64,000 nt of DNA from Acetobacter orientalis (lineage in GTDB: Bacteria > Pseudomonadota > Alphaproteobacteria > Acetobacterales > Acetobacteraceae), in the NCBI RefSeq assembly GCF_000963965.1, contig NZ_BAMX01000022.1, positions 1 through 64,000 of the forward strand, given 5' to 3'. The position numbers were made by a program, and so were the translations under genes. How positions within the stretch are numbered: position 1 is the first letter of the stretch; each line of letters starts with the position of its first letter. The notes beneath the pieces were generated by a model. It ran no database searches. It was not told the origin of the DNA and saw only the letters and a list, made by a program, of their open reading frames with translations. This document shows, piece after piece, positions 1 to 64,000 of the stretch.

Positions 1-17
1 CAATGCTAACGCATCAT

Positions 18-46
18 GACCCCCAGTCCGGAAACAGGCTGGGGTC
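18..46. terminator. Hairpin at left edge, possible terminator
   Basis: The arms GACCCC(C)AG and CTGGGGTC can pair across a short loop and are followed by TCTTCT. This looks like the transcription terminator of a gene lying left of the window. The T-tract is poor, so termination is inferred only. Confidence 0.4.
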
Positions 47-328
47 TTCTGCGTGTCGTACCAAAGCCTACAATGCTATAAACACCCACACATACAGTAA
101 CCTGTAGCCCCGTAGCAGGTAGAAAAAGAGGGGTAGGGTGTGTCTGGGCTGCCTTATATAGCGCGTTATTATTTAATCACAGGTATTGGCTTTATGGGTT
201 TTGTTTTTTCCGACCATAAGGCGGTGTGCTTGTAAGCAGAATGAAAGCGAAAGTGGGTGTTTATGCCGTACAGTGGAGTGATATACTGGCGGCATAAATA
301 AGGTTTATTATAGCAAAGGGCAGATAAT
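47..328. other. Intergenic stretch, no gene seen
   Basis: No convincing coding frame, RNA gene or repeat is visible between the left edge and the hydrolase gene. A weak hairpin (TTATGG / CCATAA arms near 192-221) is present but has no further support. Confidence 0.5.
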
Positions 329-350
329 ATGCGCCCGAAATAGGGCGCAT
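329..350 (-). terminator. Hairpin downstream of the lipase-like gene
   Basis: ATGCGCCC and GGGCGCAT form a perfect 8-bp stem with a 6-nt loop, 8 nt beyond the stop codon of the minus-strand hydrolase gene. It probably ends the ggt-lipase transcript. The T-run after the stem is weak. Confidence 0.6.
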
Positions 351-357
351 AAAGGCT

Positions 358-1665
358 TTAGTTATTCCATTTAATGCCGGGGGTGGCGTCTTCCTCGTGG
401 CCGACCGGCTGTAGAGTATGGCATGTGCTTTGGGGCACTTTGCCTTTTAAGAGGTTGGTTGCAAACGGTACGGAGTCATTTGCTGAAGGGTTAACTGCTC
501 CGTTATGGGTTAGGCCATGGTACTGCACCCACGTAACATGCGTGCCAGCATCGCACATGGCGGCAACGGCGTTATATTGCTGGCTAATACCCGCTTCACC
601 ATCGGCTAAGCCTGTGCCAACCCAAACTGGCATTTTAAAATGCGCGTCTGGGATAACGAAGGCTTGGTTATAAGCTGGGTCGTTTTGCGTGACACCAGAT
701 GTAAACATGTTGCCGATAGTAATGTCGTGGCTGTCTGTGTAACGGAACAAGTCACCTAAGCAAGACTGGCGCGCTTGGCGTGACAGGTCGTGCCCTTTGT
801 CTGTCATGCCTGTATCCATATTTTGGCCGGGGTGTAGGCTTTGTTTGGAGCCTTCATCGGTCAAAATGTCAAAAGCTGCCGCCATGTGGGGTGTTTCTGT
901 GTTGCTACGGGGCAGCGGCGGGTGCTTGGGGTTTGCTGGTATTGCAAAATCTGTCACGACACCAGTGGCCACAACCCCCAGAATATGAAGCTCTGGGGCA
1001 TAATGCGGGGCCATCCAGCCCGTGCCGAGTGCCGCACCACCCCCTTGAGACTGCCCGACCAAAACAATACGGTTACGCAACTGGGTGGGGTATTGCTTTA
1101 AGGATGCGCGTAGCCCGTTAAGCACGCTGTAGGCCTCAGGCTTATACATAAGGTAGGGGTGCGCGCCCGGTGTGCCTAGGCCTTGGTAATCGCTGGCAAC
1201 AATAGCAAAGCCTGCGGTAAGCCAGTGGTCTAGAAAGGCCCGGTCGCGGGAGAAATAGCCACGCCAAGAAGGTGCACATACGTCTGCAATGCCGGTTGTA
1301 CCGTGCTCCCACGCAATAACGGGCCAGCCGCCTTTAGGCGGTGTGCCTTTGGGAAAAATAACCTGACCAGACACAACTACGGGGTCTTCGTGCCCTACAC
1401 CGCTAAGAGAGGTGTAGAGAATACGCTCTGCATGGTCGGCTGTTTCGGGCAGTTTTAGGTTTTGAATTCTCTCTGTGCGGATCATGTGCCCGACAGCGTT
1501 GGGTACGGTAGCGGGGGGCTGATAAAAAGCGCTGACACCTCCGTCACCCAAGGGGCGGTCTGGCACTATGGGTGCTGCTGGCGCTGGGGGCTGCTGGGCG
1601 GTGGTGCAGGCGGCCACAGTGATAAGAGCTGTTGCACTCAGGAGGGTACGGAATGAACGGGTCAT
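358..1665 (-). CDS. Secretory-lipase-type alpha/beta hydrolase lipoprotein
   Basis: Predicted lipid-anchored serine hydrolase of the alpha/beta fold, most like the secretory lipase (LIP) family. The N-terminus is a lipoprotein signal with lipobox VAAC, which puts the lipid-modified cysteine at residue 20. The nucleophile elbow GQSQGG places Ser206 as the likely catalytic serine. Asp355 (in GLADGE) and His383 or His387 (in YHGLTHNG) are the likely acid and base. The stretches WEHGTTG and DYQGLGTPG, common in this family, are present. The length of 435 residues is normal. The start lies 18 bp after the ggt stop, so the two genes are probably one operon. An ester or short acyl substrate in the periplasm or at the outer membrane is inferred; the true substrate is unknown. 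Confidence 0.8.
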   Translation of the reverse strand: MTRSFRTLLSATALITVAACTTAQQPPAPAAPIVPDRPLGDGGVSAFYQPPATVPNAVGHMIRTERIQNLKLPETADHAERILYTSLSGVGHEDPVVVSGQVIFPKGTPPKGGWPVIAWEHGTTGIADVCAPSWRGYFSRDRAFLDHWLTAGFAIVASDYQGLGTPGAHPYLMYKPEAYSVLNGLRASLKQYPTQLRNRIVLVGQSQGGGAALGTGWMAPHYAPELHILGVVATGVVTDFAIPANPKHPPLPRSNTETPHMAAAFDILTDEGSKQSLHPGQNMDTGMTDKGHDLSRQARQSCLGDLFRYTDSHDITIGNMFTSGVTQNDPAYNQAFVIPDAHFKMPVWVGTGLADGEAGISQQYNAVAAMCDAGTHVTWVQYHGLTHNGAVNPSANDSVPFATNLLKGKVPQSTCHTLQPVGHEEDATPGIKWNN

Positions 1666-1683
1666 GACAGTGTCTCCAAATTT

Positions 1684-3429
1684 TTAGTGGCCAACCGCCA
1701 CGCCGTCACGGTGGGGGTCGCCCCAGCCTTCTAGGCCAGAAGCGTTACGGGTAATGCCCTGCACGGCAGCGTTCATAACGGCACTTTTGGGGGTATGGCC
1801 CATTTTGCGTAATGCTGCGGCTAGGTTTGCGGCAGAGGTACCGTGCTCAAGCTCTTCGGCTCGGTTTTGTGCGCCAATACGGGGTTGCTCAATGGCTGTG
1901 CGAATGTTTTGGCCCCATGCCAGATACCCCACCAGTGACTGCACAACTGAATCGATAATGCGTGCGCCACCACCCGCACCAATAATAACTTCTGGTGCGT
2001 TATCTGCGCCAAAAACAATAGTGGGGGCCATAGTGGTAATAGGCCGTTTGCCCGGGGCAATGGCGTTGGCTACGCGCTGGCCATCAACAACTGGGCGCGT
2101 GGCAAAATTTGTAATAGCGTCGTTTAGCACCATGCCATTGACAACAATATCAGCCCCGAAATTGAGGTTAATTGTTGTTGTAAAAGACAGCGCATTGCCA
2201 AAACTATCATGAATAGACAGGTGCGTGGTGGCGGGCACGGTCATGGCGTCTGAGACGGGTAGGGCTGTTTGGCCTGCCGGAATAACGCCTGGCACGACTT
2301 TTATAGCGGCAGAATTGAGGTTTATCTCTTTTGCGCGGCTATCGAGATACCCTGTGCTGAGCAAATAGGTGGTGGCTACCGGCACAAAGTCTGGGTCTGC
2401 TGCGTATTTGCGGCGGTCGGCCTCAGCAAGGCGGGAGGCTTCAAGCAAGAGGTGGGCAGCTTGCACACTGCCGGGCTGGTAGCGGCCAATTTGCATGCGG
2501 TCTAGCAGGGCAAGCTGTTGCAGCACGGCAAGCCCGCCTGCCACAGGCGGGGCGGCAGAGCAAATACGCCGCCCAAAGGCATGCACGCATAATGGGGTAC
2601 GCTCACGCACTTTGTAAGCGGCAAAGTCTTCTGGGGTAATGTGGCCGGGGTAGGGAGCTTGCGCTACCGCTTGGGCAATACGTTTGGCGTTTTCTGGCGC
2701 GTAAAAAGCTTCGGCACCATTTTGGGCTATGGTGGTGAGGGTATCTGCCAATGCGCTGTTATGGAGCAGGGTACCACGCGGCAAGGGCTTATGCTCGGCA
2801 TCAAAATAGCTTGCAAAGTCAGGCAGTTTTGCAAGGTCTGGGCGCTCGGTTAGCACCAAATGCAGGTAACCGGGCATTGCAAAGCCGTTGCGGGCGGTAG
2901 TAATGGCCTGCGTAAACAGGTCTGCCCAAGGCAGTTTACCGTAGCGTTTGTGCAGCAGGGCCAGGGTGCGTAAAGTACCGGGTATGGCAACAACGCGGCC
3001 TGTACGCTCAAGTACAGCGTGCGGAATTTGCCTGCCTTGTGCATCTTTGGTGTAGTCTTGCGGAATAGAGGCAGGGGCACTGGCTAAGCCATCGTAAAAA
3101 CTAAGCTGCCCGGTTTGTTTTTCCCAGAATAGAATGGCGGAGCCACCACCTAAGCCAGAGGCTTGTGGCTCGACCACGGCCAGCACCATTTGCCCGGCAA
3201 TAGCGGCATCTACTGCGTTGCCACCGCGTGCCAGAATGTCTGATGCGGCATGAGACGCCATAGGGTTGGCTGTTGCAACCATATAGTTTTGGGCGGTGGT
3301 AGGGGTTTTTGGGGGCATAGGGGCAGCACAAGCAGAAAGAAGAAGGGCAGAGGCACCAAACATGGCACTAAGGCCAGCCCGCCTGCGCAGAGAGAGGGGA
3401 AGGGCTCGGGGATCTGTTTTGATACTCAT
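1684..3429 (-). CDS. ggt: Gamma-glutamyltranspeptidase, lipoprotein form
   Basis: Gamma-glutamyltransferase that hydrolyses or transfers gamma-glutamyl groups from glutathione and related compounds in the periplasm. The family pattern is clear: an N-terminal block with GGNAVDAAIA, a large-subunit region, and the autoprocessing site TTHLS, whose first Thr (about residue 401 from the chosen start) becomes the nucleophile of the small subunit. A glycine-rich GAGGGARI stretch follows. The frame is open upstream to 3504, but Met at 3429 begins a compact lipoprotein signal with lipobox LSAC (Cys34), so I place the start there. The upstream Met codons would add a charged extension ahead of the signal. 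It is the first gene of an operon with the hydrolase and is divergent from a LysR regulator, which may control it. Confidence 0.9.
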   Translation of the reverse strand: MSIKTDPRALPLSLRRRAGLSAMFGASALLLSACAAPMPPKTPTTAQNYMVATANPMASHAASDILARGGNAVDAAIAGQMVLAVVEPQASGLGGGSAILFWEKQTGQLSFYDGLASAPASIPQDYTKDAQGRQIPHAVLERTGRVVAIPGTLRTLALLHKRYGKLPWADLFTQAITTARNGFAMPGYLHLVLTERPDLAKLPDFASYFDAEHKPLPRGTLLHNSALADTLTTIAQNGAEAFYAPENAKRIAQAVAQAPYPGHITPEDFAAYKVRERTPLCVHAFGRRICSAAPPVAGGLAVLQQLALLDRMQIGRYQPGSVQAAHLLLEASRLAEADRRKYAADPDFVPVATTYLLSTGYLDSRAKEINLNSAAIKVVPGVIPAGQTALPVSDAMTVPATTHLSIHDSFGNALSFTTTINLNFGADIVVNGMVLNDAITNFATRPVVDGQRVANAIAPGKRPITTMAPTIVFGADNAPEVIIGAGGGARIIDSVVQSLVGYLAWGQNIRTAIEQPRIGAQNRAEELEHGTSAANLAAALRKMGHTPKSAVMNAAVQGITRNASGLEGWGDPHRDGVAVGH

Positions 3430-3547
3430 TTTGAAACAAAGACCTCTGCTACACCGCATAAAAATATCTCTGAGAAAAGATGTTACGGTCTTTAATCGAA
3501 ACAATAAACGTGCTGATTATGGATAGATTAGAAACCTATGGTGATGA

Positions 3548-4471
3548 ATGAACGTCTTTCAGGCAATGACTACGTTTGTAGCGGTGGTTGAAACCGGTAG
3601 CATGGCGGCTGCAGCCGAGCGTTGCAGTATGTCGTCTACCATGGTGGGCAATTACATTCGTTTGCTGGAAGAGCGCGTGGGGGCCAGCCTGCTGCGGCGC
3701 ACCACACGGCGGCAGAGCCTAACCCCCTTTGGCGCTGTCTATTTTGAAAAATGCCGCGAGCTTATCGCCATGCTCGAGGAAACAGACCGTATGGCGCAGG
3801 CGGCCCAAACGGTGCCCGGTGGTAAGCTACGGGTAACGGCCCCTGTCACTTACGGCACAGAAAGCCTAACCCCCCAACTGGTAGACTACCTGCACCAACA
3901 CCCCATGGTGGACGTAGAATTGGTGCTGACAGAACGCAGCGTTGACCTGACAGAAGAAAAATTTGATGCAGCCATTCGGCTTGGTTTGCCAGCGCCTTCC
4001 ACCCTTATTTGCAGGCGTTTGGGAGATTACCGCATGACACTTTGTGCCTCTCCCGACTATTTGGCACGACGGGGAGAACCCTTTACGCCCATGCAACTTC
4101 AGGCGCACGATGCCCTGTCTTTTCCCTATCCGGCTAGTTCTCCCATGCAGTGGGCCGGGCGGGAATGGCAGCTTGAAGGGCCGAAAGGAAAAGTTGTGGT
4201 CGATATTTTACGCACCCGCGCTGTTATGAATAGCACACAGGCCCTGCGTAAAGCCGTACTGGCAGGTATGGGGGTGGCTATGTTGCCAGCCGACCTTGTG
4301 CGGGAAGACCTGCGGGCTGAACGGCTTAAAGTGCTGTTGCCAGACTACCGCCTGCCCACTCGGCCTGTTTACTTATTATACCATAAAGACCGTTTTAGCT
4401 CGCCCACCTTGCGCTCGTTTATCAATTTTATGGCGGGTGCTCTGGGTGGCATAGCAAGCCAGACCCGATGA
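3548..4471 (+). CDS. LysR-family transcriptional regulator
   Basis: LysR-type DNA-binding regulator, 307 residues, normal length. The N-terminal winged helix-turn-helix covers about residues 1-60 (FVAVVETGSMAAAAERCSMSSTMVGNYIRLLEERVG). It is followed by a linker helix and a two-lobed inducer-binding domain from about residue 90. It resembles the CrgA-like subgroup. It is divergent from ggt with 118 bp between starts and overlaps the next MFS gene by 4 bp (ATGA), so it is co-transcribed with the transporter. Control of the transporter and perhaps the ggt-lipase operon is inferred from position. The Shine-Dalgarno sequence is weak. Confidence 0.9.
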   Translation: MNVFQAMTTFVAVVETGSMAAAAERCSMSSTMVGNYIRLLEERVGASLLRRTTRRQSLTPFGAVYFEKCRELIAMLEETDRMAQAAQTVPGGKLRVTAPVTYGTESLTPQLVDYLHQHPMVDVELVLTERSVDLTEEKFDAAIRLGLPAPSTLICRRLGDYRMTLCASPDYLARRGEPFTPMQLQAHDALSFPYPASSPMQWAGREWQLEGPKGKVVVDILRTRAVMNSTQALRKAVLAGMGVAMLPADLVREDLRAERLKVLLPDYRLPTRPVYLLYHKDRFSSPTLRSFINFMAGALGGIASQTR

Positions 4472-5733
4472 CAGCATTTTTGTCTGCCTCTGAACGCAAA
4501 CGCTATGTTCTGACAGCAATCATCGGCAATGTTGTCGAATATTATGATCTGGTCATTTACTCTTATTTCTCTGCATTTATTGCCCGGACATTTTTCCCGG
4601 CAGATTTACGGTTTTCTCAAATTGCGCTGGCGCTTGCCACCTTTGGGCTTTCGTTACTAGCGCGGCCTGTGGGCGCTTACTTTTTGGGCGGGTATGCAGA
4701 TAAAAATGGGAGGTTGCCGGGCCTTACGGCCTGTATGGCCCTTATGGCGCTTGGGAGTGCCCTTATTGCCTTTTGCCCCAGCTACGCACAAATAGGCGGC
4801 CTTGCGCCGTGCCTTATTGTTTTTGGCCGCTTGATACAAGGGTTCTCTTTAGGTGGCGAATTTGGGGTGGCGACCTCGTTTTTAATAGAACAATCCCCCC
4901 AGCATGAAGCAAAGCGGGCCAGTTGGCAGGCTATAGGGCAAATATTGGCCTCTCTGTGTGCGTGTAGTGTTGTGTTGTTGCTTGGCAGTGTTATGAGCCA
5001 GCAGGCTTATGCGCAGTATGGGTTTAGAGTGGCGGCGGTGCTGGGGTCTTGCGGTGGTTTGGTGGGGCTGTTGCTGCGTGCCTCTCTTGGCCCGCGTGAA
5101 CGCATGCCGCAGGTTGCTGTGCCCAAACCAGTTGGGGTGGAGCGTTATACAGCCCTGCGTATTGTGCTGGTTATGGGTATGGTTAGCCTTGGCAGCGGCA
5201 TTACCTATTTGGGGTTTTATATGCCCCACTATGCACAAAATGTTTTTCATGTGTCTGCGCGGCAAACTTATTGGGCGGCCTTTACCACCTATGCTGGGCA
5301 ATTGCTCTTCACCCCTGTGCGGTGGCGGCTGGCAACCTATTTTGACCAAACAAAACGTATCTACCCCATGCTATGCTCGTGTACCGTGTTGTTTTTATTC
5401 CCGGCTACGCTGGCGCTCTGGATCCCTTGGACACCGCTTACGGTTATGGTGTGCCCCCTTTTGCTCAATATATTGGGGCTGTTTTATTTTGCCGCGCTGG
5501 ACGGATATATGGGCCTGCTATTTGGCAAAGCGCATAGGGGGCGGGGGCTTTCGGTTGGGTACTCGCTTGGGGTGGCTATATTTGGTGGTTTGGCGCCCTT
5601 GTTAAACGGGGCAACTATCCAGCTCACGGGTTACCAAAATGCGCCGCTTTATTACGTTATGTTTACCGCGTGCCTTGCCGCGGTAGCCGTAAGGCTGGGC
5701 GTGTATTTCTTAAAAGAGACACACTCAGCCTAA
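4468..5733 (+). CDS. MFS transporter, metabolite:H+ symporter type
   Basis: Inner-membrane major facilitator of 421 residues with about 12 hydrophobic segments. The first segment carries GNVVEYYDLVIYSYFSAF, the hallmark opening of the metabolite:H+ symporter subfamily (ProP and ShiA relatives), and an ARPVGAYFLGGYADKNGR loop fits the conserved motif between TM2 and TM3. It overlaps the LysR stop by 4 bp, indicating translational coupling. The substrate is probably a small organic acid, amino acid or betaine; it cannot be assigned more closely. Confidence 0.82.
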   Translation: MTAFLSASERKRYVLTAIIGNVVEYYDLVIYSYFSAFIARTFFPADLRFSQIALALATFGLSLLARPVGAYFLGGYADKNGRLPGLTACMALMALGSALIAFCPSYAQIGGLAPCLIVFGRLIQGFSLGGEFGVATSFLIEQSPQHEAKRASWQAIGQILASLCACSVVLLLGSVMSQQAYAQYGFRVAAVLGSCGGLVGLLLRASLGPRERMPQVAVPKPVGVERYTALRIVLVMGMVSLGSGITYLGFYMPHYAQNVFHVSARQTYWAAFTTYAGQLLFTPVRWRLATYFDQTKRIYPMLCSCTVLFLFPATLALWIPWTPLTVMVCPLLLNILGLFYFAALDGYMGLLFGKAHRGRGLSVGYSLGVAIFGGLAPLLNGATIQLTGYQNAPLYYVMFTACLAAVAVRLGVYFLKETHSA

Positions 5734-5884
5734 GTGTCGTGGCTTCTAGAAGGCGGTTTTGCTGCCTTAGGGAGGTTATTATCAACCTTAGGTTGGCAAT
5801 GTCCCCACGATTAAGCCATTTATTTTTTGTAGAAGATTCGTAACGATTATCAGGCATCACGCTCTTTCAGGAAAATGTGCCGCC

Positions 5885-8398
5885 ATGTCTCGCCAAAAGA
5901 TTTGCACGATTGCTGCTCACTCCAACGCTCTGCTGCGTGCCGCTAAAAGCAAACGGCACCTGATGGCAGCAACAGTGCTTGGCGCGTTTGTGCTGAGTGA
6001 CGTTGCCGCTGCACAGCCTACGGCAAACACACTAGTAGCCCCGCAAGTGACTGGCCACGCAGCAGGCGGTAGTGCCCCTAACGCGGCGCGGGCGCGTAAG
6101 CGCACGGCACAAGCTGGCCCACGTGTGTCTAGTTCTTCTGAAAGCCTCGATATTCGGGGTAATAGACGCAATGCCCCCGGTGGCGGCATGATGCGTGTTG
6201 AGCGGCAAGCCCGTGCGACCCAGTCTGTGACCAGCAGCTACATTGCTATGCAAAGCCCTACCAGCGCCCCGCTTGATCTTATTTCTAACCTGCCAAGCGT
6301 GAACGTGTCTTCATCAGATCCAAGCGGCATTGATGGGAGTTCTATCAGCAGCCGTGGTCTGAATGATGTTGATATTGGGTTTTTGCTTAACGGTATGCCC
6401 ATAGCCAACGGCTCATCTACATCTGGGGCAAGCTTTATCCAGAACTATATTGATTCCCAGAATATTTCTGTTGAATCCATGACACCGGGTTCCATTTCTG
6501 TGGAAGACCCACTGACTTCGGCTGCGGCTGGCTCACTCTCCATTACCACCCGCGCACCAACCGATAAATTTGGTGGCACGCTTTCTGGCAGCTATGGTTC
6601 GTTTAATACGTCTAAAGAGTTTATTCGTATCGATACCGGGCTTTTGGGCAATTCTGGTATTAAAAGCTATGCCTCGTTTTCACACACACGCGCAGATGCA
6701 TGGCGCGGGTCTGGCAATAGTGACCGCAAGCACATGGATTTTCGGGCACAAAAAACATTTGGGCAAAATAGTTCGGTTGATCTGTTTGTAGGCTACAACC
6801 ACTATGAGTCGTACCTGCTGCGTTACCCAACCATGGCTAACTTCATGAACGACAAGCACGGTCGGCCTGTTGCAACGCCCCTGAACTATACCGACACATT
6901 TAACCCGACCTCTCCCAGCACGTATTATGCAGAGCGTGGCACAAACAAAGATCAGTTTTACGCCTCTTTGCCGAGCAAATTTGCGCTTAACCATATTTTT
7001 AGCTTGAGCATCGTACCGTATTACCAGCGTGCTGCTATTACGCTAGACAGCGCATCGCGCATGCGGGAAGGGTATACGTATGCAGGGAGCGCGCTCCAAC
7101 AGGTTGATCTAGACGGCAACGGCAAAATTACAAAAGGCACCTATTACGATGCCGCCAGTGCTGCGCAGTCTGTTAACCAGCAAGGCGGCGTTGTTGCTGC
7201 CCTGCATTGGTCGTTAAAAAATAATTCCGGGCAGGTTGGCTACTGGCACGAAGAAAACCGCTACTCCCTGCTCACCCCCATGATGCGTATGAACCAAACA
7301 ACCGGTGCGCGGCCATCAGACAACGATAAATCGTCTTACCTGCGTGATACGGCGGGCAATGTTTACTACACGACCAATTTCTTGGGGTCTTACAGCCTTA
7401 ACTCCGGGTTTTTGGAAGATGCGCAGTATTTCATGAACCACAAAATGAGCCTGCGCGCCGGTATTAAAGTAACAGCCATGACCCTGCGCGGGCAGGATTT
7501 TCTGGCGGCTGGGGCCGGTAAAACGTCTCAAACCTTTGTGTCCCCCACCCCGCGGGTTGCATGGTCTTATGATATTGACCGCCATAATCAGGTTTATATC
7601 AATGCGGAGGGAGACTTCCGTGCGCCGTCACCTGTTGGCCTAATCACACGCTTCAATACTTCAACAGGTAAAATCAACACATCTGGTGCGGGCGCAAAAC
7701 CACAATATTCCATTAAGGAAGAAATTGGGTACCGCTATTCAGGCAATTTGCTGGTGGCAGATATTAGCGCCTTTAACTTCAATGTCTCAAACCGCCTGCT
7801 AACCCTCAACACATTCAGCAACGATGTACAGGTAAGCCAGACCATGAACGCGGGCGGAGAAACGATTAGGGGGGTAGATGTTATGTTGTCTACCCGGCCT
7901 TTGCTGCACCGTTTCCGTCCGTATGTGTCGTTTGAATATTTGCACGCCACCATGGACAACAACCTGCCAACAACAGCGGCAGATGGCGTGGTAGATTACC
8001 TGCGCACTAAAGGCAAAAGACCGGTCATGACCCCTAAATACATGGCAAGTGTTGGCCTCACCTATAATGAAGGCCCGTTTTTTATGAATGCCAGCCTGCA
8101 TTTTACGGCTAAGCAGTATTCATCTTTCATGAACGACCAAGCAATGCCCTACTACTTTACCAACACTATTGCGCTTGGGTACCACTTTCCAAAAGTATGG
8201 ATTGCGCAATCTCCCACTTTCCGTTTGAATTTTTCAAACGTTACTGGGCAAAATAAGTTAGGGAGTGTGTATTCCTTTGCGAACAATGCACGGCCAACAG
8301 TAGGTGTATATGGGCATGCTATTGCGGCATCTTCTGCACCGACTTACGCACCACTCCCATCGTTTGCCATGATTGGCACGGTTTCTACCTCGTTCTAA
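5885..8398 (+). CDS. TonB-dependent outer-membrane receptor, ligand unknown
   Basis: Outer-membrane active transporter of 837 residues. It has a long basic N-terminus with a signal peptide ending near VAAAQP, then a low-complexity linker and a plug domain (about residues 100-230, including SISSRGLNDVDIGFLLNG and a GSLSITTRAP stretch where iron receptors usually have GGAINIVTK). The 22-strand barrel follows and ends in Phe, the usual BAM-recognition residue. AGGAAA 12-17 nt before the ATG may be the Shine-Dalgarno. No enzymes or ABC genes adjoin it, so there is no clue to the ligand. The plug resembles TonB receptors outside the siderophore subgroup. Confidence 0.85.
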   Translation: MSRQKICTIAAHSNALLRAAKSKRHLMAATVLGAFVLSDVAAAQPTANTLVAPQVTGHAAGGSAPNAARARKRTAQAGPRVSSSSESLDIRGNRRNAPGGGMMRVERQARATQSVTSSYIAMQSPTSAPLDLISNLPSVNVSSSDPSGIDGSSISSRGLNDVDIGFLLNGMPIANGSSTSGASFIQNYIDSQNISVESMTPGSISVEDPLTSAAAGSLSITTRAPTDKFGGTLSGSYGSFNTSKEFIRIDTGLLGNSGIKSYASFSHTRADAWRGSGNSDRKHMDFRAQKTFGQNSSVDLFVGYNHYESYLLRYPTMANFMNDKHGRPVATPLNYTDTFNPTSPSTYYAERGTNKDQFYASLPSKFALNHIFSLSIVPYYQRAAITLDSASRMREGYTYAGSALQQVDLDGNGKITKGTYYDAASAAQSVNQQGGVVAALHWSLKNNSGQVGYWHEENRYSLLTPMMRMNQTTGARPSDNDKSSYLRDTAGNVYYTTNFLGSYSLNSGFLEDAQYFMNHKMSLRAGIKVTAMTLRGQDFLAAGAGKTSQTFVSPTPRVAWSYDIDRHNQVYINAEGDFRAPSPVGLITRFNTSTGKINTSGAGAKPQYSIKEEIGYRYSGNLLVADISAFNFNVSNRLLTLNTFSNDVQVSQTMNAGGETIRGVDVMLSTRPLLHRFRPYVSFEYLHATMDNNLPTTAADGVVDYLRTKGKRPVMTPKYMASVGLTYNEGPFFMNASLHFTAKQYSSFMNDQAMPYYFTNTIALGYHFPKVWIAQSPTFRLNFSNVTGQNKLGSVYSFANNARPTVGVYGHAIAASSAPTYAPLPSFAMIGTVSTSF

Positions 8399-8854
8399 AA
8401 CAGCACGGGTTGTGCAGAATATTTTAAAGTGTTCGGTACAACCCGCTATAGACTCTCTGATTTGAGCACGGCTCTCAGAGTATTTAATTCCTATAATATT
8501 TCTTTAAAATTACAGAAGATGTAGCACTTTTACTGCGCTACGGGCTCTTTCGTGCATATAAGAAAATATACCCGCCAGAGTGGCTCTGGTTGTTGTGTTA
8601 GGGCGTATTTTTGAGTGTATTATGCCTTAGAAATTTGGAATACATCGTTAATTTTCTCAAAGTAGTGTTTCATTTTAAATAACAAAGTTAAATAAAAAAC
8701 AACTACAAAATATAAAAAATAATCAAAATTGTTAAGAGTATTTTAAAATAGCAAATATAGCGTGGCGACACTTTGTTGGCGTATTTGTAATAAAAGTCTA
8801 AAGCGCTTTTATTCAAATGCTGCTCTGTGCTCTCCAGATACAAGAAGCAGTAGT
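8399..8854. other. AT-rich intergenic region before the autotransporter
   Basis: About 450 bp without a convincing gene. The first part holds a possible terminator hairpin; from about 8590 the DNA becomes very AT-rich (long A/T runs at 8660-8760), which suits a promoter or silenced region but shows no clear -35/-10 pair. A GTG codon at 8762 is in frame with the autotransporter but lacks a ribosome site or signal-like sequence. Confidence 0.5.
8406..8445 (+). terminator. Hairpin after the TonB-dependent receptor
   Basis: CGGGTTGT and ACAACCCG pair perfectly over 8 bp around a 24-nt loop, starting 8 nt after the receptor stop. There is no U-tract, so it could be a terminator or a 3' stabilising structure. 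Confidence 0.4.
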
Positions 8855-11800
8855 ATGAAATTATGCGTGTCTTCCCGGCCTGTAACGCAACAAGCATGGT
8901 TTAGCCATTCACAGCTTCTTATGCGGTCGGTTTCTACCCTGGCTCTTAGTTTGTGGGGGTTAGCTGTTATTCAGCCTAATAGTGCCAATGCAGAAGATAT
9001 CACAAATTCATCGACTATTGTTGGCCAAACAGGAACACAGCCTTCAGGCAGCACAGGTTGGTTAAACGGCACGCCCGGTAACCCCGGTGGGGATGGCGCA
9101 TCCGTTAGTTCAGCGCAAACCTATACCAACACAAGCCTTGGTAACATAACGGGTGGCAAAGGGAGCAAAGGGGGTACTGCACACTATAGTGGTTCTGGCG
9201 GGCAGGGTGGCTCTGGCGTTCTTATTTCAGGCCAAGGTAGCACGTTAATTAATGCTGGGAGTATAACCGGCGGGCAAGGGGGCGATCGTGGCAGTTACTC
9301 GGTAGGCCCAGGTGGGTATGGGGCGGCTGGGAATGGCGTTTCTATAACAGGTACAGGAAACACACTTATAAATTCAGGAACTATCTCTGGTAATCATGGT
9401 GGCATAGGTAGCCCTGACGGCACTAATATATTTTCCAATTCAGTTAACGTGACAGCAACCAATAATACTGTAGAGCTAGATGTTGGAGGCAGTTTTGCGA
9501 ACAATGTCGTGTCTACTGTCACAGGCAATACGTTTGCCTTGGGGGGTAAAGGGACATCGACGTTCGATTTTTCAAATTCGTCTTCTAAAGTAACGGGTTT
9601 TTCATATTTAAAAGTAACAGGCGGTTCAGATTGGACAATTTTAGGGACCAACACCACAAGTGTTGATGTAACAATAGACCCGACAGCAACCCTTGAGCTT
9701 GGGAATGGTGGCGCAAGTGGTCTTATAGCAAGTGGCCAAGCTATTCATAATAGTGGCACCCTTGTTGTGAACCACAGCGATACAGTCGTACTTAACCAAA
9801 CAATTGATGGAACCGGCACCTTTGTGCAGGCCGGTAATGGTACAACGCGCCTTACTACAGCCCAAAAATATACTGGGGCTACCAGTATTACTGGAGGCAC
9901 TCTAGCACTTACGGGAGACGGCTCTATTGCGGCATCTTCTGGTGTGCATGCCAACAGCGTGTTTGACCTCTCTGCTACGACCAACACGGCACCTAACATT
10001 ACCGCTTTAGATGGTACGGGGTCTATTATTTTAGGCGCTAACACGCTTAACCTAACTAATGCCAATAGTGGCTTTGGTAATGTCTTTTCCGGGGTAGCAT
10101 CTGGTACCGGCGGGTTGGCGGTTGGTGCCGGCACAGAAATTCTTGCAGGTGATAATACTTATACCGGGGCAACAACGGTTAATCAGGGCGCAACCTTGCA
10201 ACTTGGCAATGGAGGCACTGGGGGGCGTATTAGCACCAGCTCTGCCATACACAATAATGGTGCATTGGTTGTTGACCATAGTGATGCTGTGGTTCTTACA
10301 CAGGGCATTGACGGTATCGGCAGCCTCACCCAGCAAGGGCAGGGTACCACAACCCTGAGTGCGGCCAACAGCTACACAGGTGCTACCACCATTACAGCAG
10401 GTACATTGGCTTTAAGCGGTGATGGCAGCATTGCCACGTCTTCTGGCGTGCACGACAACGGTGTGTTTGATGTCTCGGGCAGCAGTTCTGCAACACCGAG
10501 TATTACTGCGTTAGAGGGGGCAGGCTCAGTTGTGCTGGGTGCCAATACGCTCACCCTGACAAATGCAAATAGTAGCTTTGGAAATATCTTCTCCGGTGTT
10601 GCCTCTGGCACTGGTGGCCTGACGGTTGCGGGTGGCACCGAGACACTGAGCGGGGCCAACACTTACACGGGTGTAACCACAGTTGCGCAGGGAGCCAGTC
10701 TGAACTTGCCGGGTTCTATCGCGGGTGATCTCACGACAGCCGGCACCACGAGCATTTCTGGCGGCAGCGTTGGTGGCAGCACCAGCAATAGCGGCACATT
10801 AACAGCGTCCGACGCGACCCTGCACGACCTCTCGAGCACGGCAGGCACGGCAATGCTCACAAATACCACAGCGGGTGCCCTGACCAACGCAGATGGCGCT
10901 ACGCTACGCTTGAGCGGTGGCAGTGCGACCTCTGCGACTAATGCTGGCACCATGAGTTTGAGTGGTGGCAATAGTGTCAGTGGTGACGTGACCAACACAG
11001 CCGGTCAGGTAACGCTAGATGGCGCAACAGTTGGCGGCACGTTGGCGGCCCAAGGTGGTAGCTTCACGGTTGGTGCCAATGCTGCCACCGCCGGGTCTTT
11101 AAGTGGCACGGCAAATGGGACGCTGGACGGCACGCTTAGCTTGAGCAATGCTGCAGATACTTATAGTGGCATTTTATCTGGCGCTGGTGGCCTGAGTGTT
11201 AAGGGTGGGAGCGAAGTTCTCAGCGGAGATAATACTTACACGGGGGCCACAACCATCGCGACAGGTGGAACCCTGCAGTTGGGCGATGGTGGCACCACAG
11301 GGAGCATCAGTTCCAGTACTGCCGTGCATAATGACGGCCAACTGAGTGTAAAACATAGTAACGATCTGACCATAGCTCAAGCCATGGACGGCAGCGGCAG
11401 CTTTACCCAAGCAGGCACCGGCACAACCGTTTTAATGGGGGCAAATAGTTATAGCGGTACAACCACGGTCAGTGCTGGCACTTTGCAGGTTGATGGTAAC
11501 CAGAGCGCCGCGACCGGCGCAACAGAGGTGGCGTCTGGTGCTTCTTTAGCCGGTATTGGTACTCTGGGCGGCAATGTAACATTAGCTGATGGGGCAACAT
11601 TAACCCCTGGTGGCATTAACCATGCTGTGGGCACATTAACAGTGAACGGCAACTTGAGCCTTGGGAAAAATTCCATTCAGAACTGGGATTTGGGGCAAGT
11701 TAATATTGCTGGCGGTCAATATAATGACTTTGTTGACGTCAAAGGGAATCTGACCCTAGGCGGCACTTTAAATGTTGCCGCTGTTACCGATGGGCCAGAT

Positions 11801-14539
11801 GTTAAAAATGGCTTGCTAGACGCTGGTGTTTATAGACTGTATGCGTACGATGGAAAATTGTCTGGTGCTCTAGATGAAAAACTGGGGGATATTCCACAAG
11901 GTGATAATGTAAGCCTTGGTTTACAAACATCTATTGCACACCAAGTTAATTTGGTTGTGAGCGATGGAACACTCATTTATTGGGATGGTGGCAACAGTGC
12001 AAACCATGGAACCGATGGTGCCTCTGGTAATGGTGAGGTTAATGGCGGTGATGGTGTATGGACAACCTTAAACGGTGTGGGAGACGGTAATTGGACAAAC
12101 TATAACGGCACCCGCAATGCTCCGTGGGATCCGGGTGGGTTTGCCATTTTTAATGCAACTGCTGGCACTGTTACTGTGTCGGATACAAATAAGGCTGGTA
12201 ATGTTGCCAATGTAACAATTAAGGGTATGCAGTTCGCCAATAGTGATGGAAATATGTATGTTGTTACAGGCGACGACGTGTACGCAACAACCAATACCAC
12301 CACTATTCGAGTGGGTGACGGCACGAACGAAGGCTCCACTATTATTGCCGATTTAGATACCGTTATAAACGATAGCCAAGTTTCTGGTGGTACCTCTTTG
12401 GTTAAGTCAGATGCAGGCACTCTTCTTATTACAAAAGACCAAACTTATGTGGGAGATACCACAATTAGCGGTGGCACCTTGCAGCTCGGTAACGGTGGCA
12501 CAGAAGGCCGTATAGACAGTAGTGCTGCTATTCATAATGATGGCGCATTGGTTATTGACCATAGCGATGCGGTCACTTTTACGCAGCAGATTGATGGTTT
12601 AGGTAGCCTTACGCAGCAAGGGGCAGGCACAACGGTGCTTGGCAATACTAACACCTATGCTGGTGGTACAAACATTACAGATGGCACCTTGCAAGGTAGC
12701 GCAAGTAGTTTTGGTAGTGGCGCTATTGTAAACGAGGGCACGCTCGTCTTAAATCAAGATAAAGATGGTAGTCTCGATAATCCCCTTTCAGGTAAAGGGG
12801 ACTTTATAAAAAATGGCAATGCCTTAGTTGGCATAAATTACGACGACAGCCAGTTTGAAGGCAAAACAACCGTGTCTGCTGGCACCCTTAATGTAAATGG
12901 TTCTTTAGAAAACTCTCAAATAAGCGTTGCAGAGGGTGCAACTTTGTCGGGGTTAGGTACGGTAGGGGCAACGCATATTGCACAAGGCGGCATATTGGCG
13001 CCCGGTAATGCTGATACTGTAGGGGCATTAACTATTAAAGGCGACCTGAGCATGCAGGCAGGCTCTGTTTTATCAGGCACAGGTACAGGCACACTGACAG
13101 GCACAACATTTACGGCCAACGGTGCTACTTATGCCCAACTTTTGGGTGATGTGGTGCGGGTTGCTGGGTCTGCAAATATTGATGGTGCATCTGTCAGCTT
13201 TAATGTGGTGCAGGGCTCAGTGCTTAAGGCGAACCAAGCGTATACAGTCTTAAGTGCGACAGGTGGCATAAACGGTAAATATCTTGATCTTCTGACAAAT
13301 ATTACAAAAAACTATCTCTTTTTGACCCCTCAACTATTTTATACGGCTGATGATGTAGACCTGCTTTTAATAAACAATGGCTTAAATATTTCAGAATTGG
13401 GCGGCAGTGGTAATCAACGTCAGGTAGAACAAGGGTTGTCTGGCATGTCTGTTGAAAACCCCATTATTAAGGCTATTTCTCAGCTTGATAAGCAAGATGG
13501 GTTACAGGCCATTAATGCTCTTTCGGGAGAAGGGCATGCTTCTGTCGCTACAGCTATGACCGAAGACGCATTTTTTGCACGAGATGCCATGAATGAGCGT
13601 TTAGAAAGTGCTGAATGCGATGGCGGCTATAACAGAGGCACACAAAGTACAGCGAGCTTAAATAACAAGGTTTTTGAGAAAAATAACCGCTGTTATACGG
13701 ACCGCTTTACACTGTGGGGCCAAAGTTATGGCAGCTTAGGTGAAAACTATGGTGACGGTAACGCCGCTACCATGCACCACACCACAGCAGGCTTTATGGT
13801 GGGGGCAGATACCGCAGTGCATGACCGTTGGCGTGTTGGTGGGTTGTTAGGGTATGGTAGCTCAACATTTAATGTTGGCACTGGTCGTAACTCTCATGGC
13901 AACAGCAATAATGTGCTGCTTGGTGGCTATGCTGGCACACATTGGGGTAAGCTCAACCTGCGTATGGGGGCGTCTTATGCATGGAATATGCAACAAGTTA
14001 ATAGAACAGTTGCATTTAAAGGGTACCAAGGTGGGCGGCTTAATAGCAGCTACCTAGGTGGCACAGCGCAAGCATTTGGTGAGGTTGGCTATAAAATACG
14101 GCATAACGGCACAGTTATAGAACCTTTTGCCCAAGTTGCGTATGTTAATACTCATACCAATAAATATCACGAAACAGGTGGTATTGAAGCTCTGAACGGA
14201 CGCGCTATGGATATGGGGGTTACGTTCTCCAGTTTTGGTGTGCGTGCGGCCTCTACTTTCAAAGTGGGTAATCTGGCCATGACCCCTCAAGCACTTTTGG
14301 GTTATCGCCACGCGTTTGGGCATCTAGCACCCACCGTGCGGCAAACATTCGCAAGCGAAGGGAATGGCCCTATGATGTCTATTTCGGGCACGCCCTTAGC
14401 AGCAGATAGTGCCGTGCTCAATGCAGGCTTTACCATACAGGCAACAGACCGCATTGATTTTGGTCTTTCCTATATTGGCCAATACGCCGTGCAGGCATTG
14501 GATAACGGGGCACGCGCCCACGTCAAAATTACGTTTTAA
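8855..14539 (+). CDS. Very large autotransporter (type Va) surface protein
   Basis: Secreted surface protein of about 1,894 residues. I place the start at ATG 8855 (AAGAAGCAG upstream), giving an extended signal peptide of about 50 residues ending at SANA/ED. The passenger starts with Gly/Ser-rich repeats, then carries several passenger-associated transport repeats of the form TLQLGNGGT...AIHN.G.L...HSD....Q.IDG.GS..Q.G.GTT.L....Y.G.T.I..GTL, which fold as a beta-helix. Two of them lie in an exact-length 504-bp tandem duplication. The beta-domain begins near base 13699 (DRFTLWGQSYGSLG) and ends HVKITF with the terminal Phe. Two cysteines lie just before the barrel. Adhesion or biofilm roles are typical of the family; no protease motif was noticed. 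Confidence 0.9.
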   Translation: MKLCVSSRPVTQQAWFSHSQLLMRSVSTLALSLWGLAVIQPNSANAEDITNSSTIVGQTGTQPSGSTGWLNGTPGNPGGDGASVSSAQTYTNTSLGNITGGKGSKGGTAHYSGSGGQGGSGVLISGQGSTLINAGSITGGQGGDRGSYSVGPGGYGAAGNGVSITGTGNTLINSGTISGNHGGIGSPDGTNIFSNSVNVTATNNTVELDVGGSFANNVVSTVTGNTFALGGKGTSTFDFSNSSSKVTGFSYLKVTGGSDWTILGTNTTSVDVTIDPTATLELGNGGASGLIASGQAIHNSGTLVVNHSDTVVLNQTIDGTGTFVQAGNGTTRLTTAQKYTGATSITGGTLALTGDGSIAASSGVHANSVFDLSATTNTAPNITALDGTGSIILGANTLNLTNANSGFGNVFSGVASGTGGLAVGAGTEILAGDNTYTGATTVNQGATLQLGNGGTGGRISTSSAIHNNGALVVDHSDAVVLTQGIDGIGSLTQQGQGTTTLSAANSYTGATTITAGTLALSGDGSIATSSGVHDNGVFDVSGSSSATPSITALEGAGSVVLGANTLTLTNANSSFGNIFSGVASGTGGLTVAGGTETLSGANTYTGVTTVAQGASLNLPGSIAGDLTTAGTTSISGGSVGGSTSNSGTLTASDATLHDLSSTAGTAMLTNTTAGALTNADGATLRLSGGSATSATNAGTMSLSGGNSVSGDVTNTAGQVTLDGATVGGTLAAQGGSFTVGANAATAGSLSGTANGTLDGTLSLSNAADTYSGILSGAGGLSVKGGSEVLSGDNTYTGATTIATGGTLQLGDGGTTGSISSSTAVHNDGQLSVKHSNDLTIAQAMDGSGSFTQAGTGTTVLMGANSYSGTTTVSAGTLQVDGNQSAATGATEVASGASLAGIGTLGGNVTLADGATLTPGGINHAVGTLTVNGNLSLGKNSIQNWDLGQVNIAGGQYNDFVDVKGNLTLGGTLNVAAVTDGPDVKNGLLDAGVYRLYAYDGKLSGALDEKLGDIPQGDNVSLGLQTSIAHQVNLVVSDGTLIYWDGGNSANHGTDGASGNGEVNGGDGVWTTLNGVGDGNWTNYNGTRNAPWDPGGFAIFNATAGTVTVSDTNKAGNVANVTIKGMQFANSDGNMYVVTGDDVYATTNTTTIRVGDGTNEGSTIIADLDTVINDSQVSGGTSLVKSDAGTLLITKDQTYVGDTTISGGTLQLGNGGTEGRIDSSAAIHNDGALVIDHSDAVTFTQQIDGLGSLTQQGAGTTVLGNTNTYAGGTNITDGTLQGSASSFGSGAIVNEGTLVLNQDKDGSLDNPLSGKGDFIKNGNALVGINYDDSQFEGKTTVSAGTLNVNGSLENSQISVAEGATLSGLGTVGATHIAQGGILAPGNADTVGALTIKGDLSMQAGSVLSGTGTGTLTGTTFTANGATYAQLLGDVVRVAGSANIDGASVSFNVVQGSVLKANQAYTVLSATGGINGKYLDLLTNITKNYLFLTPQLFYTADDVDLLLINNGLNISELGGSGNQRQVEQGLSGMSVENPIIKAISQLDKQDGLQAINALSGEGHASVATAMTEDAFFARDAMNERLESAECDGGYNRGTQSTASLNNKVFEKNNRCYTDRFTLWGQSYGSLGENYGDGNAATMHHTTAGFMVGADTAVHDRWRVGGLLGYGSSTFNVGTGRNSHGNSNNVLLGGYAGTHWGKLNLRMGASYAWNMQQVNRTVAFKGYQGGRLNSSYLGGTAQAFGEVGYKIRHNGTVIEPFAQVAYVNTHTNKYHETGGIEALNGRAMDMGVTFSSFGVRAASTFKVGNLAMTPQALLGYRHAFGHLAPTVRQTFASEGNGPMMSISGTPLAADSAVLNAGFTIQATDRIDFGLSYIGQYAVQALDNGARAHVKITF
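9686..10693 (+). repeat. Two tandem 504-bp units in the autotransporter passenger
   Basis: Units 9686-10189 and 10190-10693 each encode 168 residues starting with AT/LxLGNGG and ending with TYTG.TTV.QG. The spacing between matching codons is exactly 504 bp at both boundaries. Copies differ at many third positions, so the duplication is not recent. Shorter related units recur near 11271-11490 and 12477-12690. Confidence 0.85.
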
Positions 14540-14590
14540 AGCAAGGCTGGCAGTAAGCGGTGTCTCTGCCATCAAAAAAATGGAGCTATT

Positions 14591-15208
14591 ATGAACAAAA
14601 ATCTTAAAATTATTGTTCCCGCAAGTATTGGTGTTTTGGCCCTTGCCTGTATAGGAGCATTTACATTTTATGGTCATGCATCAGCTAATACAGCAGCATC
14701 TAAGGCAAAAAGTGCTAACAACACCCAACCGTTACTGGAATATACTCTACCAAGAGGGGCCTCTTCTTTAAACGAAACCTACCAAGACTGGCGTGTTGTA
14801 TGCCAAAAAAACAACCAGACGGCACAGTGTTTGGTTGTGCAACAAGAAAATGAAAATAAAACACACCAGCATATTCTTACTCTGGAGCTACAACCCAGAG
14901 GTGACAGAATAGCAGGGTTTGCAACACTCCCCTTTGGCCTTGCTTTGGCAAAAGGGGTTACTTTACAAGCTGATGCACACCCCATAGCCGATGTGCAAGC
15001 CTTTACAACATGTGTGCCTGCAGGTTGCCTTGTGCCGGTTAATCTGACCACTCAGCAATTTATAGAGCTACAAAAAGGCACAAAAGTAGAAATAAGAGCC
15101 GTTTCTGTTACGGGACAAAATGTTTCTATTCCTTTTTCTAACAAAGGTTTAGAACAGGCGATGGCGCGTATTACGGCGCTTTCTAGTTCAAAAATTTCTG
15201 GACACTAA
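14591..15208 (+). CDS. Invasion-associated locus B (IalB) family protein
   Basis: Secreted or membrane-anchored protein of 205 residues with an N-terminal hydrophobic segment (residues 7-28) and an IalB-type domain from about residue 55. Family marks are YQDWRVVC near the start of the domain, FGLALAKGVTLQAD in the centre, and FTTCVPAGCLVPVNL with paired cysteines that likely form disulfides. IalB proteins are widespread in alphaproteobacteria and are named from Bartonella erythrocyte invasion; the function in free-living species is unclear. GGAG lies 6 nt before the ATG. It begins 51 bp after the autotransporter stop, so the two are probably co-transcribed. Confidence 0.82.
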   Translation: MNKNLKIIVPASIGVLALACIGAFTFYGHASANTAASKAKSANNTQPLLEYTLPRGASSLNETYQDWRVVCQKNNQTAQCLVVQQENENKTHQHILTLELQPRGDRIAGFATLPFGLALAKGVTLQADAHPIADVQAFTTCVPAGCLVPVNLTTQQFIELQKGTKVEIRAVSVTGQNVSIPFSNKGLEQAMARITALSSSKISGH

Positions 15209-15265
15209 ACTATGCCGAGAGTCTTTTTGTATACAGTATAATGAGTTAAAGTAGATGTTAATTTT

Positions 15266-15298
15266 GCCAATCATATTTTCTATCAAAATATGGTTGGC
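15266..15298 (+). terminator. Strong hairpin after the IalB-like gene
   Basis: GCCAATCATATTTT and AAAATATGGTTGGC form a 14-bp stem with one G-U pair and a 5-nt loop. It probably terminates the autotransporter-IalB transcript. The following sequence lacks a long U-tract. Confidence 0.6.
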
Positions 15299-15463
15299 GT
15301 ATAAATGTATAAGAAATTAAAACTTTCAATAATGAAGAATATCTAAAGCAGCATAGTCATTCAATACAATGCTATAGCACAGTATATGCGGCAGATATAT
15401 TTTAGCGATGAGATCATGCTCAGGGGAACGCCAACATGTCTCCAATTCTTATTAAAGGCTGTT

Positions 15464-15478
15464 AAGGAGAGAAAATTG
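15464..15478 (+). promoter_or_regulatory. Ribosome binding site defining a TTG start
   Basis: AAGGAG at 15464-15469 is separated by 6 nt from TTG at 15476. The in-frame upstream ATG codons (15386, 15416) have no such site. The peptide from the TTG is a clean signal sequence, whereas longer versions add about 30 basic residues ahead of it. Confidence 0.7.
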
Positions 15479-17377
15479 CGTTTTCCCTTAACAGTAACCT
15501 GCCTTTTCATGGCACCATTACCCTGTATGGCAGAACCCGCACTGCCAATGCTACCAGCCCATACATTAGAGTGTGAGCGTTCTGAAGCTTCTCTGTTCAC
15601 AACAGAACAACAAACTGCACCTCTCATAACAGTTGGGCGTTTCCCAATTTTTTCTGCTTTGTCGCGTAGCCCAGATGTTTTTCAGTCTCCCGATTCCGTT
15701 TATATTGGTGGGCTGCCTACGCATGGTTGGGGCAAAACTGGGCAGGCAAATAATACGGTATCACGGCCAGGTTCGTTGGTGATTACAGGCCAGCCATGGG
15801 GGCCATATAATGCCGGAGCTCTAGAAAACATTTTATGGGGCATAGGTGTTGACCAGCAAAATGGTGTGGCTAATGTAGACTGGCGAGCTGGGCAAGTGCC
15901 GCCATTTGATGGTGTGGGCCAGTATACAGGTGTAACCAACGCATCTGCTATGGTTATTGCACCGGCAAAATTTATGGCTGGGCATGCTGTTATTTCTCCA
16001 GCATTCACGCCTGCTCAACTGTCTATGTTAAGAATTGGTATGTATGTCAGTACAAATATCATTAATTCCCAGATTTCAGAAAAACCTATAAACAATTGGG
16101 TTGGTGACAGCTATCCTCTGGTTAATTTTTATCAGGGTATATTAGCTGGTTGGCAGCAGTCTTTTGATAGTACGGGTAAGGCCATTACGCTGCTTAATGT
16201 GCCTGCATGGGGTAATTATAATTTTAAACAGCAGCACGTAGGGAGCGTACCCGGTTACGAAAAAGGTGATAGTTTAGATACATTAAGGTCTAACTATAAA
16301 CAGCCAATGGTATTTATCGGCAACGATACAGGCGAAACCGCTCATAATGACTACCTTTTTTATGATGGCCGAAAATCATCTTCTCAAGAAAATAAAGGGT
16401 ATGCAAAAGCACTTTCGCATACATTAAGCGATACTGAGGTAGACTTACGGTATTATGCAACAAAACCAAAAGATGTAACGGTAAATGGTATAACCGTTTC
16501 AATTGCGTCTATGATGAACAGCCCTGTGGGGCGAGAGGCCATGACATCGGGTAGCTATCTCATGAACTTGAGTGGCGATATTCCCAACATACTTATTCTT
16601 GATGGCGCAGCAGATGCCAATATTATTCAAGGGCACTCTTTTTACCTACATGGGCAGGAAGGTACATATTTTCCGAAAGAGTATACCGCCACACAAACAA
16701 AAAATAGAAAAGTCCAAACCAATTTTGCATTCACTAGTTTTGCAGACAGCATAAATTCTCTTAACTTAATAAGTTACCAACAAGCTTATGGTCATTCTCA
16801 AGGTGCAACCAACACATCTTACCATTTGGGTTTACATGCAGACGGTAATTTTAAATTCCCGACGACTACAGGTTCAAATTATGGAGAGATTGAATGGAAC
16901 CCCAAAGGAGCTTGGGGTGCTTCTATTGCGTTATGTGCAGCGCAGGAAAATTGTGGCCTGATTCATGACGGGAATGGCATGGTGCATTTAAAAAATGGCG
17001 CTCATGTAAAAGAAGGGGGGGTAACAGCAGGGAGTGGTCTTGTTATTGGCCCGCAACCGCAAGGCCATAATGCAGGGTTGGGTTTGTATATGCCTGTTTC
17101 TAATATCACTACTCTTTTAGAGATTATGCAAGGTAATGAAGAGTTGCTTTCATTGCAAAATACAGGAAATTTTATATTAAAAAAGACTTTTTTAGCGAAG
17201 CAGAATGTCATTGCTCAGGGGAACATTGTAGCAATTGGGTATTTTCAGCAACCTCTTAAAACCCCAACCTCTTCTCAAGCATCGTGTTCTGCTGGTCAGT
17301 TTATGGATGATGAAAATTACCATTATGTCTGTGTGGGTAAAAATCATTGGAAAAGAAGCGCTTTGAGTGATTTTTAG
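15476..17377 (+). CDS. Secreted protein of unknown family, phage-tail-like C-terminus
   Basis: I do not recognise this 633-residue protein. Starting at TTG 15476 it has a signal peptide with a hydrophobic core ending near PCMA/EPALP. The body is rich in Gly, Asn, Ser and aromatic residues with predicted extended beta structure (GWGKTGQANN, YLMNLSGDIPNILILDGAAD). A repeat-like stretch near residue 470 (GLGLYMPVSN, ENILWG-type strands) recalls phage tail or fibre proteins. The end has two cysteines in CSAGQFMDDENYHYVCVGKNHWKRSAL, likely a disulfide-closed module. It sits between the IalB-like gene and two glycosyltransferases, so a surface-exposed, perhaps glycosylated, protein is my inference. 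A domesticated tail-spike protein is an alternative. Confidence 0.7.
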   Translation: MRFPLTVTCLFMAPLPCMAEPALPMLPAHTLECERSEASLFTTEQQTAPLITVGRFPIFSALSRSPDVFQSPDSVYIGGLPTHGWGKTGQANNTVSRPGSLVITGQPWGPYNAGALENILWGIGVDQQNGVANVDWRAGQVPPFDGVGQYTGVTNASAMVIAPAKFMAGHAVISPAFTPAQLSMLRIGMYVSTNIINSQISEKPINNWVGDSYPLVNFYQGILAGWQQSFDSTGKAITLLNVPAWGNYNFKQQHVGSVPGYEKGDSLDTLRSNYKQPMVFIGNDTGETAHNDYLFYDGRKSSSQENKGYAKALSHTLSDTEVDLRYYATKPKDVTVNGITVSIASMMNSPVGREAMTSGSYLMNLSGDIPNILILDGAADANIIQGHSFYLHGQEGTYFPKEYTATQTKNRKVQTNFAFTSFADSINSLNLISYQQAYGHSQGATNTSYHLGLHADGNFKFPTTTGSNYGEIEWNPKGAWGASIALCAAQENCGLIHDGNGMVHLKNGAHVKEGGVTAGSGLVIGPQPQGHNAGLGLYMPVSNITTLLEIMQGNEELLSLQNTGNFILKKTFLAKQNVIAQGNIVAIGYFQQPLKTPTSSQASCSAGQFMDDENYHYVCVGKNHWKRSALSDF

Positions 17378-17386
17378 AGACTGGCT

Positions 17387-17427
17387 ATAATCCCATTCAA
17401 TACTGTAAGATGCATTGATGGGGTTAT
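17387..17427. terminator. Bidirectional hairpin between convergent genes
   Basis: ATAATCCCATTCAAT pairs with ATTGATGGGGTTAT apart from one wobble and one bulge, around a 12-nt loop. It lies between the plus-strand secreted protein and the minus-strand glycosyltransferase and can serve both. Confidence 0.55.
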
Positions 17428-17461
17428 GAGAAACAAATAATACAGTTAGAGAGTTATAAAA

Positions 17462-18913
17462 TTAAACAATCCAAGAGAGAGTTTTGTTACTTTCCTCTAA
17501 AAGAAGCTCTTTTGATTTAGTGTCTAAATTGGAAGATGCAATGAGAAAATCATTATAATTTAAATTTTGTTTCAGTAAAAAATCTACAAACTGTTGGTAG
17601 TTAAAATAATATTTTATAGATGAAAGTGTCTCAAACTGGAACGAGTTTTCAATAAGGGAAAATTGCTCCCACGCAGAGTGGTCTTGTCGGTTACACGTAA
17701 TGTCTCCACCAAGGTCTAGCGGAACACAGCTTAGATATTTATTGGTATAAGGATCTCTTAAGAAAACAGAATTATTATGGGAAGGTACAATCTGAAAACG
17801 ATAGCAGAAGCTTTTTTGCTGTTTATCTTTAATGTGAAAATTAATATTGGAGACCTGTTCGTTGTCTTGGCTTACAAGGTAAATAGTATCAGGGTCTTCG
17901 TCGTAAATTATGCCATATATAGGGTTGTTTGTGGTTGAGATATCTGGTGTTTGTGCAAGAAAACCGTCAATGCTATCTAGGTGTAAATAACTATCATGTT
18001 GTGTTTTAATAACAAAAGTTTTTGATTTTTTCTCATTTAAATTGATAACTTGGTTATGGAATTTATTTTTTAAAATAAGAGTTTCTTGGTAGTTATCAAA
18101 AAGTATAGCTTTAATATCGTTCAAAATTTTATTGGCATTTTCAATTTTTGATTTTTCAATATGATATTCAAGATCATTCTTATCAAAATGATTCCAATAA
18201 ACTGTAGAGTTAGAGAGATCTGCTCCTAATCTTCTATTTATACGAGCAACATAATGCTCCATAGAGCGGCAAATATAATGGTTTACTCTGGCTCTACCCC
18301 ATTCAACTTTTTTGGTAGAACCGGACCATGTAAAGCTATTTCCAAGAGAGTCTAGATATTGCTCATTTTCTAAATGGAATTTATGTGGGTCAGTGTAATT
18401 AAAAGTATAATATTCTGGTTTTATAATGCTCTTAACAAGCGTATTATCATCAAGCTCTTTTTGAGAGTGAAAAAGGAAGGCCTGATAAATAGGGATATGA
18501 TCTTTTAGAACCTTATAGGAGCCACCATAAATACACCAGTTTAAAGCAATAGCATTGCAATTTTCATAATCTAAAAGAAAATCATTTATGGTATTATGTT
18601 CTTCTAAATAAATATATTCATCAGCATCTAAAAATGCGAGCCATTTGTAATTATTAAGCGATTTTCGGCAGGAATCAAAATAAGATTCTTTTTGTCTCCA
18701 GTAAAAATTTGGCTCTTTTCCAATACTAGTTCTATTTAATTCAATATTATATTTACGGCTAATTATTTCACATACTTCAAAAGTGCCATCTGTTGAGTGG
18801 TCATCGTAGATAAAAATTTTATCAAAACCTAAACTCAAATGCCATGAGATCCAAGAAGCGATATCGTAAACTTCATTTTTAACGAAAAGTACAATTGCAG
18901 ACTTGTCACTCAT
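17462..18913 (-). CDS. GT2-like glycosyltransferase with beta-trefoil-like tail
   Basis: Glycosyltransferase of about 483 residues. The GT-A domain (about residues 1-240) has IVLFVKNEVYDIASWISWHLSLGFDKIFIYDDHSTDGT at the start and the metal-binding LDADEYI motif, matching the family-2-like / GT92-like enzymes of bacterial surface glycosylation. The C-terminal 150 residues contain fascin-like beta-trefoil patterns: SYLHLDSIDGFL, then KYLSCVPLDLGGDITCNR and SAWEQFSLIE, suggesting a glycan- or protein-binding module. Met at 18913 is preceded by GGAG at 8 nt spacing, which supports it over the upstream Met at 18964. The DNA is markedly AT-rich, a sign of possible transfer. It lies upstream of nothing else on its strand except the GT61 gene, 118 bp away. 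Confidence 0.78.
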   Translation of the reverse strand: MSDKSAIVLFVKNEVYDIASWISWHLSLGFDKIFIYDDHSTDGTFEVCEIISRKYNIELNRTSIGKEPNFYWRQKESYFDSCRKSLNNYKWLAFLDADEYIYLEEHNTINDFLLDYENCNAIALNWCIYGGSYKVLKDHIPIYQAFLFHSQKELDDNTLVKSIIKPEYYTFNYTDPHKFHLENEQYLDSLGNSFTWSGSTKKVEWGRARVNHYICRSMEHYVARINRRLGADLSNSTVYWNHFDKNDLEYHIEKSKIENANKILNDIKAILFDNYQETLILKNKFHNQVINLNEKKSKTFVIKTQHDSYLHLDSIDGFLAQTPDISTTNNPIYGIIYDEDPDTIYLVSQDNEQVSNINFHIKDKQQKSFCYRFQIVPSHNNSVFLRDPYTNKYLSCVPLDLGGDITCNRQDHSAWEQFSLIENSFQFETLSSIKYYFNYQQFVDFLLKQNLNYNDFLIASSNLDTKSKELLLEESNKTLSWIV

Positions 18914-19030
18914 TTTAATTTCTCCGTAAGCACAGAAATAAAATAGAGAGTTCTTATTTTTCATTCAATTAAAGTTATTTATATCAGAGCATTATTTAAT
19001 TTTTCATAACGTAATTTGTATTTTATTATG

Positions 19031-20152
19031 TTAAAATAAATTGAACAGTGATTGTTTTATTTTTTGGTCTGCAAATACAAGGCTATCTCGTAGGTCATTA
19101 GGGTTTATGTAATAAGAAGATTCTGGATAATTTATTTCTTCACGGCCAAAGATATAGCACATTTTTTGCTGAGCGGCTTTACAGAGCGCAGATTGTATAA
19201 ACCCAACTGAGCGTTTGTTATCTCTTAAACATCCGATAAAAGCAGAACGAGGCGCAAAAATACTATTATGGGAGGCTGATCCATATTCGCTAAATATAGA
19301 AACACTTTTAGAGTAAGTTTTTATTTGTTCATCAATAGTCATTTTTTCCGGGTAAAATATTGTATAACCAAAGTCTGTTACAATGTTTTCTATTTCGGTT
19401 GCATTAATAATACGCCGTGTGGAGGTTAGTTTTTGGCGAGAAAGATAAATTTTTTGCGTAATATCTGGTAGGGTAGGTAGCTTGAGTTTGGTTTTTAACC
19501 AAACAATATAATCTGACATAAGGGGGTGACAGGACATACCACATGTTAAATTGGTTGGGATAATAAGAGACTGGCAGTGTAGATATTCTTTTGTATGTTC
19601 AAATTTTATAATATTATCAGGTGTTATTCCAAATTTTTTAAGAAAAAAATGAACAAAATCTGGACATTGGGCGGGAATAATCCACTTTATTTCTTCAGAT
19701 CTGGTACCTAAGCGCTCTAGTAGATATATGCGTGTAAAAAATTCTATTGTCCAATGGCCCCAAGTTGTCCAGCCTGGGCCGTAAAGAAGCACGCAAGGGT
19801 CATGAATAAAAGTTTCTGTAATTATATTTTCTAAAAAATGAGCGAGCACGGGGCGGCCTGCTTCTCTTAAATTTAAACCATCTGTTGCTAGAAAAGAGTT
19901 GTTTTTAAAAAGATAACCATCAAAAGTAATGCAAACATTTTTTGCGTTATAAATGCCGACAGGTGACCCTGCTGTATTTTCTACAATTGAGCGTCCAACA
20001 TCTTGGTTCACCGCGCCAAAAAATGCGGTTATTTCGTGGTCTAATAAATCTGTTGTCTGAGATAAAGGGATAAAACTATGACCCAATTGTCTATCTATAG
20101 AATAAAACGGCATTTCAAGCAGGGCGTGTTTTGTAATATTTACCATATTCAT
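19031..20152 (-). CDS. GT61-family glycosyltransferase
   Basis: Protein of 373 residues matching glycosyltransferase family 61 (formerly DUF563). Visible marks are WGHWTIEFFTRIYLLE in the first half, IYLSRQKLTSTRRIINATEIE, a bridge to FGYTIFYPEKMTIDEQIKTYSKS, and the late EYGSASHNSIFAPRSAFIG stretch. Cytoplasmic transfer of a sugar to a surface glycan or protein is the family role; donor and acceptor are unknown. Two ATG codons (20152, 20146) are possible and neither has a good ribosome site. It is AT-rich like its neighbour and probably shares its transcript. Together with the upstream secreted proteins it suggests a surface glycosylation locus. Confidence 0.8.
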   Translation of the reverse strand: MNMVNITKHALLEMPFYSIDRQLGHSFIPLSQTTDLLDHEITAFFGAVNQDVGRSIVENTAGSPVGIYNAKNVCITFDGYLFKNNSFLATDGLNLREAGRPVLAHFLENIITETFIHDPCVLLYGPGWTTWGHWTIEFFTRIYLLERLGTRSEEIKWIIPAQCPDFVHFFLKKFGITPDNIIKFEHTKEYLHCQSLIIPTNLTCGMSCHPLMSDYIVWLKTKLKLPTLPDITQKIYLSRQKLTSTRRIINATEIENIVTDFGYTIFYPEKMTIDEQIKTYSKSVSIFSEYGSASHNSIFAPRSAFIGCLRDNKRSVGFIQSALCKAAQQKMCYIFGREEINYPESSYYINPNDLRDSLVFADQKIKQSLFNLF

Positions 20153-20348
20153 AAACCGAAAAAATAAAAATTAGATTTAGAGTTAAAACTCTGCACAAGC
20201 AGGATATTTTAGATTTCATGAACAATAGAAAGCCAAATCATCCACTGATACTTTAAGCAGAGAGCATTAGAAATATTCAAGCTTGAGTTGAAGGTTTAAT
20301 TATAAAACAAGAAAATGTTTTCTTTTTTCTGTCAGTAATATATTTTAT

Positions 20349-20852
20349 TTAAACGTAAATATTGACCTCTATTTTTTTGAATTTCTCTTCGAGGGCATTA
20401 ATTTTTATGCTGAGTGCTTTATTTATGGTTTCATCAAAGCACTTTGCTCTCTGGCCAGTTAAAATGTTAATAAAGTAAATATCGTAAGTTGATTTTATTT
20501 CACGGAGTAATGAATATTCAAAGGTTCTATTGTTTTTTATAGTCCTTATAACCAGACCATGTTTTATAAAATAATTTAGCGCCCTTTGCATTGAAGAAAC
20601 ACCCGGAATGTCACGATGCATCATAATTGTGTTGAGGGTTTTCCATAGCTCAGTTGCTGTTAAAGGTTTGTGTGCGTGTAGAAGCGCACATAAAGTTAAC
20701 AGCCCAACATTGCGGAGAATAATTTTTTTGTTTTTTAAGTCTTTTTGTATTTCAAAAAGAGACTTCTCAATGCTTTCCCTATAATGCGGCCACAAGCCTT
20801 CTAAGCCAGAAGATTTTTTATACGTGGGTATTATGGGGGCTGGGGGGAGCAT
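20349..20852 (-). CDS. Fur-like winged-helix protein lacking metal sites
   Basis: I read this as a divergent member of the Fur/Zur superfamily, 167 residues. The winged-helix part fits: LRNVGLLTLCALLHAHKPL, TATELWKTL, then SSMQRALNYFIKHGLVIRT and FEYSLL. The C-terminal part keeps the shape of the dimerisation domain (FDETINKALSIKINALEEKF, then KIEVNIYV). The usual HHDH and CxxC ligands are replaced (TYDIYFIN, ILTGQ), so metal binding in the standard way is unlikely. The frame is open to 21020 inside the receptor gene, but AAGGAAG a few bases before ATG 20852 fixes the start. It begins 61 bp after the receptor stop, so it is likely in that operon. A different winged-helix family cannot be excluded. 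Confidence 0.6.
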   Translation of the reverse strand: MLPPAPIIPTYKKSSGLEGLWPHYRESIEKSLFEIQKDLKNKKIILRNVGLLTLCALLHAHKPLTATELWKTLNTIMMHRDIPGVSSMQRALNYFIKHGLVIRTIKNNRTFEYSLLREIKSTYDIYFINILTGQRAKCFDETINKALSIKINALEEKFKKIEVNIYV

Positions 20853-20878
20853 AATCTTCCTTACTTGTGTTGGGGGTG

Positions 20879-20897
20879 GGGGGCTGATGTAGCCCCC
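20879..20897 (-). promoter_or_regulatory. Hairpin between siderophore receptor and Fur-like gene
   Basis: GGGGGCT and AGCCCCC form a perfect 7-bp stem with a 5-nt loop, 17 nt after the receptor stop. No U-tract follows on the minus strand, so partial termination or RNA stabilisation is more likely than full termination. Confidence 0.45.
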
Positions 20898-20913
20898 ATT
20901 GTTGTACCAAAGG

Positions 20914-23307
20914 CTAGTAAGTAGCTGAAAGATTGAATAAAAATGAGCGGCCGACGGCTGGTGTAACACGGTTTTGGAAAAGGTTACTGTAATTAAGTCT
21001 GTTTGCAAGATTATAACCATTCATAGCAACACGCCAATGTTTACCAAAATTGTGAGAAATCAGAGCATCAAAGTCTAGCGTAGCGGGAACGCGCGCTGTA
21101 TTGGGCGCATCAAGCCAGACCCCTTCGCGCCATGTAATGCCACCACCAATAGTAAGGTTGTAAGGGGTTTTGGCGGCTATGGAGTAGGTGCTCCATAATG
21201 TAGCAGAGTTTTTGGGTACATATTGTATGCGTTTGCCGACATCAGCCGCAGTTTGGGAGCCTGTAACGCGACTATCATAGAACGCATAGGTGCCAATGAT
21301 GCTCCAGTTTGATGTAATATTACCAGACGCACTTAGTTCTAAACCTTGGTTGCGTTGTTTGTCTGAGGAAGCCGAGATATCACCCGTTGAAGGATCTGTT
21401 ATTGTAGAGTTGTTTTTTTCTAGCCTGAAAAGTGCGGTCGTGAAACCCATGCGGCCTTTGAAGGCGTTATATTTGGCACCCACTTCGTAAAGGCTGCTTC
21501 GCTCAGGTGCGTAGCCAGAGTTAGTTGTAAAAGGTGCGTTGCTGTTTGTTACATACAGGCTTGTTGGTGTGGTAGATTGCGCCCAGTTAAAATAGAGCAT
21601 GAGGTCATCATTGGGGGTGTACATCAGGTTTACTGTTGGGTTTACTGTTGTTTCGTTTTGTTTAAAGTGTGTGTCTGGGGTTGTTTTAACACCCCCCGTT
21701 GCAGAATAGCTGCTGTACCACCTATCAAGACGAAAACCACCCTTGATGGCAAACCATTTTGCAAGCCAGATTTGATCGGATAGAAAGACCCCGATATCTG
21801 TGGCGCTACCATCTTTGTAGCATTTACGGCCTACACCATTAGGGATAGAGGCCAGACCATTGGGGTTGTCTGCACAATTAAGGCGCTCAAGACCGGGCAC
21901 ATACATAGAAGGGTTGGTAAGGCTGGTACCTTGGCGGGTTACGTTGTAGGGGTAGTTTTTTCGGTGGTCTTCTACGTGCTCAATATCAAAACCGCCAATG
22001 ATTTCATGGCGAATAGTGCCTGTGTGGAAGTGTGCAACACTAGAGAAAACATTTTGGATAGACCAATCGTTTTGGCGGTAAGGGTTGGGGCCACCTAAGC
22101 CACCATTTCGGGTGGTTGTGGCGTTACTTGGGTTGCCAGAAAAATACGGTGTAACACAGTTTTTGGCTGCGCAATTGGGTTGCGAGGCTGAATAATACCG
22201 ATGATAAATGCCCCCTTTTGTGTCATTAAAGAGGGTAAGCCACGGCGCTACTTTTGCTGTAAGGCGCCCACTGAGCATATCTGTGCTGACATCGTCTTGA
22301 TCAAAAGTGGTGCCATACCAATTTTTTCTATTTATACCATATTCGGTAATGGGTTTACTGATGCTTGTGCCCGGTTTTTGGACAACCCACACACCATAGT
22401 CAGGAATGCGATTATCGTTCTGATGGAAATAATCAACCGTGTAAGATATTTTTTTATTAAACCCAAATGTTACTGAAGGGGCTATACCCCATCTGTGCGA
22501 GTAAATATAATTACGACCAACGGCATTATTTTCATTCCCCATTGCAGACAGACGCACCGCAATGCTGTCGCTTATCTGTCGGTTTATGTCTAATGTGCCA
22601 CGGTAATAGTCACCCGAGCCGCCAGAAAAACTACCTTGGTATGAGTTGCCGGTATGGGGTGCTTTTGTAACAATATTAATGGCACCGCCTGTTGTGCCGT
22701 TACCAAATACTTCTGACGATGGGCCTTTAATAACAGAGACATGGTCGTAATAAAAACTATCGCGTGTATAGACACCAAAGTCTCTTAGGCCGTTTTCGTA
22801 GATGTCGTTTTGTGCCTGAAACCCGCGAATAAGAAACTGGTCACCAGACATTCCGCCTTCGCCTTCACCAACAGACGCGGTAATGCCGGGTACGTTACGG
22901 AGTGCTTCATCAAGCGATTTAACGTTTTGTTGCTCCATTAAGGCTTGGGGCACCACATTAATAGCTTGTGCAGTGTGCATAACATCTTGCGGCATGCGGC
23001 TTAAGCCAACAGATTCGTGCAAGATATTCATACGAGAACCAACGACGGTTAGGTGCTCTTCGTTGGTAATAGCTTTACTGGGGTCAAGTTTGGGGCCGTT
23101 GAGCAGTTGCGCGTGTGCGCTCTCGTTCTGTGTTGTCTGCGCGGGTGAGGGTGGGGCTGTTTTTTCCCTTTTATGGGGTGTAGGTTTTTTGCTGGTTTTA
23201 TCATGGTCTGGGGCGGCATGTGCGCTTTGTATGCCCGCACAAGCAAGTGCAAGGCCCGCGACAAGACCAGTTGACCCTATTTTCCGACGTGCCGGAATGT
23301 CGCTCAT
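20914..23307 (-). CDS. TonB-dependent siderophore receptor
   Basis: Outer-membrane receptor of 797 residues of the ferric-siderophore subfamily. It has a signal peptide (cleavage near SAHA/APD), a Pro/Lys-rich linker, and a plug with VPQALMEQQNVKSLDEALRNVPGI, GDQFLIRGFQAQND and VIKGPSSEVFGNGTTGGAINIVTK. The barrel ends FLFNLSATY (Tyr rather than Phe). AAGGA sits 8 nt before the ATG. It is closely similar in the plug to the receptor at 27676, indicating paralogy. Catecholate siderophore uptake is plausible from the Fiu-like plug, but the ligand is not determined. A candidate iron operator lies upstream at 23360. Confidence 0.9.
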   Translation of the reverse strand: MSDIPARRKIGSTGLVAGLALACAGIQSAHAAPDHDKTSKKPTPHKREKTAPPSPAQTTQNESAHAQLLNGPKLDPSKAITNEEHLTVVGSRMNILHESVGLSRMPQDVMHTAQAINVVPQALMEQQNVKSLDEALRNVPGITASVGEGEGGMSGDQFLIRGFQAQNDIYENGLRDFGVYTRDSFYYDHVSVIKGPSSEVFGNGTTGGAINIVTKAPHTGNSYQGSFSGGSGDYYRGTLDINRQISDSIAVRLSAMGNENNAVGRNYIYSHRWGIAPSVTFGFNKKISYTVDYFHQNDNRIPDYGVWVVQKPGTSISKPITEYGINRKNWYGTTFDQDDVSTDMLSGRLTAKVAPWLTLFNDTKGGIYHRYYSASQPNCAAKNCVTPYFSGNPSNATTTRNGGLGGPNPYRQNDWSIQNVFSSVAHFHTGTIRHEIIGGFDIEHVEDHRKNYPYNVTRQGTSLTNPSMYVPGLERLNCADNPNGLASIPNGVGRKCYKDGSATDIGVFLSDQIWLAKWFAIKGGFRLDRWYSSYSATGGVKTTPDTHFKQNETTVNPTVNLMYTPNDDLMLYFNWAQSTTPTSLYVTNSNAPFTTNSGYAPERSSLYEVGAKYNAFKGRMGFTTALFRLEKNNSTITDPSTGDISASSDKQRNQGLELSASGNITSNWSIIGTYAFYDSRVTGSQTAADVGKRIQYVPKNSATLWSTYSIAAKTPYNLTIGGGITWREGVWLDAPNTARVPATLDFDALISHNFGKHWRVAMNGYNLANRLNYSNLFQNRVTPAVGRSFLFNLSATY

Positions 23308-23359
23308 TTTTAGTGTCCTTGGTGGTGTAAATATGCCTTCTTAACATCACAATCGATAG

Positions 23360-23378
23360 TTATTCGCAATTGCAATAA
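23360..23378. promoter_or_regulatory. Candidate iron-responsive operator
   Basis: TTATTCGCAATTGCAATAA is a 19-bp near-palindrome with GC AATT GC at its centre, 53 bp upstream of the siderophore receptor start. Fur/Mur sites of alphaproteobacteria are AT-rich dyads with TGCAA/TTGCA elements, which this resembles. Direct binding is inferred. Confidence 0.4.
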
Positions 23379-23532
23379 TGATGTGGGGATATTATACTTA
23401 GGTATTATTGATAGAGAAAAATTGCTTTTTTGGTCTATATGAAATTTTATACTCTGATAATTTATGTATAATAATCAATTAGAAGTTTGAATTAAGTGAG
23501 AGTATTTTCCGGCTTTCTGGTTGGGGCGTACA

Positions 23533-24579
23533 ATGAGGATGCTGATGAGGCATTTGTCTCTTTTGTTTATAGTGCTTTTATCACTGTCTATTTTTTGCTT
23601 TACGTTGCTACCACCAAGGCATGACGCATTTAGCGTCTTGTATGTTATTGTCATTTTTCTGGTGTCTCAAGCAGCGTCTCGGCATGTTATCAAGCTTATA
23701 GCTTGTTTATGTATTGGTTTGAGTGTTTTTTCTTTTTCTTTAGTGCATAGAGATGACATTGTGCACGGCCCATATACACGCTTAGCCTTGAGCATTTTTG
23801 CTATTTTATTGGTTACTCTTCTTGCATTGCGTAACCAACGTATTACTGAAGCTCTTGCAAAGCAAAAGCGTATTCTGGCGCATGCTGACCGTATGCTTAC
23901 ATTGGGCTACCTTTCAGCATCTATTGCGCATGAAATTAACCAACCACTTACAGCAATCAGAACATATGCACATTCTGGCGTAAGGTGGTTAAAGAAAACG
24001 GAGCCCGACCTTACTGAGGCTTTGCACTGTTTTGGCTCTATAGAAAAAAACTCTCAAAGGGCGGAGAGTATTATTGGTAATATTAAGAACCTTGCTCAAA
24101 AAAAATCAGGCATACCAGAGCAAATTTCTGTTCACCAAATTATTCAAGAAAGTTGCGATATTTTAAAGAATGAAATAAGCAATAAGAAAATAAACGTGAT
24201 TTTCAACCCTTCCGGACAGGATATTCAGTTTTGTGCTGTTAGAATAGAAATTCAGCAGATTTTCATTAATATTTTAATGAACGCTATTCAGGCATTTAAG
24301 GAGAGCATACCTAACAATTTCATTCATATTCGCGTGTATGATATGACCGATCGAGAGAATTTTTTTGCAATTCATGTTGTTGATAATGCAATGGGATTTA
24401 TAGAAGCAACACCGGAAAATATTTTTGATGCATTTTTTAGCACAAAGCAAAACGGCATGGGGTTGGGTTTGACAATTTGTAAGGGGATAATTGAAGCTCA
24501 TGGGGGTAGGCTTATTGCTGAACATAATAAGCTCAAAGGTGCAAAATTTATAATACAGTTGCCAAAACATGTTTCATAA
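23533..24579 (+). CDS. Membrane sensor histidine kinase, FixL/DctB-like
   Basis: Two-component sensor kinase of about 348 residues. Four hydrophobic segments fill roughly the first 100 residues with almost no periplasmic domain, so it probably senses within the membrane. The H-box AHEINQPLTAI carries the phospho-accepting His near residue 133. N-box (NILMNAIQAF), DNAMGF and GMGLGLTICKGIIEAHGG boxes complete the ATPase domain. In-frame ATG codons at 23533, 23539 and 23545 all have purine-rich upstream sequence, so the exact start is uncertain. The stop overlaps the response-regulator start by 11 bp. It is divergent from the siderophore receptor, sharing its promoter region. Confidence 0.88.
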   Translation: MRMLMRHLSLLFIVLLSLSIFCFTLLPPRHDAFSVLYVIVIFLVSQAASRHVIKLIACLCIGLSVFSFSLVHRDDIVHGPYTRLALSIFAILLVTLLALRNQRITEALAKQKRILAHADRMLTLGYLSASIAHEINQPLTAIRTYAHSGVRWLKKTEPDLTEALHCFGSIEKNSQRAESIIGNIKNLAQKKSGIPEQISVHQIIQESCDILKNEISNKKINVIFNPSGQDIQFCAVRIEIQQIFINILMNAIQAFKESIPNNFIHIRVYDMTDRENFFAIHVVDNAMGFIEATPENIFDAFFSTKQNGMGLGLTICKGIIEAHGGRLIAEHNKLKGAKFIIQLPKHVS

Positions 24580-25225
24580 AATACCCAAAGAGCAAAATCT
24601 TATTGTTATTCTTGATGATGATAAAGATGTTCAATTTTCATTAGATAGTTTGCTGCGGAGTGTTGGTTTTACAACATTTATTTTTTCAAGCACAGACGAA
24701 TTTTTAACCACGCCTTTGCCGCCGCAAGCCTGTTGTATGCTGCTTGATGTGAAATTAGGTAACGTAAATGGTTTAGATTTTTTAGAAGAGATGGCGCAGC
24801 GTGGCCTAACCTTGCCGGTTATTATTATTACGGGCCATGGGGATATTCCAATGGCTGTGCGGGGTATTAAAAGTGGGGCAACAGATTTTCTTTCTAAACC
24901 ATATAAAGATACGGTTTTGCTTAATGCGATTGCAGATTCACTTGAAAAATGGCGAAATAATCAAGAATCCCAAGAAAAGAAAAAACAAGCGACTGATTAT
25001 TACGCGACGTTAAGCCAACGAGAAAAAGAAGTGATGGAATGCATTATTTCAGGTTTGATGAATAAACAAATTGCAGATCGGTTAGGTATTAGCCTTATTA
25101 CTGTTAAAATACATAGGGCGCATATTATGAAAAAAATGCATGCACAATCTTTGGCAGATTTAGTAAGAATGAGTGAGTATCTTAATTTACATAATAAAGA
25201 AATATCTCGATATAAAAATAAATAA
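24569..25225 (+). CDS. FixJ/NarL-family response regulator
   Basis: Response regulator of 218 residues. The receiver domain has the acidic cluster DDD16-18, phosphorylation site Asp60 (MLLDVKLG), Thr88 (IITGHGD) and Lys110 (SKPY). A short linker leads to a LuxR-type helix-turn-helix (LSQREKEVMECIISGLMNKQIADRLGIS...VKIHR) at about 150-205. The acceptor MxxDxxxGxxxGL and GHGDIPMAV pattern are typical of FixJ. It pairs with the overlapping kinase. Targets are unknown; the flanking siderophore receptor and TonB genes are the obvious candidates. Confidence 0.9.
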   Translation: MFHKIPKEQNLIVILDDDKDVQFSLDSLLRSVGFTTFIFSSTDEFLTTPLPPQACCMLLDVKLGNVNGLDFLEEMAQRGLTLPVIIITGHGDIPMAVRGIKSGATDFLSKPYKDTVLLNAIADSLEKWRNNQESQEKKKQATDYYATLSQREKEVMECIISGLMNKQIADRLGISLITVKIHRAHIMKKMHAQSLADLVRMSEYLNLHNKEISRYKNK

Positions 25226-25270
25226 CATGAACAAAACTATTTCTCTTTTACAAACAGTTTTGCTCATGTT
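25224..25270. terminator. Hairpin between convergent response regulator and tonB
   Basis: AACATGAACAAAAC and GTTTTGCTCATGTT pair over 14 bp with one mismatch around a 19-nt loop. It abuts both stop codons and probably terminates both transcripts. Confidence 0.55.
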
Positions 25271-25276
25271 CGGTCA

Positions 25277-26125
25277 CTAGTTCTGATGAATATAAAATTC
25301 TACTGGCACGGTGAGTGTTAGGGGGTCTCCCGCTACGCTCTCTGGCGGCACAGGGAGTGGCTGTGCGCGTTTAGGAAGTGCTAGGGCTTCTGTATCCAGC
25401 AAAGTATGGCCAGAGCTATGGGCAAGTTTGACCCAAAGCACATGGCCTTGGCGGTTCATGGCAAAGGTAAGCGTGGGCACGCCTTCTTGGTGGTCTGCCA
25501 TGGCCTCTGCTGGGTAGCGCTTAAATTTTTCAAGCTGGGCGAGAAGCGCGCTTTGCCATGTTGCAGGAGCCTGTGAGGACGATTGAGAAGAAGAGGCGCT
25601 GGCACTAGGGGCTGCTTGTGTTTGTGCCGGTGGTGCTTCTGTTGCGGGTGGGGCCGTTGTGGTGTTTGCTGGTGGTGTTTTGTCTGGAACTGGCTTGTTT
25701 AAAGTTACTGTCGTTTTATGCAGCTTTGTAAGTTTACGCGGCTTTTCAGGCTTTGGTACAGGCACTGGTGGGTTAGGAGCGGGTGAGGGGGGGGCGGTAA
25801 TTTTAGGTGGGTCTACCGGTGTGGTATCGGGCACAGAAAGCGTTTGCTGCGGGCCTAGGGGTACATTTGTGGGCGGTGCTGGCGGGGAAACGGGAGCAGG
25901 TGCCATATCGATAGCAATGGCTGCTGGTGCTTCCGGTGCGGGTAGAGCAGTAGGCGTTAAGTGGGTTGCACCCCATAAAACAACCCCGCTTACACTCACA
26001 ACGGCTAAAAGCGCGCAACTCCAGCGGCGTGTTTCTTCTCGCTGGGCTTTTTGTATTTGGCTTTTGTACCAAGCAGAAAAAGACGGTGCGGGGTTGTTCT
26101 GGTTGTGCATGGCAGTAGGGGTCAC
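25277..26125 (-). CDS. tonB: TonB energy-transducing protein
   Basis: Inner-membrane protein of 282 residues that couples the proton-driven ExbB-ExbD motor to outer-membrane receptors. It has a cytoplasmic N-terminus, one membrane segment (about residues 38-56), a long Pro-rich periplasmic spacer (PAPVSPPAPPTN, PPSPAPNPPVPVPKPEKP) and a C-terminal TonB domain of about 90 residues (KFKRYPAEAM, VLWVKLAHSSGHTLLDTEAL, LTVPVEFYI). The start is GTG, overlapping the exbD stop by 4 bp (GTGA), so it is translationally coupled. It is the only TonB gene in the window and may serve all five receptors here. Confidence 0.92.
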   Translation of the reverse strand: MTPTAMHNQNNPAPSFSAWYKSQIQKAQREETRRWSCALLAVVSVSGVVLWGATHLTPTALPAPEAPAAIAIDMAPAPVSPPAPPTNVPLGPQQTLSVPDTTPVDPPKITAPPSPAPNPPVPVPKPEKPRKLTKLHKTTVTLNKPVPDKTPPANTTTAPPATEAPPAQTQAAPSASASSSQSSSQAPATWQSALLAQLEKFKRYPAEAMADHQEGVPTLTFAMNRQGHVLWVKLAHSSGHTLLDTEALALPKRAQPLPVPPESVAGDPLTLTVPVEFYIHQN

Positions 26126-26592
26126 GGGGTGGTACCGTTTATGGCAGAAGGCGTTACTATGCCTGTAGCGCTCCCTTGCTCCTGCCCTTGTAAATTAACG
26201 AGCGCTACTTTGAGGTAGCCTGCGCTGCGCAGTTTATCCATAACGCTCATGAGCGTGCCATACTCGACTGTTTTGTCAGCCCGCAGAAAAATACGCTGTT
26301 CTTTGTCGTCTTTGGTGGCTGTGGCCAATGCCGTGGGAAGTGTTTCGAGAGAGATATTGTCCTCTCCCAAGGCAAGGTCATGGTCAGCTTTTACGGTTAG
26401 AAACACGGGGTTATCTGGCCGGGGGGCTGGCTTTTCGCTGGAAGAAGGCAGGTCAACGGGCACATTGACGGTGGTGAGTGGTGCAGTCACCATAAAGATA
26501 ACCAGCAGCACCAACATGACATCAATAAAGGGTGTTACGTTAATTTCGCTGGCTTCGTGCAGCGTTTCGTCTGTGTGGCGAATACGGATCAT
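26122..26592 (-). CDS. exbD: ExbD proton-channel subunit
   Basis: Inner-membrane motor subunit of 156 residues. A single transmembrane segment (about residues 20-42, INVTPFIDVMLVLLVIFMVTAPL) contains the conserved Asp of the FIDVMLVLL motif needed for proton flow. The periplasmic domain follows (VFLTVKADHDLALGEDNISLETL; IFLRADKTVEYGTLMSVMDKLRSAGY). It starts 6 bp after the exbB stop and overlaps tonB by 4 bp. Confidence 0.93.
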   Translation of the reverse strand: MIRIRHTDETLHEASEINVTPFIDVMLVLLVIFMVTAPLTTVNVPVDLPSSSEKPAPRPDNPVFLTVKADHDLALGEDNISLETLPTALATATKDDKEQRIFLRADKTVEYGTLMSVMDKLRSAGYLKVALVNLQGQEQGSATGIVTPSAINGTTP

Positions 26593-26598
26593 ATAAGT

Positions 26599-27351
26599 TT
26601 ATTCCCCTGCCATGCGGGGGGTATCAAAGCGTACAATTTGCCCGCTGGCGGCGTGTTTGGCGGTGAGCGCTTGAGCGCGCCCTAAGTCGCGCGAGACAAG
26701 CCGCATAACAAGAGAGGTAAGGTCTGCCACCTGTGCGCGGCATGCCGCTGTTTGGCGGCCAAGGTGGTTATAAATAACCACTGCGGGAATAGCGGCCACA
26801 AGCCCCAGTGCTGTAGCCAAAAGAGCTTCTGCAATACCGGGTGCAACAACAGCTAGGCTGGTTGCTTTACTAGCGGCAATGCCGGTGAATGAGGTCATGA
26901 TACCCCACACCGTACCAAAAAGCCCAATAAAGGGAGAGGTTGCCCCAACAGTCGCTAACAGGCCAGTGCCCCGCATAAGCCTACGGCCTTCTGCCGCTTC
27001 TAAGCGCTCAAGGTGGAGCACAATGCGCTCTTTTAACCCTTCGCTATCATCTGGGATATCGCGAGAGCGTTCGCGCTCAACCTCTGCTGCCATAACCAAG
27101 GTATGTGCAACGCGGCTTTGGCGCGTATCGTGCTCGCCTGTATCTAGGCTGTTGGCGGTTTCTAAAGAGTGTTCGGCCAAGTGTAGGGTGCGCCGCACCT
27201 TAAAGAGTTCAACAGATTTGGCGATAAAAATTGTCCATGTCAGCAGGCTTGCTACGGCAAGGAGCATCATAACGCAGCGTACCACTGGCCCCGCATGCAA
27301 AAACATATCCCACGGAGAAAATGAGAGCGCAGAAGGGGGAAGGGGTGGCAT
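26599..27351 (-). CDS. exbB: ExbB proton-channel subunit
   Basis: MotA/TolQ/ExbB family channel protein, about 250 residues with three membrane segments. The conserved core GLLATVGATSPFIGLFGTVWGIMTSF and the third segment with AVVAPGIAEALLATALGLVAAIPAVVIYN are intact. The frame is open to 27456. I place the start at ATG 27351 because AGGAG lies upstream and the residues before it (Tyr- and Pro-rich) are not family-like; ATG 27390 is an alternative. First gene of exbB-exbD-tonB, divergent from the siderophore receptor at 27676. Confidence 0.9.
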   Translation of the reverse strand: MPPLPPSALSFSPWDMFLHAGPVVRCVMMLLAVASLLTWTIFIAKSVELFKVRRTLHLAEHSLETANSLDTGEHDTRQSRVAHTLVMAAEVERERSRDIPDDSEGLKERIVLHLERLEAAEGRRLMRGTGLLATVGATSPFIGLFGTVWGIMTSFTGIAASKATSLAVVAPGIAEALLATALGLVAAIPAVVIYNHLGRQTAACRAQVADLTSLVMRLVSRDLGRAQALTAKHAASGQIVRFDTPRMAGE

Positions 27352-27560
27352 GTGCTGTGGTTCTCCTGAGTGTTTTACTGGGGCGTGCATAGGCACGGTG
27401 TAGCTATAAAGGCCTGCAACGGGCCGCTTATATATGCAAATAAGACTCGTTCTCAAGATAAAAGAGTGTGAGGCACCGGTACGGGGCTAAAAGCTACGGG
27501 TAAGCGGTAGTTTAGAGGCTCAAGCTGTGTTCAGAACGCAACAGGGTGGGGGAGTTTATA

Positions 27561-27598
27561 AGAATGACTCGCATTTATTTGTTGCGAACGATACGCAA
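27561..27598. promoter_or_regulatory. Candidate iron-responsive operators in a divergent promoter
   Basis: Two elements lie between exbB and the receptor at 27676: AGAATGACTCGCA (27561-27573) and the dyad TTGCG-N7-CGCAA (27582-27598). Both contain the TCGCA/TGCGA type half-site expected of alphaproteobacterial Fur/Mur boxes. They could control both directions. Confidence 0.45.
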
Positions 27599-27675
27599 TA
27601 TCATAATAAGAGCACGGTTTATCGATACGCTGAATAACACATATTGGGTGTCTTACGCCCAAGTAGGAGATAATA

Positions 27676-29967
27676 ATGGAACAGTGTACGCGTCAGCTCT
27701 CTCCTAAAATGCGCCTTGGGGCTGCCGTGGCCTTGAGCTTATCTGCCAGTTTAGGCTGGGCAGAAAGCGAGGCCGAGGCGCAAGAGACAAATCTTGAGCC
27801 TGCGCAAACGGATAGCACAATTAAACTCTCAGCTGTTAAAGTGCGTGGTGAAAACAAGCGGGAAAACGAAATTCCCAACACGAACGCAACACTGTTGGAT
27901 ATTGGGCGTATGCCTACCTCTGTGCGTGATACGCCACAGGTTATTAATGTTGTTCCTCAAGAAATTATTAAACAACAACGTCTTTATACACTCGATCAGG
28001 CCCTTGCTAACGTGCCTGGTATTACGCTTTCAACGGGTGAAGGGCGTGGCGGGCTGAATGGTGACCAGTTTCGTATTAGGGGGCAGCAGGCCCGTGGCGA
28101 TGTGTATACCGATGGTTTGAAAGATTTTGGCACATATACCCGAGACATTTTTGATATTGAAAATGTTGAGGTAATTAAAGGCCCTGCGGGCGAATATTTT
28201 GGCGCGGCTAATTTGGGCGGCCTTATTAATGAAACATTGAAAAAAGCCCATGACGGCACATCGTATAATTACGACCAAGCTTTTGGTAGCGCGAGCATGT
28301 ACCGCGGGCAAGGTGATGTAAATTACCAGTTTACCAAAAATGTGGCGTTGCGCCTTAACGGTATGTATAACCGTGCTGGCGTTGCTGGCCGAGACTATGT
28401 TTATTCAAACCGTTATGGTGCCTCGGCAGATTTGGGTGTTGGGCTGCATGGTAAGACAACATGGCACTTAAACTGGCGGTGGCTGCATACCGATAGTATT
28501 CCAGACTACGGGGTGGGTATGATCAAGCTGCCCAACGGCACATATAAACCCATAACCAGTGCAGGGCTCGACCGGAGCACAACATATGCTAGAGAGGCCG
28601 ACCGGGATAATTCTGATATCCATAGCCTGACATCATCTCTTAAATCGAAAATTTCTTCATGGTTTACTTTTAGTAATAACACGCGTTTTACGCGGTATGA
28701 GCGCAATTATGCCTCTACTACGCCCGCAGCATGCAGCACACCGGCTTGTGTCAGCTCGTTTATGGCTGGGGGCAACCCTACTCTTTCTTATGGAGCCATG
28801 GGCGGCACGGCGTATCTTTCTAAAGGGATAGGTGTTGAAAACGTGATGATGGGTGATGCCCGCTTTACCACCTTCCAGATTAAGCATGACCTCAAATTTG
28901 GGGTGGATGTAAACTACCAAGATGAAGACCGGTATATGGGCACATGGTTTGGCCGGGTAAATGACCAAACTATTCGTAACACGTCTCATTCTTCTAAAGG
29001 GGCTTATGTAACATTTCCTAAATCCAACAAAGCGAACTCAGACCAACGCGATGTTGGGCTGTTTTTGTCTGACCATATTCAGTTGACTAAAGAGCTTGCT
29101 TTGTTTGGTTCTGTGCGGTGGGATGCTTTCCAATCTACTTTTGCGGGCTACCAGCTTTCACCGGTATTAGTGCCGCGGCAAAAACAGAATGCCGACCGTT
29201 GGAGCCCATCTGGCAGCATTATGTATACCCCTTTAAAAAACTCGTCTTTTTACTTCACCTTCTCACGTTCGTATAAGCCTATTGGTACAGATGTTTCTTC
29301 TCAGGTTACAATTCTGGCAAGCGATACACCGCAAAATGGTGCAGACTTTAAACCGCAGCGGAGTGACCTGTTTGAATTTGGTAACAAGACAGACTTTTTA
29401 CAGAAGCGTTTGGGCCTAGGAGTTGCGTTTTTTCAGATTAACCAAAACAATTCTTATTACTACGACGAAAATGGAGATGTTGTTTCCGGCTTTAGTGACT
29501 CAGGCGTTGGGCTGCGCACCCGTGGTGTAGAATTAAACCTGACAGGTAAAATTACAAAAAATTGGGATATTTATGGTGCATATTCTTGGATGGATGGAAA
29601 AATTCGGAATAGCACGCAGTATCGTGGTAAAGAGGCACCGGGGGTTTCTCATAATAATTTCTCGGTATGGACATCTTACGACCTGACAGATTACTTGTTT
29701 AAGCCAGAAAGCGGGCATTTGAAAATTGCCGGTGGGGCGCAATATGCCTCTGCTTATTGGTCAAACGGAGATTTTAGTAACACGGCGCGTATTCCGTATC
29801 AGTTCTCTCTTAACGGCATGGTATCATGGGAGGCCAAAAATTACCGTATTTCGTTTAATGCCAATAATATTACAGACCATTTAAATTATGCGTCTTCGTT
29901 TAGCACAAGCCGTGCTGTGCCGGGGCCCGGGCGCTCCTTTATTGGTAACGTTGGTTTAACATTTTAA
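27676..29967 (+). CDS. TonB-dependent siderophore receptor (second paralogue)
   Basis: Outer-membrane receptor of 763 residues with signal peptide (cleavage near GWAES), plug (VPQEIIKQQRLYTLDQALANVPGI; GDQFRIRGQQARGD; VEVIKGPAGEYFGAANLGG) and barrel ending NVGLTF with the terminal Phe. Where most relatives read GGAINIVTK this one reads GGLINETLK. AGGAG is 7 nt before ATG. The plug is closely similar to that of the 20914-23307 receptor. The end overlaps the next ATG by one base (TAATG). It is divergent from exbB and flanked by candidate iron operators. Confidence 0.9.
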   Translation: MEQCTRQLSPKMRLGAAVALSLSASLGWAESEAEAQETNLEPAQTDSTIKLSAVKVRGENKRENEIPNTNATLLDIGRMPTSVRDTPQVINVVPQEIIKQQRLYTLDQALANVPGITLSTGEGRGGLNGDQFRIRGQQARGDVYTDGLKDFGTYTRDIFDIENVEVIKGPAGEYFGAANLGGLINETLKKAHDGTSYNYDQAFGSASMYRGQGDVNYQFTKNVALRLNGMYNRAGVAGRDYVYSNRYGASADLGVGLHGKTTWHLNWRWLHTDSIPDYGVGMIKLPNGTYKPITSAGLDRSTTYAREADRDNSDIHSLTSSLKSKISSWFTFSNNTRFTRYERNYASTTPAACSTPACVSSFMAGGNPTLSYGAMGGTAYLSKGIGVENVMMGDARFTTFQIKHDLKFGVDVNYQDEDRYMGTWFGRVNDQTIRNTSHSSKGAYVTFPKSNKANSDQRDVGLFLSDHIQLTKELALFGSVRWDAFQSTFAGYQLSPVLVPRQKQNADRWSPSGSIMYTPLKNSSFYFTFSRSYKPIGTDVSSQVTILASDTPQNGADFKPQRSDLFEFGNKTDFLQKRLGLGVAFFQINQNNSYYYDENGDVVSGFSDSGVGLRTRGVELNLTGKITKNWDIYGAYSWMDGKIRNSTQYRGKEAPGVSHNNFSVWTSYDLTDYLFKPESGHLKIAGGAQYASAYWSNGDFSNTARIPYQFSLNGMVSWEAKNYRISFNANNITDHLNYASSFSTSRAVPGPGRSFIGNVGLTF

Positions 29968-30650
29968 TGAGCACAAAAGAACTGGTGGGGGCGTTGCCTC
30001 CCACCAGTCACACGCTGCTAGATACAGTGCATGTGCACCTGCTTATTGGCCAAATACAGCTGAATAACGGAAACGCAGCCGGGGCCTTTAACCTGTTTGC
30101 TTTGGCGGCACAAAGTGGCCAACCTCAAGCCCTTAACATGCTTGGCCGGGCGTATGAGCAAGGCTGGGGTGTTAAGCGTAGTGCAGCACATGCTGTGTTG
30201 TATTTTCAAAGTGCGGCAGAACAAGATTATGGGTGGGCTTATTTCAATTTGGCAGACCTCTACCTTGCAGGAGACGGCGTGCCGCAAGATACAGAAAAAG
30301 CCTTTACCTATTATGTGCAGGCTGCGCGTAAAGGCGTGAGTAAAGCCCTCAATATGCTTGGTACATTGCATGAAAATGGTAGTATTGCCGGGCAGGCCGA
30401 CCTAGAAAAAGCCTGCCAATATTTTAAAGCCGGAGCAGAGGCAGGAGATTGCTGGGCCGCATTTAATATGGGCCGTATTTTGTATACACACCAAAAATAT
30501 GACCAAGCAGCACAGTGGTTTGAGTATTCTCTACCTTTAGGGTTTATGGCCTATTGGCAGGCTCTAAAAATGTTTTTGCTTGAGCATGATGGGCTCTTTT
30601 TAAAAGAAGTGTACCAAAAAACGATACAATTGTGCGAGCCCCAAACCTAA
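29967..30650 (+). CDS. Sel1-repeat protein coupled to siderophore receptor
   Basis: Protein of 227 residues made of about four Sel1-like (TPR-like) helical repeats: AAGAFNLFALAAQSGQPQALNMLGRAYEQGWGV, HAVLYFQSAAEQDYGWAYFNLADLYLAGDGV, KAFTYYVQAARKGVSKALNMLGTLHENG and KACQYFKAGAEAGDCWAAFNMGRIL. No signal peptide is seen, so it is probably cytoplasmic. Such repeats mediate protein contacts. Its ATG overlaps the receptor TAA by one base, so the two are translationally coupled. Its role in siderophore uptake is unknown. Confidence 0.85.
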   Translation: MSTKELVGALPPTSHTLLDTVHVHLLIGQIQLNNGNAAGAFNLFALAAQSGQPQALNMLGRAYEQGWGVKRSAAHAVLYFQSAAEQDYGWAYFNLADLYLAGDGVPQDTEKAFTYYVQAARKGVSKALNMLGTLHENGSIAGQADLEKACQYFKAGAEAGDCWAAFNMGRILYTHQKYDQAAQWFEYSLPLGFMAYWQALKMFLLEHDGLFLKEVYQKTIQLCEPQT

Positions 30651-30863
30651 AGTGCGAGTTAGGTTAAAGGGGGGGGCTGGCACAGGCTAAACACTTTAGC
30701 ACGCCTTTGTTCTAGGGGTATGGGTGGCTTACTTTAGGCCGTTGCTATCATGGCAGGTAGTGCTGCTTATGGCGGGATATTATTGACCGACCTTGCACTA
30801 AAGCGTCTTATTGAGCGGGGACACGCTGAACCTGCCTCTATGTTTATTTTCAAACCGTCAGCG
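30651..30863. other. Intergenic region with a doubtful 48-codon frame
   Basis: A small plus-strand frame (30750-30896, ATG to TGA) would encode 48 residues and overlaps the end of the opposite-strand gene. It has no good ribosome site. I see no clear terminator. Confidence 0.3.
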
Positions 30864-31892
30864 TTAGAAAACGCTATTAAAAGCAATTTGGGGTGAAATA
30901 TCAAAACCGGTATTATGCCCTGCAAAATAGGTTGAAACCCCAGCGATAACACCAAAACGGGGTGACCAGTTATATTCAAGCGCTGGGGCTATTTGCCAAT
31001 CTCCTGATGAAGAGGAAATGGTGTTGATTTTTTGCCCCACAGCATTGGTGCCGTGTATATGGGCACCGTTTGACCAGTCTCGTGCAAGGTCGAGTGCCAG
31101 AACCCATTTTTGGTTTATGCCAAATTCTAACGAAAAGCCGCTTTGGCCATACATACCGGGCTGTGCCCGCCCCCTAAAGCCTGCGGTTGTGCCATAGCTG
31201 GTAGTATCGTGCAGGTGGGCAGTCGTCACTGCGCGGCGCAAAGTGCTCCACATACGCAAGCGTAATTCGTGCTGGCCGGGTAGGGTGTAGGTAGATTGTT
31301 CTGTTAACGCGAGCCGAAACGTATAAGCCCCGGCCCCTACGCCATCTTGCGCGCGGCCAAGTTTGTTATAATCACCAGTTGGAAAAGCCATGCCAGCAAA
31401 AATGCTGAGTGCCGGTATATAACGTTTGGGGTCAGCATCAAGGTAGCGCCACATGAGGTCTATGGGCAGGTCTGCAAATTTAAGACCACTGCTGGTGCCA
31501 TGCCCGCGCTCCCACCTGTAGCTGATGGCGGGTGTGGCTTGCAGGCTAATGGAATCTGTTAGTGAGTATTTATACAATGTAAAATTGGTTACGGCTTTTT
31601 GCCGGGGGTGCTGGGGCCCAAAGCTGCCGTTACTATTAAGGTAACCAACTGGCTGGCTGTAGGTCATGTAGGGTTCCCATGCCAAAATGCCTTTTTGGGT
31701 CATGGCGCCGGAGGGAGAAACAAGAGAGCCTGTGTACCATTGTGGTTTGCTCTCTCCGGGTGCTTGTGACCCGCCAGCGTTGCTATTGTCTGTGCCAGCA
31801 GCCTGTGTTGGTTGAGTAAACAGAACAAGACCGCAAAAACCGAAAAAAACTGCCGTTGGCAAACAAATAACAGGCGCAAAAAGAGCACGCAT
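30864..31892 (-). CDS. Outer-membrane channel-like protein (MetA-pathway transporter type)
   Basis: Protein of 342 residues with signal peptide (cleavage near TQAA/GTD) and predicted beta-barrel with alternating strands (SISLQATPAISYRWERG, SIFAGMAFPTGDYN, ALEYNWSPRFGVIAGVS) and a C-terminal Phe. The pattern, including FPTGDYNKLG and the final strand, fits the putative MetA-pathway/phenol-degradation outer-membrane family. Its substrate and role are unknown. It is divergent from a PepSY-type gene, with 386 bp between. Confidence 0.65.
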   Translation of the reverse strand: MRALFAPVICLPTAVFFGFCGLVLFTQPTQAAGTDNSNAGGSQAPGESKPQWYTGSLVSPSGAMTQKGILAWEPYMTYSQPVGYLNSNGSFGPQHPRQKAVTNFTLYKYSLTDSISLQATPAISYRWERGHGTSSGLKFADLPIDLMWRYLDADPKRYIPALSIFAGMAFPTGDYNKLGRAQDGVGAGAYTFRLALTEQSTYTLPGQHELRLRMWSTLRRAVTTAHLHDTTSYGTTAGFRGRAQPGMYGQSGFSLEFGINQKWVLALDLARDWSNGAHIHGTNAVGQKINTISSSSGDWQIAPALEYNWSPRFGVIAGVSTYFAGHNTGFDISPQIAFNSVF

Positions 31893-32278
31893 TTACTCAA
31901 AGCTCGTCTAGTTAGTGGTGTGCGCGTGGCAGCATTGAATGCACGACGGCGCACATAAGAAACAAAATGCGGCCTAGCGTTGTACAAGGCCATGCCGCGC
32001 GTAGCGCGCAACCTAGTGTGTAAGCACAGGGCAGTAAAGGAATAGTATGGCAGCCTGCAACGCATAGCATTGTGCGCACTATCATGTTGATAAAAATATA
32101 AAAAATACGTGAGTGGTGCAAAATAGACCACGGGTACCCTCCTGCATGTAGGCACAGGTGCGTATTTGAGGGTGAGTATGTTTTTTTAGAACAATGCATA
32201 AGATTGTAGGAATTTGAGAGCAAGAACGCCTATGCTCTGGGCCTTCTTGTTTCTCATGCAATAAATGGTGCTTACAGC
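31893..32278. other. Divergent intergenic region, no gene seen
   Basis: 386 bp between the divergent channel-like and PepSY genes. No supported gene; frames here are without ribosome sites. A partial stem (CAAGAA/TTCTTG within GAGA...TCTC, about 32216-32256) and GCGCG/CGCGC repeats near 32000-32020 are visible. Promoters for both genes must lie here but I cannot define them. Confidence 0.45.
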
Positions 32279-33379
32279 GTGATACGTCTTGTTACTCTAG
32301 CACATAAGTGGGTAGGCGGGGTGTGTGGCCTGCTTCTTGCTATTTTGGGGTTGTCTGGTGCTTTGTTGGTTTACAAAGATAACTGGACACTGGTTGCCCA
32401 TAAAAACGACCCTTTTGTTATGCGTAGCCTTACGCAACAGCAGGTGGTTGCGCAGGCCATGCACAGTAAAGGCCCCCCGGCGCAAATGGTGGCGTTTGCC
32501 TCTCCCGAGTTAACGGTGCACCGCATTGCCTATGCCAATGGGCGTGGCGCCTATCTTGACCAGCAAGGCCGCACGGTAGCCGCATGGTCGAGCGAGTGGG
32601 CGCGGCCAGAACTGTGGCTTGTATCTCTTCATCGCTATTTATTTGCCCGCCCAGCGGGCGAAACATGGGTGGGCAGTGCCGGTGTGGTGGGCCTGTTTTT
32701 GGTTGTGTCGGGCATTATAAGCTGGTGGCGTAACCGCAAAACGTTTGAAGCACGCTTATGGCCCAAACGTTTTAGCCGGGCTGCGTTAATTCGTTACCAC
32801 AAAGACAGTGGTATTCTTATAACGCCTGTTTTGGTGGTGTCTTTGGTTACGGGTGTGGCCATGGCTTTTAAGCCTGTTGCAAACGTTTTGTTGGGGCCGG
32901 GTAGTGCTGCTGCAATCTCTCAGGCCCTTAAACCGCCAGCATACCCTGCTGTACCTGTGGCCAAAAATCTTGATTGGCCAAAAATTGTGCAAGAAGCAGG
33001 AGATAGATTTCCGCAGGCGCAGTTCAGAAGCATAGCCTTACCGCGTAAAGGGAGTGGCCTTATTACCGTAAGGCTGCGCCAGCCTGCCGAGTGGCTGCCT
33101 AATGGCCGTACAATGGTATGGTTCGCCGCAGATACGGGGCAGCTTGTTGGGGCGCGTGATGCCACGCAGGCCCGTGCACAGGCACAGGCCTTTAACATGA
33201 TTTTTCCGGTGCATACCGGCAAAATGGCGGGGGCTTTGCACCAGCTTATAATGGCGCTGTCTGGGCTCGTTTTATGTGTGCTTGGTCTGTTTTCATGCTG
33301 GACATTCTGGTTTGCAGGCGGCGTGCGGGGTAAAGTGAAACGCACCATACCTCAAGGTATCGAGTCAAAAAGTGTCTAG
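32279..33379 (+). CDS. PepSY-associated transmembrane protein
   Basis: Inner-membrane protein of 366 residues of the PepSY_TM family, often called iron-regulated membrane protein (PiuB-like). Four hydrophobic segments are visible: residues 8-33 (KWVGGVCGLLLAILGLSGALLVY), about 130-152, about 180-206 and about 332-356, with conserved histidines in or near them (LAHKWVGG, SLHRYLF, IRYHKDSG, ALHQLI) that may bind haem. Relatives act in ferric-siderophore reduction or release. It starts with GTG and has no clear ribosome site. It lies just left of the cobalamin locus and right of the siderophore block. Confidence 0.8.
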   Translation: MIRLVTLAHKWVGGVCGLLLAILGLSGALLVYKDNWTLVAHKNDPFVMRSLTQQQVVAQAMHSKGPPAQMVAFASPELTVHRIAYANGRGAYLDQQGRTVAAWSSEWARPELWLVSLHRYLFARPAGETWVGSAGVVGLFLVVSGIISWWRNRKTFEARLWPKRFSRAALIRYHKDSGILITPVLVVSLVTGVAMAFKPVANVLLGPGSAAAISQALKPPAYPAVPVAKNLDWPKIVQEAGDRFPQAQFRSIALPRKGSGLITVRLRQPAEWLPNGRTMVWFAADTGQLVGARDATQARAQAQAFNMIFPVHTGKMAGALHQLIMALSGLVLCVLGLFSCWTFWFAGGVRGKVKRTIPQGIESKSV

Positions 33380-33628
33380 TAGGGTTGCGGGTGCTTGAAG
33401 CTTATGATGCAGCCGCGCTGTTATGGCATTGCGGCTGCAAAGCTTACTTGTCGTGTTAGAGCCGTGGCAGGTCAGTGGCACTCAATTTTTACATGATGCT
33501 AAAACGCCATTTCAAAAATTCCTTCTATTTTTGGGGTCTGCTTGGGGCCGTTTAAGAGAAGAGCTTTGCAGTTTTGCAAGCAAAAAATGGCGGAAGTGTC
33601 TTGCTTGCCAGAGCAAAGCTGGCTTGAA
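33380..33628. other. Intergenic region before the cobalamin riboswitch
   Basis: No gene is supported. Frames of 60-70 codons here have no ribosome site and run into the riboswitch. No clear terminator for the PepSY gene is visible. Confidence 0.45.
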
Positions 33629-33657
33629 TTGACATCAATTAGGCGGCCCCATAAAAA
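33629..33657 (+). promoter_or_regulatory. Sigma70-type promoter for the btu operon
   Basis: TTGACA at 33629-33634 is separated by exactly 17 bp from TAAAAA at 33652-33657. The start of transcription would fall within about 10 bp of the riboswitch 5' end. No other good promoter is seen nearby. Confidence 0.65.
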
Positions 33658-33660
33658 TAG

Positions 33661-33870
33661 CGGTAACGGTTCTCTTTGCGTAAGAGAGATTAAAAGGGAA
33701 CGAAGTGCGAGTGGTAACCCCCATTCAAGGCTTCGGCTGTCCCCGCAACTGTAAGTGGTATGTTTTTGCTCTACTGACTATCTTGTTCAGGCCACTGGGG
33801 GTGCAAACTTCTGGGAAGGTGAGGCAAAAAATTTGAGCCACAAGCCAGGAGACCTGCCGTTATATGTGGT
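33661..33870 (+). ncRNA. Cobalamin (vitamin B12) riboswitch
   Basis: A class of RNA that senses adenosyl- or methylcobalamin. Diagnostic parts appear in order: GGTTCTC...GAGA helix, AAAAGGGAA (33692-33700), the GTGCGAGTGGTAACCCCC junction, CGGCTGTCCCCGCAACTGTAA, and the B12 box AGCCAGGAGACCTGCC (33843-33858). A spacer of about 125 nt leads to the receptor gene; within it a TCTCG/CGAGA stem near 33954-33983 could form the regulatory platform. It should reduce btuB-F-C-D expression when cobalamin is plentiful. Confidence 0.95.
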
Positions 33871-33994
33871 TGCAACCGGGAACTGTTGGGCGGGGTGTCC
33901 TGATGGTGTGTGGTGTTATGCATAAGCTTTAAATGGCTGTGCGTAATGGCGCGCTCTCGTGGCAACGGTAAAGTAACCGCGAGATTGCCCCCTT

Positions 33995-36106
33995 ATGTCT
34001 TTTTTTCGGACTGCTCTTATAAATTCTAGTATTTTTGTAAGTGTAATGCCTTTAACTGCGTGGGCCAGTGGTGTCCCGCTTAGGCAGGCTCAGTTGCCCA
34101 ACACGGCACAAACCGTTGCGCAGCAAGAGAGAAAGCCCGCACTTGTTCCTCAGACCGTTAAGTCTGAGCAGCAAGAGCTTATAAGTGTAAGTGCAACGCG
34201 CCGACCTGTCTCGGTTGATGATATTGGCACGAGCATAACCATTGTGACTGAAAAGCAAATTCAGACCCAGCAGCGGCGTAGCCTGAGCGACATTTTGGTG
34301 CGCCAACCGGGTATGAATGTCGTGCAAACGGGTGGGCCGGGCGGCACAACCTCTATTTTTATGCGTGGCAATAATGCTAACGAGGTAAAAGTGCGCCTTG
34401 ATGGCATGGATATTAACGACGGTAGCTCTACCAGCGGTATGTTTGACGCCAGCCAGTTTACAACCGATGGCATGGGCAGAATAGAAATTTTGCGTGGCCC
34501 CCAAAGTGGCTTGTACGGTGCAGATGCCATGGCAGGCGTTATTGATATAACGACCACCCAAGGGCAGGGGCAGTTTAAACCCTTTGTACGTATTGAAGGG
34601 GGGAGTTATGGCACCTTTAACCAAGCGTTTGGTGCGCGCGGTAGTAAAGGCCGCTTTCATTATAATGTAGAATTATCGCACTACCGTATGGATGGTTTTA
34701 ATAATATTCCGGCCTACATAAAAGACTATTACAATGCCACCCACAGCCAAAGGCATGAAGGTAACCGGAATGACAACCGTAGTGCGAATATTCGTTTAGG
34801 CTATGACGTTACACATAATTTTGACCTTGGCCTAACAGCACGCCTGCTCCAGTCGAATTACCACACTTACTCGTTGTATGATTTACAAAGCGAAAACGCC
34901 TACGGGGATTCTGGCGTGCGTGAGCAAAGCACAAAAAACCAAGCAATTGTGCGAGGTACGGCGCATCTTGTGTCGTTTCAGGGGGTGTTGGACCAAGTGC
35001 TGGGGCTTGGCTACATGACCAACCGTAACCGCTGGACAGAGGCTGGCATACAGCCAGGCGGCAGTGCTTTGAACCCAGACCCAGATTATTACCGCTCTAG
35101 CCGTTTAAAAATAGACTGGCATGGTACTTTCAATTTGCACAAATACGGGCAGTTTTTAATTGGTGCAGAACATTTGCATGACACGTTTAATACAAGCCAC
35201 ACAGCGTCTAGCATGTGGGACAGTGGGTATAATACCTCTACCAGTATGGATACAACAGCAGGGTATGGGCAGTACCAAGGAAACTGGAACCACATACTGT
35301 ATGGGGCTGCCAATATTCGCTACGATGCAAACTCACGTTATGGCAATCATGTTACGTGGCGTGTGGCTCCGGCTCTTCATGTGCCGGGCACGGGCACTAT
35401 TCTTAAAGCCAGTGCTGGTTCGGGTTTTCATGGGCCATCTTTGTACCAGTTATTTGCGAACCAAGTTGGGGCAGGCTACAGCGAGAAAGGGAATGCCGCG
35501 CTAAAGGCCGAGCAATTAATTGGGTATGATGCAGGTATTGAGCAAAAACTATTACAAGATACCCTCAAATTTGGGGCTACGTGGTATGACAACCGGGTTA
35601 AAAACCTTATACAGTCATCGGTCTCTATAGATTCCAGCTATAACTATAATTATTCCTACGCAAATGTTGCCAAGGCGCGCATGTATGGTGTTGAGGCATT
35701 TGCAAATTGGAAAGCCCTTAAAACACTTGAGTTTGCCCTAAGTTATACATGGACACATGGGCGCGATGAAACCAGCCATATTCAGCTCCAACGCCGCCCG
35801 CAGCATAAGCTTAATTTTAATACAACATGGACACCAATTGAGAACCTGACGCTTTCTGGCAATATTCTCTACACCAGTGGCTGGCGTGACCTTAAGCCAC
35901 TTAATGCCCAAAACTGCGTAGTAAGCAGTATATGTGGTAAAGGGCATGGGTATTTTACAATTGATGTTGCCGCACATTATAAAATTAACCGCTACCTATC
36001 TGTTTTTGCACGGGCTGATAACTTGCTCAACAGACAATACGAAAACCCCATTGGTTACCTACAACCCGGCAGGGCAGGGTATGGTGGCTTTACAGTGAGC
36101 TATTAA
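33995..36106 (+). CDS. btuB: TonB-dependent cobalamin receptor
   Basis: Outer-membrane receptor of 703 residues. The signal peptide (MSFFRTALINSSIFVSVM...WASG) is followed by a TonB-box region (LISVSATRRP), a plug with GGPGGTTSIFMRGNNANEVKVRLDGMDIND and ILRGPQSGLYGADAMAGVIDITT, and a barrel. The last residue is Tyr rather than Phe. The plug is BtuB-like. The riboswitch upstream and the btuFCD genes downstream strongly support cobalamin as substrate. The end overlaps the next start by one base (TAATG). Confidence 0.92.
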   Translation: MSFFRTALINSSIFVSVMPLTAWASGVPLRQAQLPNTAQTVAQQERKPALVPQTVKSEQQELISVSATRRPVSVDDIGTSITIVTEKQIQTQQRRSLSDILVRQPGMNVVQTGGPGGTTSIFMRGNNANEVKVRLDGMDINDGSSTSGMFDASQFTTDGMGRIEILRGPQSGLYGADAMAGVIDITTTQGQGQFKPFVRIEGGSYGTFNQAFGARGSKGRFHYNVELSHYRMDGFNNIPAYIKDYYNATHSQRHEGNRNDNRSANIRLGYDVTHNFDLGLTARLLQSNYHTYSLYDLQSENAYGDSGVREQSTKNQAIVRGTAHLVSFQGVLDQVLGLGYMTNRNRWTEAGIQPGGSALNPDPDYYRSSRLKIDWHGTFNLHKYGQFLIGAEHLHDTFNTSHTASSMWDSGYNTSTSMDTTAGYGQYQGNWNHILYGAANIRYDANSRYGNHVTWRVAPALHVPGTGTILKASAGSGFHGPSLYQLFANQVGAGYSEKGNAALKAEQLIGYDAGIEQKLLQDTLKFGATWYDNRVKNLIQSSVSIDSSYNYNYSYANVAKARMYGVEAFANWKALKTLEFALSYTWTHGRDETSHIQLQRRPQHKLNFNTTWTPIENLTLSGNILYTSGWRDLKPLNAQNCVVSSICGKGHGYFTIDVAAHYKINRYLSVFARADNLLNRQYENPIGYLQPGRAGYGGFTVSY

Positions 36107-36957
36107 TGATAAAGCGCAGTTTACGGGCCTGTATTATTGCTTTTGGGGCGTGCGCTGTGGTGGGGCAGGCCTATGCACTGCCCCGTGTGGCGTCATTAAA
36201 CCTATGCACAGACCAACTGCTTTTAGAACTCGCTCAACCAGAGCAAATCGTAGGGCTAACACCGCTGGCGCGTGATTGCTGGAGTGCCGTGTTGTGCGAG
36301 CAAGCCCAACAGGCCCCAGTTATGCGCCCCACAGCAGAAAATATTGTAGCCCTACACCCCGATGTTGTGTTGGGTGGGGTGTATACTGCGGCTGTTGCCA
36401 TGCAGGCCGCGCGGGAAAGTGGTGCACAGGTGCTGGCCATACCGCCCGCCAAGTCTTTGGCCGACATACCTGTCCAAATTATGCAGGTCGCTACAGCCAT
36501 AGGCGTGCCAGAGCGTGGGCATGCTTTGGTGCAAGCGTTTGAGCGCCGCCTAGCAGCCCTTACCCAACCCCGTAGCCAAACAGACCCAACGGCAGCAGTA
36601 TATGCCGCCAATGGGTTTGTAACGCATGCAGGCACATTGCCAGATGACGTGTTGGCTCATGCAGGGTTTAGAAATTATTCGACCATAATAGGGCAGCATA
36701 GGTCTGCTCATTTCCCGATGGAGGTCTTAATTGCCCACCCACCAGATTTGTTAATTCTTGACCGGTCTGGGCGGGGCAACTCGCTTGCTCAGTCATTGCT
36801 TGACCACCCGGCGCTGCAAGAGGCTTTTGCGGGCAAGCGGCATCTTAACATACCTGCACGGTTATGGTTGTGCGGTTTACCCCAAACACTAGACAGCATT
36901 GCGTTGCTTAAAGCCGCACACAGAGCTGAAAACGGGCCAGAAAGGCAAATACCATGA
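36106..36957 (+). CDS. btuF: Periplasmic cobalamin-type binding protein
   Basis: ABC-transporter substrate-binding protein of 283 residues in the cobalamin/iron-siderophore family. It has a signal peptide (to about residue 24), then ASLNLCTDQLLLEL, IVGLTPLARD and VALHPDVVLGG in the first lobe, a connecting helix, and HFPMEVLIAHPPDLLILD in the second. It delivers cobalamin from the periplasm to BtuCD. Starts within the btuB stop and overlaps btuC by 4 bp. Confidence 0.85.
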   Translation: MIKRSLRACIIAFGACAVVGQAYALPRVASLNLCTDQLLLELAQPEQIVGLTPLARDCWSAVLCEQAQQAPVMRPTAENIVALHPDVVLGGVYTAAVAMQAARESGAQVLAIPPAKSLADIPVQIMQVATAIGVPERGHALVQAFERRLAALTQPRSQTDPTAAVYAANGFVTHAGTLPDDVLAHAGFRNYSTIIGQHRSAHFPMEVLIAHPPDLLILDRSGRGNSLAQSLLDHPALQEAFAGKRHLNIPARLWLCGLPQTLDSIALLKAAHRAENGPERQIP

Positions 36958-37961
36958 CACCGGCAGGTAAAGTGTTTTGGCTTAATACGGTCTTGCTTGT
37001 GGCTATTGTTATGCTGTTTGTAGCGTCTTTGGTCTGGGGGGAGAGCCACCTTATGGTGGCTGATACTATACACGACATGTTGGTTGGCCACCGGAGCGCT
37101 GGGGTCATTATTGTTGAGCAACTCCGTTTGCCGCGTGCTGTGCTGGCTCTGGTGGTTGGTGGGGTGCTGGGCCTAGTTGGCGCTGCATTGCAGGGCTATT
37201 TACGCAACCCTTTGGCAGACCCCGGTATTTTGGGGGTTTCGGGCGGGGCGGCGTTGGGGGCGGTCTGTGCCTTTTATACCGGGCTTATGCAGGTGAGTGT
37301 GGCGGCCTTACCATTGGGTGGGCTTGTTGGTGCACTGTGTGCGGTTGTGCTGCTTATGGGGCTTGTAGGGCGGGGTGGCACGTTGGTGTTGCTGTTAGCG
37401 GGTGCGGCATTAAGCAGTTTTGCCGCAGCGCTTACCGCTTTAGTGCTTAATTTGGTGCCTAGCCCCTATGCATCTTACGAAATTATGCACTGGCTTATGG
37501 GGTCTTTAACCGATCGTGCCTTTACGCATGTTCTGGTTTGCTTGCCCGGTGCTGTGTGCGGTGCCCTGCTTATGTTTTCTGTAGCCCGTGCATTAGATGC
37601 CCTAACCTTGGGGGAAGATGTGGCTACAAGTTTAGGGTTTAGCTTATGGGGCGCGCGTGGGGTACAAACGCGCCTTGTTTTAGGGGCAGCTTTGGCTGTT
37701 GGCTCCTGCGTTGCGGTTTCGGGCGCTATAGGGTTTGTGGGGCTTGTGGTGCCGCATGTATTGCGCCCGCTTACGGGGTATCAACCCTCGCGTTTATTAT
37801 TGCCCTCCTTTTTAGGCGGCAGTGTATTGCTGCTTGCGGCGGATATGGTAGTGCGTTTGGTACCAACTGGGCCAGAGTTACATTTAGGGGTGTTAACAGC
37901 TCTTATTGGTGCGCCTGTGTTTTTTGCACGCGTTGTTATGCTTAAAAGGTCTGAACCATGA
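36954..37961 (+). CDS. btuC: FecCD-family permease of the cobalamin ABC transporter
   Basis: Inner-membrane permease of 335 residues with about ten hydrophobic segments. Marks of the FecCD family are RLPRAVLALVVGGVLGLVGAALQGYLRNPLADPGILGVSGGAALGA, the PYASYEIMHWLMGSL region, and AVSGAIGFVGLVVPHVLRPLTG near the C-terminus (the coupling helix). It forms the channel with BtuD. Overlaps both neighbours by 4 bp. Confidence 0.92.
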   Translation: MTPAGKVFWLNTVLLVAIVMLFVASLVWGESHLMVADTIHDMLVGHRSAGVIIVEQLRLPRAVLALVVGGVLGLVGAALQGYLRNPLADPGILGVSGGAALGAVCAFYTGLMQVSVAALPLGGLVGALCAVVLLMGLVGRGGTLVLLLAGAALSSFAAALTALVLNLVPSPYASYEIMHWLMGSLTDRAFTHVLVCLPGAVCGALLMFSVARALDALTLGEDVATSLGFSLWGARGVQTRLVLGAALAVGSCVAVSGAIGFVGLVVPHVLRPLTGYQPSRLLLPSFLGGSVLLLAADMVVRLVPTGPELHLGVLTALIGAPVFFARVVMLKRSEP

Positions 37962-38647
37962 GTATATTGCGCGTGCAAGATGTTGGGCTGTCGCGCAATG
38001 GGCATAAGGTGGTTAATGCGGCCAGCCTTACTTTGCCTAAAGGCCGCGTGGTAGGGCTTGTGGGGCCAAATGGGGCGGGTAAAACTACGCTGTTGCGTAT
38101 AATGGCAGGGCTGCAAAAGCCAGAGTGTGGGCATGTCTGGCTTGGTGGGCAAGACATGGCGCAGCTTAGCCCGCTACAGCGGGCACGCCAGCTTGCTTTT
38201 TTACCGCAAGAGGCTGAAAAACCGTCTCTTATGCCGCTAAGGGCCGTGGTAGCTTTAGGGCGCTTGCCGCACGGCCAAACACATGCGCAAGCGGCTAACC
38301 ACCCCACGGTAACCCACGCCATAGAGGCGACAGGCTTGCAGGCGTTGCAGCAGCGCCCGGCACGGTATTTATCGGGTGGGGAGCGTGCGCGCATGGCCTT
38401 AGCCCGTGCTTTAGCGACAGACACCCCGTGTATTTTAGCTGATGAACCTGTTGCCGCCTTAGACCCTGCCCATGCTTTAGGCGTAATGCATTTGTTTGCA
38501 AACTTAGCGCACCAGCACGGTAAAACTATTTTGGTTGTGCTGCATGATTTATCCCTTGCCACGCGCTTTTGTGACGAACTGGTTGTGATGCGTGATGGCG
38601 CTATTGTAACGCAAGGCCCAGCTGGCACCGTGCTAGATGATACATAA
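37958..38647 (+). CDS. btuD: ATPase of the cobalamin ABC transporter
   Basis: Cytoplasmic ATP-binding protein of 229 residues. Walker A GPNGAGKTT (36-44), a Q-loop (FLPQEAEKPS), signature LSGGERARMALARAL, Walker B CILADEPVAALDP and the switch histidine in VVLHDLS are all present. The length is short for the family but complete. It ends in TAATG, overlapping a 22-codon frame. Confidence 0.92.
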   Translation: MSILRVQDVGLSRNGHKVVNAASLTLPKGRVVGLVGPNGAGKTTLLRIMAGLQKPECGHVWLGGQDMAQLSPLQRARQLAFLPQEAEKPSLMPLRAVVALGRLPHGQTHAQAANHPTVTHAIEATGLQALQQRPARYLSGGERARMALARALATDTPCILADEPVAALDPAHALGVMHLFANLAHQHGKTILVVLHDLSLATRFCDELVVMRDGAIVTQGPAGTVLDDT

Positions 38648-38715
38648 TGCGCACAGTGTACCAGGTGTACGCCAAGCGGGTGGAGGCTGCGGTTATACCG
38701 TGGTCTTTGTGTTAG
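38647..38715 (+). CDS. Possible 22-codon coupled frame after btuD
   Basis: An ATG overlaps the btuD stop (TAATG) and opens a 22-codon frame ending in TAG. The predicted peptide MRTVYQVYAKRVEAAVIPWS... matches nothing I recognise. It may be a chance frame or the remnant of a lost gene. Confidence 0.2.
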   Translation: MRTVYQVYAKRVEAAVIPWSLC

Positions 38716-38722
38716 GCCGCAC

Positions 38723-39646
38723 TTACGGGGCTGAGCTGCCAAATGTTTGGTGGGCAACCTTAAACAGGGTTTCGCGTAGCCAGCGGTGTACGGGGTCTGT
38801 ATCACGCCGGGGGTGCCACGCCTGAAAGGCTTCAATATTTGGGAGAGAAAACGGAAAATCAAACGCAGTCAGGCCCAAGGCTTTGCTTGAAATATGGTCT
38901 ATGACAAGGCCGGGTAGGGGCAGCACAAAGTCTGTGGTTTTCATGTTTTCAATCATGCAATGGTAATTAGGCACCACCATAACAATACTGCGTGTTAAGC
39001 CGTACTGGTTGCGCAATACCCAGTCTATTGGCCCTTGCGCCCGCCCCCGGCGTGAGACGCTAATATAGTCGTATTGCACCATGCTTTCTGGCGTAATGGG
39101 GTGGGCCAGAATAGGGTGGTTTTTGCGTATTAGCCCCCGCATGCGGTCGCGCAGTATGGTTTGGCGGCGTATTTCGGGCTTCATAAGCTCGGTGGCGCCT
39201 ATATAGAGGTCAATACCACCATCTCGTAGGGGGTCGGAGGCTGCTGCATCTAGCTCTGGGGCCCAAATAACTTCGCATTGTGGGCACTCTTTTCGTAGGG
39301 CCAACAAAAGGGGTACGGCCAGCACAGCAACAATCAGGTCATTGGCACGGATAGTGAAAGAGGGTTTTAAATGAGCAAGGTTTGCTAATGCTCGTGTTTC
39401 TCTTAATCCGTCTGCTGTGCGTACAAGGTCTTGTACGCTGGCCAGAATACCTTTGGCAAAAACAGAGGCACTCATACTACGGCCAGACTGCACCAGAATG
39501 GGGTCTGCAAAGGCAATGCGGAGTTTGGCAAGGTGCCTGCTCATGGCTGGCTCGCTCACTTTAAGGCGGCGCGCAGCAAGAGAGACACTTTCCTCCTCTA
39601 CCAGCACTTGCAAATAACGCAGAAGGTCTAGATCGTATCCTTTCAT
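38723..39646 (-). CDS. LysR-family regulator of the efflux operon
   Basis: LysR-type regulator of about 307 residues. The helix-turn-helix is in YLQVLVEEESVSLAARRLKVSEPAMSRHLAKLR, followed by the effector domain from about residue 90; the style is NodD-like. The frame stays open to a TTG at 39757, but Met at 39646 begins immediately before the conserved LxxLRYLQVL start, and a perfect inverted repeat lies at 39673-39696, which would be inside the gene if the longer start were used. GGAGGG directly precedes the ATG. It is divergent from the efflux operon and likely controls it. Confidence 0.85.
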   Translation of the reverse strand: MKGYDLDLLRYLQVLVEEESVSLAARRLKVSEPAMSRHLAKLRIAFADPILVQSGRSMSASVFAKGILASVQDLVRTADGLRETRALANLAHLKPSFTIRANDLIVAVLAVPLLLALRKECPQCEVIWAPELDAAASDPLRDGGIDLYIGATELMKPEIRRQTILRDRMRGLIRKNHPILAHPITPESMVQYDYISVSRRGRAQGPIDWVLRNQYGLTRSIVMVVPNYHCMIENMKTTDFVLPLPGLVIDHISSKALGLTAFDFPFSLPNIEAFQAWHPRRDTDPVHRWLRETLFKVAHQTFGSSAP

Positions 39647-39672
39647 CCCTCCAGAAATAGACGTTACATTGT

Positions 39673-39696
39673 GGAATGACCAGAAATAATCATTCC
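39673..39696. promoter_or_regulatory. Inverted repeat in the LysR/efflux promoter region
   Basis: GGAATGA, 10 nt, TCATTCC: perfect 7-bp arms with an AT-rich centre, 27 bp upstream of the LysR start and 70 bp upstream of the efflux start. LysR sites are usually T-N11-A dyads; this is a good candidate operator. Confidence 0.6.
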
Positions 39697-39765
39697 GGAA
39701 ATCGAAATCGTTACCTATCATAAATGGGGGTTGTGGCAGGCCAGTAGCGGCGCTCAATTACGGGC

Positions 39766-41403
39766 ATGAATACTGCCGCACCTGCACAAGGGGCGCATGG
39801 GCCTGTTATTCATGCCGCACCGCCCATGCCGTCTTATATTCCGCCTTTTGGCCTGCGCACTGTTATTGGCTGCCTTGGCATGCTGTTGGCGGTACATGTT
39901 GCAGGCTTTAATGAGCACGTAACCGAAATTGGCCTGTCTGACATTAGAGGAGCCATGCATATTGGCCACGATGAAGGGACGTGGCTTATTGCAATTTACG
40001 AGGCCTTTAATATTGCCGCCATGGCGTTTACGCCTTGGTTTTACATGACCTTTTCTATCTACCGTTTTTCTATTTTCATGACAGCCATTCTGGCCCTGCT
40101 CTCCATTCCGGCACCGTTTATGCCTGATGTTACATCACTTTGCATTTTAAGAGCTTTTCAGGGCTTGGCCGGAGGGTGCCTGCCGCCAGTGCTCATGACC
40201 GTTATGTTAAAATACCTGCCAGCGCCTATTCGGGTTTTTGGTATTGGTGGCTATGCCATGAGCGCCACTTTTGGCCCCAACCTTGGGTTGCCATTAGAGG
40301 CCTTTTGGTTTGAGCATGTAGGCTGGCACTGGCTGTATTGGGAAATTGTACCGACCGCTGCCATCGCTATTGCCATGATGGCCTATGGCCTACCCAAAGA
40401 CCCTATGCATTTTGAGCGGTTTGAAAAGTTTAACTGGTTTGGCCTGTTGGTTGGCCTACCTGCCATTTGCTCTTTGGTAATTGTGCTGTACCAAGGTGAC
40501 AGGCTGGACTGGTTTCGCTCAGAAACTATTACCAACCTAACCTTTTGGGGTGGGGCCGCTTTTATTGTATTTGTTATTAACGAGGCGTTTCACCCAAGCC
40601 CGTATTTTAAAATACAATATTGGCGCTCGCGTAATATTCAGGCTGCCTTGTTGTCTTTGGTTGGTATTTTGGCAATTTGCTCCATTATGGGCGAAATTCC
40701 AGCTACCTATCTTGAGGCTGTGCGGGGGTATAGGCCCATACAGGCAGCCCCAGTTTCTTTGGTGGTAGCGCTGCCCCAGCTTATTATGCTGCCGCTTATT
40801 GCAGCCTTGTGTAACAGCCGTAAGGTAGATTGCCGTTGGGTGCTGGCAATTGGCATGGCGTGCCTTGCAATATCAGCTTTTTTGGGCACATGGCTAACTG
40901 TAGACTGGGTGCGTGACAATTTTTACCTGCTACAAATTTTGCAGGTTTTTGGCCAACCCATGACCGTTATTCCAACCCTTATGTTGGCCACAATGGCTAT
41001 GGGGCCAGCCGATGGGCCGTTTATTTCTGGCATGGTTAACATGCTTAAAGGGCTGGCCAATGCCGTAGCGTTTGCGTTGTTTTCAGCCTTTATGCGCAGG
41101 CGTGAGCAATACCACTCCGCCATGTTGCTAGACCACCATGGCACGCACCAATTGGCGTTACAGGGTATGGGCAACCCTATTGTGCAACAGCTTAACCCGA
41201 CATCACCCGACAGTGGGCATGTAGCCCGTAACGCACTGCAAGTTTTGCATACTTACGTGCGGGAGCAGTCTTTGGTGCTGGCGCTGAACGATCTGTATTT
41301 TGTGCTTATCTGGGTGTGCTGTGGCTATGCCGTTCTCAACCTTATTTTGCCGCATAGGGTGTACCCACCCCGTGCGCCTACCCCCCAAACTCCTGCTCGA
41401 TAA
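39766..41403 (+). CDS. MFS efflux transporter, EmrB/DHA2 family
   Basis: Inner-membrane drug:H+ antiporter of 545 residues with about 14 hydrophobic segments. It carries IGLSDIRGAMHIGHDEGTWLIAIYEAFNIAAM at TM1-2 and LRAFQGLAGGCLPPVLMTVML at TM4-5, both close to EmrB relatives. It works with the EmrA-like adaptor and the outer-membrane factor encoded next. A long loop or extra segment near residue 440-500 is seen. Substrate unknown. Confidence 0.88.
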   Translation: MNTAAPAQGAHGPVIHAAPPMPSYIPPFGLRTVIGCLGMLLAVHVAGFNEHVTEIGLSDIRGAMHIGHDEGTWLIAIYEAFNIAAMAFTPWFYMTFSIYRFSIFMTAILALLSIPAPFMPDVTSLCILRAFQGLAGGCLPPVLMTVMLKYLPAPIRVFGIGGYAMSATFGPNLGLPLEAFWFEHVGWHWLYWEIVPTAAIAIAMMAYGLPKDPMHFERFEKFNWFGLLVGLPAICSLVIVLYQGDRLDWFRSETITNLTFWGGAAFIVFVINEAFHPSPYFKIQYWRSRNIQAALLSLVGILAICSIMGEIPATYLEAVRGYRPIQAAPVSLVVALPQLIMLPLIAALCNSRKVDCRWVLAIGMACLAISAFLGTWLTVDWVRDNFYLLQILQVFGQPMTVIPTLMLATMAMGPADGPFISGMVNMLKGLANAVAFALFSAFMRRREQYHSAMLLDHHGTHQLALQGMGNPIVQQLNPTSPDSGHVARNALQVLHTYVREQSLVLALNDLYFVLIWVCCGYAVLNLILPHRVYPPRAPTPQTPAR

Positions 41404-41419
41404 TTCTGGAACAAAACAC

Positions 41420-42496
41420 ATGATTTACAAAAAACCACTGCTTTATGCAGGTTGTGCCGCAGGCGTTCTTGCCCTTGTTGCATGGGGTGGGGCGCACTTG
41501 GTTAATGGTGATGGTGTAAACCAATATACTAATGATGCGTATATAACAGCCGACTTCCCAACCGTTGCCCCCAAGGTTTCTGGCCGTATTGACCGTGTTA
41601 TAGCCCAAGACAACCAACTTGTGCATGCTGGCGAGGAACTGGCGCATATTGAAGAAGATGACTACCGCGCAGCCCTAGATGTTGCCAAAGGTAACGTGCT
41701 GGCCGCCCAAGGGGATGTTGGTAATCTGGCAGCAGAAATAACCCGCCAAGATGCCGTTATTGCGGGCGCCCGTGCCGCTGTGCAGTCTGATGAGGCAGAC
41801 CTGGCTTTTGTACACCAAAATGCAGCGCGTTACCGCACGCTTTCTTCTGGTGGGGCGGGAACAATAGAGCAAAAACAACATGCCGAAGCGCAGGAGAAAG
41901 AGGCCCAAGCCGCCATTGCGCGAGACAAAGCGGGGGTAGAGGCCGCAGTGCGGCAAGTCGCTGTACTGCAAGCCCAGCTTGAGCGCGCAAAAGGGGCACT
42001 TTTGCGTGCACAGGGTAATGTCCAACAGGCTGCACTTAACCTATCTTATTGCACAATACCGGCCCCGATTGAGGGAGTAGTGGGAGAGCGTGGTGTGCGT
42101 GTGGGTAACTTTGTGCACCCCGGCACAGGTATTTTGGCGGTAGTGCCAACGCAAGATGCTTATGTACTAGCCAATTTTCAGGAAACACAGCTTACTAAAG
42201 TGCAAACTGGTCAAAAGGCAGTTATTTGGGTTGATACTTTTCCGGGGCACCCGCTTAAAGCCCATGTAGATTCTGTAGCCCCTGCAACAGGTGTGGCCTT
42301 TGCCCCTATTCAGCCAGACAACGCAACCGGCAATTTTACCAAAGTCGTGCAGCGCGTGCCGGTTAAGTTGACGTTTGACCCCGGCCAGCCGCTAGCCGCC
42401 AAAGTGCGGGTTGGTATGTCGGTTGAAGTAAGCATTGATACAGCCTCCACCCCCGAAGGGCCCCATGCCCACAACCCCCGTTATGTGTGGCGGTAA
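41420..42496 (+). CDS. EmrA/HlyD-family periplasmic adaptor
   Basis: Membrane-fusion protein of 358 residues. One N-terminal anchor (about residues 7-27) is followed by a lipoyl half-motif (FPTVAPKVSGRIDRVIAQDNQLVHAGEELAHIEEDDYRAAL), a coiled-coil hairpin rich in Ala, Gln and Glu, and the second half (CTIPAPIEGVVGERGVRVGNFVHPGTGIL). ATG 41420 is chosen because it begins the anchor; the frame is open to 41300 inside the previous gene. It starts 17 bp after the MFS stop. Confidence 0.9.
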   Translation: MIYKKPLLYAGCAAGVLALVAWGGAHLVNGDGVNQYTNDAYITADFPTVAPKVSGRIDRVIAQDNQLVHAGEELAHIEEDDYRAALDVAKGNVLAAQGDVGNLAAEITRQDAVIAGARAAVQSDEADLAFVHQNAARYRTLSSGGAGTIEQKQHAEAQEKEAQAAIARDKAGVEAAVRQVAVLQAQLERAKGALLRAQGNVQQAALNLSYCTIPAPIEGVVGERGVRVGNFVHPGTGILAVVPTQDAYVLANFQETQLTKVQTGQKAVIWVDTFPGHPLKAHVDSVAPATGVAFAPIQPDNATGNFTKVVQRVPVKLTFDPGQPLAAKVRVGMSVEVSIDTASTPEGPHAHNPRYVWR

Positions 42497-42500
42497 CACC

Positions 42501-44024
42501 ATGAAGCGTTTTCTTCTTACGGGGTTTTCTGCACTGGTTCTGGCAGGGTGTACGGTTGGGCCAGAGTACAAAAAACCCCAAGTGGTAAGCCCTGCTACTT
42601 GGCGTGCCACGCAAGGGCCGGCGCAAAGCCAGGTTACAACGGCCAAAACAGCACCGCAGTGGTGGGCGCTCTTTCATGACCCCATGCTAACACGGCTGGA
42701 AAACGAGGTTGCGGCCTCTAACCTAGACCTCAAAGTGGCCAGTTTGCGTTTAATGCAAAGCCAAGCCGAAAAGCGCATAGCCAGTGCCGCCCAAATGCCT
42801 AACATTGATGGCAACGCCTCATACGGGCGTGAGCGCGCCAGTACCAATGGTGTGCTAGGCCTTTTAGGCACGATGGAGCGAGAGCAAGCCGGGTCTATTG
42901 CCTCTGGCATGCCGGGGTTTGGGCCTACTGCGCTGCCGGGCAGCGTGGGCAACCCGTCTTTTAATTTACCCCAATATGGCATGAACGCCTCGTGGGAGGT
43001 CGATTTCTGGGGCCATGTACGTAGGCAGGTTGAGGCCGCAAGTGCGGCCATGCAGGCCACGGAAGATATGCGGCGCGACATGCTAGTGTCGCTTATGGCA
43101 GAAACCGCGCAGGACTATATAGAACTGCGGGCCATACAAACTCAAATTGGCATTTTAGAGCATAATATTGCGGTTGTAGCAGAGAGTGTTCGGCTTACAC
43201 GCATGCGTTTGGAGCAAGGGGCCGCGACCCAGCTTGATGTAGCAGAGGCCACAGGGCAGTTGCATAGCTTTACAGCCCGGCTTGCCCCATTACAGGCACA
43301 AGCAACCCATATGCTTAACGCCCTAAGTTTTCTTATAGCGCGAGAACCCGGAACACTTGATGCAGAGCTAGGCAAGCCTGCTGCCATACCAAGCTTACCA
43401 GTAGCTGTACCCCTTGGTTTACCCTCCGAACTGGCAGAGCGTAGGCCAGATATTCGTATGGCGGCCGATAAACTGCATGCAGCCACTGCCAGTGTTGGGG
43501 TTGCCATTGCTGACTTTTTCCCACGGGTTACGCTGTCTGGCAGCTTAGACGTGCAGGCTTTGCAGTTTAGTGGTTTGGGGTCTTGGGCGTCTCGGCAATA
43601 TGGGTTTGGGCCTACGGCTACGCTACCTATTTTTGAAGGCGGGCGTTTAACCGGGCAGTTGCATTTGCGTAAAGCGCAGCAACAAGAAGCGGCAACCCAG
43701 TTTCAGCGCACTGTGCTAAAAGCATGGCAAGAGATTGATGATGCCATGGCAGACTTTACCGCAGCCCAAAAACGGCGTGATGAGTTGGCAGAGGCTGTGC
43801 AACAAAACGAAATTGCTGTGGCAATGGCTAGGGCACAATATGTGCAAGGCGCGTCAGATTTTTTGAATGTGCTTACCCTGCAAAATGCACTTTTGTCTTC
43901 GCAAAGCGCTCTGGCTAATGCCACGGCATATAATGCAGCCTCTGTGACCCGCCTATACCGTGCTGTTGGGGGCGGGTGGGAGGCTTTCTACCCAGAGCAG
44001 CACATAACCAAAAACCACAGCTAA
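42501..44024 (+). CDS. Outer-membrane efflux lipoprotein, OprM/NodT family
   Basis: Outer-membrane factor of 507 residues that forms the exit duct. The start at ATG 42501 gives a lipoprotein signal with lipobox LAGC (Cys near residue 18) followed by TVGPEYKKP, a standard NodT opening. Two duplicated halves are visible, including WWALFHDPMLTRLENEV and FPRVTLSGSLD. It starts 4 bp after the adaptor stop. The frame is open to 42435 but the lipobox decides the start. Confidence 0.9.
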   Translation: MKRFLLTGFSALVLAGCTVGPEYKKPQVVSPATWRATQGPAQSQVTTAKTAPQWWALFHDPMLTRLENEVAASNLDLKVASLRLMQSQAEKRIASAAQMPNIDGNASYGRERASTNGVLGLLGTMEREQAGSIASGMPGFGPTALPGSVGNPSFNLPQYGMNASWEVDFWGHVRRQVEAASAAMQATEDMRRDMLVSLMAETAQDYIELRAIQTQIGILEHNIAVVAESVRLTRMRLEQGAATQLDVAEATGQLHSFTARLAPLQAQATHMLNALSFLIAREPGTLDAELGKPAAIPSLPVAVPLGLPSELAERRPDIRMAADKLHAATASVGVAIADFFPRVTLSGSLDVQALQFSGLGSWASRQYGFGPTATLPIFEGGRLTGQLHLRKAQQQEAATQFQRTVLKAWQEIDDAMADFTAAQKRRDELAEAVQQNEIAVAMARAQYVQGASDFLNVLTLQNALLSSQSALANATAYNAASVTRLYRAVGGGWEAFYPEQHITKNHS

Positions 44025-44033
44025 GGGCGGGGC

Positions 44034-44768
44034 ATGATAGACGTAAAACTGGCTAATACGTGGGATGTTGCACAGGTCGGCCCAGTAACAGTGCGGTGCC
44101 ACTTTGCTTTTGCTGATGTGTGTCATGCAGGCCTAAAACAGGGTGGCCACCTGCGTGCCCTTAACGCTGTGCAACTAGCAGCCAAGCAAACGTATGAGCT
44201 AGGGCCAGAAGCCGCGGTTGATATTGTAACGTGGGTACACAGCGGTAGCCTTACTGCCCAGATGAATGGGTTTGACGCCCAAACACTTGCGCCGCAGGGC
44301 TTACACCTTGCCAGTACAGGCAGCGGCTGCAGCCGCATTATATGGCAAAGTGGTACAGAGCGGGCTGCTTTTTACCAAATTTGGCTATTGGCAGATGTTG
44401 CAGGCACAATGCCAGAGCAAGAAACCCGCCCTGCCCAGTTAGCGTTGGAAGATGGTGGTTTTAGAATTCTAGCCTCTGGCTTTCCCGAAGATGACCCCGA
44501 AGAGGGGGCTGAAATAGAAGACGGCGCTCCCGTAACGCTTTGCGCACGAGCAAGAGTGCTACACGCTATTTTGCCCGAGGGTGAGGGAGCCGCCTATTGC
44601 ACGACACCACAGCGTATGCTGCTGCTTTTGGTTGTTGAGGGTGTGGTAACACTTGGCCAAATTATGTTGCACGCGGGAGATACCGCCACTTTACGCGAAC
44701 AAACAGACCTAACCGTAATAGCCCAGAGTACTGCAACTGTTTTACTGATAGATGTTGCTGAACTATAG
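44034..44768 (+). CDS. Pirin-like bicupin lacking metal ligands
   Basis: Protein of 244 residues aligning in style with short pirins (YhhW type): FAFADVCHAGL, LRALNAVQLAAKQTYELGP, VDIVTWVHSGSLTAQM, LHLASTGSGCSRIIWQ, AAFYQIWLLADVAG, and a C-terminal cupin ending VLLIDVAEL. Active pirins bind iron through HPH, H and E ligands; here those places read LGP and CSRI, so standard metal binding and quercetinase activity are unlikely. It starts 9 bp after the outer-membrane factor, so it belongs to the efflux operon. A regulatory or sensing role is possible. Confidence 0.75.
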   Translation: MIDVKLANTWDVAQVGPVTVRCHFAFADVCHAGLKQGGHLRALNAVQLAAKQTYELGPEAAVDIVTWVHSGSLTAQMNGFDAQTLAPQGLHLASTGSGCSRIIWQSGTERAAFYQIWLLADVAGTMPEQETRPAQLALEDGGFRILASGFPEDDPEEGAEIEDGAPVTLCARARVLHAILPEGEGAAYCTTPQRMLLLLVVEGVVTLGQIMLHAGDTATLREQTDLTVIAQSTATVLLIDVAEL

Positions 44769-44828
44769 GCGCGTTATTGGAGTGTAAGCTGAAAAAATAG
44801 GCCAGACTGAAGCTAAAAAGTTTTTGAA

Positions 44829-44863
44829 AGAGCCTTTAAAATATTTGGCCTTTTAAAAGCTCT
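44829..44863. terminator. Hairpin between convergent pirin-like and GT4 genes
   Basis: AGAGC(C)TTTAAAA and TTTTAAA(A)GCTCT form a 12-bp stem with one mismatch around a 9-nt loop. On the minus strand it is followed by a T-rich tract, so it best fits termination of the GT4 transcript; it may also stop the efflux operon. Confidence 0.6.
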
Positions 44864-44907
44864 GGCTTGGTTGTGTGCTTACGGTGCATTTGCCGCAAGG
44901 TGTAAAC

Positions 44908-45987
44908 TTAAAGGAGGGCGGTTTTAACGTGCTCTACAATACGAGCCCCTGCGGCATCAAACGCTTGTTGGCTAAATTTTGTTTGTACAAACTCACGCGC
45001 ATTGCGGCCGTAGCGTTGCACAAGCTGGGGGTGGGCAAACAGGGTGTTAAGTGCATCGCACAGGCTGTTTTCTAGGTTGCCAGCAAGACTAAAGCCTGTT
45101 TGGCCAGAAATAACGCTAAAAGCCAATTCCCCTACCGGTGTGGCAATAATGGGCAGGCCCATAGCCATGGCTTCGTGTCCGGCTAGGCACATGCCCTCAA
45201 ATAAAGAGGGTTGCACGTACACATCAAGCCCCTGCAAAAACCCTTGTGGGTTAGTGTTATAGCCCAGTAGCGTAATGGTGTTTTGCAAGCCAGCTTGGTT
45301 AATCTGGTTTTGCAACTCTTCTTTTAAAGGCCCATCTCCCGCAATAGAAAGGTGCAGGCGGTTGGTGAGTTCTGGCCGGGCTTGTAACAGCTTATGTATA
45401 GCCCGAATGAGCAAGGCATAATTTTTTTGCTCCTTCAGGCGGCCCATACTGCCAAGGCGGAGGGGGCGTATGCCATCCCAATAATCGGTTATGTGGGTTG
45501 CTGTGTCACAGCAATAAAGTGGCCATGTCATAACCCGGCTAGCTGGCAGGCGCATGTCTTTCAGCAAAAATTGTGCCACCATGGCAGAATCTGCTATCCA
45601 GAGTTTGGTAAAATTCCGAAAAAACTGGGTGTAACGGCGGGCTTCAGCGTTGTTTTTCCAGCTTACAACCGGAATATTCAGATATTTACCTGCTAACTGC
45701 CCAACCAGCGTGGCCACGCTTAATGATGTCCAAAGCACGTCCGGCCGGTTGTGGCGCAAGTAGCGTATAAGAGCGAGCGTGTAAGCTAGTTTATTACGCT
45801 TGCCAGAGCATAGTACGGTGTAGGGAATACCTGCGGCCTCTAGTTTGGCAGCAGCTTTCATGTCGCGTGGTTCGCAGGCGAGTACGGTTACGTCACACCC
45901 TTGTTGGCGCAGGCTAGAGACAACAGGGGGTATGGTTAATTGTGCACCACCATTTTCCAAGCTGGTAATAAGATAGAAAAGTTTCAT
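44908..45987 (-). CDS. GT4-family glycosyltransferase
   Basis: Glycosyltransferase of 359 residues with the GT-B fold. N-terminal domain: LITSLENGGAQLTIPPVVSSL; C-terminal donor domain: LRLGSMGRLKEQKNYALLIRA, SIAGDGPLKEEL and the EX7E motif region in FEGMCLAGHEAMAMGLPIIATPVGE. It probably adds a sugar to a lipid-linked glycan in the cytoplasm. It is transcribed away from the flippase gene 31 bp upstream and shares its strand, so the two are probably one operon. Confidence 0.88.
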   Translation of the reverse strand: MKLFYLITSLENGGAQLTIPPVVSSLRQQGCDVTVLACEPRDMKAAAKLEAAGIPYTVLCSGKRNKLAYTLALIRYLRHNRPDVLWTSLSVATLVGQLAGKYLNIPVVSWKNNAEARRYTQFFRNFTKLWIADSAMVAQFLLKDMRLPASRVMTWPLYCCDTATHITDYWDGIRPLRLGSMGRLKEQKNYALLIRAIHKLLQARPELTNRLHLSIAGDGPLKEELQNQINQAGLQNTITLLGYNTNPQGFLQGLDVYVQPSLFEGMCLAGHEAMAMGLPIIATPVGELAFSVISGQTGFSLAGNLENSLCDALNTLFAHPQLVQRYGRNAREFVQTKFSQQAFDAAGARIVEHVKTALL

Positions 45988-46018
45988 GGTCTGTGGTGTC
46001 CTGCGGTCTCGCTATGTC

Positions 46019-47371
46019 TCAGGCTGGGTCTGGTTTTGCGGGTGGGGCTGGGGGTATGTCTGAGCGGTAAACTCGTGCAAAAACCCTGCTAGCTCGTATT
46101 GCACACCAGAAAAAAACAATGAGTGATGCCAGCACAGCCGCTAAAGCTGCCCCCCATATACCCATAAATTTAGTGAGCAGCAGCAGGGCTGGAATATAGA
46201 TAAAAATAGCGGTCATTTTAATGCGCATAACCGAGTAGACTTTACCCATAACAGTCAGCAAGGGTTCAAGCGGTACGGTTGCCACGTCAAGCAATGCGCT
46301 AAACGCAAGAATACTAATAAGCACACCCCCTCGCTCAGAGTGGTGGTGCAGCATATAATCCAGAATAGAGCTGCCAAAACAAAGAGAGATAACCAGAACC
46401 GCAATGCTTAACCCACCAATAGTGCCCATAAGGCGCAGCATGGTGTGCCGGAAGTCTTTCCAGTTTCTCTCATCTCGAAAGCGAATAAACTCTGGGTAAA
46501 TAGTCGGAATAAGCATGGTGGCCGGTTTGGCTATGGCATTGGTAATCTGGCTTGCTACCCTAAAAACGGCGGCATCGGCAGCACCTATCCAGGCGCCAAT
46601 TAACAATGTTGATATTTGTTTATAAAAAGAGACCAGAATCTCGTTCAGGCTGGCACCAATTGTAAGCTTCCAAATGCCTTTAATGCGCAGAGTAGGGAGA
46701 AATAACTCACGCCATGGGAAGTAGGCCGCAACGTTTTGGCGGACTAAATAGGCCCCAAAACCGTTATAAAGCACAAAAAGTACCAACTGCGCTACACACC
46801 ATGTGCCCAGAAAAAAGCCAAACCCATACCCCATTTCGTAGCCAATAAAGCTTCCTATGGTACGCGTAAGGGTGCCCATGAGTTCTATGGTGGTTGAGAC
46901 CTTAAACTTGTTAAGCAGCCACATAACCCCAACGGGCCAGCCACGGTTCATGAATAAAATGGTAATGGCTGCAAGTTCTGCTACGTGGCAAATGTTGTCT
47001 GGCCAGCCCATGGTGTGGCTAAAGAGCATAATACCAACAAGCCCCATGCACATGCCTGTTAGACCGCTTATAAAGTCTGAGCGCATGCAAAAGGCCAGAA
47101 TTTGGTAAAAACTCCGGTTATCTTTTTCTTTAAAAGAGGCGGTGCCAAAGTGCAGTAAGGGCTGCCAAGAGTGCAGGTGCGTAATATCAGACACCAACAT
47201 GCAGTAGCTAATAACAAGTAGCATTTGCCCAAAGCCACTTAGCCCAATGGTCTGCACGGTCCATGGAATATAGATAAAGCTGCATATGGCGTTGAGTATC
47301 CGACCAATCACTGTAATGGTCGTGTTGCCCATAATGCGTGAAAAGGCGCTTTGCCCCTTTTTGGTGCTCAC
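46019..47371 (-). CDS. Polysaccharide flippase, Wzx-like
   Basis: Integral membrane protein of 450 residues with about 12-14 hydrophobic segments of the MATE/oligosaccharide flippase superfamily. The N-terminus (NTTITVIGRILNAICSFIYIPWTVQTIGLSGFGQMLL) is typical of Wzx/PST proteins. It starts with GTG, with AAGG upstream. It should move undecaprenyl-linked glycan units across the inner membrane. It is followed by the GT4 gene and divergent from the first kinase-like gene. Confidence 0.82.
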   Translation of the reverse strand: MSTKKGQSAFSRIMGNTTITVIGRILNAICSFIYIPWTVQTIGLSGFGQMLLVISYCMLVSDITHLHSWQPLLHFGTASFKEKDNRSFYQILAFCMRSDFISGLTGMCMGLVGIMLFSHTMGWPDNICHVAELAAITILFMNRGWPVGVMWLLNKFKVSTTIELMGTLTRTIGSFIGYEMGYGFGFFLGTWCVAQLVLFVLYNGFGAYLVRQNVAAYFPWRELFLPTLRIKGIWKLTIGASLNEILVSFYKQISTLLIGAWIGAADAAVFRVASQITNAIAKPATMLIPTIYPEFIRFRDERNWKDFRHTMLRLMGTIGGLSIAVLVISLCFGSSILDYMLHHHSERGGVLISILAFSALLDVATVPLEPLLTVMGKVYSVMRIKMTAIFIYIPALLLLTKFMGIWGAALAAVLASLIVFFWCAIRASRVFARVYRSDIPPAPPAKPDPA

Positions 47372-47648
47372 AGGCGCAAGGCCTTGGCTGGGCAGCAGGC
47401 CAGAAAGGGCATGTCAGAGGGGCGGTCAGGCATCTGTCTTCTTTCTGTGGGGCTAAGCATAGTGGGGTGGGCTATAGCGCACCGGCCCTTGTTCTTCAAA
47501 TAAGGCCTTAAGGGGTGGCTGGCTGGTCGTCCGTTTCAGCCTTGGCCTGAATGTGCTAGGCAGGGGCCACTATAAAGCATGAGCTTGCTGCAAATAGGGC
47601 GCGCCAGCTTTTAAGGTTGTGTGGTTTGTAAGAGGGAAAAGTTTTTTC
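47372..47648. other. Divergent intergenic region
   Basis: About 275 bp between the flippase and the first P-loop kinase-like gene. I see no gene and no clear promoter; the frame of the kinase-like gene is open from 47619 but the residues before 47649 are not family-like. Confidence 0.4.
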
Positions 47649-48413
47649 GTGTCAGAGTTTACGCCATCAGCACCGGTAGGCAGTGTGCCTGTTAGCCCAG
47701 ACTATAAGCCGCTTTTGGGGCGCAAAACCCCGGTTATTGCTCTGGTCGGGTCGGATGGTAGTGGCAAAACCACGGTGGGTGAGGCCCTACTGGCATGGAT
47801 GCGTGAGCAGACTCCAACCCAGCTTTGCCACTTAGGCAAGCAAACCGGCAGTTGGGGGCGTGCCATAGCGCGGGTACCTTTGGTCGGGCGTAAGGTTGAT
47901 AACGGTATTGCCAAAAAAGCCTCTAACACCCGGCGGGAAAAAGGCGCTGGGTCTTTGACGGCTTTGGTTATTTTTGTGCTGTCTATGCGTAGGCTGGTTA
48001 GGTTTCGCAAAATGCGGCGGTTGCACAAAGAAGGTTACACCATATTAACAGACCGCTACCCGCAGGCTGTTATTCCCGGCCCGATGGATGGCCCTGGCTT
48101 AGTGGCGCGCACTCCCAAAAATGGGTTTGTGAAATTTCTGACACAAATTGAACAAAAAATTTACGAGCACATGGCGACTTTCCGACCGGATATTGTGTTG
48201 CGCTTAAATGTTGACTTGCAAACTGCCTTGGCCCGCAAGCCAGACCATAGGCCAGACGCTTTGAAGCAAAAGGTAGCCGATGTACCCCGCCTTACCTTTA
48301 ATGGTGCCCCTATTGTTGAGCTTGATGCCACACAACCGTTGGAACAGGTTTTAGCAACAGCCCGCACCCACGTGGCCGCGGTGCTTAAGGCATATGAATG
48401 CGTTCAGGTTTAA
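47649..48413 (+). CDS. Thymidylate-kinase-like P-loop protein, paralogue 1
   Basis: P-loop phosphotransferase of about 254 residues. Walker A is GSDGSGKTT (residues 34-42); TDRYPQAV corresponds to the DRY region of dTMP kinases, and LNVDLQTALARKPDH to the lid region. Between them lie a basic helix pair and GPMDGPGL, an insertion not in standard Tmk. The GTG start at 47649 has GAGGGAAAAG upstream; an in-frame GTG at 47619 is possible. It is paralogous to the gene at 52035. Context of glycan genes suggests a kinase for a sugar, nucleotide or polyprenol rather than housekeeping dTMP synthesis. This is inference. Confidence 0.7.
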   Translation: MSEFTPSAPVGSVPVSPDYKPLLGRKTPVIALVGSDGSGKTTVGEALLAWMREQTPTQLCHLGKQTGSWGRAIARVPLVGRKVDNGIAKKASNTRREKGAGSLTALVIFVLSMRRLVRFRKMRRLHKEGYTILTDRYPQAVIPGPMDGPGLVARTPKNGFVKFLTQIEQKIYEHMATFRPDIVLRLNVDLQTALARKPDHRPDALKQKVADVPRLTFNGAPIVELDATQPLEQVLATARTHVAAVLKAYECVQV

Positions 48414-48515
48414 ATGTCGTAAAATTTGACTTTCTCTAATCACCCACTTACGAGCCACCCCAAGATAGGTGGCGGCTTGGGTTGTCCCTAAAGGTTTTGG
48501 TTGCAGGGTTTTACC

Positions 48516-49346
48516 ATGTCTGTTCGCACGCAGTTTCCTGAACAAACGCTAAAGACGTTATTTGACGCGATACTGGTTAATGATGTTGCTGAAACAGAGG
48601 TAACGCTCCCAACGGTTATTCCGTCAGATTTTTCTGCAGAGCAAGTTGCTGAGTGCTTCGCACTCTGCCGTCAACTGTGGCTTGAGGGTATTTCTTATAC
48701 GCAGTTTCTCGACCTGGCGTGGAAGATTATGCGTAACCAAGATCTCTCTGAAGTAGACCGAGTGGCTTTTAAGCACATACGTGCCAAATACAAACATATG
48801 GGCTTTGGGTTTATTCTCTACACTCCCCAACATAAAAGGCCATTTCTATATGAGGCGACGTCCACTTTAATGGGGGAAGTACAAGACGCGTTCCGTAATG
48901 GCTTGCGCAAAAAGGTTTTTCTATTTGGGGTTGCTCTGCGTTTGTTGGCGAGCAAGTTTTTCCAGAAAAAGCGTGAACGCATGGTACTACAGGCACAGCT
49001 AGATACCACTGCTAATTTTAACGCTTACCTAAAAAATGAAATTGCTAAAATTCCGGATTACTTAAATCAACCAGCGGTAACATCGGCTCAATTTCATGCG
49101 TTACGTAAAATTATTAGTCGCCATATTTCTTTTTTTGACACATTACGCACGCTTTACCCCACCGAAGCCAATAATCAGATGTCGCGCTTTTTAAGTGCTA
49201 TTAACGGCCTGATGGGCAGAATGCACGATGAGCTTATTGCGCAGTCAGTGGCCGGTACACTTGACTATCATAAAGATAAAATAGAAATTCCCGAAAGAAT
49301 ACAGGCTATGCTTTTATTATTACACAATAGATATTTCTCTGAATAG
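48516..49346 (+). CDS. Protein of unknown function in the glycan locus
   Basis: I do not recognise this 276-residue protein. It has no signal peptide or long hydrophobic segment. It is largely helical, with a Lys/Arg-rich centre (GLRKKVFLFGVALRLLASKFFQKKRERM) and a helical C-terminal half (YLKNEIAKIPDYLNQP, SRHISFFDTLRTLYP, MLLLLHNRYFSE). AGGG lies 8 nt before ATG 48516; a TTG at 48501 is in frame. It starts 103 bp after the kinase-like gene on the same strand. The basic helix suggests peripheral membrane or polyanion binding. A role in glycan assembly is guessed from location only. Confidence 0.65.
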   Translation: MSVRTQFPEQTLKTLFDAILVNDVAETEVTLPTVIPSDFSAEQVAECFALCRQLWLEGISYTQFLDLAWKIMRNQDLSEVDRVAFKHIRAKYKHMGFGFILYTPQHKRPFLYEATSTLMGEVQDAFRNGLRKKVFLFGVALRLLASKFFQKKRERMVLQAQLDTTANFNAYLKNEIAKIPDYLNQPAVTSAQFHALRKIISRHISFFDTLRTLYPTEANNQMSRFLSAINGLMGRMHDELIAQSVAGTLDYHKDKIEIPERIQAMLLLLHNRYFSE

Positions 49347-49448
49347 CAATGAATAAATATTTATGTATTTATGTATTTATGGTTTTTATTGATAAAAATA
49401 ATTCCTATAATATAATTCATCATCATTTAATCCTATATTGGTGCCTGA

Positions 49449-50942
49449 CTATTTTGAACGAGGGGGCAAGAGATTTTTTTTAGTATAGACTACAATTGAG
49501 CGTTTATCGCGTATCCAAGCGTAGCTTTCGCTATAATTTTTTTGAAGAGTTTGTATTAATTCTTTACGTATTATTGGGTTTTCACTTTCATCAGCAGGAT
49601 TTTGTGTAATAATATGTTGTGGCTTTTGGGCTAGAATACGACGTAATTCGTTTTCAGGGTTCATACCTGTCGCATGCTCTTCTGATTTAAAATAAAATAA
49701 CGACGGAAATTGGTATTTGCTAAGTTTACAATACGGCAATGCGTCATATAACATTATTGGACCATTATAGATAAAAAAGCATCCTCCACCATTAGAAATA
49801 ATTGCCTGTTCTATTTGAGTGAAAGCTTTTTTATTGCCTTTGTGTTTGTGGTGTTTCCAAAGCGTTAATTGTCCGTAAAACGTACCAATTGCAGCAACGA
49901 GTACAATAGAAATACGCCCAATTGGAGCATACCAGAGTGGAGCAGTTTGAATTACTAAGGGCGGAAAAAGGGGAAGGGCATAATGTGGAAACCATGTTCC
50001 AAATAGCGCTACTCCGGCGAGTGCAAAGCAAGTCCAACCATTCAATAATGTAATTATTGGGCGTTGTGCTTGGGCAAAACGAATGTTCAATATTCTACGT
50101 AAGGGCCATAGAAAGAGAATAGGCAAAACAATTAGAAGTATTTTTTTTATCAGAAGTAGTTCTTCATGAGAGTTAGGTTTGCCTCTTTCAAATATTGAAA
50201 CAAAATTTGCGAATATCCAATCTGAGGCATAACCGTTAATCCAGTAAAAAAATAGTATAATTACAGTAGGTAATATTGCACAAGATATCCATAATAAAGA
50301 ATTCATACTAGTTTCATATAAGTTTTTACGTTTCTGCCAACTAAAGAAAAGCAAGAGAATGCCCGCATATAAACCTTCGAAAATAGATGTATATTTAATT
50401 TGCATTGCCAAGCCAAAAAGGAGCATGACAGCTACGCCTACGTAACGGCAGGCACTTATTGATTCCTTAATATATGTCAGACGACTTACAATTAACCATA
50501 TTGCTGCTGTAACCAGACCATTATAAAATATAGGTGACTGACCGCCTTCGCCCCCCGCTAAATTTGGCCAAATTTCATATAATAGTGCCGCCATAAAAGC
50601 GCCGCTCATAGGGGCAATACGAGAGGCTATGTTTCTTACGATAAGAGCGGTCCCCCACAAACTGAGCAGAGCTCCTATTTGATAGGCGAGAATACGCCAA
50701 GTACCGAAAAGGTGAAAAAACGAGTAAATTAAGAAAATACCTAAGGGTTTACGATCCCACACATCGACGTACGGTAAATCTCCCTGCAATAAACGACCAC
50801 CAGCAAACAAATAAAACTGTTCATCTGGCTCCAGCATGGGGTTACCAAAGGTAATACCACGTAGAATTATAGCGCATAAGAGTAATAATAGTGGCGCCAA
50901 AAGTCGACCCTTTAAAAATGAGACGGCTTTAGAACGCATCAT
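49449..50942 (-). CDS. GT-C membrane glycosyltransferase (PMT/ArnT-like)
   Basis: Integral membrane protein of 497 residues with about 11 hydrophobic segments and a soluble C-terminal tail. The first periplasmic loop carries the acidic EPDE motif (residues 38-41) with DRKPLGIFLIYSFFHLFG after it, as in the dolichyl/polyprenyl-phosphate-sugar dependent family GT39/GT83. It transfers a sugar from a polyprenyl-phosphate carrier on the periplasmic side. The DPM1-like enzyme 26 bp upstream on the same strand would make the donor. The start could be either of two adjacent ATG codons; no clear ribosome site. Confidence 0.82.
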   Translation of the reverse strand: MMRSKAVSFLKGRLLAPLLLLLCAIILRGITFGNPMLEPDEQFYLFAGGRLLQGDLPYVDVWDRKPLGIFLIYSFFHLFGTWRILAYQIGALLSLWGTALIVRNIASRIAPMSGAFMAALLYEIWPNLAGGEGGQSPIFYNGLVTAAIWLIVSRLTYIKESISACRYVGVAVMLLFGLAMQIKYTSIFEGLYAGILLLFFSWQKRKNLYETSMNSLLWISCAILPTVIILFFYWINGYASDWIFANFVSIFERGKPNSHEELLLIKKILLIVLPILFLWPLRRILNIRFAQAQRPIITLLNGWTCFALAGVALFGTWFPHYALPLFPPLVIQTAPLWYAPIGRISIVLVAAIGTFYGQLTLWKHHKHKGNKKAFTQIEQAIISNGGGCFFIYNGPIMLYDALPYCKLSKYQFPSLFYFKSEEHATGMNPENELRRILAQKPQHIITQNPADESENPIIRKELIQTLQKNYSESYAWIRDKRSIVVYTKKNLLPPRSK

Positions 50943-50967
50943 AGTATACCAGTCCAGAAGCGAAAAA

Positions 50968-51753
50968 TTATTTCTTTGATCGTGTTAAATATTTATATGC
51001 GATACCACTAAAAATACTACTGGATCCTATCCAAAACATACGTTTAAAAAGTGGCTTTTTCATTACATTTTCAAGAATCATGATGCCGAATTGGATCATG
51101 ACCTGCGGGCCAAGTTTGCTTTCGCCATGTAAGCGGTCACGGAAAACCATAGGCACTTCTTTAACACGTACTGGTTTTGGTGCCGCTAAGAGTGTTTCAA
51201 GTAGAATTTTGAAGCCACGGCCAGTGAGTGAGGGGGCTATCGCTTCAAACCATTCTCGCTGCACGGCAAAAAAGCCACTCATGGGGTCGTTCACGGGTAC
51301 GGAAAGGCTTTTAGCAATACGGATGCCTTGCTCAGACAGAAAGTGTCGCCATTTGTTGGCAAGGCCAGCACTGTCGCCGCCTTCAACATGGCGGCTCGCG
51401 ACAGCAACGTCAAAATCGCCAGTTTTTAAGGCTTCAATCATGGCGGGTAGGCACGCTTCATCGTGCTGTAGGTCACCGTCCATAACGGCAACAATGGGAG
51501 CAGACGAGGCAAGAATGCCTTCAATAACTGCAGACGAAAGGCCTTTGCGGCCAATGCGGAGCAGCCCTCTAACATGTGGGTCCTGCGCAGCAAGCTGTCT
51601 TACAGCCTTAATGGTGCCATCTGGGGAGTTGTCGTCGACAAAGATAACTTCCCATGCCCTACCGTCTAGCGCAGCGTGCAAGGCGTTAACCAATGGCAGA
51701 ACATTGTCTGCTTCATTGTAACACGGAACTACCACGCTAATTTCGGTAGACAT
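50968..51753 (-). CDS. DPM1-like polyprenyl-phosphate glycosyltransferase
   Basis: GT2 enzyme of 261 residues that transfers a hexose from a nucleotide donor to a polyprenyl phosphate. The opening ISVVVPCYNEADNVLPLVNAL, FVDDNSPDGT and the DXD MDGDLQHD are the family marks. The acceptor side has NDPMSGFFAVQREWFE and GFKILLETLL. The C-terminus has only a weak hydrophobic helix and no GtrA domain, as in the short DPM1 type. ATG 51753 has AGAGGA 7 nt upstream, preferred over ATG 51756 or 51795. Paired with the GT-C gene downstream. Confidence 0.88.
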   Translation of the reverse strand: MSTEISVVVPCYNEADNVLPLVNALHAALDGRAWEVIFVDDNSPDGTIKAVRQLAAQDPHVRGLLRIGRKGLSSAVIEGILASSAPIVAVMDGDLQHDEACLPAMIEALKTGDFDVAVASRHVEGGDSAGLANKWRHFLSEQGIRIAKSLSVPVNDPMSGFFAVQREWFEAIAPSLTGRGFKILLETLLAAPKPVRVKEVPMVFRDRLHGESKLGPQVMIQFGIMILENVMKKPLFKRMFWIGSSSIFSGIAYKYLTRSKK

Positions 51754-52034
51754 CATCTCGTCCTCTTTTCTCAACTCAAATTCCGACAACTGCATTAAGG
51801 CTGCTATGTTGCTTGAACCCGTCTGTGCCCCGATACAAATAGAGGCACGCTTTTAGCGATGGCAAAGGTCATGCGTCAAATCGCAAAGTGTTTCTTTTTT
51901 CATCATGAGGAGAGGGAGAGCTTGTTGCTGCTGCTATGGATAGCGCCCAAAGCGTTTCTGATGTATCTGGGGGCACGGCAGAATAATGGGCGTGCCCGTG
52001 TATGTGCGTTGTGAGGCTACGGTGGTTTGTATAG

Positions 52035-52751
52035 ATGGTGACTGGCTCTATGGTTGATGCTGCGCACAAAGTCGTTGGTGCACCAATTATTGCATTCATA
52101 GGGTGTGATGGGTCAGGTAAATCTACTCTTTCTGTAGAAGTGGCTGATATTCTTAATAAAACGCGTCAGACATCGCTGGTTTATCTTGGTTTGGGGTCTG
52201 GTGATATTGGGCGGCGTATTCAGCAGTTGCCTTTTATTGGCCCTACTATTGAGCGTGTTTTATCGCGTAAAGCCAAAAAGACGCGTACACCGGGTGAGAA
52301 TATACCCGGTGTTTTAACTGCTTTTGTTGTCTTTTTGTTCTCCTGTAAGCGGTTTTTTGCCTTTAAAAAGCTGCTCAAGGGGCATCAAAATAATATTCAG
52401 ATTGTAACAGACCGTTATCCTCAAGCCGAGCTGGCTGGCTGTTGTGACGGCCCGGGACTTTCTGCGGGACGTACACAAAACCCTATTATTGCATGGTTGG
52501 TATGCATTGAAAAACGCCTGTACCAGAAAATGGCAAGCGTGCATCCAACGGTTATCATCTTTTTAGATGTAGACCTACAAACGGCGGCGGCCCGTAAGCC
52601 TGACCATAATGTAGACCTACTGGCCACAAAAATAGAAAAAACCCGTATGCTGCGTTTTGATGGTGCACCTATAGAAAAAATAGATGCGCGCCAAAGCTAT
52701 GCAGCCGTTAAAGAACAAGCTTTGGCCATTATTGAAAAATACACAGCCTGA
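52035..52751 (+). CDS. Thymidylate-kinase-like P-loop protein, paralogue 2
   Basis: P-loop protein of 238 residues, paralogue of the 47649 gene. Walker A GCDGSGKST (residues 23-31), VTDRYPQAELAG, CDGPGLSAGRTQNP, FLDVDLQTAAARKPDH and RFDGAPIEKIDA match it block for block. It begins at ATG 52035 or 52050. Between the two copies lie the unknown protein and the glycosyltransferase pair, so the family seems tied to this glycan locus. The phosphate acceptor is unknown. Confidence 0.7.
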   Translation: MVTGSMVDAAHKVVGAPIIAFIGCDGSGKSTLSVEVADILNKTRQTSLVYLGLGSGDIGRRIQQLPFIGPTIERVLSRKAKKTRTPGENIPGVLTAFVVFLFSCKRFFAFKKLLKGHQNNIQIVTDRYPQAELAGCCDGPGLSAGRTQNPIIAWLVCIEKRLYQKMASVHPTVIIFLDVDLQTAAARKPDHNVDLLATKIEKTRMLRFDGAPIEKIDARQSYAAVKEQALAIIEKYTA

Positions 52752-52778
52752 AGCAGATCTGCCCTAAAACTAGAGTAT

Positions 52779-55001
52779 TCAGGGGTGTGGTGGTGCGGCA
52801 GGTGGGTTTGCTTGCTCAGCGTAGCTGAGTAAACTTTCTATGCCGGGCACAATAGAGTTTATGAGGTCTGCTGCAGGTTGAGGCGTGTTTGTGACAACCT
52901 TGGTTGTGGCAGAGGCAGCTCTTTCGCTTTGTGCTTGGCCCAAAGTGGCTTTGGCGCTTTCTAGCCAGCTTTGCGATGGCACCTTATTGAGGGCAGCCAG
53001 GCCAATTTGGGCCAACGCCTTTAATTGGTGAGAGGTAGGAAGGGCAGGTGTTAAAGCCGGGTGTTTGCTGGCAGCGGTAACAAAAGCCGCATCGTTAGCA
53101 GCCCATTGTGTCAGGTATGCCATCAGGCTTGCCTTTAAATTGGTTTGCCCGTTTACAAAGGCTGCCGCTTGTTGGTTGAACCGTTCAGCCTCAAAACTAT
53201 CGGGGCTGGCAATATCTGCTAATTCGGTCAGGTTTTGTTCTGTTGCGGTTACCTTGTGGCGAATTTGTAAAAATTCATGATTATGGGCGTAGTTGCGCAC
53301 GGGTGCTGTTGCGCTGAGCAATGTGCGGGCCGCTTCTGTCTCTCCCGGCGCAAGGCGGCTGAGCATGCGGTTTGTATTGGCGCGGCTTTCTAGCCCTAAA
53401 AGTTCTAGTTTATCCTGCATGATGGCAAGGCGAGGGTAGAGTGTAGTGGGGTCACACATGCTACCGGGCGACCAGAAGCGCTCAGCTAAGGCCGCTGCTC
53501 TGGGCCATAAGCGGGCATCAAGCATTTCTTCAGAGACAATTTCTGTCCATAAAGCTCCTTCTGTCCCTAAAACAAGGTGTGTTTGTGCCTCAGAAAGGGG
53601 GGCAGTCGGTGCATCTACCTGCGTAATGAGTGTACCACCGGGTCCGGTGGTTTGCGCTGTGGCAGCCGCTTCGGCTCTGGTGGCGGCCGTGTTTTCTAGC
53701 GGGTCTTGCGCGTAATAGTCTGACGCTGCGCGGAGTTTATCAAGGTAATAACCGTCAGAAACGATAACAGGGTGGCCTGCTGCGGTGGCTGTTGCGGTAT
53801 GCGCCGCGCCGCGCCAGACTTCTACCACTGTGTTGTTTGGGAGGTCTGCTGCGGCAATTTCGTCCCACCCAATAATGGTTTTGTGGTGCTGCGCCAGACT
53901 GGCGGCAACGCGGCGGGTAAAATTGGCTTGTAGGTCGGCCGGTGTTTTAATGTGGTGGGCCTGCATGTAAGCCTGAATAGGGGCAGAGCCTGTCCATTGT
54001 TTGGCAACCACTTCATCTCCGCCAATATGAAAATAAGCATCTGGGAAGAGTGCTGCCATTTCGCCATATAAAGCAGTAACAAAACGATAAGTGGCAGGGT
54101 TGGTCGGGTCTAGGGCTGCACGGTTTTTTTCGGCTCTGTCTTGCATGTTAAGCGGAGCTTGGGCAGCATAGCGGGGGTAGGCTTCAAGCAAAGCAAAGGT
54201 ATGGCCGGGTGTGTCGAACTCGGGCACAATACGAATGCCCCGCTGTGCAGCATAGGTTATAAGAAAGCGGATTTGTTTTTGAGTATAATATTGCCCGTGT
54301 GAAGCAATGCTTTGTAAACGCGGGAAAAGGTGGCTTTCTACACGAAAACCCTGACCATCTGATAAATGTAAATGCAGAACATTAAATTTTACCATTTCCA
54401 TGGCGTCTATCTGCCGCATAAGGGCTGCAAGCGACATAAAGTGGCGGCTAACATCAACCATTAAGCCGCGCCATTTAAACCGAGGCGTATCGTCTATAAA
54501 AGCATGGCGAATTTGCGCGGTGTTGGTGTGTCGTTCAACCAGTTGCAAGGCAGATGAAAAACCTCGGACAATACCAAACGGATTTTCGGCTGTAAGAATA
54601 AGGTTTTTGTCTGTAATTTGTAGGCTATAATCCTCTTGTGTGTTTATATTTGGCAGTGCCGTGCCAGCTGTTTTACTATTTAGGGTAACCGTAAATTCAG
54701 TCTTTTTCTGTGTTGAGGGTATAAAGTTTATTCTTTGGCCTGAAAGTTTTTCTAAACGGATGCGAAACCGTTCAAGGGCTTGCTCAAGAAAAGAATTTTT
54801 CTGCCCCACCCATTGCACAGCGATAGTCTGTGGCAGCTGTGATGCACCAGATAGAGCGTGCAGGGTAGAGGGGACAGGCATAATGACCGGTGCCGTTATG
54901 CTCTCTGCCGCACAAGCTCTGTTATGCACAATAGGCGCAGAACCAAAGCCTATGGTTACAGCAAAACAAGCAAACGGTAGCGAAAAAGCACGTTGTGGCA
55001 T
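52779..55001 (-). CDS. GH20 beta-N-acetylhexosaminidase
   Basis: Periplasmic or secreted glycosidase of 740 residues. A signal peptide (residues 1-32) is followed by an N-terminal GH20b domain and the TIM barrel from FKWRGLMVDVSRHFMS (about residue 175). The catalytic pair Asp329-Glu330 lies in FHIGGDEV, typical of substrate-assisted GH20 enzymes. LHLHLSDGQGFR and EFDTPGHT are further marks. The last 200 residues are Ala/Gln-rich helices of no known function. It removes terminal N-acetylglucosamine or N-acetylgalactosamine. It lies convergent to the glycan genes. Confidence 0.9.
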   Translation of the reverse strand: MPQRAFSLPFACFAVTIGFGSAPIVHNRACAAESITAPVIMPVPSTLHALSGASQLPQTIAVQWVGQKNSFLEQALERFRIRLEKLSGQRINFIPSTQKKTEFTVTLNSKTAGTALPNINTQEDYSLQITDKNLILTAENPFGIVRGFSSALQLVERHTNTAQIRHAFIDDTPRFKWRGLMVDVSRHFMSLAALMRQIDAMEMVKFNVLHLHLSDGQGFRVESHLFPRLQSIASHGQYYTQKQIRFLITYAAQRGIRIVPEFDTPGHTFALLEAYPRYAAQAPLNMQDRAEKNRAALDPTNPATYRFVTALYGEMAALFPDAYFHIGGDEVVAKQWTGSAPIQAYMQAHHIKTPADLQANFTRRVAASLAQHHKTIIGWDEIAAADLPNNTVVEVWRGAAHTATATAAGHPVIVSDGYYLDKLRAASDYYAQDPLENTAATRAEAAATAQTTGPGGTLITQVDAPTAPLSEAQTHLVLGTEGALWTEIVSEEMLDARLWPRAAALAERFWSPGSMCDPTTLYPRLAIMQDKLELLGLESRANTNRMLSRLAPGETEAARTLLSATAPVRNYAHNHEFLQIRHKVTATEQNLTELADIASPDSFEAERFNQQAAAFVNGQTNLKASLMAYLTQWAANDAAFVTAASKHPALTPALPTSHQLKALAQIGLAALNKVPSQSWLESAKATLGQAQSERAASATTKVVTNTPQPAADLINSIVPGIESLLSYAEQANPPAAPPHP

Positions 55002-55295
55002 AAGCTCTATCCGGTGTGTAGGAGAGGGTAAAATGGCCTAATGAAGAGCACTATACCGTAGTGGTGGCCGTTGCCCTAACATTTTACCTGTATGCAATAT
55101 TTTGCCAGTAACGTGAAATTAGAGAGCTTTTTAGTGATATTAGAAAATGTTTTAGTACAAAATAAACTACGTTGAGCGTAGGTTTTTGTCTTATTGGGTA
55201 ATGAAAATTACTTTGTTTGTTATTGGGTAGAACGGTAGTATTTGACAGCTACCCTGTATAAAGTGAGATTTTCAAGAGCAGATAGTGGCAATGTC
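55002..55295. other. Intergenic region upstream of GH20
   Basis: About 290 bp without a supported gene. It is AT-rich (55080-55270). A TTGACA and a TATAAA element near 55252-55270 are only 9 bp apart, too close to form a standard promoter. Confidence 0.4.
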
Positions 55296-55323
55296 AAAGC
55301 CCTGCTTTGTATTGCAGGGCTTT
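55296..55323 (-). terminator. Terminator of the catabolic operon
   Basis: AAAGCCCTGC and GCAGGGCTTT form a perfect 10-bp stem with an 8-nt loop. On the minus strand it follows the aldolase-like stop by 10 nt and ends in TTT. This is a good intrinsic terminator. Confidence 0.85.
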
Positions 55324-55333
55324 AGCGGAGTGT

Positions 55334-56074
55334 TTAATTTTTATAGTCTGGTTGCTCGCGGTCTAGTTTGCGGCGGAGTGCGCTCCAGATCATGCGACCT
55401 TGGTCGGGGTCTTCATCAAACTGTTTTTTAGTGCGCAGTATTTTTTCTTCAGAGGGAATATGGAGCGGTGTGCCTGTGGATTGCGCGGCAATCTGGATAC
55501 GGCATGACTGCTCTAGGTAATACATGCGGTAAAATGCGCGGGCTACGGTTTCGCCTACCGTTAGTAAGCCGTGGTTTTGCAAAATAAGTGCGCTGTTAGT
55601 GCCAAGGTCTTTGACCAAGCGTTCACGCTCGCTCAGGTTGTCATCTGCGGCAATGCCTTCATAACGGTGAAAGCCAACAGAACCATAGAACTCAATATTC
55701 ATTTGGTTGAGGGGGAGAATATTGGTTTCTTGTGCCGCAATAACCATGCCGGGTACGGTATGGGTGTGCATAACGCAGGCTGCGTCTGGCCTGCTACGGT
55801 GTACGGCTGAGTGTATAACAAACCCAGCCGGGTTAACTGGCCAAGAGGTTTCTTGTTTTGGTAGGCCGTTTGCATCAACCACCACTAAAGAGCTGGCGGT
55901 AATTTCTTCAAACAAAAGACCGTAGGGGTTGACCAAAAAGCGGTGGTCTTCGCCGGGTATGCGCACAGACAGATGAGTGTAGACCAGGTCTGTCATGTTA
56001 AAATGTGCCATAAGGCGATATGCTGCGGCTAGGTCTTCGCGCAGTGCTTGTTCGGTTTGTGTTGTATTAACCAT
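55334..56074 (-). CDS. Class II aldolase/adducin-family protein
   Basis: Protein of about 246 residues with the class II aldolase fold. Zinc ligands His104 and His106 (VMHTHT) and His169 (QNHGLL), numbered from the first Met, are present. The catalytic Glu of fuculose-phosphate aldolase (SSEWRFH) is replaced: the aligned stretch reads NPAGFVIH, so retro-aldol chemistry is doubtful and a decarboxylase, epimerase or other lyase role is possible. AAAGAGAAAT lies before the two ATG codons (56077, 56074). It is the last gene of the operon, 8-11 bp after the oxygenase. Confidence 0.85.
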   Translation of the reverse strand: MVNTTQTEQALREDLAAAYRLMAHFNMTDLVYTHLSVRIPGEDHRFLVNPYGLLFEEITASSLVVVDANGLPKQETSWPVNPAGFVIHSAVHRSRPDAACVMHTHTVPGMVIAAQETNILPLNQMNIEFYGSVGFHRYEGIAADDNLSERERLVKDLGTNSALILQNHGLLTVGETVARAFYRMYYLEQSCRIQIAAQSTGTPLHIPSEEKILRTKKQFDEDPDQGRMIWSALRRKLDREQPDYKN

Positions 56075-56085
56075 CATATTTCTCT

Positions 56086-57126
56086 TTATTCGGCAGATGT
56101 TTTTGTTTTGTGCAGGTGGCCAAATGTAGCAGTTTTACGCGCCCCTTGGGGGAGCGAAATTTCACCTGCAGCAACGCGCCGTGTCAGGTATTGGTAGGTT
56201 TGGAGAGCTTGCGCCCACATATGCTCGCCAATTGTAATGGTTTCATACTCTTGGCTACCGCTTTCAAAAGCGGGTAGAGGGCGAATTTGAGTGTGGTAGT
56301 CGCAGGCGTAAAAAAGTGGGAAAGAGTAGCGTTCTTCTTTAACGCTGCGCACACGGTGTGCTGTGGCCACAAAAGCGCCTGCGGTCATAACCTCAAGCAT
56401 GTCCCCAATATTGACCACAAAAGCGCCGGGAATAGGCGGGGCGTCTATCCAGTCACCATGACCGTTCATTACCTCAAGGCCCGGTTGGTCTGCTAACAAA
56501 ATGGTAAAACATTCATAGTCTGTGTGGGCACCAATGCCCGGCGCATCTTGGGCTTCTGCATCGTAGGGGTAATGGATCATACGCAGTTTTGATGGGGGGA
56601 AATTGGCGTGATCGTCAAAATAGGTTTCTGGTAGTCCCAGAGCGAGGGCAAAGCCTTGAAACAACGTGCGGCCTAGCGCAAAAACGGCTTTGTAATAAGT
56701 TTGTGCGGCTTCTTTAAAGCCGGGTACGGTTGGCCAGTTGTTGGGGCCAAGCAAAGGGGTTTTGGCAACCACTAGAGGGTTGTCTGCGGGCACTTCAAAG
56801 CCAATATCAAAGGCTTCTTTATGGTCGGGTTTGCCGCTGCCGTAGACTTCCTCTCCCTCTGGCACAAAGCCTTTATGGGTGGCAGAGGTGCCAATGTAAT
56901 AGTTCATTTTATAATCGAAAGGTTGTGCAAAAAATGCTTTAGCGGCATCGCGCACAGCCTGAATTGTTTCTGCCGGAACATGGTGGCCAGAAATATAGAG
57001 AAAGCCAACATTGCGTGCAGCATGGCCAAGCTCTTCTGCCACGGCCATACGGTCTTGCACGTTAGCGCTGTATAGGCCTGCAATATTAACGACAGGAATA
57101 GAGGTAAAAGTTTCAGTCTCTGTCAT
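56086..57126 (-). CDS. 2-oxoglutarate/Fe(II) oxygenase, IPNS-like family
   Basis: Non-haem iron oxygenase of 346 residues. Fe ligands His201, Asp203 (HTDYE) and His257 (TAHRV) and the 2-oxoglutarate-binding Arg266-x-Ser268 ([11 protein letters not shown]) are all in place. The N-terminal DIOX_N domain has IPVVNIAGL and [12 protein letters not shown]. It could hydroxylate, desaturate or cleave the imported compound. It starts 19 bp after the isomerase gene and is followed at 8-11 bp by the aldolase-like gene. Confidence 0.9.
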
Positions 57127-57145
57127 GGCACTTTGTCCGGTTGGC

Positions 57146-57991
57146 TTATTGAGGGAAGAGTGTTTGAAAGCGCGTCTGCTCCGTTTGGCCTATCCATGTG
57201 TTCATTTCCCACAGGTCTGCCACGGGGGCATTGGTAAAGGGGAGAGTATGAACATACCCATCTGGCCCACATTCTGGCGTAAGGGTGCTGAGCGTATAGC
57301 CACGTGCTTTTTGGGCGTGCCATACTTGCTCCCAAACCTGTTGGTGGAATTGCCGCGCCGCGGCATGCTCTGGCGCGGTAGGATGGGGTATTTGTGGGCC
57401 TTGATCATAGCCTATGCGGGCTTGGATATGGTGCACGCGCTCAAAAAAAGCAGAAAAATCATCTGCTGGGTCGTTGAGTAGGCGTTCACAGCAAACAACC
57501 CAATGGCTTATGTCGAGTGTAAACAAGACCTCTTGGGGGAGTTGCGGTAAAACATCGAGTGTAACCCATGGGTTTGCCAAAATGCGGGAGCGGTGTGTTT
57601 CAAACACGCACAATATGCCCGCCTCCTGCCCTATAGCATGGGCCTGAGTAATAAAGTCTGCCTGTTGGGCAGCGCTCCAGCGGTCATTACCCCCCAGCAC
57701 ATTAATAAAGCGTGGTGCCATAAGGGCTGCACGCTCTACTATAGCGCGTAGGTCGTTTAGGTGGCTCTCAAGGGTAGCATCTTGTTTTGGCACAACGCCG
57801 CCGCCTGTCATGGCAATGCCAATGTAGGGCATAGTGGCCTGCTGGAGCAGGTGGGCTTGGTGTTGGGCCTCGGCGTTTGTTGCGGGTATGCGGGCTTCAA
57901 GCCCGGTAAAACCGGCGGTTTTTACCTCTTCTATGGCATGGTGCCATGGGCGGGTATCGCCCCAGAGTGTTTTAAAAACTTCTAGACGCAT
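57146..57991 (-). CDS. Xylose-isomerase-like TIM-barrel protein
   Basis: Sugar phosphate isomerase/epimerase-type TIM barrel of 281 residues (AP endonuclease 2 fold). The metal-site pattern is visible: [24 protein letters not shown] and TPECGPDGY give Glu, Asp, His and Glu. The opening [36 protein letters not shown] is family-like. No signal peptide, so cytoplasmic. It lies 58 bp after the TonB-dependent receptor and 19 bp before the oxygenase. The substrate is unknown. Confidence 0.85.
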
Positions 57992-58049
57992 AATTTTGCT
58001 CTCAGAAGATAAGCTGTGCTGCGTTTAGGCAGCAACACAGCTTTTAGGC

Positions 58050-60368
58050 TTAGAAGTTGTAGCGCAGGTCTACACCAATCCAGCGTGGTGTTTGCAAATA
58101 CTGCGCACGGCTGTTGTCGCTGCCGGTAAAGGAGTACGTATTGCCGTGGTTGTTGAGCATGTTGTCTACATACACAGCAGCCGTCCATTTGCTGGTTTTA
58201 GGTGCAAACTCCATACGTAGCCCCATGGAACTAATTTTGTTGGTTTGGCCGTTGGGGTCACCCAAGGCAACCAGCATATTGTCTTTCCATGTATAGCTGG
58301 CTTGTAGGGTCAAACGGTACCGGTTGATGTCTATGCCATAACGAGCCACGGCACTCCATGAAAAGCGCGGTGCAAATGGCAGGGCAGAATGCGCATCAAC
58401 ATTTGAGAGAAGAGGCAGGCCGCCAATGTTGTTAACGGCAGAAATGGCGCGGGCATCAAGGTAGGCGAAAGACCCGCGTAGGTCGAGGTTGGGAATTAAA
58501 TCGTGAATAGCTGACGACAACTCACCACCGCGTGTTCTGGCACGAGAAATTGAGCCGAGGCTGAGAGAGGTAATGTCTCCTGGCATTTCTGCAACAAAAA
58601 GGGTTTGTCTGTTATGGTATTCATAATCAAACAAAGAGCCCTCAACCGTAAGTTTGTTTTTAAACAGGCTGGATTTTACACCAACTTCATAAGCAATCAG
58701 GTTTTCTGGGCGCACATAGTCCAACGCCTGCGGTGCAGAAACGGGTGCCGCAAAATAAGTGCCAGCTTTATACCCGTTTGAAATGGTACCATACAGATAG
58801 GTGCCCGGTACAACTTGGTAGCGTAAGCCTACACGGCCCGTAAAACGCTCATAATTATGGCTGGTATTGAGGTAAGACAGGTTGCTACCAGCAGGGCTGC
58901 CAAGCACACCATTATCGTTACGAGTGCCACCATGAAAACCACGTTCATCGTAAGAGAAACGGCCGGAGGCAATAAAGTCTAGGTTGTGCGTAATATTGGT
59001 AACTGTATTAACGTACACACCAGTTGAAAGGTTTTGCTGACTGAAATGGTCAGTCAGGTTTGCTTCGGGTCGGTCAAACAGGAAGCCACGGTAACTGGTG
59101 TAAGCACCGTCAATCTTGTCATAAGATTCGTAAATACCCACTGTTAAATGGAATATTTTGGCAATATTAGTACGCAGGTGCATGTCGTGTGACTGTGCCA
59201 GATAGGTGTCGTTCCAGTGGTAGTCGCCTACCTGCACAGACTCACCATCGTAGTTGTCGTAAACGCTGCGGCGATACATATCGATTGCAGTTTGCGAGCT
59301 AAACACACCAAAGTTGAATACGCGCTCGAAAGAAAGCGATGCACCACCACCATCTTCTTTGCGGCCAACGCGGTCTTGGCCAACATTTACTTGGTTAAAG
59401 CGTGCATTTGGGCCAACACCAATGGTACCAGTGGGGGTGCCGTTAACCGCATCACCATCGACATCCTGCGGAGACATAGGCGTGCCACGGTCACGGGTGT
59501 AATGGATATTGAGCAAAGCTGAGCTTTTATCGTCAATCTGGAATTTGGTCAGGTTTCTGATAGCCAGCAAATCTTGCGCGCCATAGCGGCGGTTGGTGTT
59601 AATATCGTGCTGCCAGCCATCGCCTTTAGTGTAGCTAAAGGCAGTGCGGTTTGAAATTTTGCTTGTAATGGGCACGTTAATGGCAAATTTGCCGGTGTTT
59701 GTATTGTAGCTACCATAACCCCATTCAGCATAACCGCCAAATTTGTCAGAAGGTTTGACAGAGGTAATATTAACGCTACCGCCCGTGGTGCTGCGGCCCA
59801 TGTCAAAACCCTGCGGGCCTTTTTCTACCACAACGTTTTCAATATCGAGCATTTGGCCGTTGTAAAGCGCAGGGTACGGGGCAAACACGCCGTCAAGGTA
59901 AATGCCAATACCGCCCATGTTGGTGCCAACATAGTCGTCTAGCCCAACGCCACGAATAGAGAAAATGGGAGAACTGCCAGAGGTTGCATTGACTGCGGTT
60001 ACACCGGGGGTGAAGGCCGCAATTTCTTTGGGGCTTTCAACGTGGAGTTCACGCAGTTCTTTCCCGCTCATAATATTGACTGTACCGGGCTGGGACAGGT
60101 AGCGGGCTGTGCGGGTTGTCACAACCTGAATATCTTCGGGTGATGTGCTTTTGTGCGGGCCACGGGCCTTACGGCGTGCAACAGGCGTTGCTGCCTTGGC
60201 GGGCTTTGCATGCACACTACTGGTGACATGGGGGGCTGGTTGCGCGCCTACAGCGGCGAGCGCGGGCAGGGCAGACGTGGTGCCCAACAGCAAAGCTGTG
60301 AGTGCCAGTTTGCGGCGGGTAGCCTGCTGGCGGGCTTTGGAGAAAGAGAACCGGGAGGGGAATGTCAT
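58050..60368 (-). CDS. TonB-dependent receptor of the catabolic operon
   Basis: Outer-membrane receptor of 772 residues. It has a long basic signal peptide (cleavage near PALA/AVG), a linker, a plug (VVTTRTARYLSQPGTVNIMSGKELRELHVESPKEIAAFTPGV; PIFSIRGVGLDDYVG; VVEKGPQGFDMGRSTTGGSVNITSVKP) and a barrel ending RYNF. It is not of the siderophore subgroup. The ATG overlaps the stop of a 39-codon leader frame (ATGA), and AAGGA lies 8 nt before it. It heads the isomerase-oxygenase-aldolase operon, so it likely imports the compound those enzymes handle. Confidence 0.88.
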   Translation of the reverse strand: MTFPSRFSFSKARQQATRRKLALTALLLGTTSALPALAAVGAQPAPHVTSSVHAKPAKAATPVARRKARGPHKSTSPEDIQVVTTRTARYLSQPGTVNIMSGKELRELHVESPKEIAAFTPGVTAVNATSGSSPIFSIRGVGLDDYVGTNMGGIGIYLDGVFAPYPALYNGQMLDIENVVVEKGPQGFDMGRSTTGGSVNITSVKPSDKFGGYAEWGYGSYNTNTGKFAINVPITSKISNRTAFSYTKGDGWQHDINTNRRYGAQDLLAIRNLTKFQIDDKSSALLNIHYTRDRGTPMSPQDVDGDAVNGTPTGTIGVGPNARFNQVNVGQDRVGRKEDGGGASLSFERVFNFGVFSSQTAIDMYRRSVYDNYDGESVQVGDYHWNDTYLAQSHDMHLRTNIAKIFHLTVGIYESYDKIDGAYTSYRGFLFDRPEANLTDHFSQQNLSTGVYVNTVTNITHNLDFIASGRFSYDERGFHGGTRNDNGVLGSPAGSNLSYLNTSHNYERFTGRVGLRYQVVPGTYLYGTISNGYKAGTYFAAPVSAPQALDYVRPENLIAYEVGVKSSLFKNKLTVEGSLFDYEYHNRQTLFVAEMPGDITSLSLGSISRARTRGGELSSAIHDLIPNLDLRGSFAYLDARAISAVNNIGGLPLLSNVDAHSALPFAPRFSWSAVARYGIDINRYRLTLQASYTWKDNMLVALGDPNGQTNKISSMGLRMEFAPKTSKWTAAVYVDNMLNNHGNTYSFTGSDNSRAQYLQTPRWIGVDLRYNF

Positions 60369-60484
60369 GCCTGCATTCCTTGCGCTAGGACGTGTAGGGA
60401 AAAGGTGGAGGCATGCGGTGCCAGCATGGGCGACAGGGCAGCCAAAGTCGCTTTAAGTGGTAGAAAGGAAAAACGGGCGGTCAT
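60365..60484 (-). CDS. 39-codon leader ORF overlapping the TonB receptor start
   Basis: A short frame from ATG 60484 to TGA 60365 encodes 39 residues: basic/hydrophobic MTARFSFLPLKATLAALS... with several Ala and Pro. An excellent ribosome site, AAGGGG, lies 6 nt before its ATG, and its stop overlaps the receptor ATG by 4 bp (ATGA). The arrangement is that of a translated leader peptide coupled to the receptor. It resembles a short signal sequence. I found no Cys-, Trp- or His-rich run that would mark amino-acid attenuation. Confidence 0.55.
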   Translation of the reverse strand: MTARFSFLPLKATLAALSPMLAPHASTFSLHVLAQGMQA

Positions 60485-60615
60485 CAGATCCCCTTGGTTG
60501 CTGGGGTGGGAACGGCCACCCGGGTAACGACTTCATTGCAAATTAATAACGAAGTTATGGGTCGTTTCGTTTGGAATGTTGTAAATCTTACTTTTGTACC
60601 CGCTCGTGTTTGGTC

Positions 60616-61395
60616 TCAGTAACGGATCATCTGGTTCAAGAAATTTTGTGCACGCTCTGTTTGTGGTGCGGTAAAAAATTGCTCAGGTGGTGTTATTTCA
60701 AGAATGCGCCCTTGATCCATAAAAACAATTTTATCTGCAATACGGCGGCTAAAAGCCATTTCATGGGTAACGCATAGGGTGGTTATGCCTTGCTCAGCCA
60801 AAGTGTCCATAATGCTAACCACGCCGGTTATGGCTTCTGGGTCTAGGGCTGCGGTTGGTTCGTCAAACAGCATAACTTCGGGTTGCATACACAGGGCACG
60901 GGCTATCGCAACACGTTGTTGCTGCCCACCAGAAAGTTGAATGGGGTATTTATGAGCCTGCTCTGGTATGCCCACTTGTTTGAGAAAATTATGGGCCATT
61001 TCTTGCGCGTCTTTGCGGGCAACATTACGCACAAGCTGAGGAGCCAATGTGCAGTTATCCAGCACGCTAAGATGTGGAAAGAGGTTATAGTTTTGAAAAA
61101 CCATACCCACCATACAGCGTAGTTCTGTAAGGCTTGTTTTTTCGTTAATAATTTTTCCGTCTATTATAATGCTCCCGCTATCGTGCGGTTCTATGCGGTT
61201 AAACGTACGAATAAGCGTTGATTTGCCAGACCCCGAAGGGCCAAGCACTACAATTTTTTCACCGCGTTGCACGTCAAAATTGAGGCGGTCGAGTGCAACA
61301 AACTCTCCGTAGAGTTTGCTCATATTGTGCACTGCAATCATGGGGGGGTGCTGTGCAGGCTGTGGGCTACCGTGGGGGAGAGGGTTAGGCTGCAT
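60616..61395 (-). CDS. Amino-acid-type ABC transporter ATPase
   Basis: ATPase of about 259 residues of the polar amino acid uptake family (GlnQ/HisP type). Walker A GPSGSGKST, Q-loop (VFQNYNLFPHLSVLDN), signature LSGGQQQRVAIARAL, Walker B VMLFDEPTAALDPE and switch region CVTHEMAF are intact. Start at ATG 61395 overlaps the permease stop by 11 bp; ATG 61341 is an alternative start nearer the conserved core. It powers the fused transporter encoded just upstream. Confidence 0.92.
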   Translation of the reverse strand: MQPNPLPHGSPQPAQHPPMIAVHNMSKLYGEFVALDRLNFDVQRGEKIVVLGPSGSGKSTLIRTFNRIEPHDSGSIIIDGKIINEKTSLTELRCMVGMVFQNYNLFPHLSVLDNCTLAPQLVRNVARKDAQEMAHNFLKQVGIPEQAHKYPIQLSGGQQQRVAIARALCMQPEVMLFDEPTAALDPEAITGVVSIMDTLAEQGITTLCVTHEMAFSRRIADKIVFMDQGRILEITPPEQFFTAPQTERAQNFLNQMIRY

Positions 61396-62989
61396 TGGCT
61401 GTTGCTTTCTTACGGTCGGCCCATGAAAAACGGCGTTCAACACGTTTTTGTAAAAATAGAAAAAAGAACACCATTGCCAAATAATAAACCAAGGCAGCGG
61501 CGTAATATTCTGTAAACTCGAACGTACGTGCGACCTGCACCTGTGTAATAGCCAGCAGCTCCTGCAAGGAAATGACAGAGGCGAGCGAGGTCGTTTTTAA
61601 CAGGCTAATAAACTCGTTAATGGTTGGTGGCAGAGCAATGCGTAAAGCCTGCGGAAAAATAACGTAGCGGTAAACCTGTTTGCGCTTCATGCCTAAGGCA
61701 TCGGCTGCGAGTTCTTGCCCACCATCAACTGCGCTTAGGGCTGCTCGGTTAATTTCAACCTGATAGGCGGATTCATTAATAGAGAGTGCGACAAGTGTGG
61801 CGAGAAATGGTGTGAACCATTGCTCTCTAAAAATAGGAAAAAACTGGGGCAAAGCATTCCAAATAAACAAAAGCTGCAACAGTGTGGGCGCCCCACGGAA
61901 AATGGATACATATGCTTTAAGCACCCATTTAAGCGCAGAATTTTTGTGGCTGTTTAAGGCAACAGCCATAGGAATAGAGATAAGAATAGCAATAAAATGA
62001 GAGAGAAGGGCAACCCCAAGCGTAAGTGCTGCCCCTTTCAAAAAGGCTGCCGAAAAAAGCGCAGAGAAGAAAGACTGCCAGTTAAACCCACCACTGCTTT
62101 CATCTGCCGTTAGGGCTTGTTCAGCCTGCGAGGAGAGAGACCATTTTTGGCGCAGTTTTGCGAGTGTTCCGTCTTGTTCTAGCTCTGCTATGGTTTGGGA
62201 CAATAAGGCACGGTCTTGCTTATTTTTGCGCAAATAGGCCGCAAAATGGCGGTAGTCTTGGTAGTCGGGTTTAAGGATAATGCGTACTTTACCGTGTAAC
62301 TGTTTTTGGCGGTAATACAGCTCTACATCTTGGCTAACAAACGCAAATACCCGGCCAATAAGCACCTGCTGTACCACTTGGTCTTCTGTTGGGTATTGCT
62401 GCACAAGAATAGGGGCTTTACCTGCGGCGGCCAGGCTTACATTTTCACGCTCTATGCGGGCTGCGTAGCTTGTGCCTGCTTGCACGGCAATGGTTTTGCC
62501 AGACAGTTCGGCCATGCTTTTAATGGGGGGGGTATTGGCGCGCGCTACAACGGTTAACGCTGTTTCTTGGTAGGCTACTGCGTCAAAATTCTTTTCTCTG
62601 TCTGCTAATTGTATAATGCCGCTTATAACCAACCCACAACGTTGCGCGGCAAGGCTCGGGAAAAGCCCTGTAAAGTCCATTGTTATTAAAGACAAAGACG
62701 CATGCCACCGTTGTGCAAGTGCGCGCACAACGTCAATATCCATACCTTCTGGCTTGCTGGCGTCTGAGCCTTGAATAAAGGTCATGGGGGGGAGGGTCGG
62801 GTTTGTGCATACGGTTAATGTGCCGTCTTGTACAAAAGAGGGCACAGTCTCCGAGCTGCTTTGGGCACGGCCCATGGTAGGCGTGCTGAGTGCCAGCCCG
62901 GTGCCAAGCAGCCCAATAAGTAAGGCAGAGGCCCACTTATTTGGCTTACAAACCTTGTTTTTTGCAGCAAAAAAAGAAAGAGCAGCCAT
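61385..62989 (-). CDS. Fused substrate-binding protein and permease of an amino-acid-type ABC importer
   Basis: Protein of 534 residues with two domains normally made separately. Residues about 1-45 are a signal/anchor; 50-285 are a periplasmic binding protein of the polar amino acid family (GTLTVCTNPTLPPMTFIQG, MDIDVVRALAQRW, GKTIAVQAGTSYAARIE, LYYRQKQLHG). About 305-525 is a HisM/GlnP-type permease (FLKGAALTLGVALLSHF, YVSIFRGAPTLLQLLFIWNALP, the EAA region ELAADALGMKRKQVYRYVIFPQALRIALPP). The substrate may be an amino acid, opine, or sulfur amino acid derivative. It begins with a one-base overlap of the LysR stop (TAATG). Confidence 0.9.
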   Translation of the reverse strand: MAALSFFAAKNKVCKPNKWASALLIGLLGTGLALSTPTMGRAQSSSETVPSFVQDGTLTVCTNPTLPPMTFIQGSDASKPEGMDIDVVRALAQRWHASLSLITMDFTGLFPSLAAQRCGLVISGIIQLADREKNFDAVAYQETALTVVARANTPPIKSMAELSGKTIAVQAGTSYAARIERENVSLAAAGKAPILVQQYPTEDQVVQQVLIGRVFAFVSQDVELYYRQKQLHGKVRIILKPDYQDYRHFAAYLRKNKQDRALLSQTIAELEQDGTLAKLRQKWSLSSQAEQALTADESSGGFNWQSFFSALFSAAFLKGAALTLGVALLSHFIAILISIPMAVALNSHKNSALKWVLKAYVSIFRGAPTLLQLLFIWNALPQFFPIFREQWFTPFLATLVALSINESAYQVEINRAALSAVDGGQELAADALGMKRKQVYRYVIFPQALRIALPPTINEFISLLKTTSLASVISLQELLAITQVQVARTFEFTEYYAAALVYYLAMVFFFLFLQKRVERRFSWADRKKATANAA

Positions 62990-63963
62990 TAGTATGAGTC
63001 TTCCAACAAGGCGCGAAACGTCTCAACCATGAGTTCTGTTTCGGGAGATGTGCGCGCTAAAAAATGACAGCAGGTGATAAGTTGTAAATTATTGAAGTTG
63101 ATGTGCCGGAGCAGCCCGCGGTCAACTAAAGGTTTTGCAAAGGCTTCGGGTAGAAAACCAATGAAGTTGCCAGACAAAATAAGCAGAGCACGGGCATCAA
63201 CATTTTCAGCCGCCGCTCTAAACGACAGGTGTTTTCTTATTTCGTCCCATTGGGGAGATGTCGCGGCTTCAGAGACCGCAATCATGCGTTGAGCGGCCAA
63301 AACGTCTAATGTTATGGTCTCTTCCGGCACGGAGTAAAGGGCGTTACGCGCACCACAATAAAGATTGAGGGCTTCAGACACCAAAGGGATGCCCTGCATG
63401 CCGGGCATATTTTGTGGGTATAGTGCAATGCCTGCTGTGGCTTGGCCGGTGGTTACGGCAACCTCTACCTCCCGCGTGTTGGCCGAATGGACGGTCATGA
63501 ACACATTTGGGTGGTGGCTGGTAAAGGTTTCTATGGCCCGTATAAGGGGTGTTTCGCCATGTGTTTGCAGGTTGTCTGGTACGTAAAGGCGGAAGGTGCC
63601 AGACAAAATGCCACTTATCTGGTTAATGCGCTGCTGAAAATGCTGAATATTTTGCAAAAGCCCTAACGTGGCCTCCAGCACAGATTGCCCTTCGCTGGTG
63701 AGAGAAAACCCACTTCTGCCGCGTTTACACAGTTTAAGGCCCAAGCGTGTTTCAAGGGCTGAAATATCAAGACTGATAGAAGACTTGCTTTTACCCAAAG
63801 CAATTTCAGCCGCAGCAAAACCGCCTTGTGCAGCAACAGTATGAAAAACACGGAGCAGGCGCAAATCAACTTCAGAAACCTGACCGCTAAAACCACTTGA
63901 GCGCCGCGCTGTGGCTTTGCGCTGTGGGGTGGGGGCTGTTAGGGGCTTGGCTGATCTTTTCAT
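62989..63963 (-). CDS. LysR-family regulator of the transport/catabolic locus
   Basis: LysR-type regulator of 324 residues. A basic N-terminal tail of about 30 residues precedes the helix-turn-helix (DLRLLRVFHTVAAQGGFAAAEIALGKSKSSISLDISALETRLG), then the linker and effector domain. It is read in the same direction as the transporter and its stop overlaps the permease-fusion start by one base. This is unlike the usual divergent LysR layout, so it may be self-regulated with the operon. Its own promoter lies at the right edge of the window or beyond. Confidence 0.88.
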   Translation of the reverse strand: MKRSAKPLTAPTPQRKATARRSSGFSGQVSEVDLRLLRVFHTVAAQGGFAAAEIALGKSKSSISLDISALETRLGLKLCKRGRSGFSLTSEGQSVLEATLGLLQNIQHFQQRINQISGILSGTFRLYVPDNLQTHGETPLIRAIETFTSHHPNVFMTVHSANTREVEVAVTTGQATAGIALYPQNMPGMQGIPLVSEALNLYCGARNALYSVPEETITLDVLAAQRMIAVSEAATSPQWDEIRKHLSFRAAAENVDARALLILSGNFIGFLPEAFAKPLVDRGLLRHINFNNLQLITCCHFLARTSPETELMVETFRALLEDSY

Positions 63964-64000
63964 CTGATCTGTCGAGTCCTCTCTCAGGCGGCGGGTGGGC

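Follow-up and report, generated by a model that had tools for sequence, protein, structure and literature searches.

The right-hand end of the stretch of Acetobacter orientalis DNA analysed here (the window, 64,000 nucleotides) contains seven genes that form one end of a ten-gene set, the other three genes of which lie past the window end, on the opposite (+) strand of the same contig. The explanation that we favor, with something short of even confidence, is that these genes import and degrade an arginine-related guanidino carboxylic acid, most likely one that has an N-alkyl (N-methyl) substituent on the guanidino nitrogen and lacks a free alpha-amino group; the 2-oxo acid from a methylarginine is an example. 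The features are as follows:

55334-56077, minus strand: class II aldolase/adducin protein (ALD) without the catalytic Glu, a proposed 3-His iron oxidative decarboxylase (NF005451)
56086-57126, minus strand: Fe(II)/2-oxoglutarate (2OG) oxygenase (DIOX_N/2OG-FeII_Oxy; PF14226/PF03171)
57146-57991, minus strand: TIM-barrel metal enzyme (AP_endonuc_2), a proposed N-(hydroxyalkyl)guanidine lyase
58050-60368, minus strand: TonB-dependent outer-membrane receptor (PF00593/PF07715)
60365-60484, minus strand: 39-aa "leader" ORF, sharing 4 bp with the start of the TonB gene
60369-60615, minus strand: intergenic stretch with a conserved non-coding block (CAAACGAA...TTCGTTAT; alignment of ten loci)
60616-61443, minus strand: PAAT-type ABC ATPase, GlnQ-like (PF00005, 130.6 bits)
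61385-62989, minus strand: substrate-binding protein (SBP_bac_3) fused to a PAAT-type permease (BPD_transp_1) (PF00497 + PF00528)
62989-63963, minus strand: LysR-type regulator (PF00126/PF03466), conserved in position and divergent from the next three genes
64380-65252, plus strand, beyond the window: ADI-family deiminase, divergent (PF02274, 88.8 bits)
65277-66218, plus strand, beyond the window: GhrA-type 2-hydroxyacid dehydrogenase
66255-67508, plus strand, beyond the window: M20 amidohydrolase

The gene order, families and shared minus strand (55334-63963) given by a first-pass annotation of the window are confirmed, its count of eight genes is corrected to seven plus the 39-aa ORF, and its reader was blind to the three genes past the window end, which hold much of the system's meaning. 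The intergenic gaps are 8, 19 and 58 bp in the downstream part and 247 bp ahead of the TonB receptor gene, and the genes upstream of this overlap. Among the 29 Acetobacteraceae loci inspected (this one included), 16 have an identical gene order, four are rearranged, four have no ALD gene nearby, two lack the TonB gene from its place, two are reduced to the TIM-barrel and oxygenase genes, and one is a short contig; because the order recurs in this way, the genes are not a chance cluster. The 39-aa ORF, previously described as a leader, has a positional counterpart in three of nine relatives (L036, L037 and L039) and none in the other six, the peptides are poorly conserved, and it is probably not a gene. 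The conserved non-coding block before the TonB gene could possibly be a second promoter or operator; a consensus promoter scan of this intergenic stretch gave no excess. A common operator for the deiminase-LysR and TonB gaps was rejected, the sole word in 11 gaps being AACGAA, in L037 and L039.

The core of the system extends well beyond the acetic acid bacteria. The TIM barrel, the 2OG oxygenase and a PAAT-type importer occur together in 114 of 127 TIM loci (a set gathered by similarity to either of the two enzymes), including those of Pseudomonas, Klebsiella, Acinetobacter, Marinomonas, Vibrio and Burkholderiales. The proposal of an undescribed uptake-and-catabolism system thus holds, and the possibility raised with it, that its two halves never co-occur elsewhere, fails; searches of the open-licence PubMed Central literature yielded no account of it. 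Among these loci the TonB receptor is confined to the Acetobacteraceae form of the system, accompanying the TIM barrel in 30 of the 127 loci, every one from this family.

Many of the core loci hold a guanidinobutyrase-type ureohydrolase or, instead, a deiminase. Within 9 kb of the TIM-barrel gene the two are never found together: 40 loci have the ureohydrolase alone, 25 the deiminase alone, and 62 neither (n = 127). The same pattern is seen in whole genomes (calls at E <= 1e-30), where 30 Acetobacteraceae carry an ortholog of the oxygenase: 22 of these have only the deiminase, eight only the ureohydrolase, and each has exactly one of the two; the genome of A. orientalis itself has no ureohydrolase match at this threshold. 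The switch requires three changes on the gene tree, two of them forced by well-supported branches, and these independent replacements are too few for statistical support once kinship is considered. The first gene of the Klebsiella operon encodes a ureohydrolase, which scores 495 bits to the guanidinobutyrase 3nio, 291 bits to guanidinopropionase and 136 bits to the guanidine hydrolase 7esr; guanidine hydrolase was rejected as its identity on the far lower score, and creatine was dropped as a substrate because the enzyme is of guanidinobutyrase type. The deiminase has the ADI/DDAH-superfamily catalytic residues (E130, D133, H181 and C277, invariant in 10 of 10 rows from eight loci) and falls below the curated cutoffs for both arginine deiminase (73.2 versus 414 bits) and dimethylargininase (55.2 versus 300 bits). 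The M20 gene is present only alongside the deiminase, at 17 of 25 such loci, and adjoins the GhrA gene in 11 of 13 flanks. This mutually exclusive distribution, with the Klebsiella guanidinobutyrase-type enzyme, points to a guanidino acid that passes at the level of 4-guanidinobutyrate, and the earlier guess of a nitrogen compound was right and is narrowed accordingly; no sign of a sulfur compound was noticed.

The importer also bears on the nature of the substrate. The permease part of the fusion matches HEQRo_perm_3TM (70.5 bits, cutoff 42.2), and the ATPase scores 272 bits against the GlnQ model, under its cutoff of 379. The binding proteins retain the Arg that holds the carboxylate and are altered at the position of the alpha-ammonium Asp, which suggests a carboxylate lacking a free alpha-amino group. 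This loss, and the PAAT importer itself, would also be explained if the substrate were an N-alpha-substituted arginine resembling octopine or nopaline, with the oxygenase hydroxylating the alpha carbon to give 2-ketoarginine directly and the later steps unchanged. Such an entry would likewise account for the 13 loci of Pseudomonas and its kin that have a 5-guanidino-2-oxopentanoate decarboxylase (PRK07524, 850 bits, cutoff 500) and, on inspection rather than systematic search, no evident transaminase among the genes that run in the same direction. We nonetheless consider it unlikely, as it leaves unexplained why the oxygenase and TIM-barrel families appear at guanidine carboxylase loci, and the 13 solved chains listed as matches to the Klebsiella binding protein (E <= 1e-15) include none that binds opines.

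The facial triad (H201-x-D203, H257) and 2OG-binding Arg (R266) of the oxygenase are invariant in 97 of 97 rows, the window being counted twice, and on the tree the enzyme is related to a methylguanidine-hydroxylase-like group whose members are flanked by MgdL-like proteins. The methylguanidine demethylase MgdH/MgdL of Vreelandella boliviensis consists of a 2OG oxygenase and a dedicated partner protein (PMC12508155), and the oxygenase of the window likewise adjoins a dedicated partner; oxygenases with MgdL-like neighbors, 51-53% identical to it, are present in some of the same Acetobacteraceae genomes. Residues D49 and R51 of MgdL were at the published positions (PMC12508155) in three of the five MgdL-like proteins read. 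There are several differences. First, MgdL-like matches are limited to eight loci with the other oxygenase type, and no MgdL-type lyase adjoins the window oxygenase, whose partner is the TIM barrel. Second, the window oxygenase has the signature YKDMAY rather than the FQTLTF of the MgdL-partnered oxygenases (a motif read from these and not from V. boliviensis MgdH itself). Third, the window system imports through a PAAT system and a TonB receptor. Finally, no guanidine riboswitch or guanidine carboxylase was found in it.

A link between the two groups comes from Paraburkholderia, where locus L033 has an FQTLTF-type oxygenase and a TIM barrel of YRCAH type beside a guanidine carboxylase locus with a guanidine riboswitch; at other loci this TIM type is paired with a desaturase-type protein. 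At guanidine-carboxylase loci the TIM barrel stands in the place of the MgdL-like lyase, and it is better read, by analogy, as the lyase partner of the oxygenase. The MgdL-like flanks of the kindred oxygenases and the pairing with the TIM barrel at L033 together argue for a two-step N-dealkylation. The PAAT-type oxygenases carry K180 and the PAAT-type TIM barrels R104, residues that would suit a carboxylate substrate.

A sister type of the TIM barrel lies beside genes of the guanidine carboxylase pathway (CgdAB, guanidine carboxylase and AtzF; L033, L182 and L187). No such gene was detected at the locus of the window, tblastn of L071/L072 giving no match to any of them, and the pathway is flagged in one of 115 PAAT-type loci, by a weak partial match. 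The window, L072 and the Klebsiella locus all lack a guanidine riboswitch that reaches the gathering score, and free guanidine was rejected as the product of the window system on these grounds. It is quite unlikely that the oxygenase hydroxylates arginine or homoarginine on the carbon beside the guanidino group, as ethylene-forming enzyme (EFE) or plant homoarginine-6-hydroxylase do, with the TIM barrel freeing guanidine. The oxygenase does resemble EFE in overall similarity (the arginine-binding residues of the P. savastanoi enzyme being E84 and R316), and such a release would suit the guanidine carboxylase genes and riboswitches beside the TIM barrel in Paraburkholderia and others; yet the guanidinobutyrase or deiminase carried by many PAAT-type loci would be superfluous. 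The nearest natural solved structure to the window oxygenase is that of P. aeruginosa PaIPNS (6JYV, 185 bits), from another subfamily; 9ovh is a reconstructed ancestor rather than a naturally occurring protein. PMC12329707 gives PaIPNS no established function, and this related enzyme formed no detectable P5C from arginine, a further point against guanidine release.

The TIM barrel itself has the sugar isomerase/epimerase fold, with its best fold-comparison rows nearly tied, no match to curated subfamily models at E <= 0.001, and one weak match of its profile to PDB sequences (Art22, E 2.4e-4). As its fold neighbors are mostly isomerases and epimerases, an isomerase-type role would suit it in an alpha-oxidation of omega-guanidino acids, in which the oxygenase would alpha-hydroxylate a compound such as 5-guanidinovalerate, the TIM barrel epimerize the hydroxy acid, and the dehydrogenase and ALD shorten the chain; there would also be a use for the pair of ureohydrolases that Hydrogenophaga and Raoultella have within or close to the locus. 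However, neither the kinship with MgdL-partnered oxygenases nor the guanidine carboxylase contexts would be explained, and we regard this scheme as improbable.

ALD matches NF005451 (334 bits, cutoff 207) and is more similar to NovR (92 bits) and TqaM (91 bits) than to the E. coli FucA chains (48-50 bits). In all 47 rows of the alignment (window and Kozakia counted twice) Gly85 aligns with FucA Glu73 and the metal-binding His residues H104, H106 and H169 are retained, bearing out the first-pass claim of an aldolase without its usual catalytic Glu and leading us to reject a true FucA-type aldolase. Adducin, which is not known to be an enzyme, likewise lacks the Glu. The same combination of three metal His and a lost Glu73 likens ALD to NovR/CloR, TqaM and pyruvic oxime dioxygenase, which use Fe(II) and O2 on a class II aldolase fold, although on substrates other than those proposed here; pyruvic oxime dioxygenase is the precedent for an oxygenase of this fold with Glu73 lost (PMC5216522). 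From these similarities ALD is probably a 3-His iron oxygenase, and the designation of ALD and the TIM barrel as two carbonyl-chemistry enzymes is probably wrong. The earlier exclusion of the OtnK-type tetronate pathway stands: none of the ten genes, whether in the window or past its end, encodes a kinase, and the OtnC-type decarboxylase model scores 35.9 bits against a cutoff of 250. A non-guanidino substrate such as a sugar acid or amino-sugar conjugate, with true isomerase and aldolase chemistry and the deiminase and ureohydrolase in an unrelated neighboring pathway, would suit the TIM fold and the family names of ALD and GhrA, but is very unlikely given the one-or-the-other deiminase/ureohydrolase distribution, the Gly in all ALD rows and the missing kinase.

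For the guanidino acid that we favor, the families suggest uptake by the TonB receptor and PAAT importer. By analogy with MgdH/MgdL, the 2OG oxygenase would then hydroxylate the carbon attached to the guanidino nitrogen, giving a carbinolamine for the TIM barrel to split into 2-ketoarginine and an aldehyde. The GhrA-type dehydrogenase would give the D-2-hydroxy acid, and ALD, acting as an Fe(II)/O2 oxidative decarboxylase, would yield 4-guanidinobutyrate, one carbon shorter. Finally, the deiminase and M20 enzyme, in place of guanidinobutyrase as their observed distribution suggests, would strip the guanidino carbon stepwise to leave GABA.

The Pseudomonas arginine transaminase route to and beyond 4-guanidinobutyrate uses AruI, an aldehyde dehydrogenase and GbuA. 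Several sister loci have an AruI-type decarboxylase and a GbuA-type ureohydrolase, whereas the Acetobacteraceae have the deiminase and M20 enzyme and, as we infer, the dehydrogenase and iron oxygenase instead, with no transaminase noticed in the window's set. The PRK07524-type decarboxylase and the 2-hydroxyacid-type dehydrogenase never occur together, being alone at 13 and 52 loci respectively and both missing from 62 (n = 127); three of the 13 also have an aldehyde dehydrogenase.

It is possible, at a confidence well below even, that these loci represent a pathway, widespread and so far undescribed, that handles arginine-derived guanidino acids with N-methyl or other N-alkyl groups and is built on a recruited methylguanidine-demethylase module and with three new roles: a TIM-barrel N-(hydroxyalkyl)guanidine lyase, an aldolase-fold iron oxygenase replacing 2-ketoarginine decarboxylase, and a deiminase-carbamoylase pair replacing guanidinobutyrase. 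The TIM barrel would then be a second, unrelated lyase partner for the newly found guanidine N-demethylases, and the exchange of a ureohydrolase for a deiminase and M20 enzyme an apparent case of enzyme replacement. The core of oxygenase, TIM barrel and importer, which many Pseudomonas have and which also occurs in Klebsiella, Raoultella, Acinetobacter baylyi and acetic acid bacteria, would thereby gain a function. With a methylarginine derivative as substrate, the system would represent bacterial recycling of a compound that forms whenever arginine-methylated proteins are degraded.

The window holds seven genes of this system, all on the minus strand and in the families given by the first-pass annotation (LysR regulator, binding-protein/permease fusion, ABC ATPase, TonB receptor, TIM barrel, 2-oxoglutarate (2OG) oxygenase and class II aldolase-like protein), a gene set of which we found no description in the open-licence literature. 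That annotation's count of eight genes plus a leader ORF falls to seven, and we do not count the 39-aa ORF before the TonB gene because only three of nine relatives have a same-place counterpart (six have none) and the peptides are poorly conserved. Spacings are 8 bp (oxygenase–aldolase), 19 bp (TIM–oxygenase), 58 bp (TonB–TIM) and 247 bp (ATPase–TonB), and the genes further upstream overlap. Since the 247-bp gap carries a conserved non-coding block, the proposed second transcript, TonB–TIM–oxygenase–aldolase, is plausible, although a consensus promoter scan does not bring it out. The window end cuts the system, and the contig runs on with three further genes on the opposite strand, listed here after the gene at the other end of the set:

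Window 52779–55001, minus strand: GH20 beta-hexosaminidase-like gene, adjoining the aldolase-like gene, unrelated family
Contig 64380–65252, strand opposite to the window genes: ADI-family deiminase
Contig 65277–66218, opposite strand: GhrA-type D-2-hydroxyacid dehydrogenase (229.5 bits against a GhrA cutoff of 403)
Contig 66255–67508, opposite strand: M20 amidohydrolase (602 bits to its best model, 'allantoate amidohydrolase', with a cutoff of 452)

Past the M20 gene, carbon-nitrogen hydrolase, TetR-like, permease-like and dihydropyrimidinase-like amidohydrolase genes (4619–9354 of L072, our record of the contig past the window end; contig 68619–73354) may form a pyrimidine or hydantoin cluster, some of these names being our own assignment; a second M20 gene lies at L072 15878–17182. 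Within the window, a cobalamin riboswitch (115 bits) occupies 33650–33875 on the plus strand.

These families do co-occur across Acetobacteraceae. Thirty loci have an orthologous oxygenase (71–100% identity), and in the 29 inspected (the locus of genome G035, a 4-kb piece, was left out) the window's exact gene order is kept in 16, its own included. Four lack ADI and are rearranged so that GhrA and the aldolase adjoin the TonB gene; in two (L038, L040) the place between ATPase and TIM is without a TonB gene, and one of 50% identity is found beyond the aldolase; four lack the aldolase nearby, two have TIM and oxygenase alone, and one is a short contig. M20 adjoins GhrA in 11 of the 13 loci whose far side was covered.

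The loci and genomes examined thus establish the set, how far it extends and that it is conserved, and they show partner genes of which one or the other occurs, not both. Partners were counted up to 9 kb from TIM in 127 loci drawn by similarity to the oxygenase or TIM, which are not independent (some genomes or species occur twice, e.g. L065/L158, L073/L160, L104/L188 and K. pneumoniae) and some of which end short of 9 kb. TIM, oxygenase and a PAAT-type importer occur together in 114, and without any other partner in 35, 34 of them Pseudomonas. Ureohydrolase and ADI never co-occur (40 and 25 alone, 62 neither), nor do an AruI-type decarboxylase and the 2-hydroxyacid dehydrogenase (13 and 52 alone, 62 neither), nor the oxygenase and a desaturase-type protein (119 and 7 alone, one neither). 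M20 is present in 17 of the 25 ADI loci and in none without ADI. The aldolase and dehydrogenase occur together in 50 loci (14 and 2 alone, 61 neither), the aldolase and AruI in five. Four loci carry a guanidine-carboxylase flag, that of L169 resting on a single 42% partial match.

The oxygenase's HxD, H and 2OG Arg are intact in every one of 97 rows, among which the window's own stands twice. The pair used for comparison is MgdH, a methylguanidine hydroxylase, and MgdL, the lyase that partners it (PMC12508155), with Acetobacteraceae paralogues standing in for the published sequences. These paralogous oxygenases adjoin 266–295-aa proteins with MgdL's Asp-x-Arg pair, exactly at 49 and 51 in three of five (57/59 and 62/64 in the others). 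MgdL-like matches occur in eight loci, none a TIM locus. In the oxygenase tree the five MgdL-partnered Acetobacteraceae rows group together (97), and a separate clade holds the TIM-partnered rows (87 with L033, a Paraburkholderia locus, 99 without it); L090 and the plasmid row L035 sit on long branches and are unplaced. Six positions separate MgdL-partnered (FQTLTF) from importer-partnered rows (YKDMAY in 30 of 31, YKTMAY in one); they were picked with L033, L054, L056, L060 and L090 held out, of which the first four fell at six of six and L090 at four of six. The loci with an MgdL-like neighbour (L057, L059, L060, L061, L062, L070, L056 and L035; several Acetobacteraceae and others) are probable methylguanidine users.

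L033 connects the two groups: its oxygenase reads FQTLTF, and TIM and oxygenase there lie upstream of UAAP1/UAAP2 (which we take to be CgdAB), of AtzF and of a gene that carries the annotation urea carboxylase; the locus has two guanidine-I riboswitches and one guanidine-II. TIM proteins likewise fall into two types, VQNRQ in 117 rows (with IQNRQ in one more) and YRCAH in nine, at positions chosen with all rows. The YRCAH type stands beside oxygenase and guanidine carboxylase genes at L033, desaturase and guanidine carboxylase genes at L182 and L187, a desaturase at L091, L092, L184, L185 and L186, and oxygenase and a guanidine-type binding protein at L090. Thus a methylguanidine-type oxygenase can pair with MgdL or TIM, and a YRCAH-type TIM with oxygenase or desaturase. 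On a simple reading TIM would do MgdL's job, the oxygenase and TIM together performing a two-step N-dealkylation. The importer-partnered type has K180 in the oxygenase and R104 in TIM, residues that would suit a carboxylate. The fatty-acid-desaturase-type protein lies beside TIM where no oxygenase was found (L182, L184–L187, L091, L092), and a metallo-beta-lactamase-fold protein recurs at guanidine-carboxylase/desaturase-type loci (L033 8330–9112, L182 11578–12360, L185, L186).

The aldolase does lack the usual catalytic Glu, as first noted: FucA Glu73 aligns with Gly85, and the three metal His are kept, in all 47 rows, where the window and Kozakia each appear twice. It scores 219 bits to the uncharacterised protein 3ocr, 92 to NovR, 91 to TqaM and 48–50 to E. 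coli FucA chains. Like it, NovR, TqaM and pyruvic oxime dioxygenase are class II aldolase family members without Glu73: NovR/CloR are described as decarboxylating keto and hydroxy acids oxidatively with O2 (PMC13111500), TqaM as oxidatively decarboxylating a 2R-hydroxy acid (PMC11880133), and pyruvic oxime dioxygenase as a third such Fe(II) enzyme (PMC5216522). Adducin also lacks the Glu. The D-2-hydroxyacid dehydrogenase and neighbouring aldolase could convert 2-ketoarginine to 4-guanidinobutyrate; the roles of aldolase and M20, like the substrate, are ones that we infer.

It is well supported, and probable, that a guanidino acid passes through the pathway at the 4-guanidinobutyrate level. 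First, the Klebsiella operon opens with a gene whose product matches guanidinobutyrase 3nio at 495 bits, ahead of guanidinopropionase (291), agmatinase (198) and guanidine hydrolase (136), and the P. toyotomiensis ureohydrolase copy scores 660 to 3nio. Second, the Pseudomonas decarboxylase passes the curated 5-guanidino-2-oxopentanoate decarboxylase model (850 bits against 500). Third, in the whole genomes of the 30 Acetobacteraceae, ADI is present in 22, none with a ureohydrolase (E ≤ 1e-30), and the eight without ADI all have one. This pattern takes three changes on the oxygenase tree of the 30 genomes, two forced by well-supported branches; the wider tree has two changes and two to three independent pairs, so kinship-corrected significance is out of reach. 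The best ureohydrolases of the eight share 44–51% identity with Klebsiella's and are encoded away from the locus, which leaves their substrate uncertain; some relatives that lack the system have ureohydrolases as well.

In the binding domains the Arg and Ser/Thr residues by which amino-acid binders hold a carboxylate are retained. The Asp for the alpha-ammonium group, its position taken from Gln- and Lys/Arg/Orn-binding proteins, is replaced in every one of the ten proteins that were aligned with two references; two of the ten are ureohydrolase-linked and without oxygenase. Such a pocket suggests that the ligand has no free alpha-amino group.

In Raoultella, Klebsiella and Enterobacter (L095, L096, L098, L100) a second operon with paralogous LysR, binding protein and ureohydrolase adjoins the system, and L099 has a LysR/ureohydrolase operon without the binding protein; these second operons, again in a guanidino-acid setting, have neither TIM nor oxygenase.

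Among the best 80 of 534 relatives in named genomes are Klebsiella, Raoultella, Acinetobacter baylyi, Marinomonas, Vibrio, many Pseudomonas, Herbaspirillum, Hydrogenophaga and two Acetobacter. A Klebsiella plasmid record (L034) has a copy of the Klebsiella operon matching in split frames only, and CP125156.1 (L031), a chromosome-sized 5.37-Mb Klebsiella record labelled plasmid, is probably a mislabelled chromosome. Of 398 Pseudomonadota genomes, 9 were found to have TIM; so were 8 of 369 in the class to which genome G225 belongs and, in the own-class sample, 1 of 289, the own genome only. This distribution, and the nesting with moderate support of the Acetobacteraceae oxygenases among Pseudomonas rows, suggest a gammaproteobacterial donor for the core of the acetic acid bacteria.
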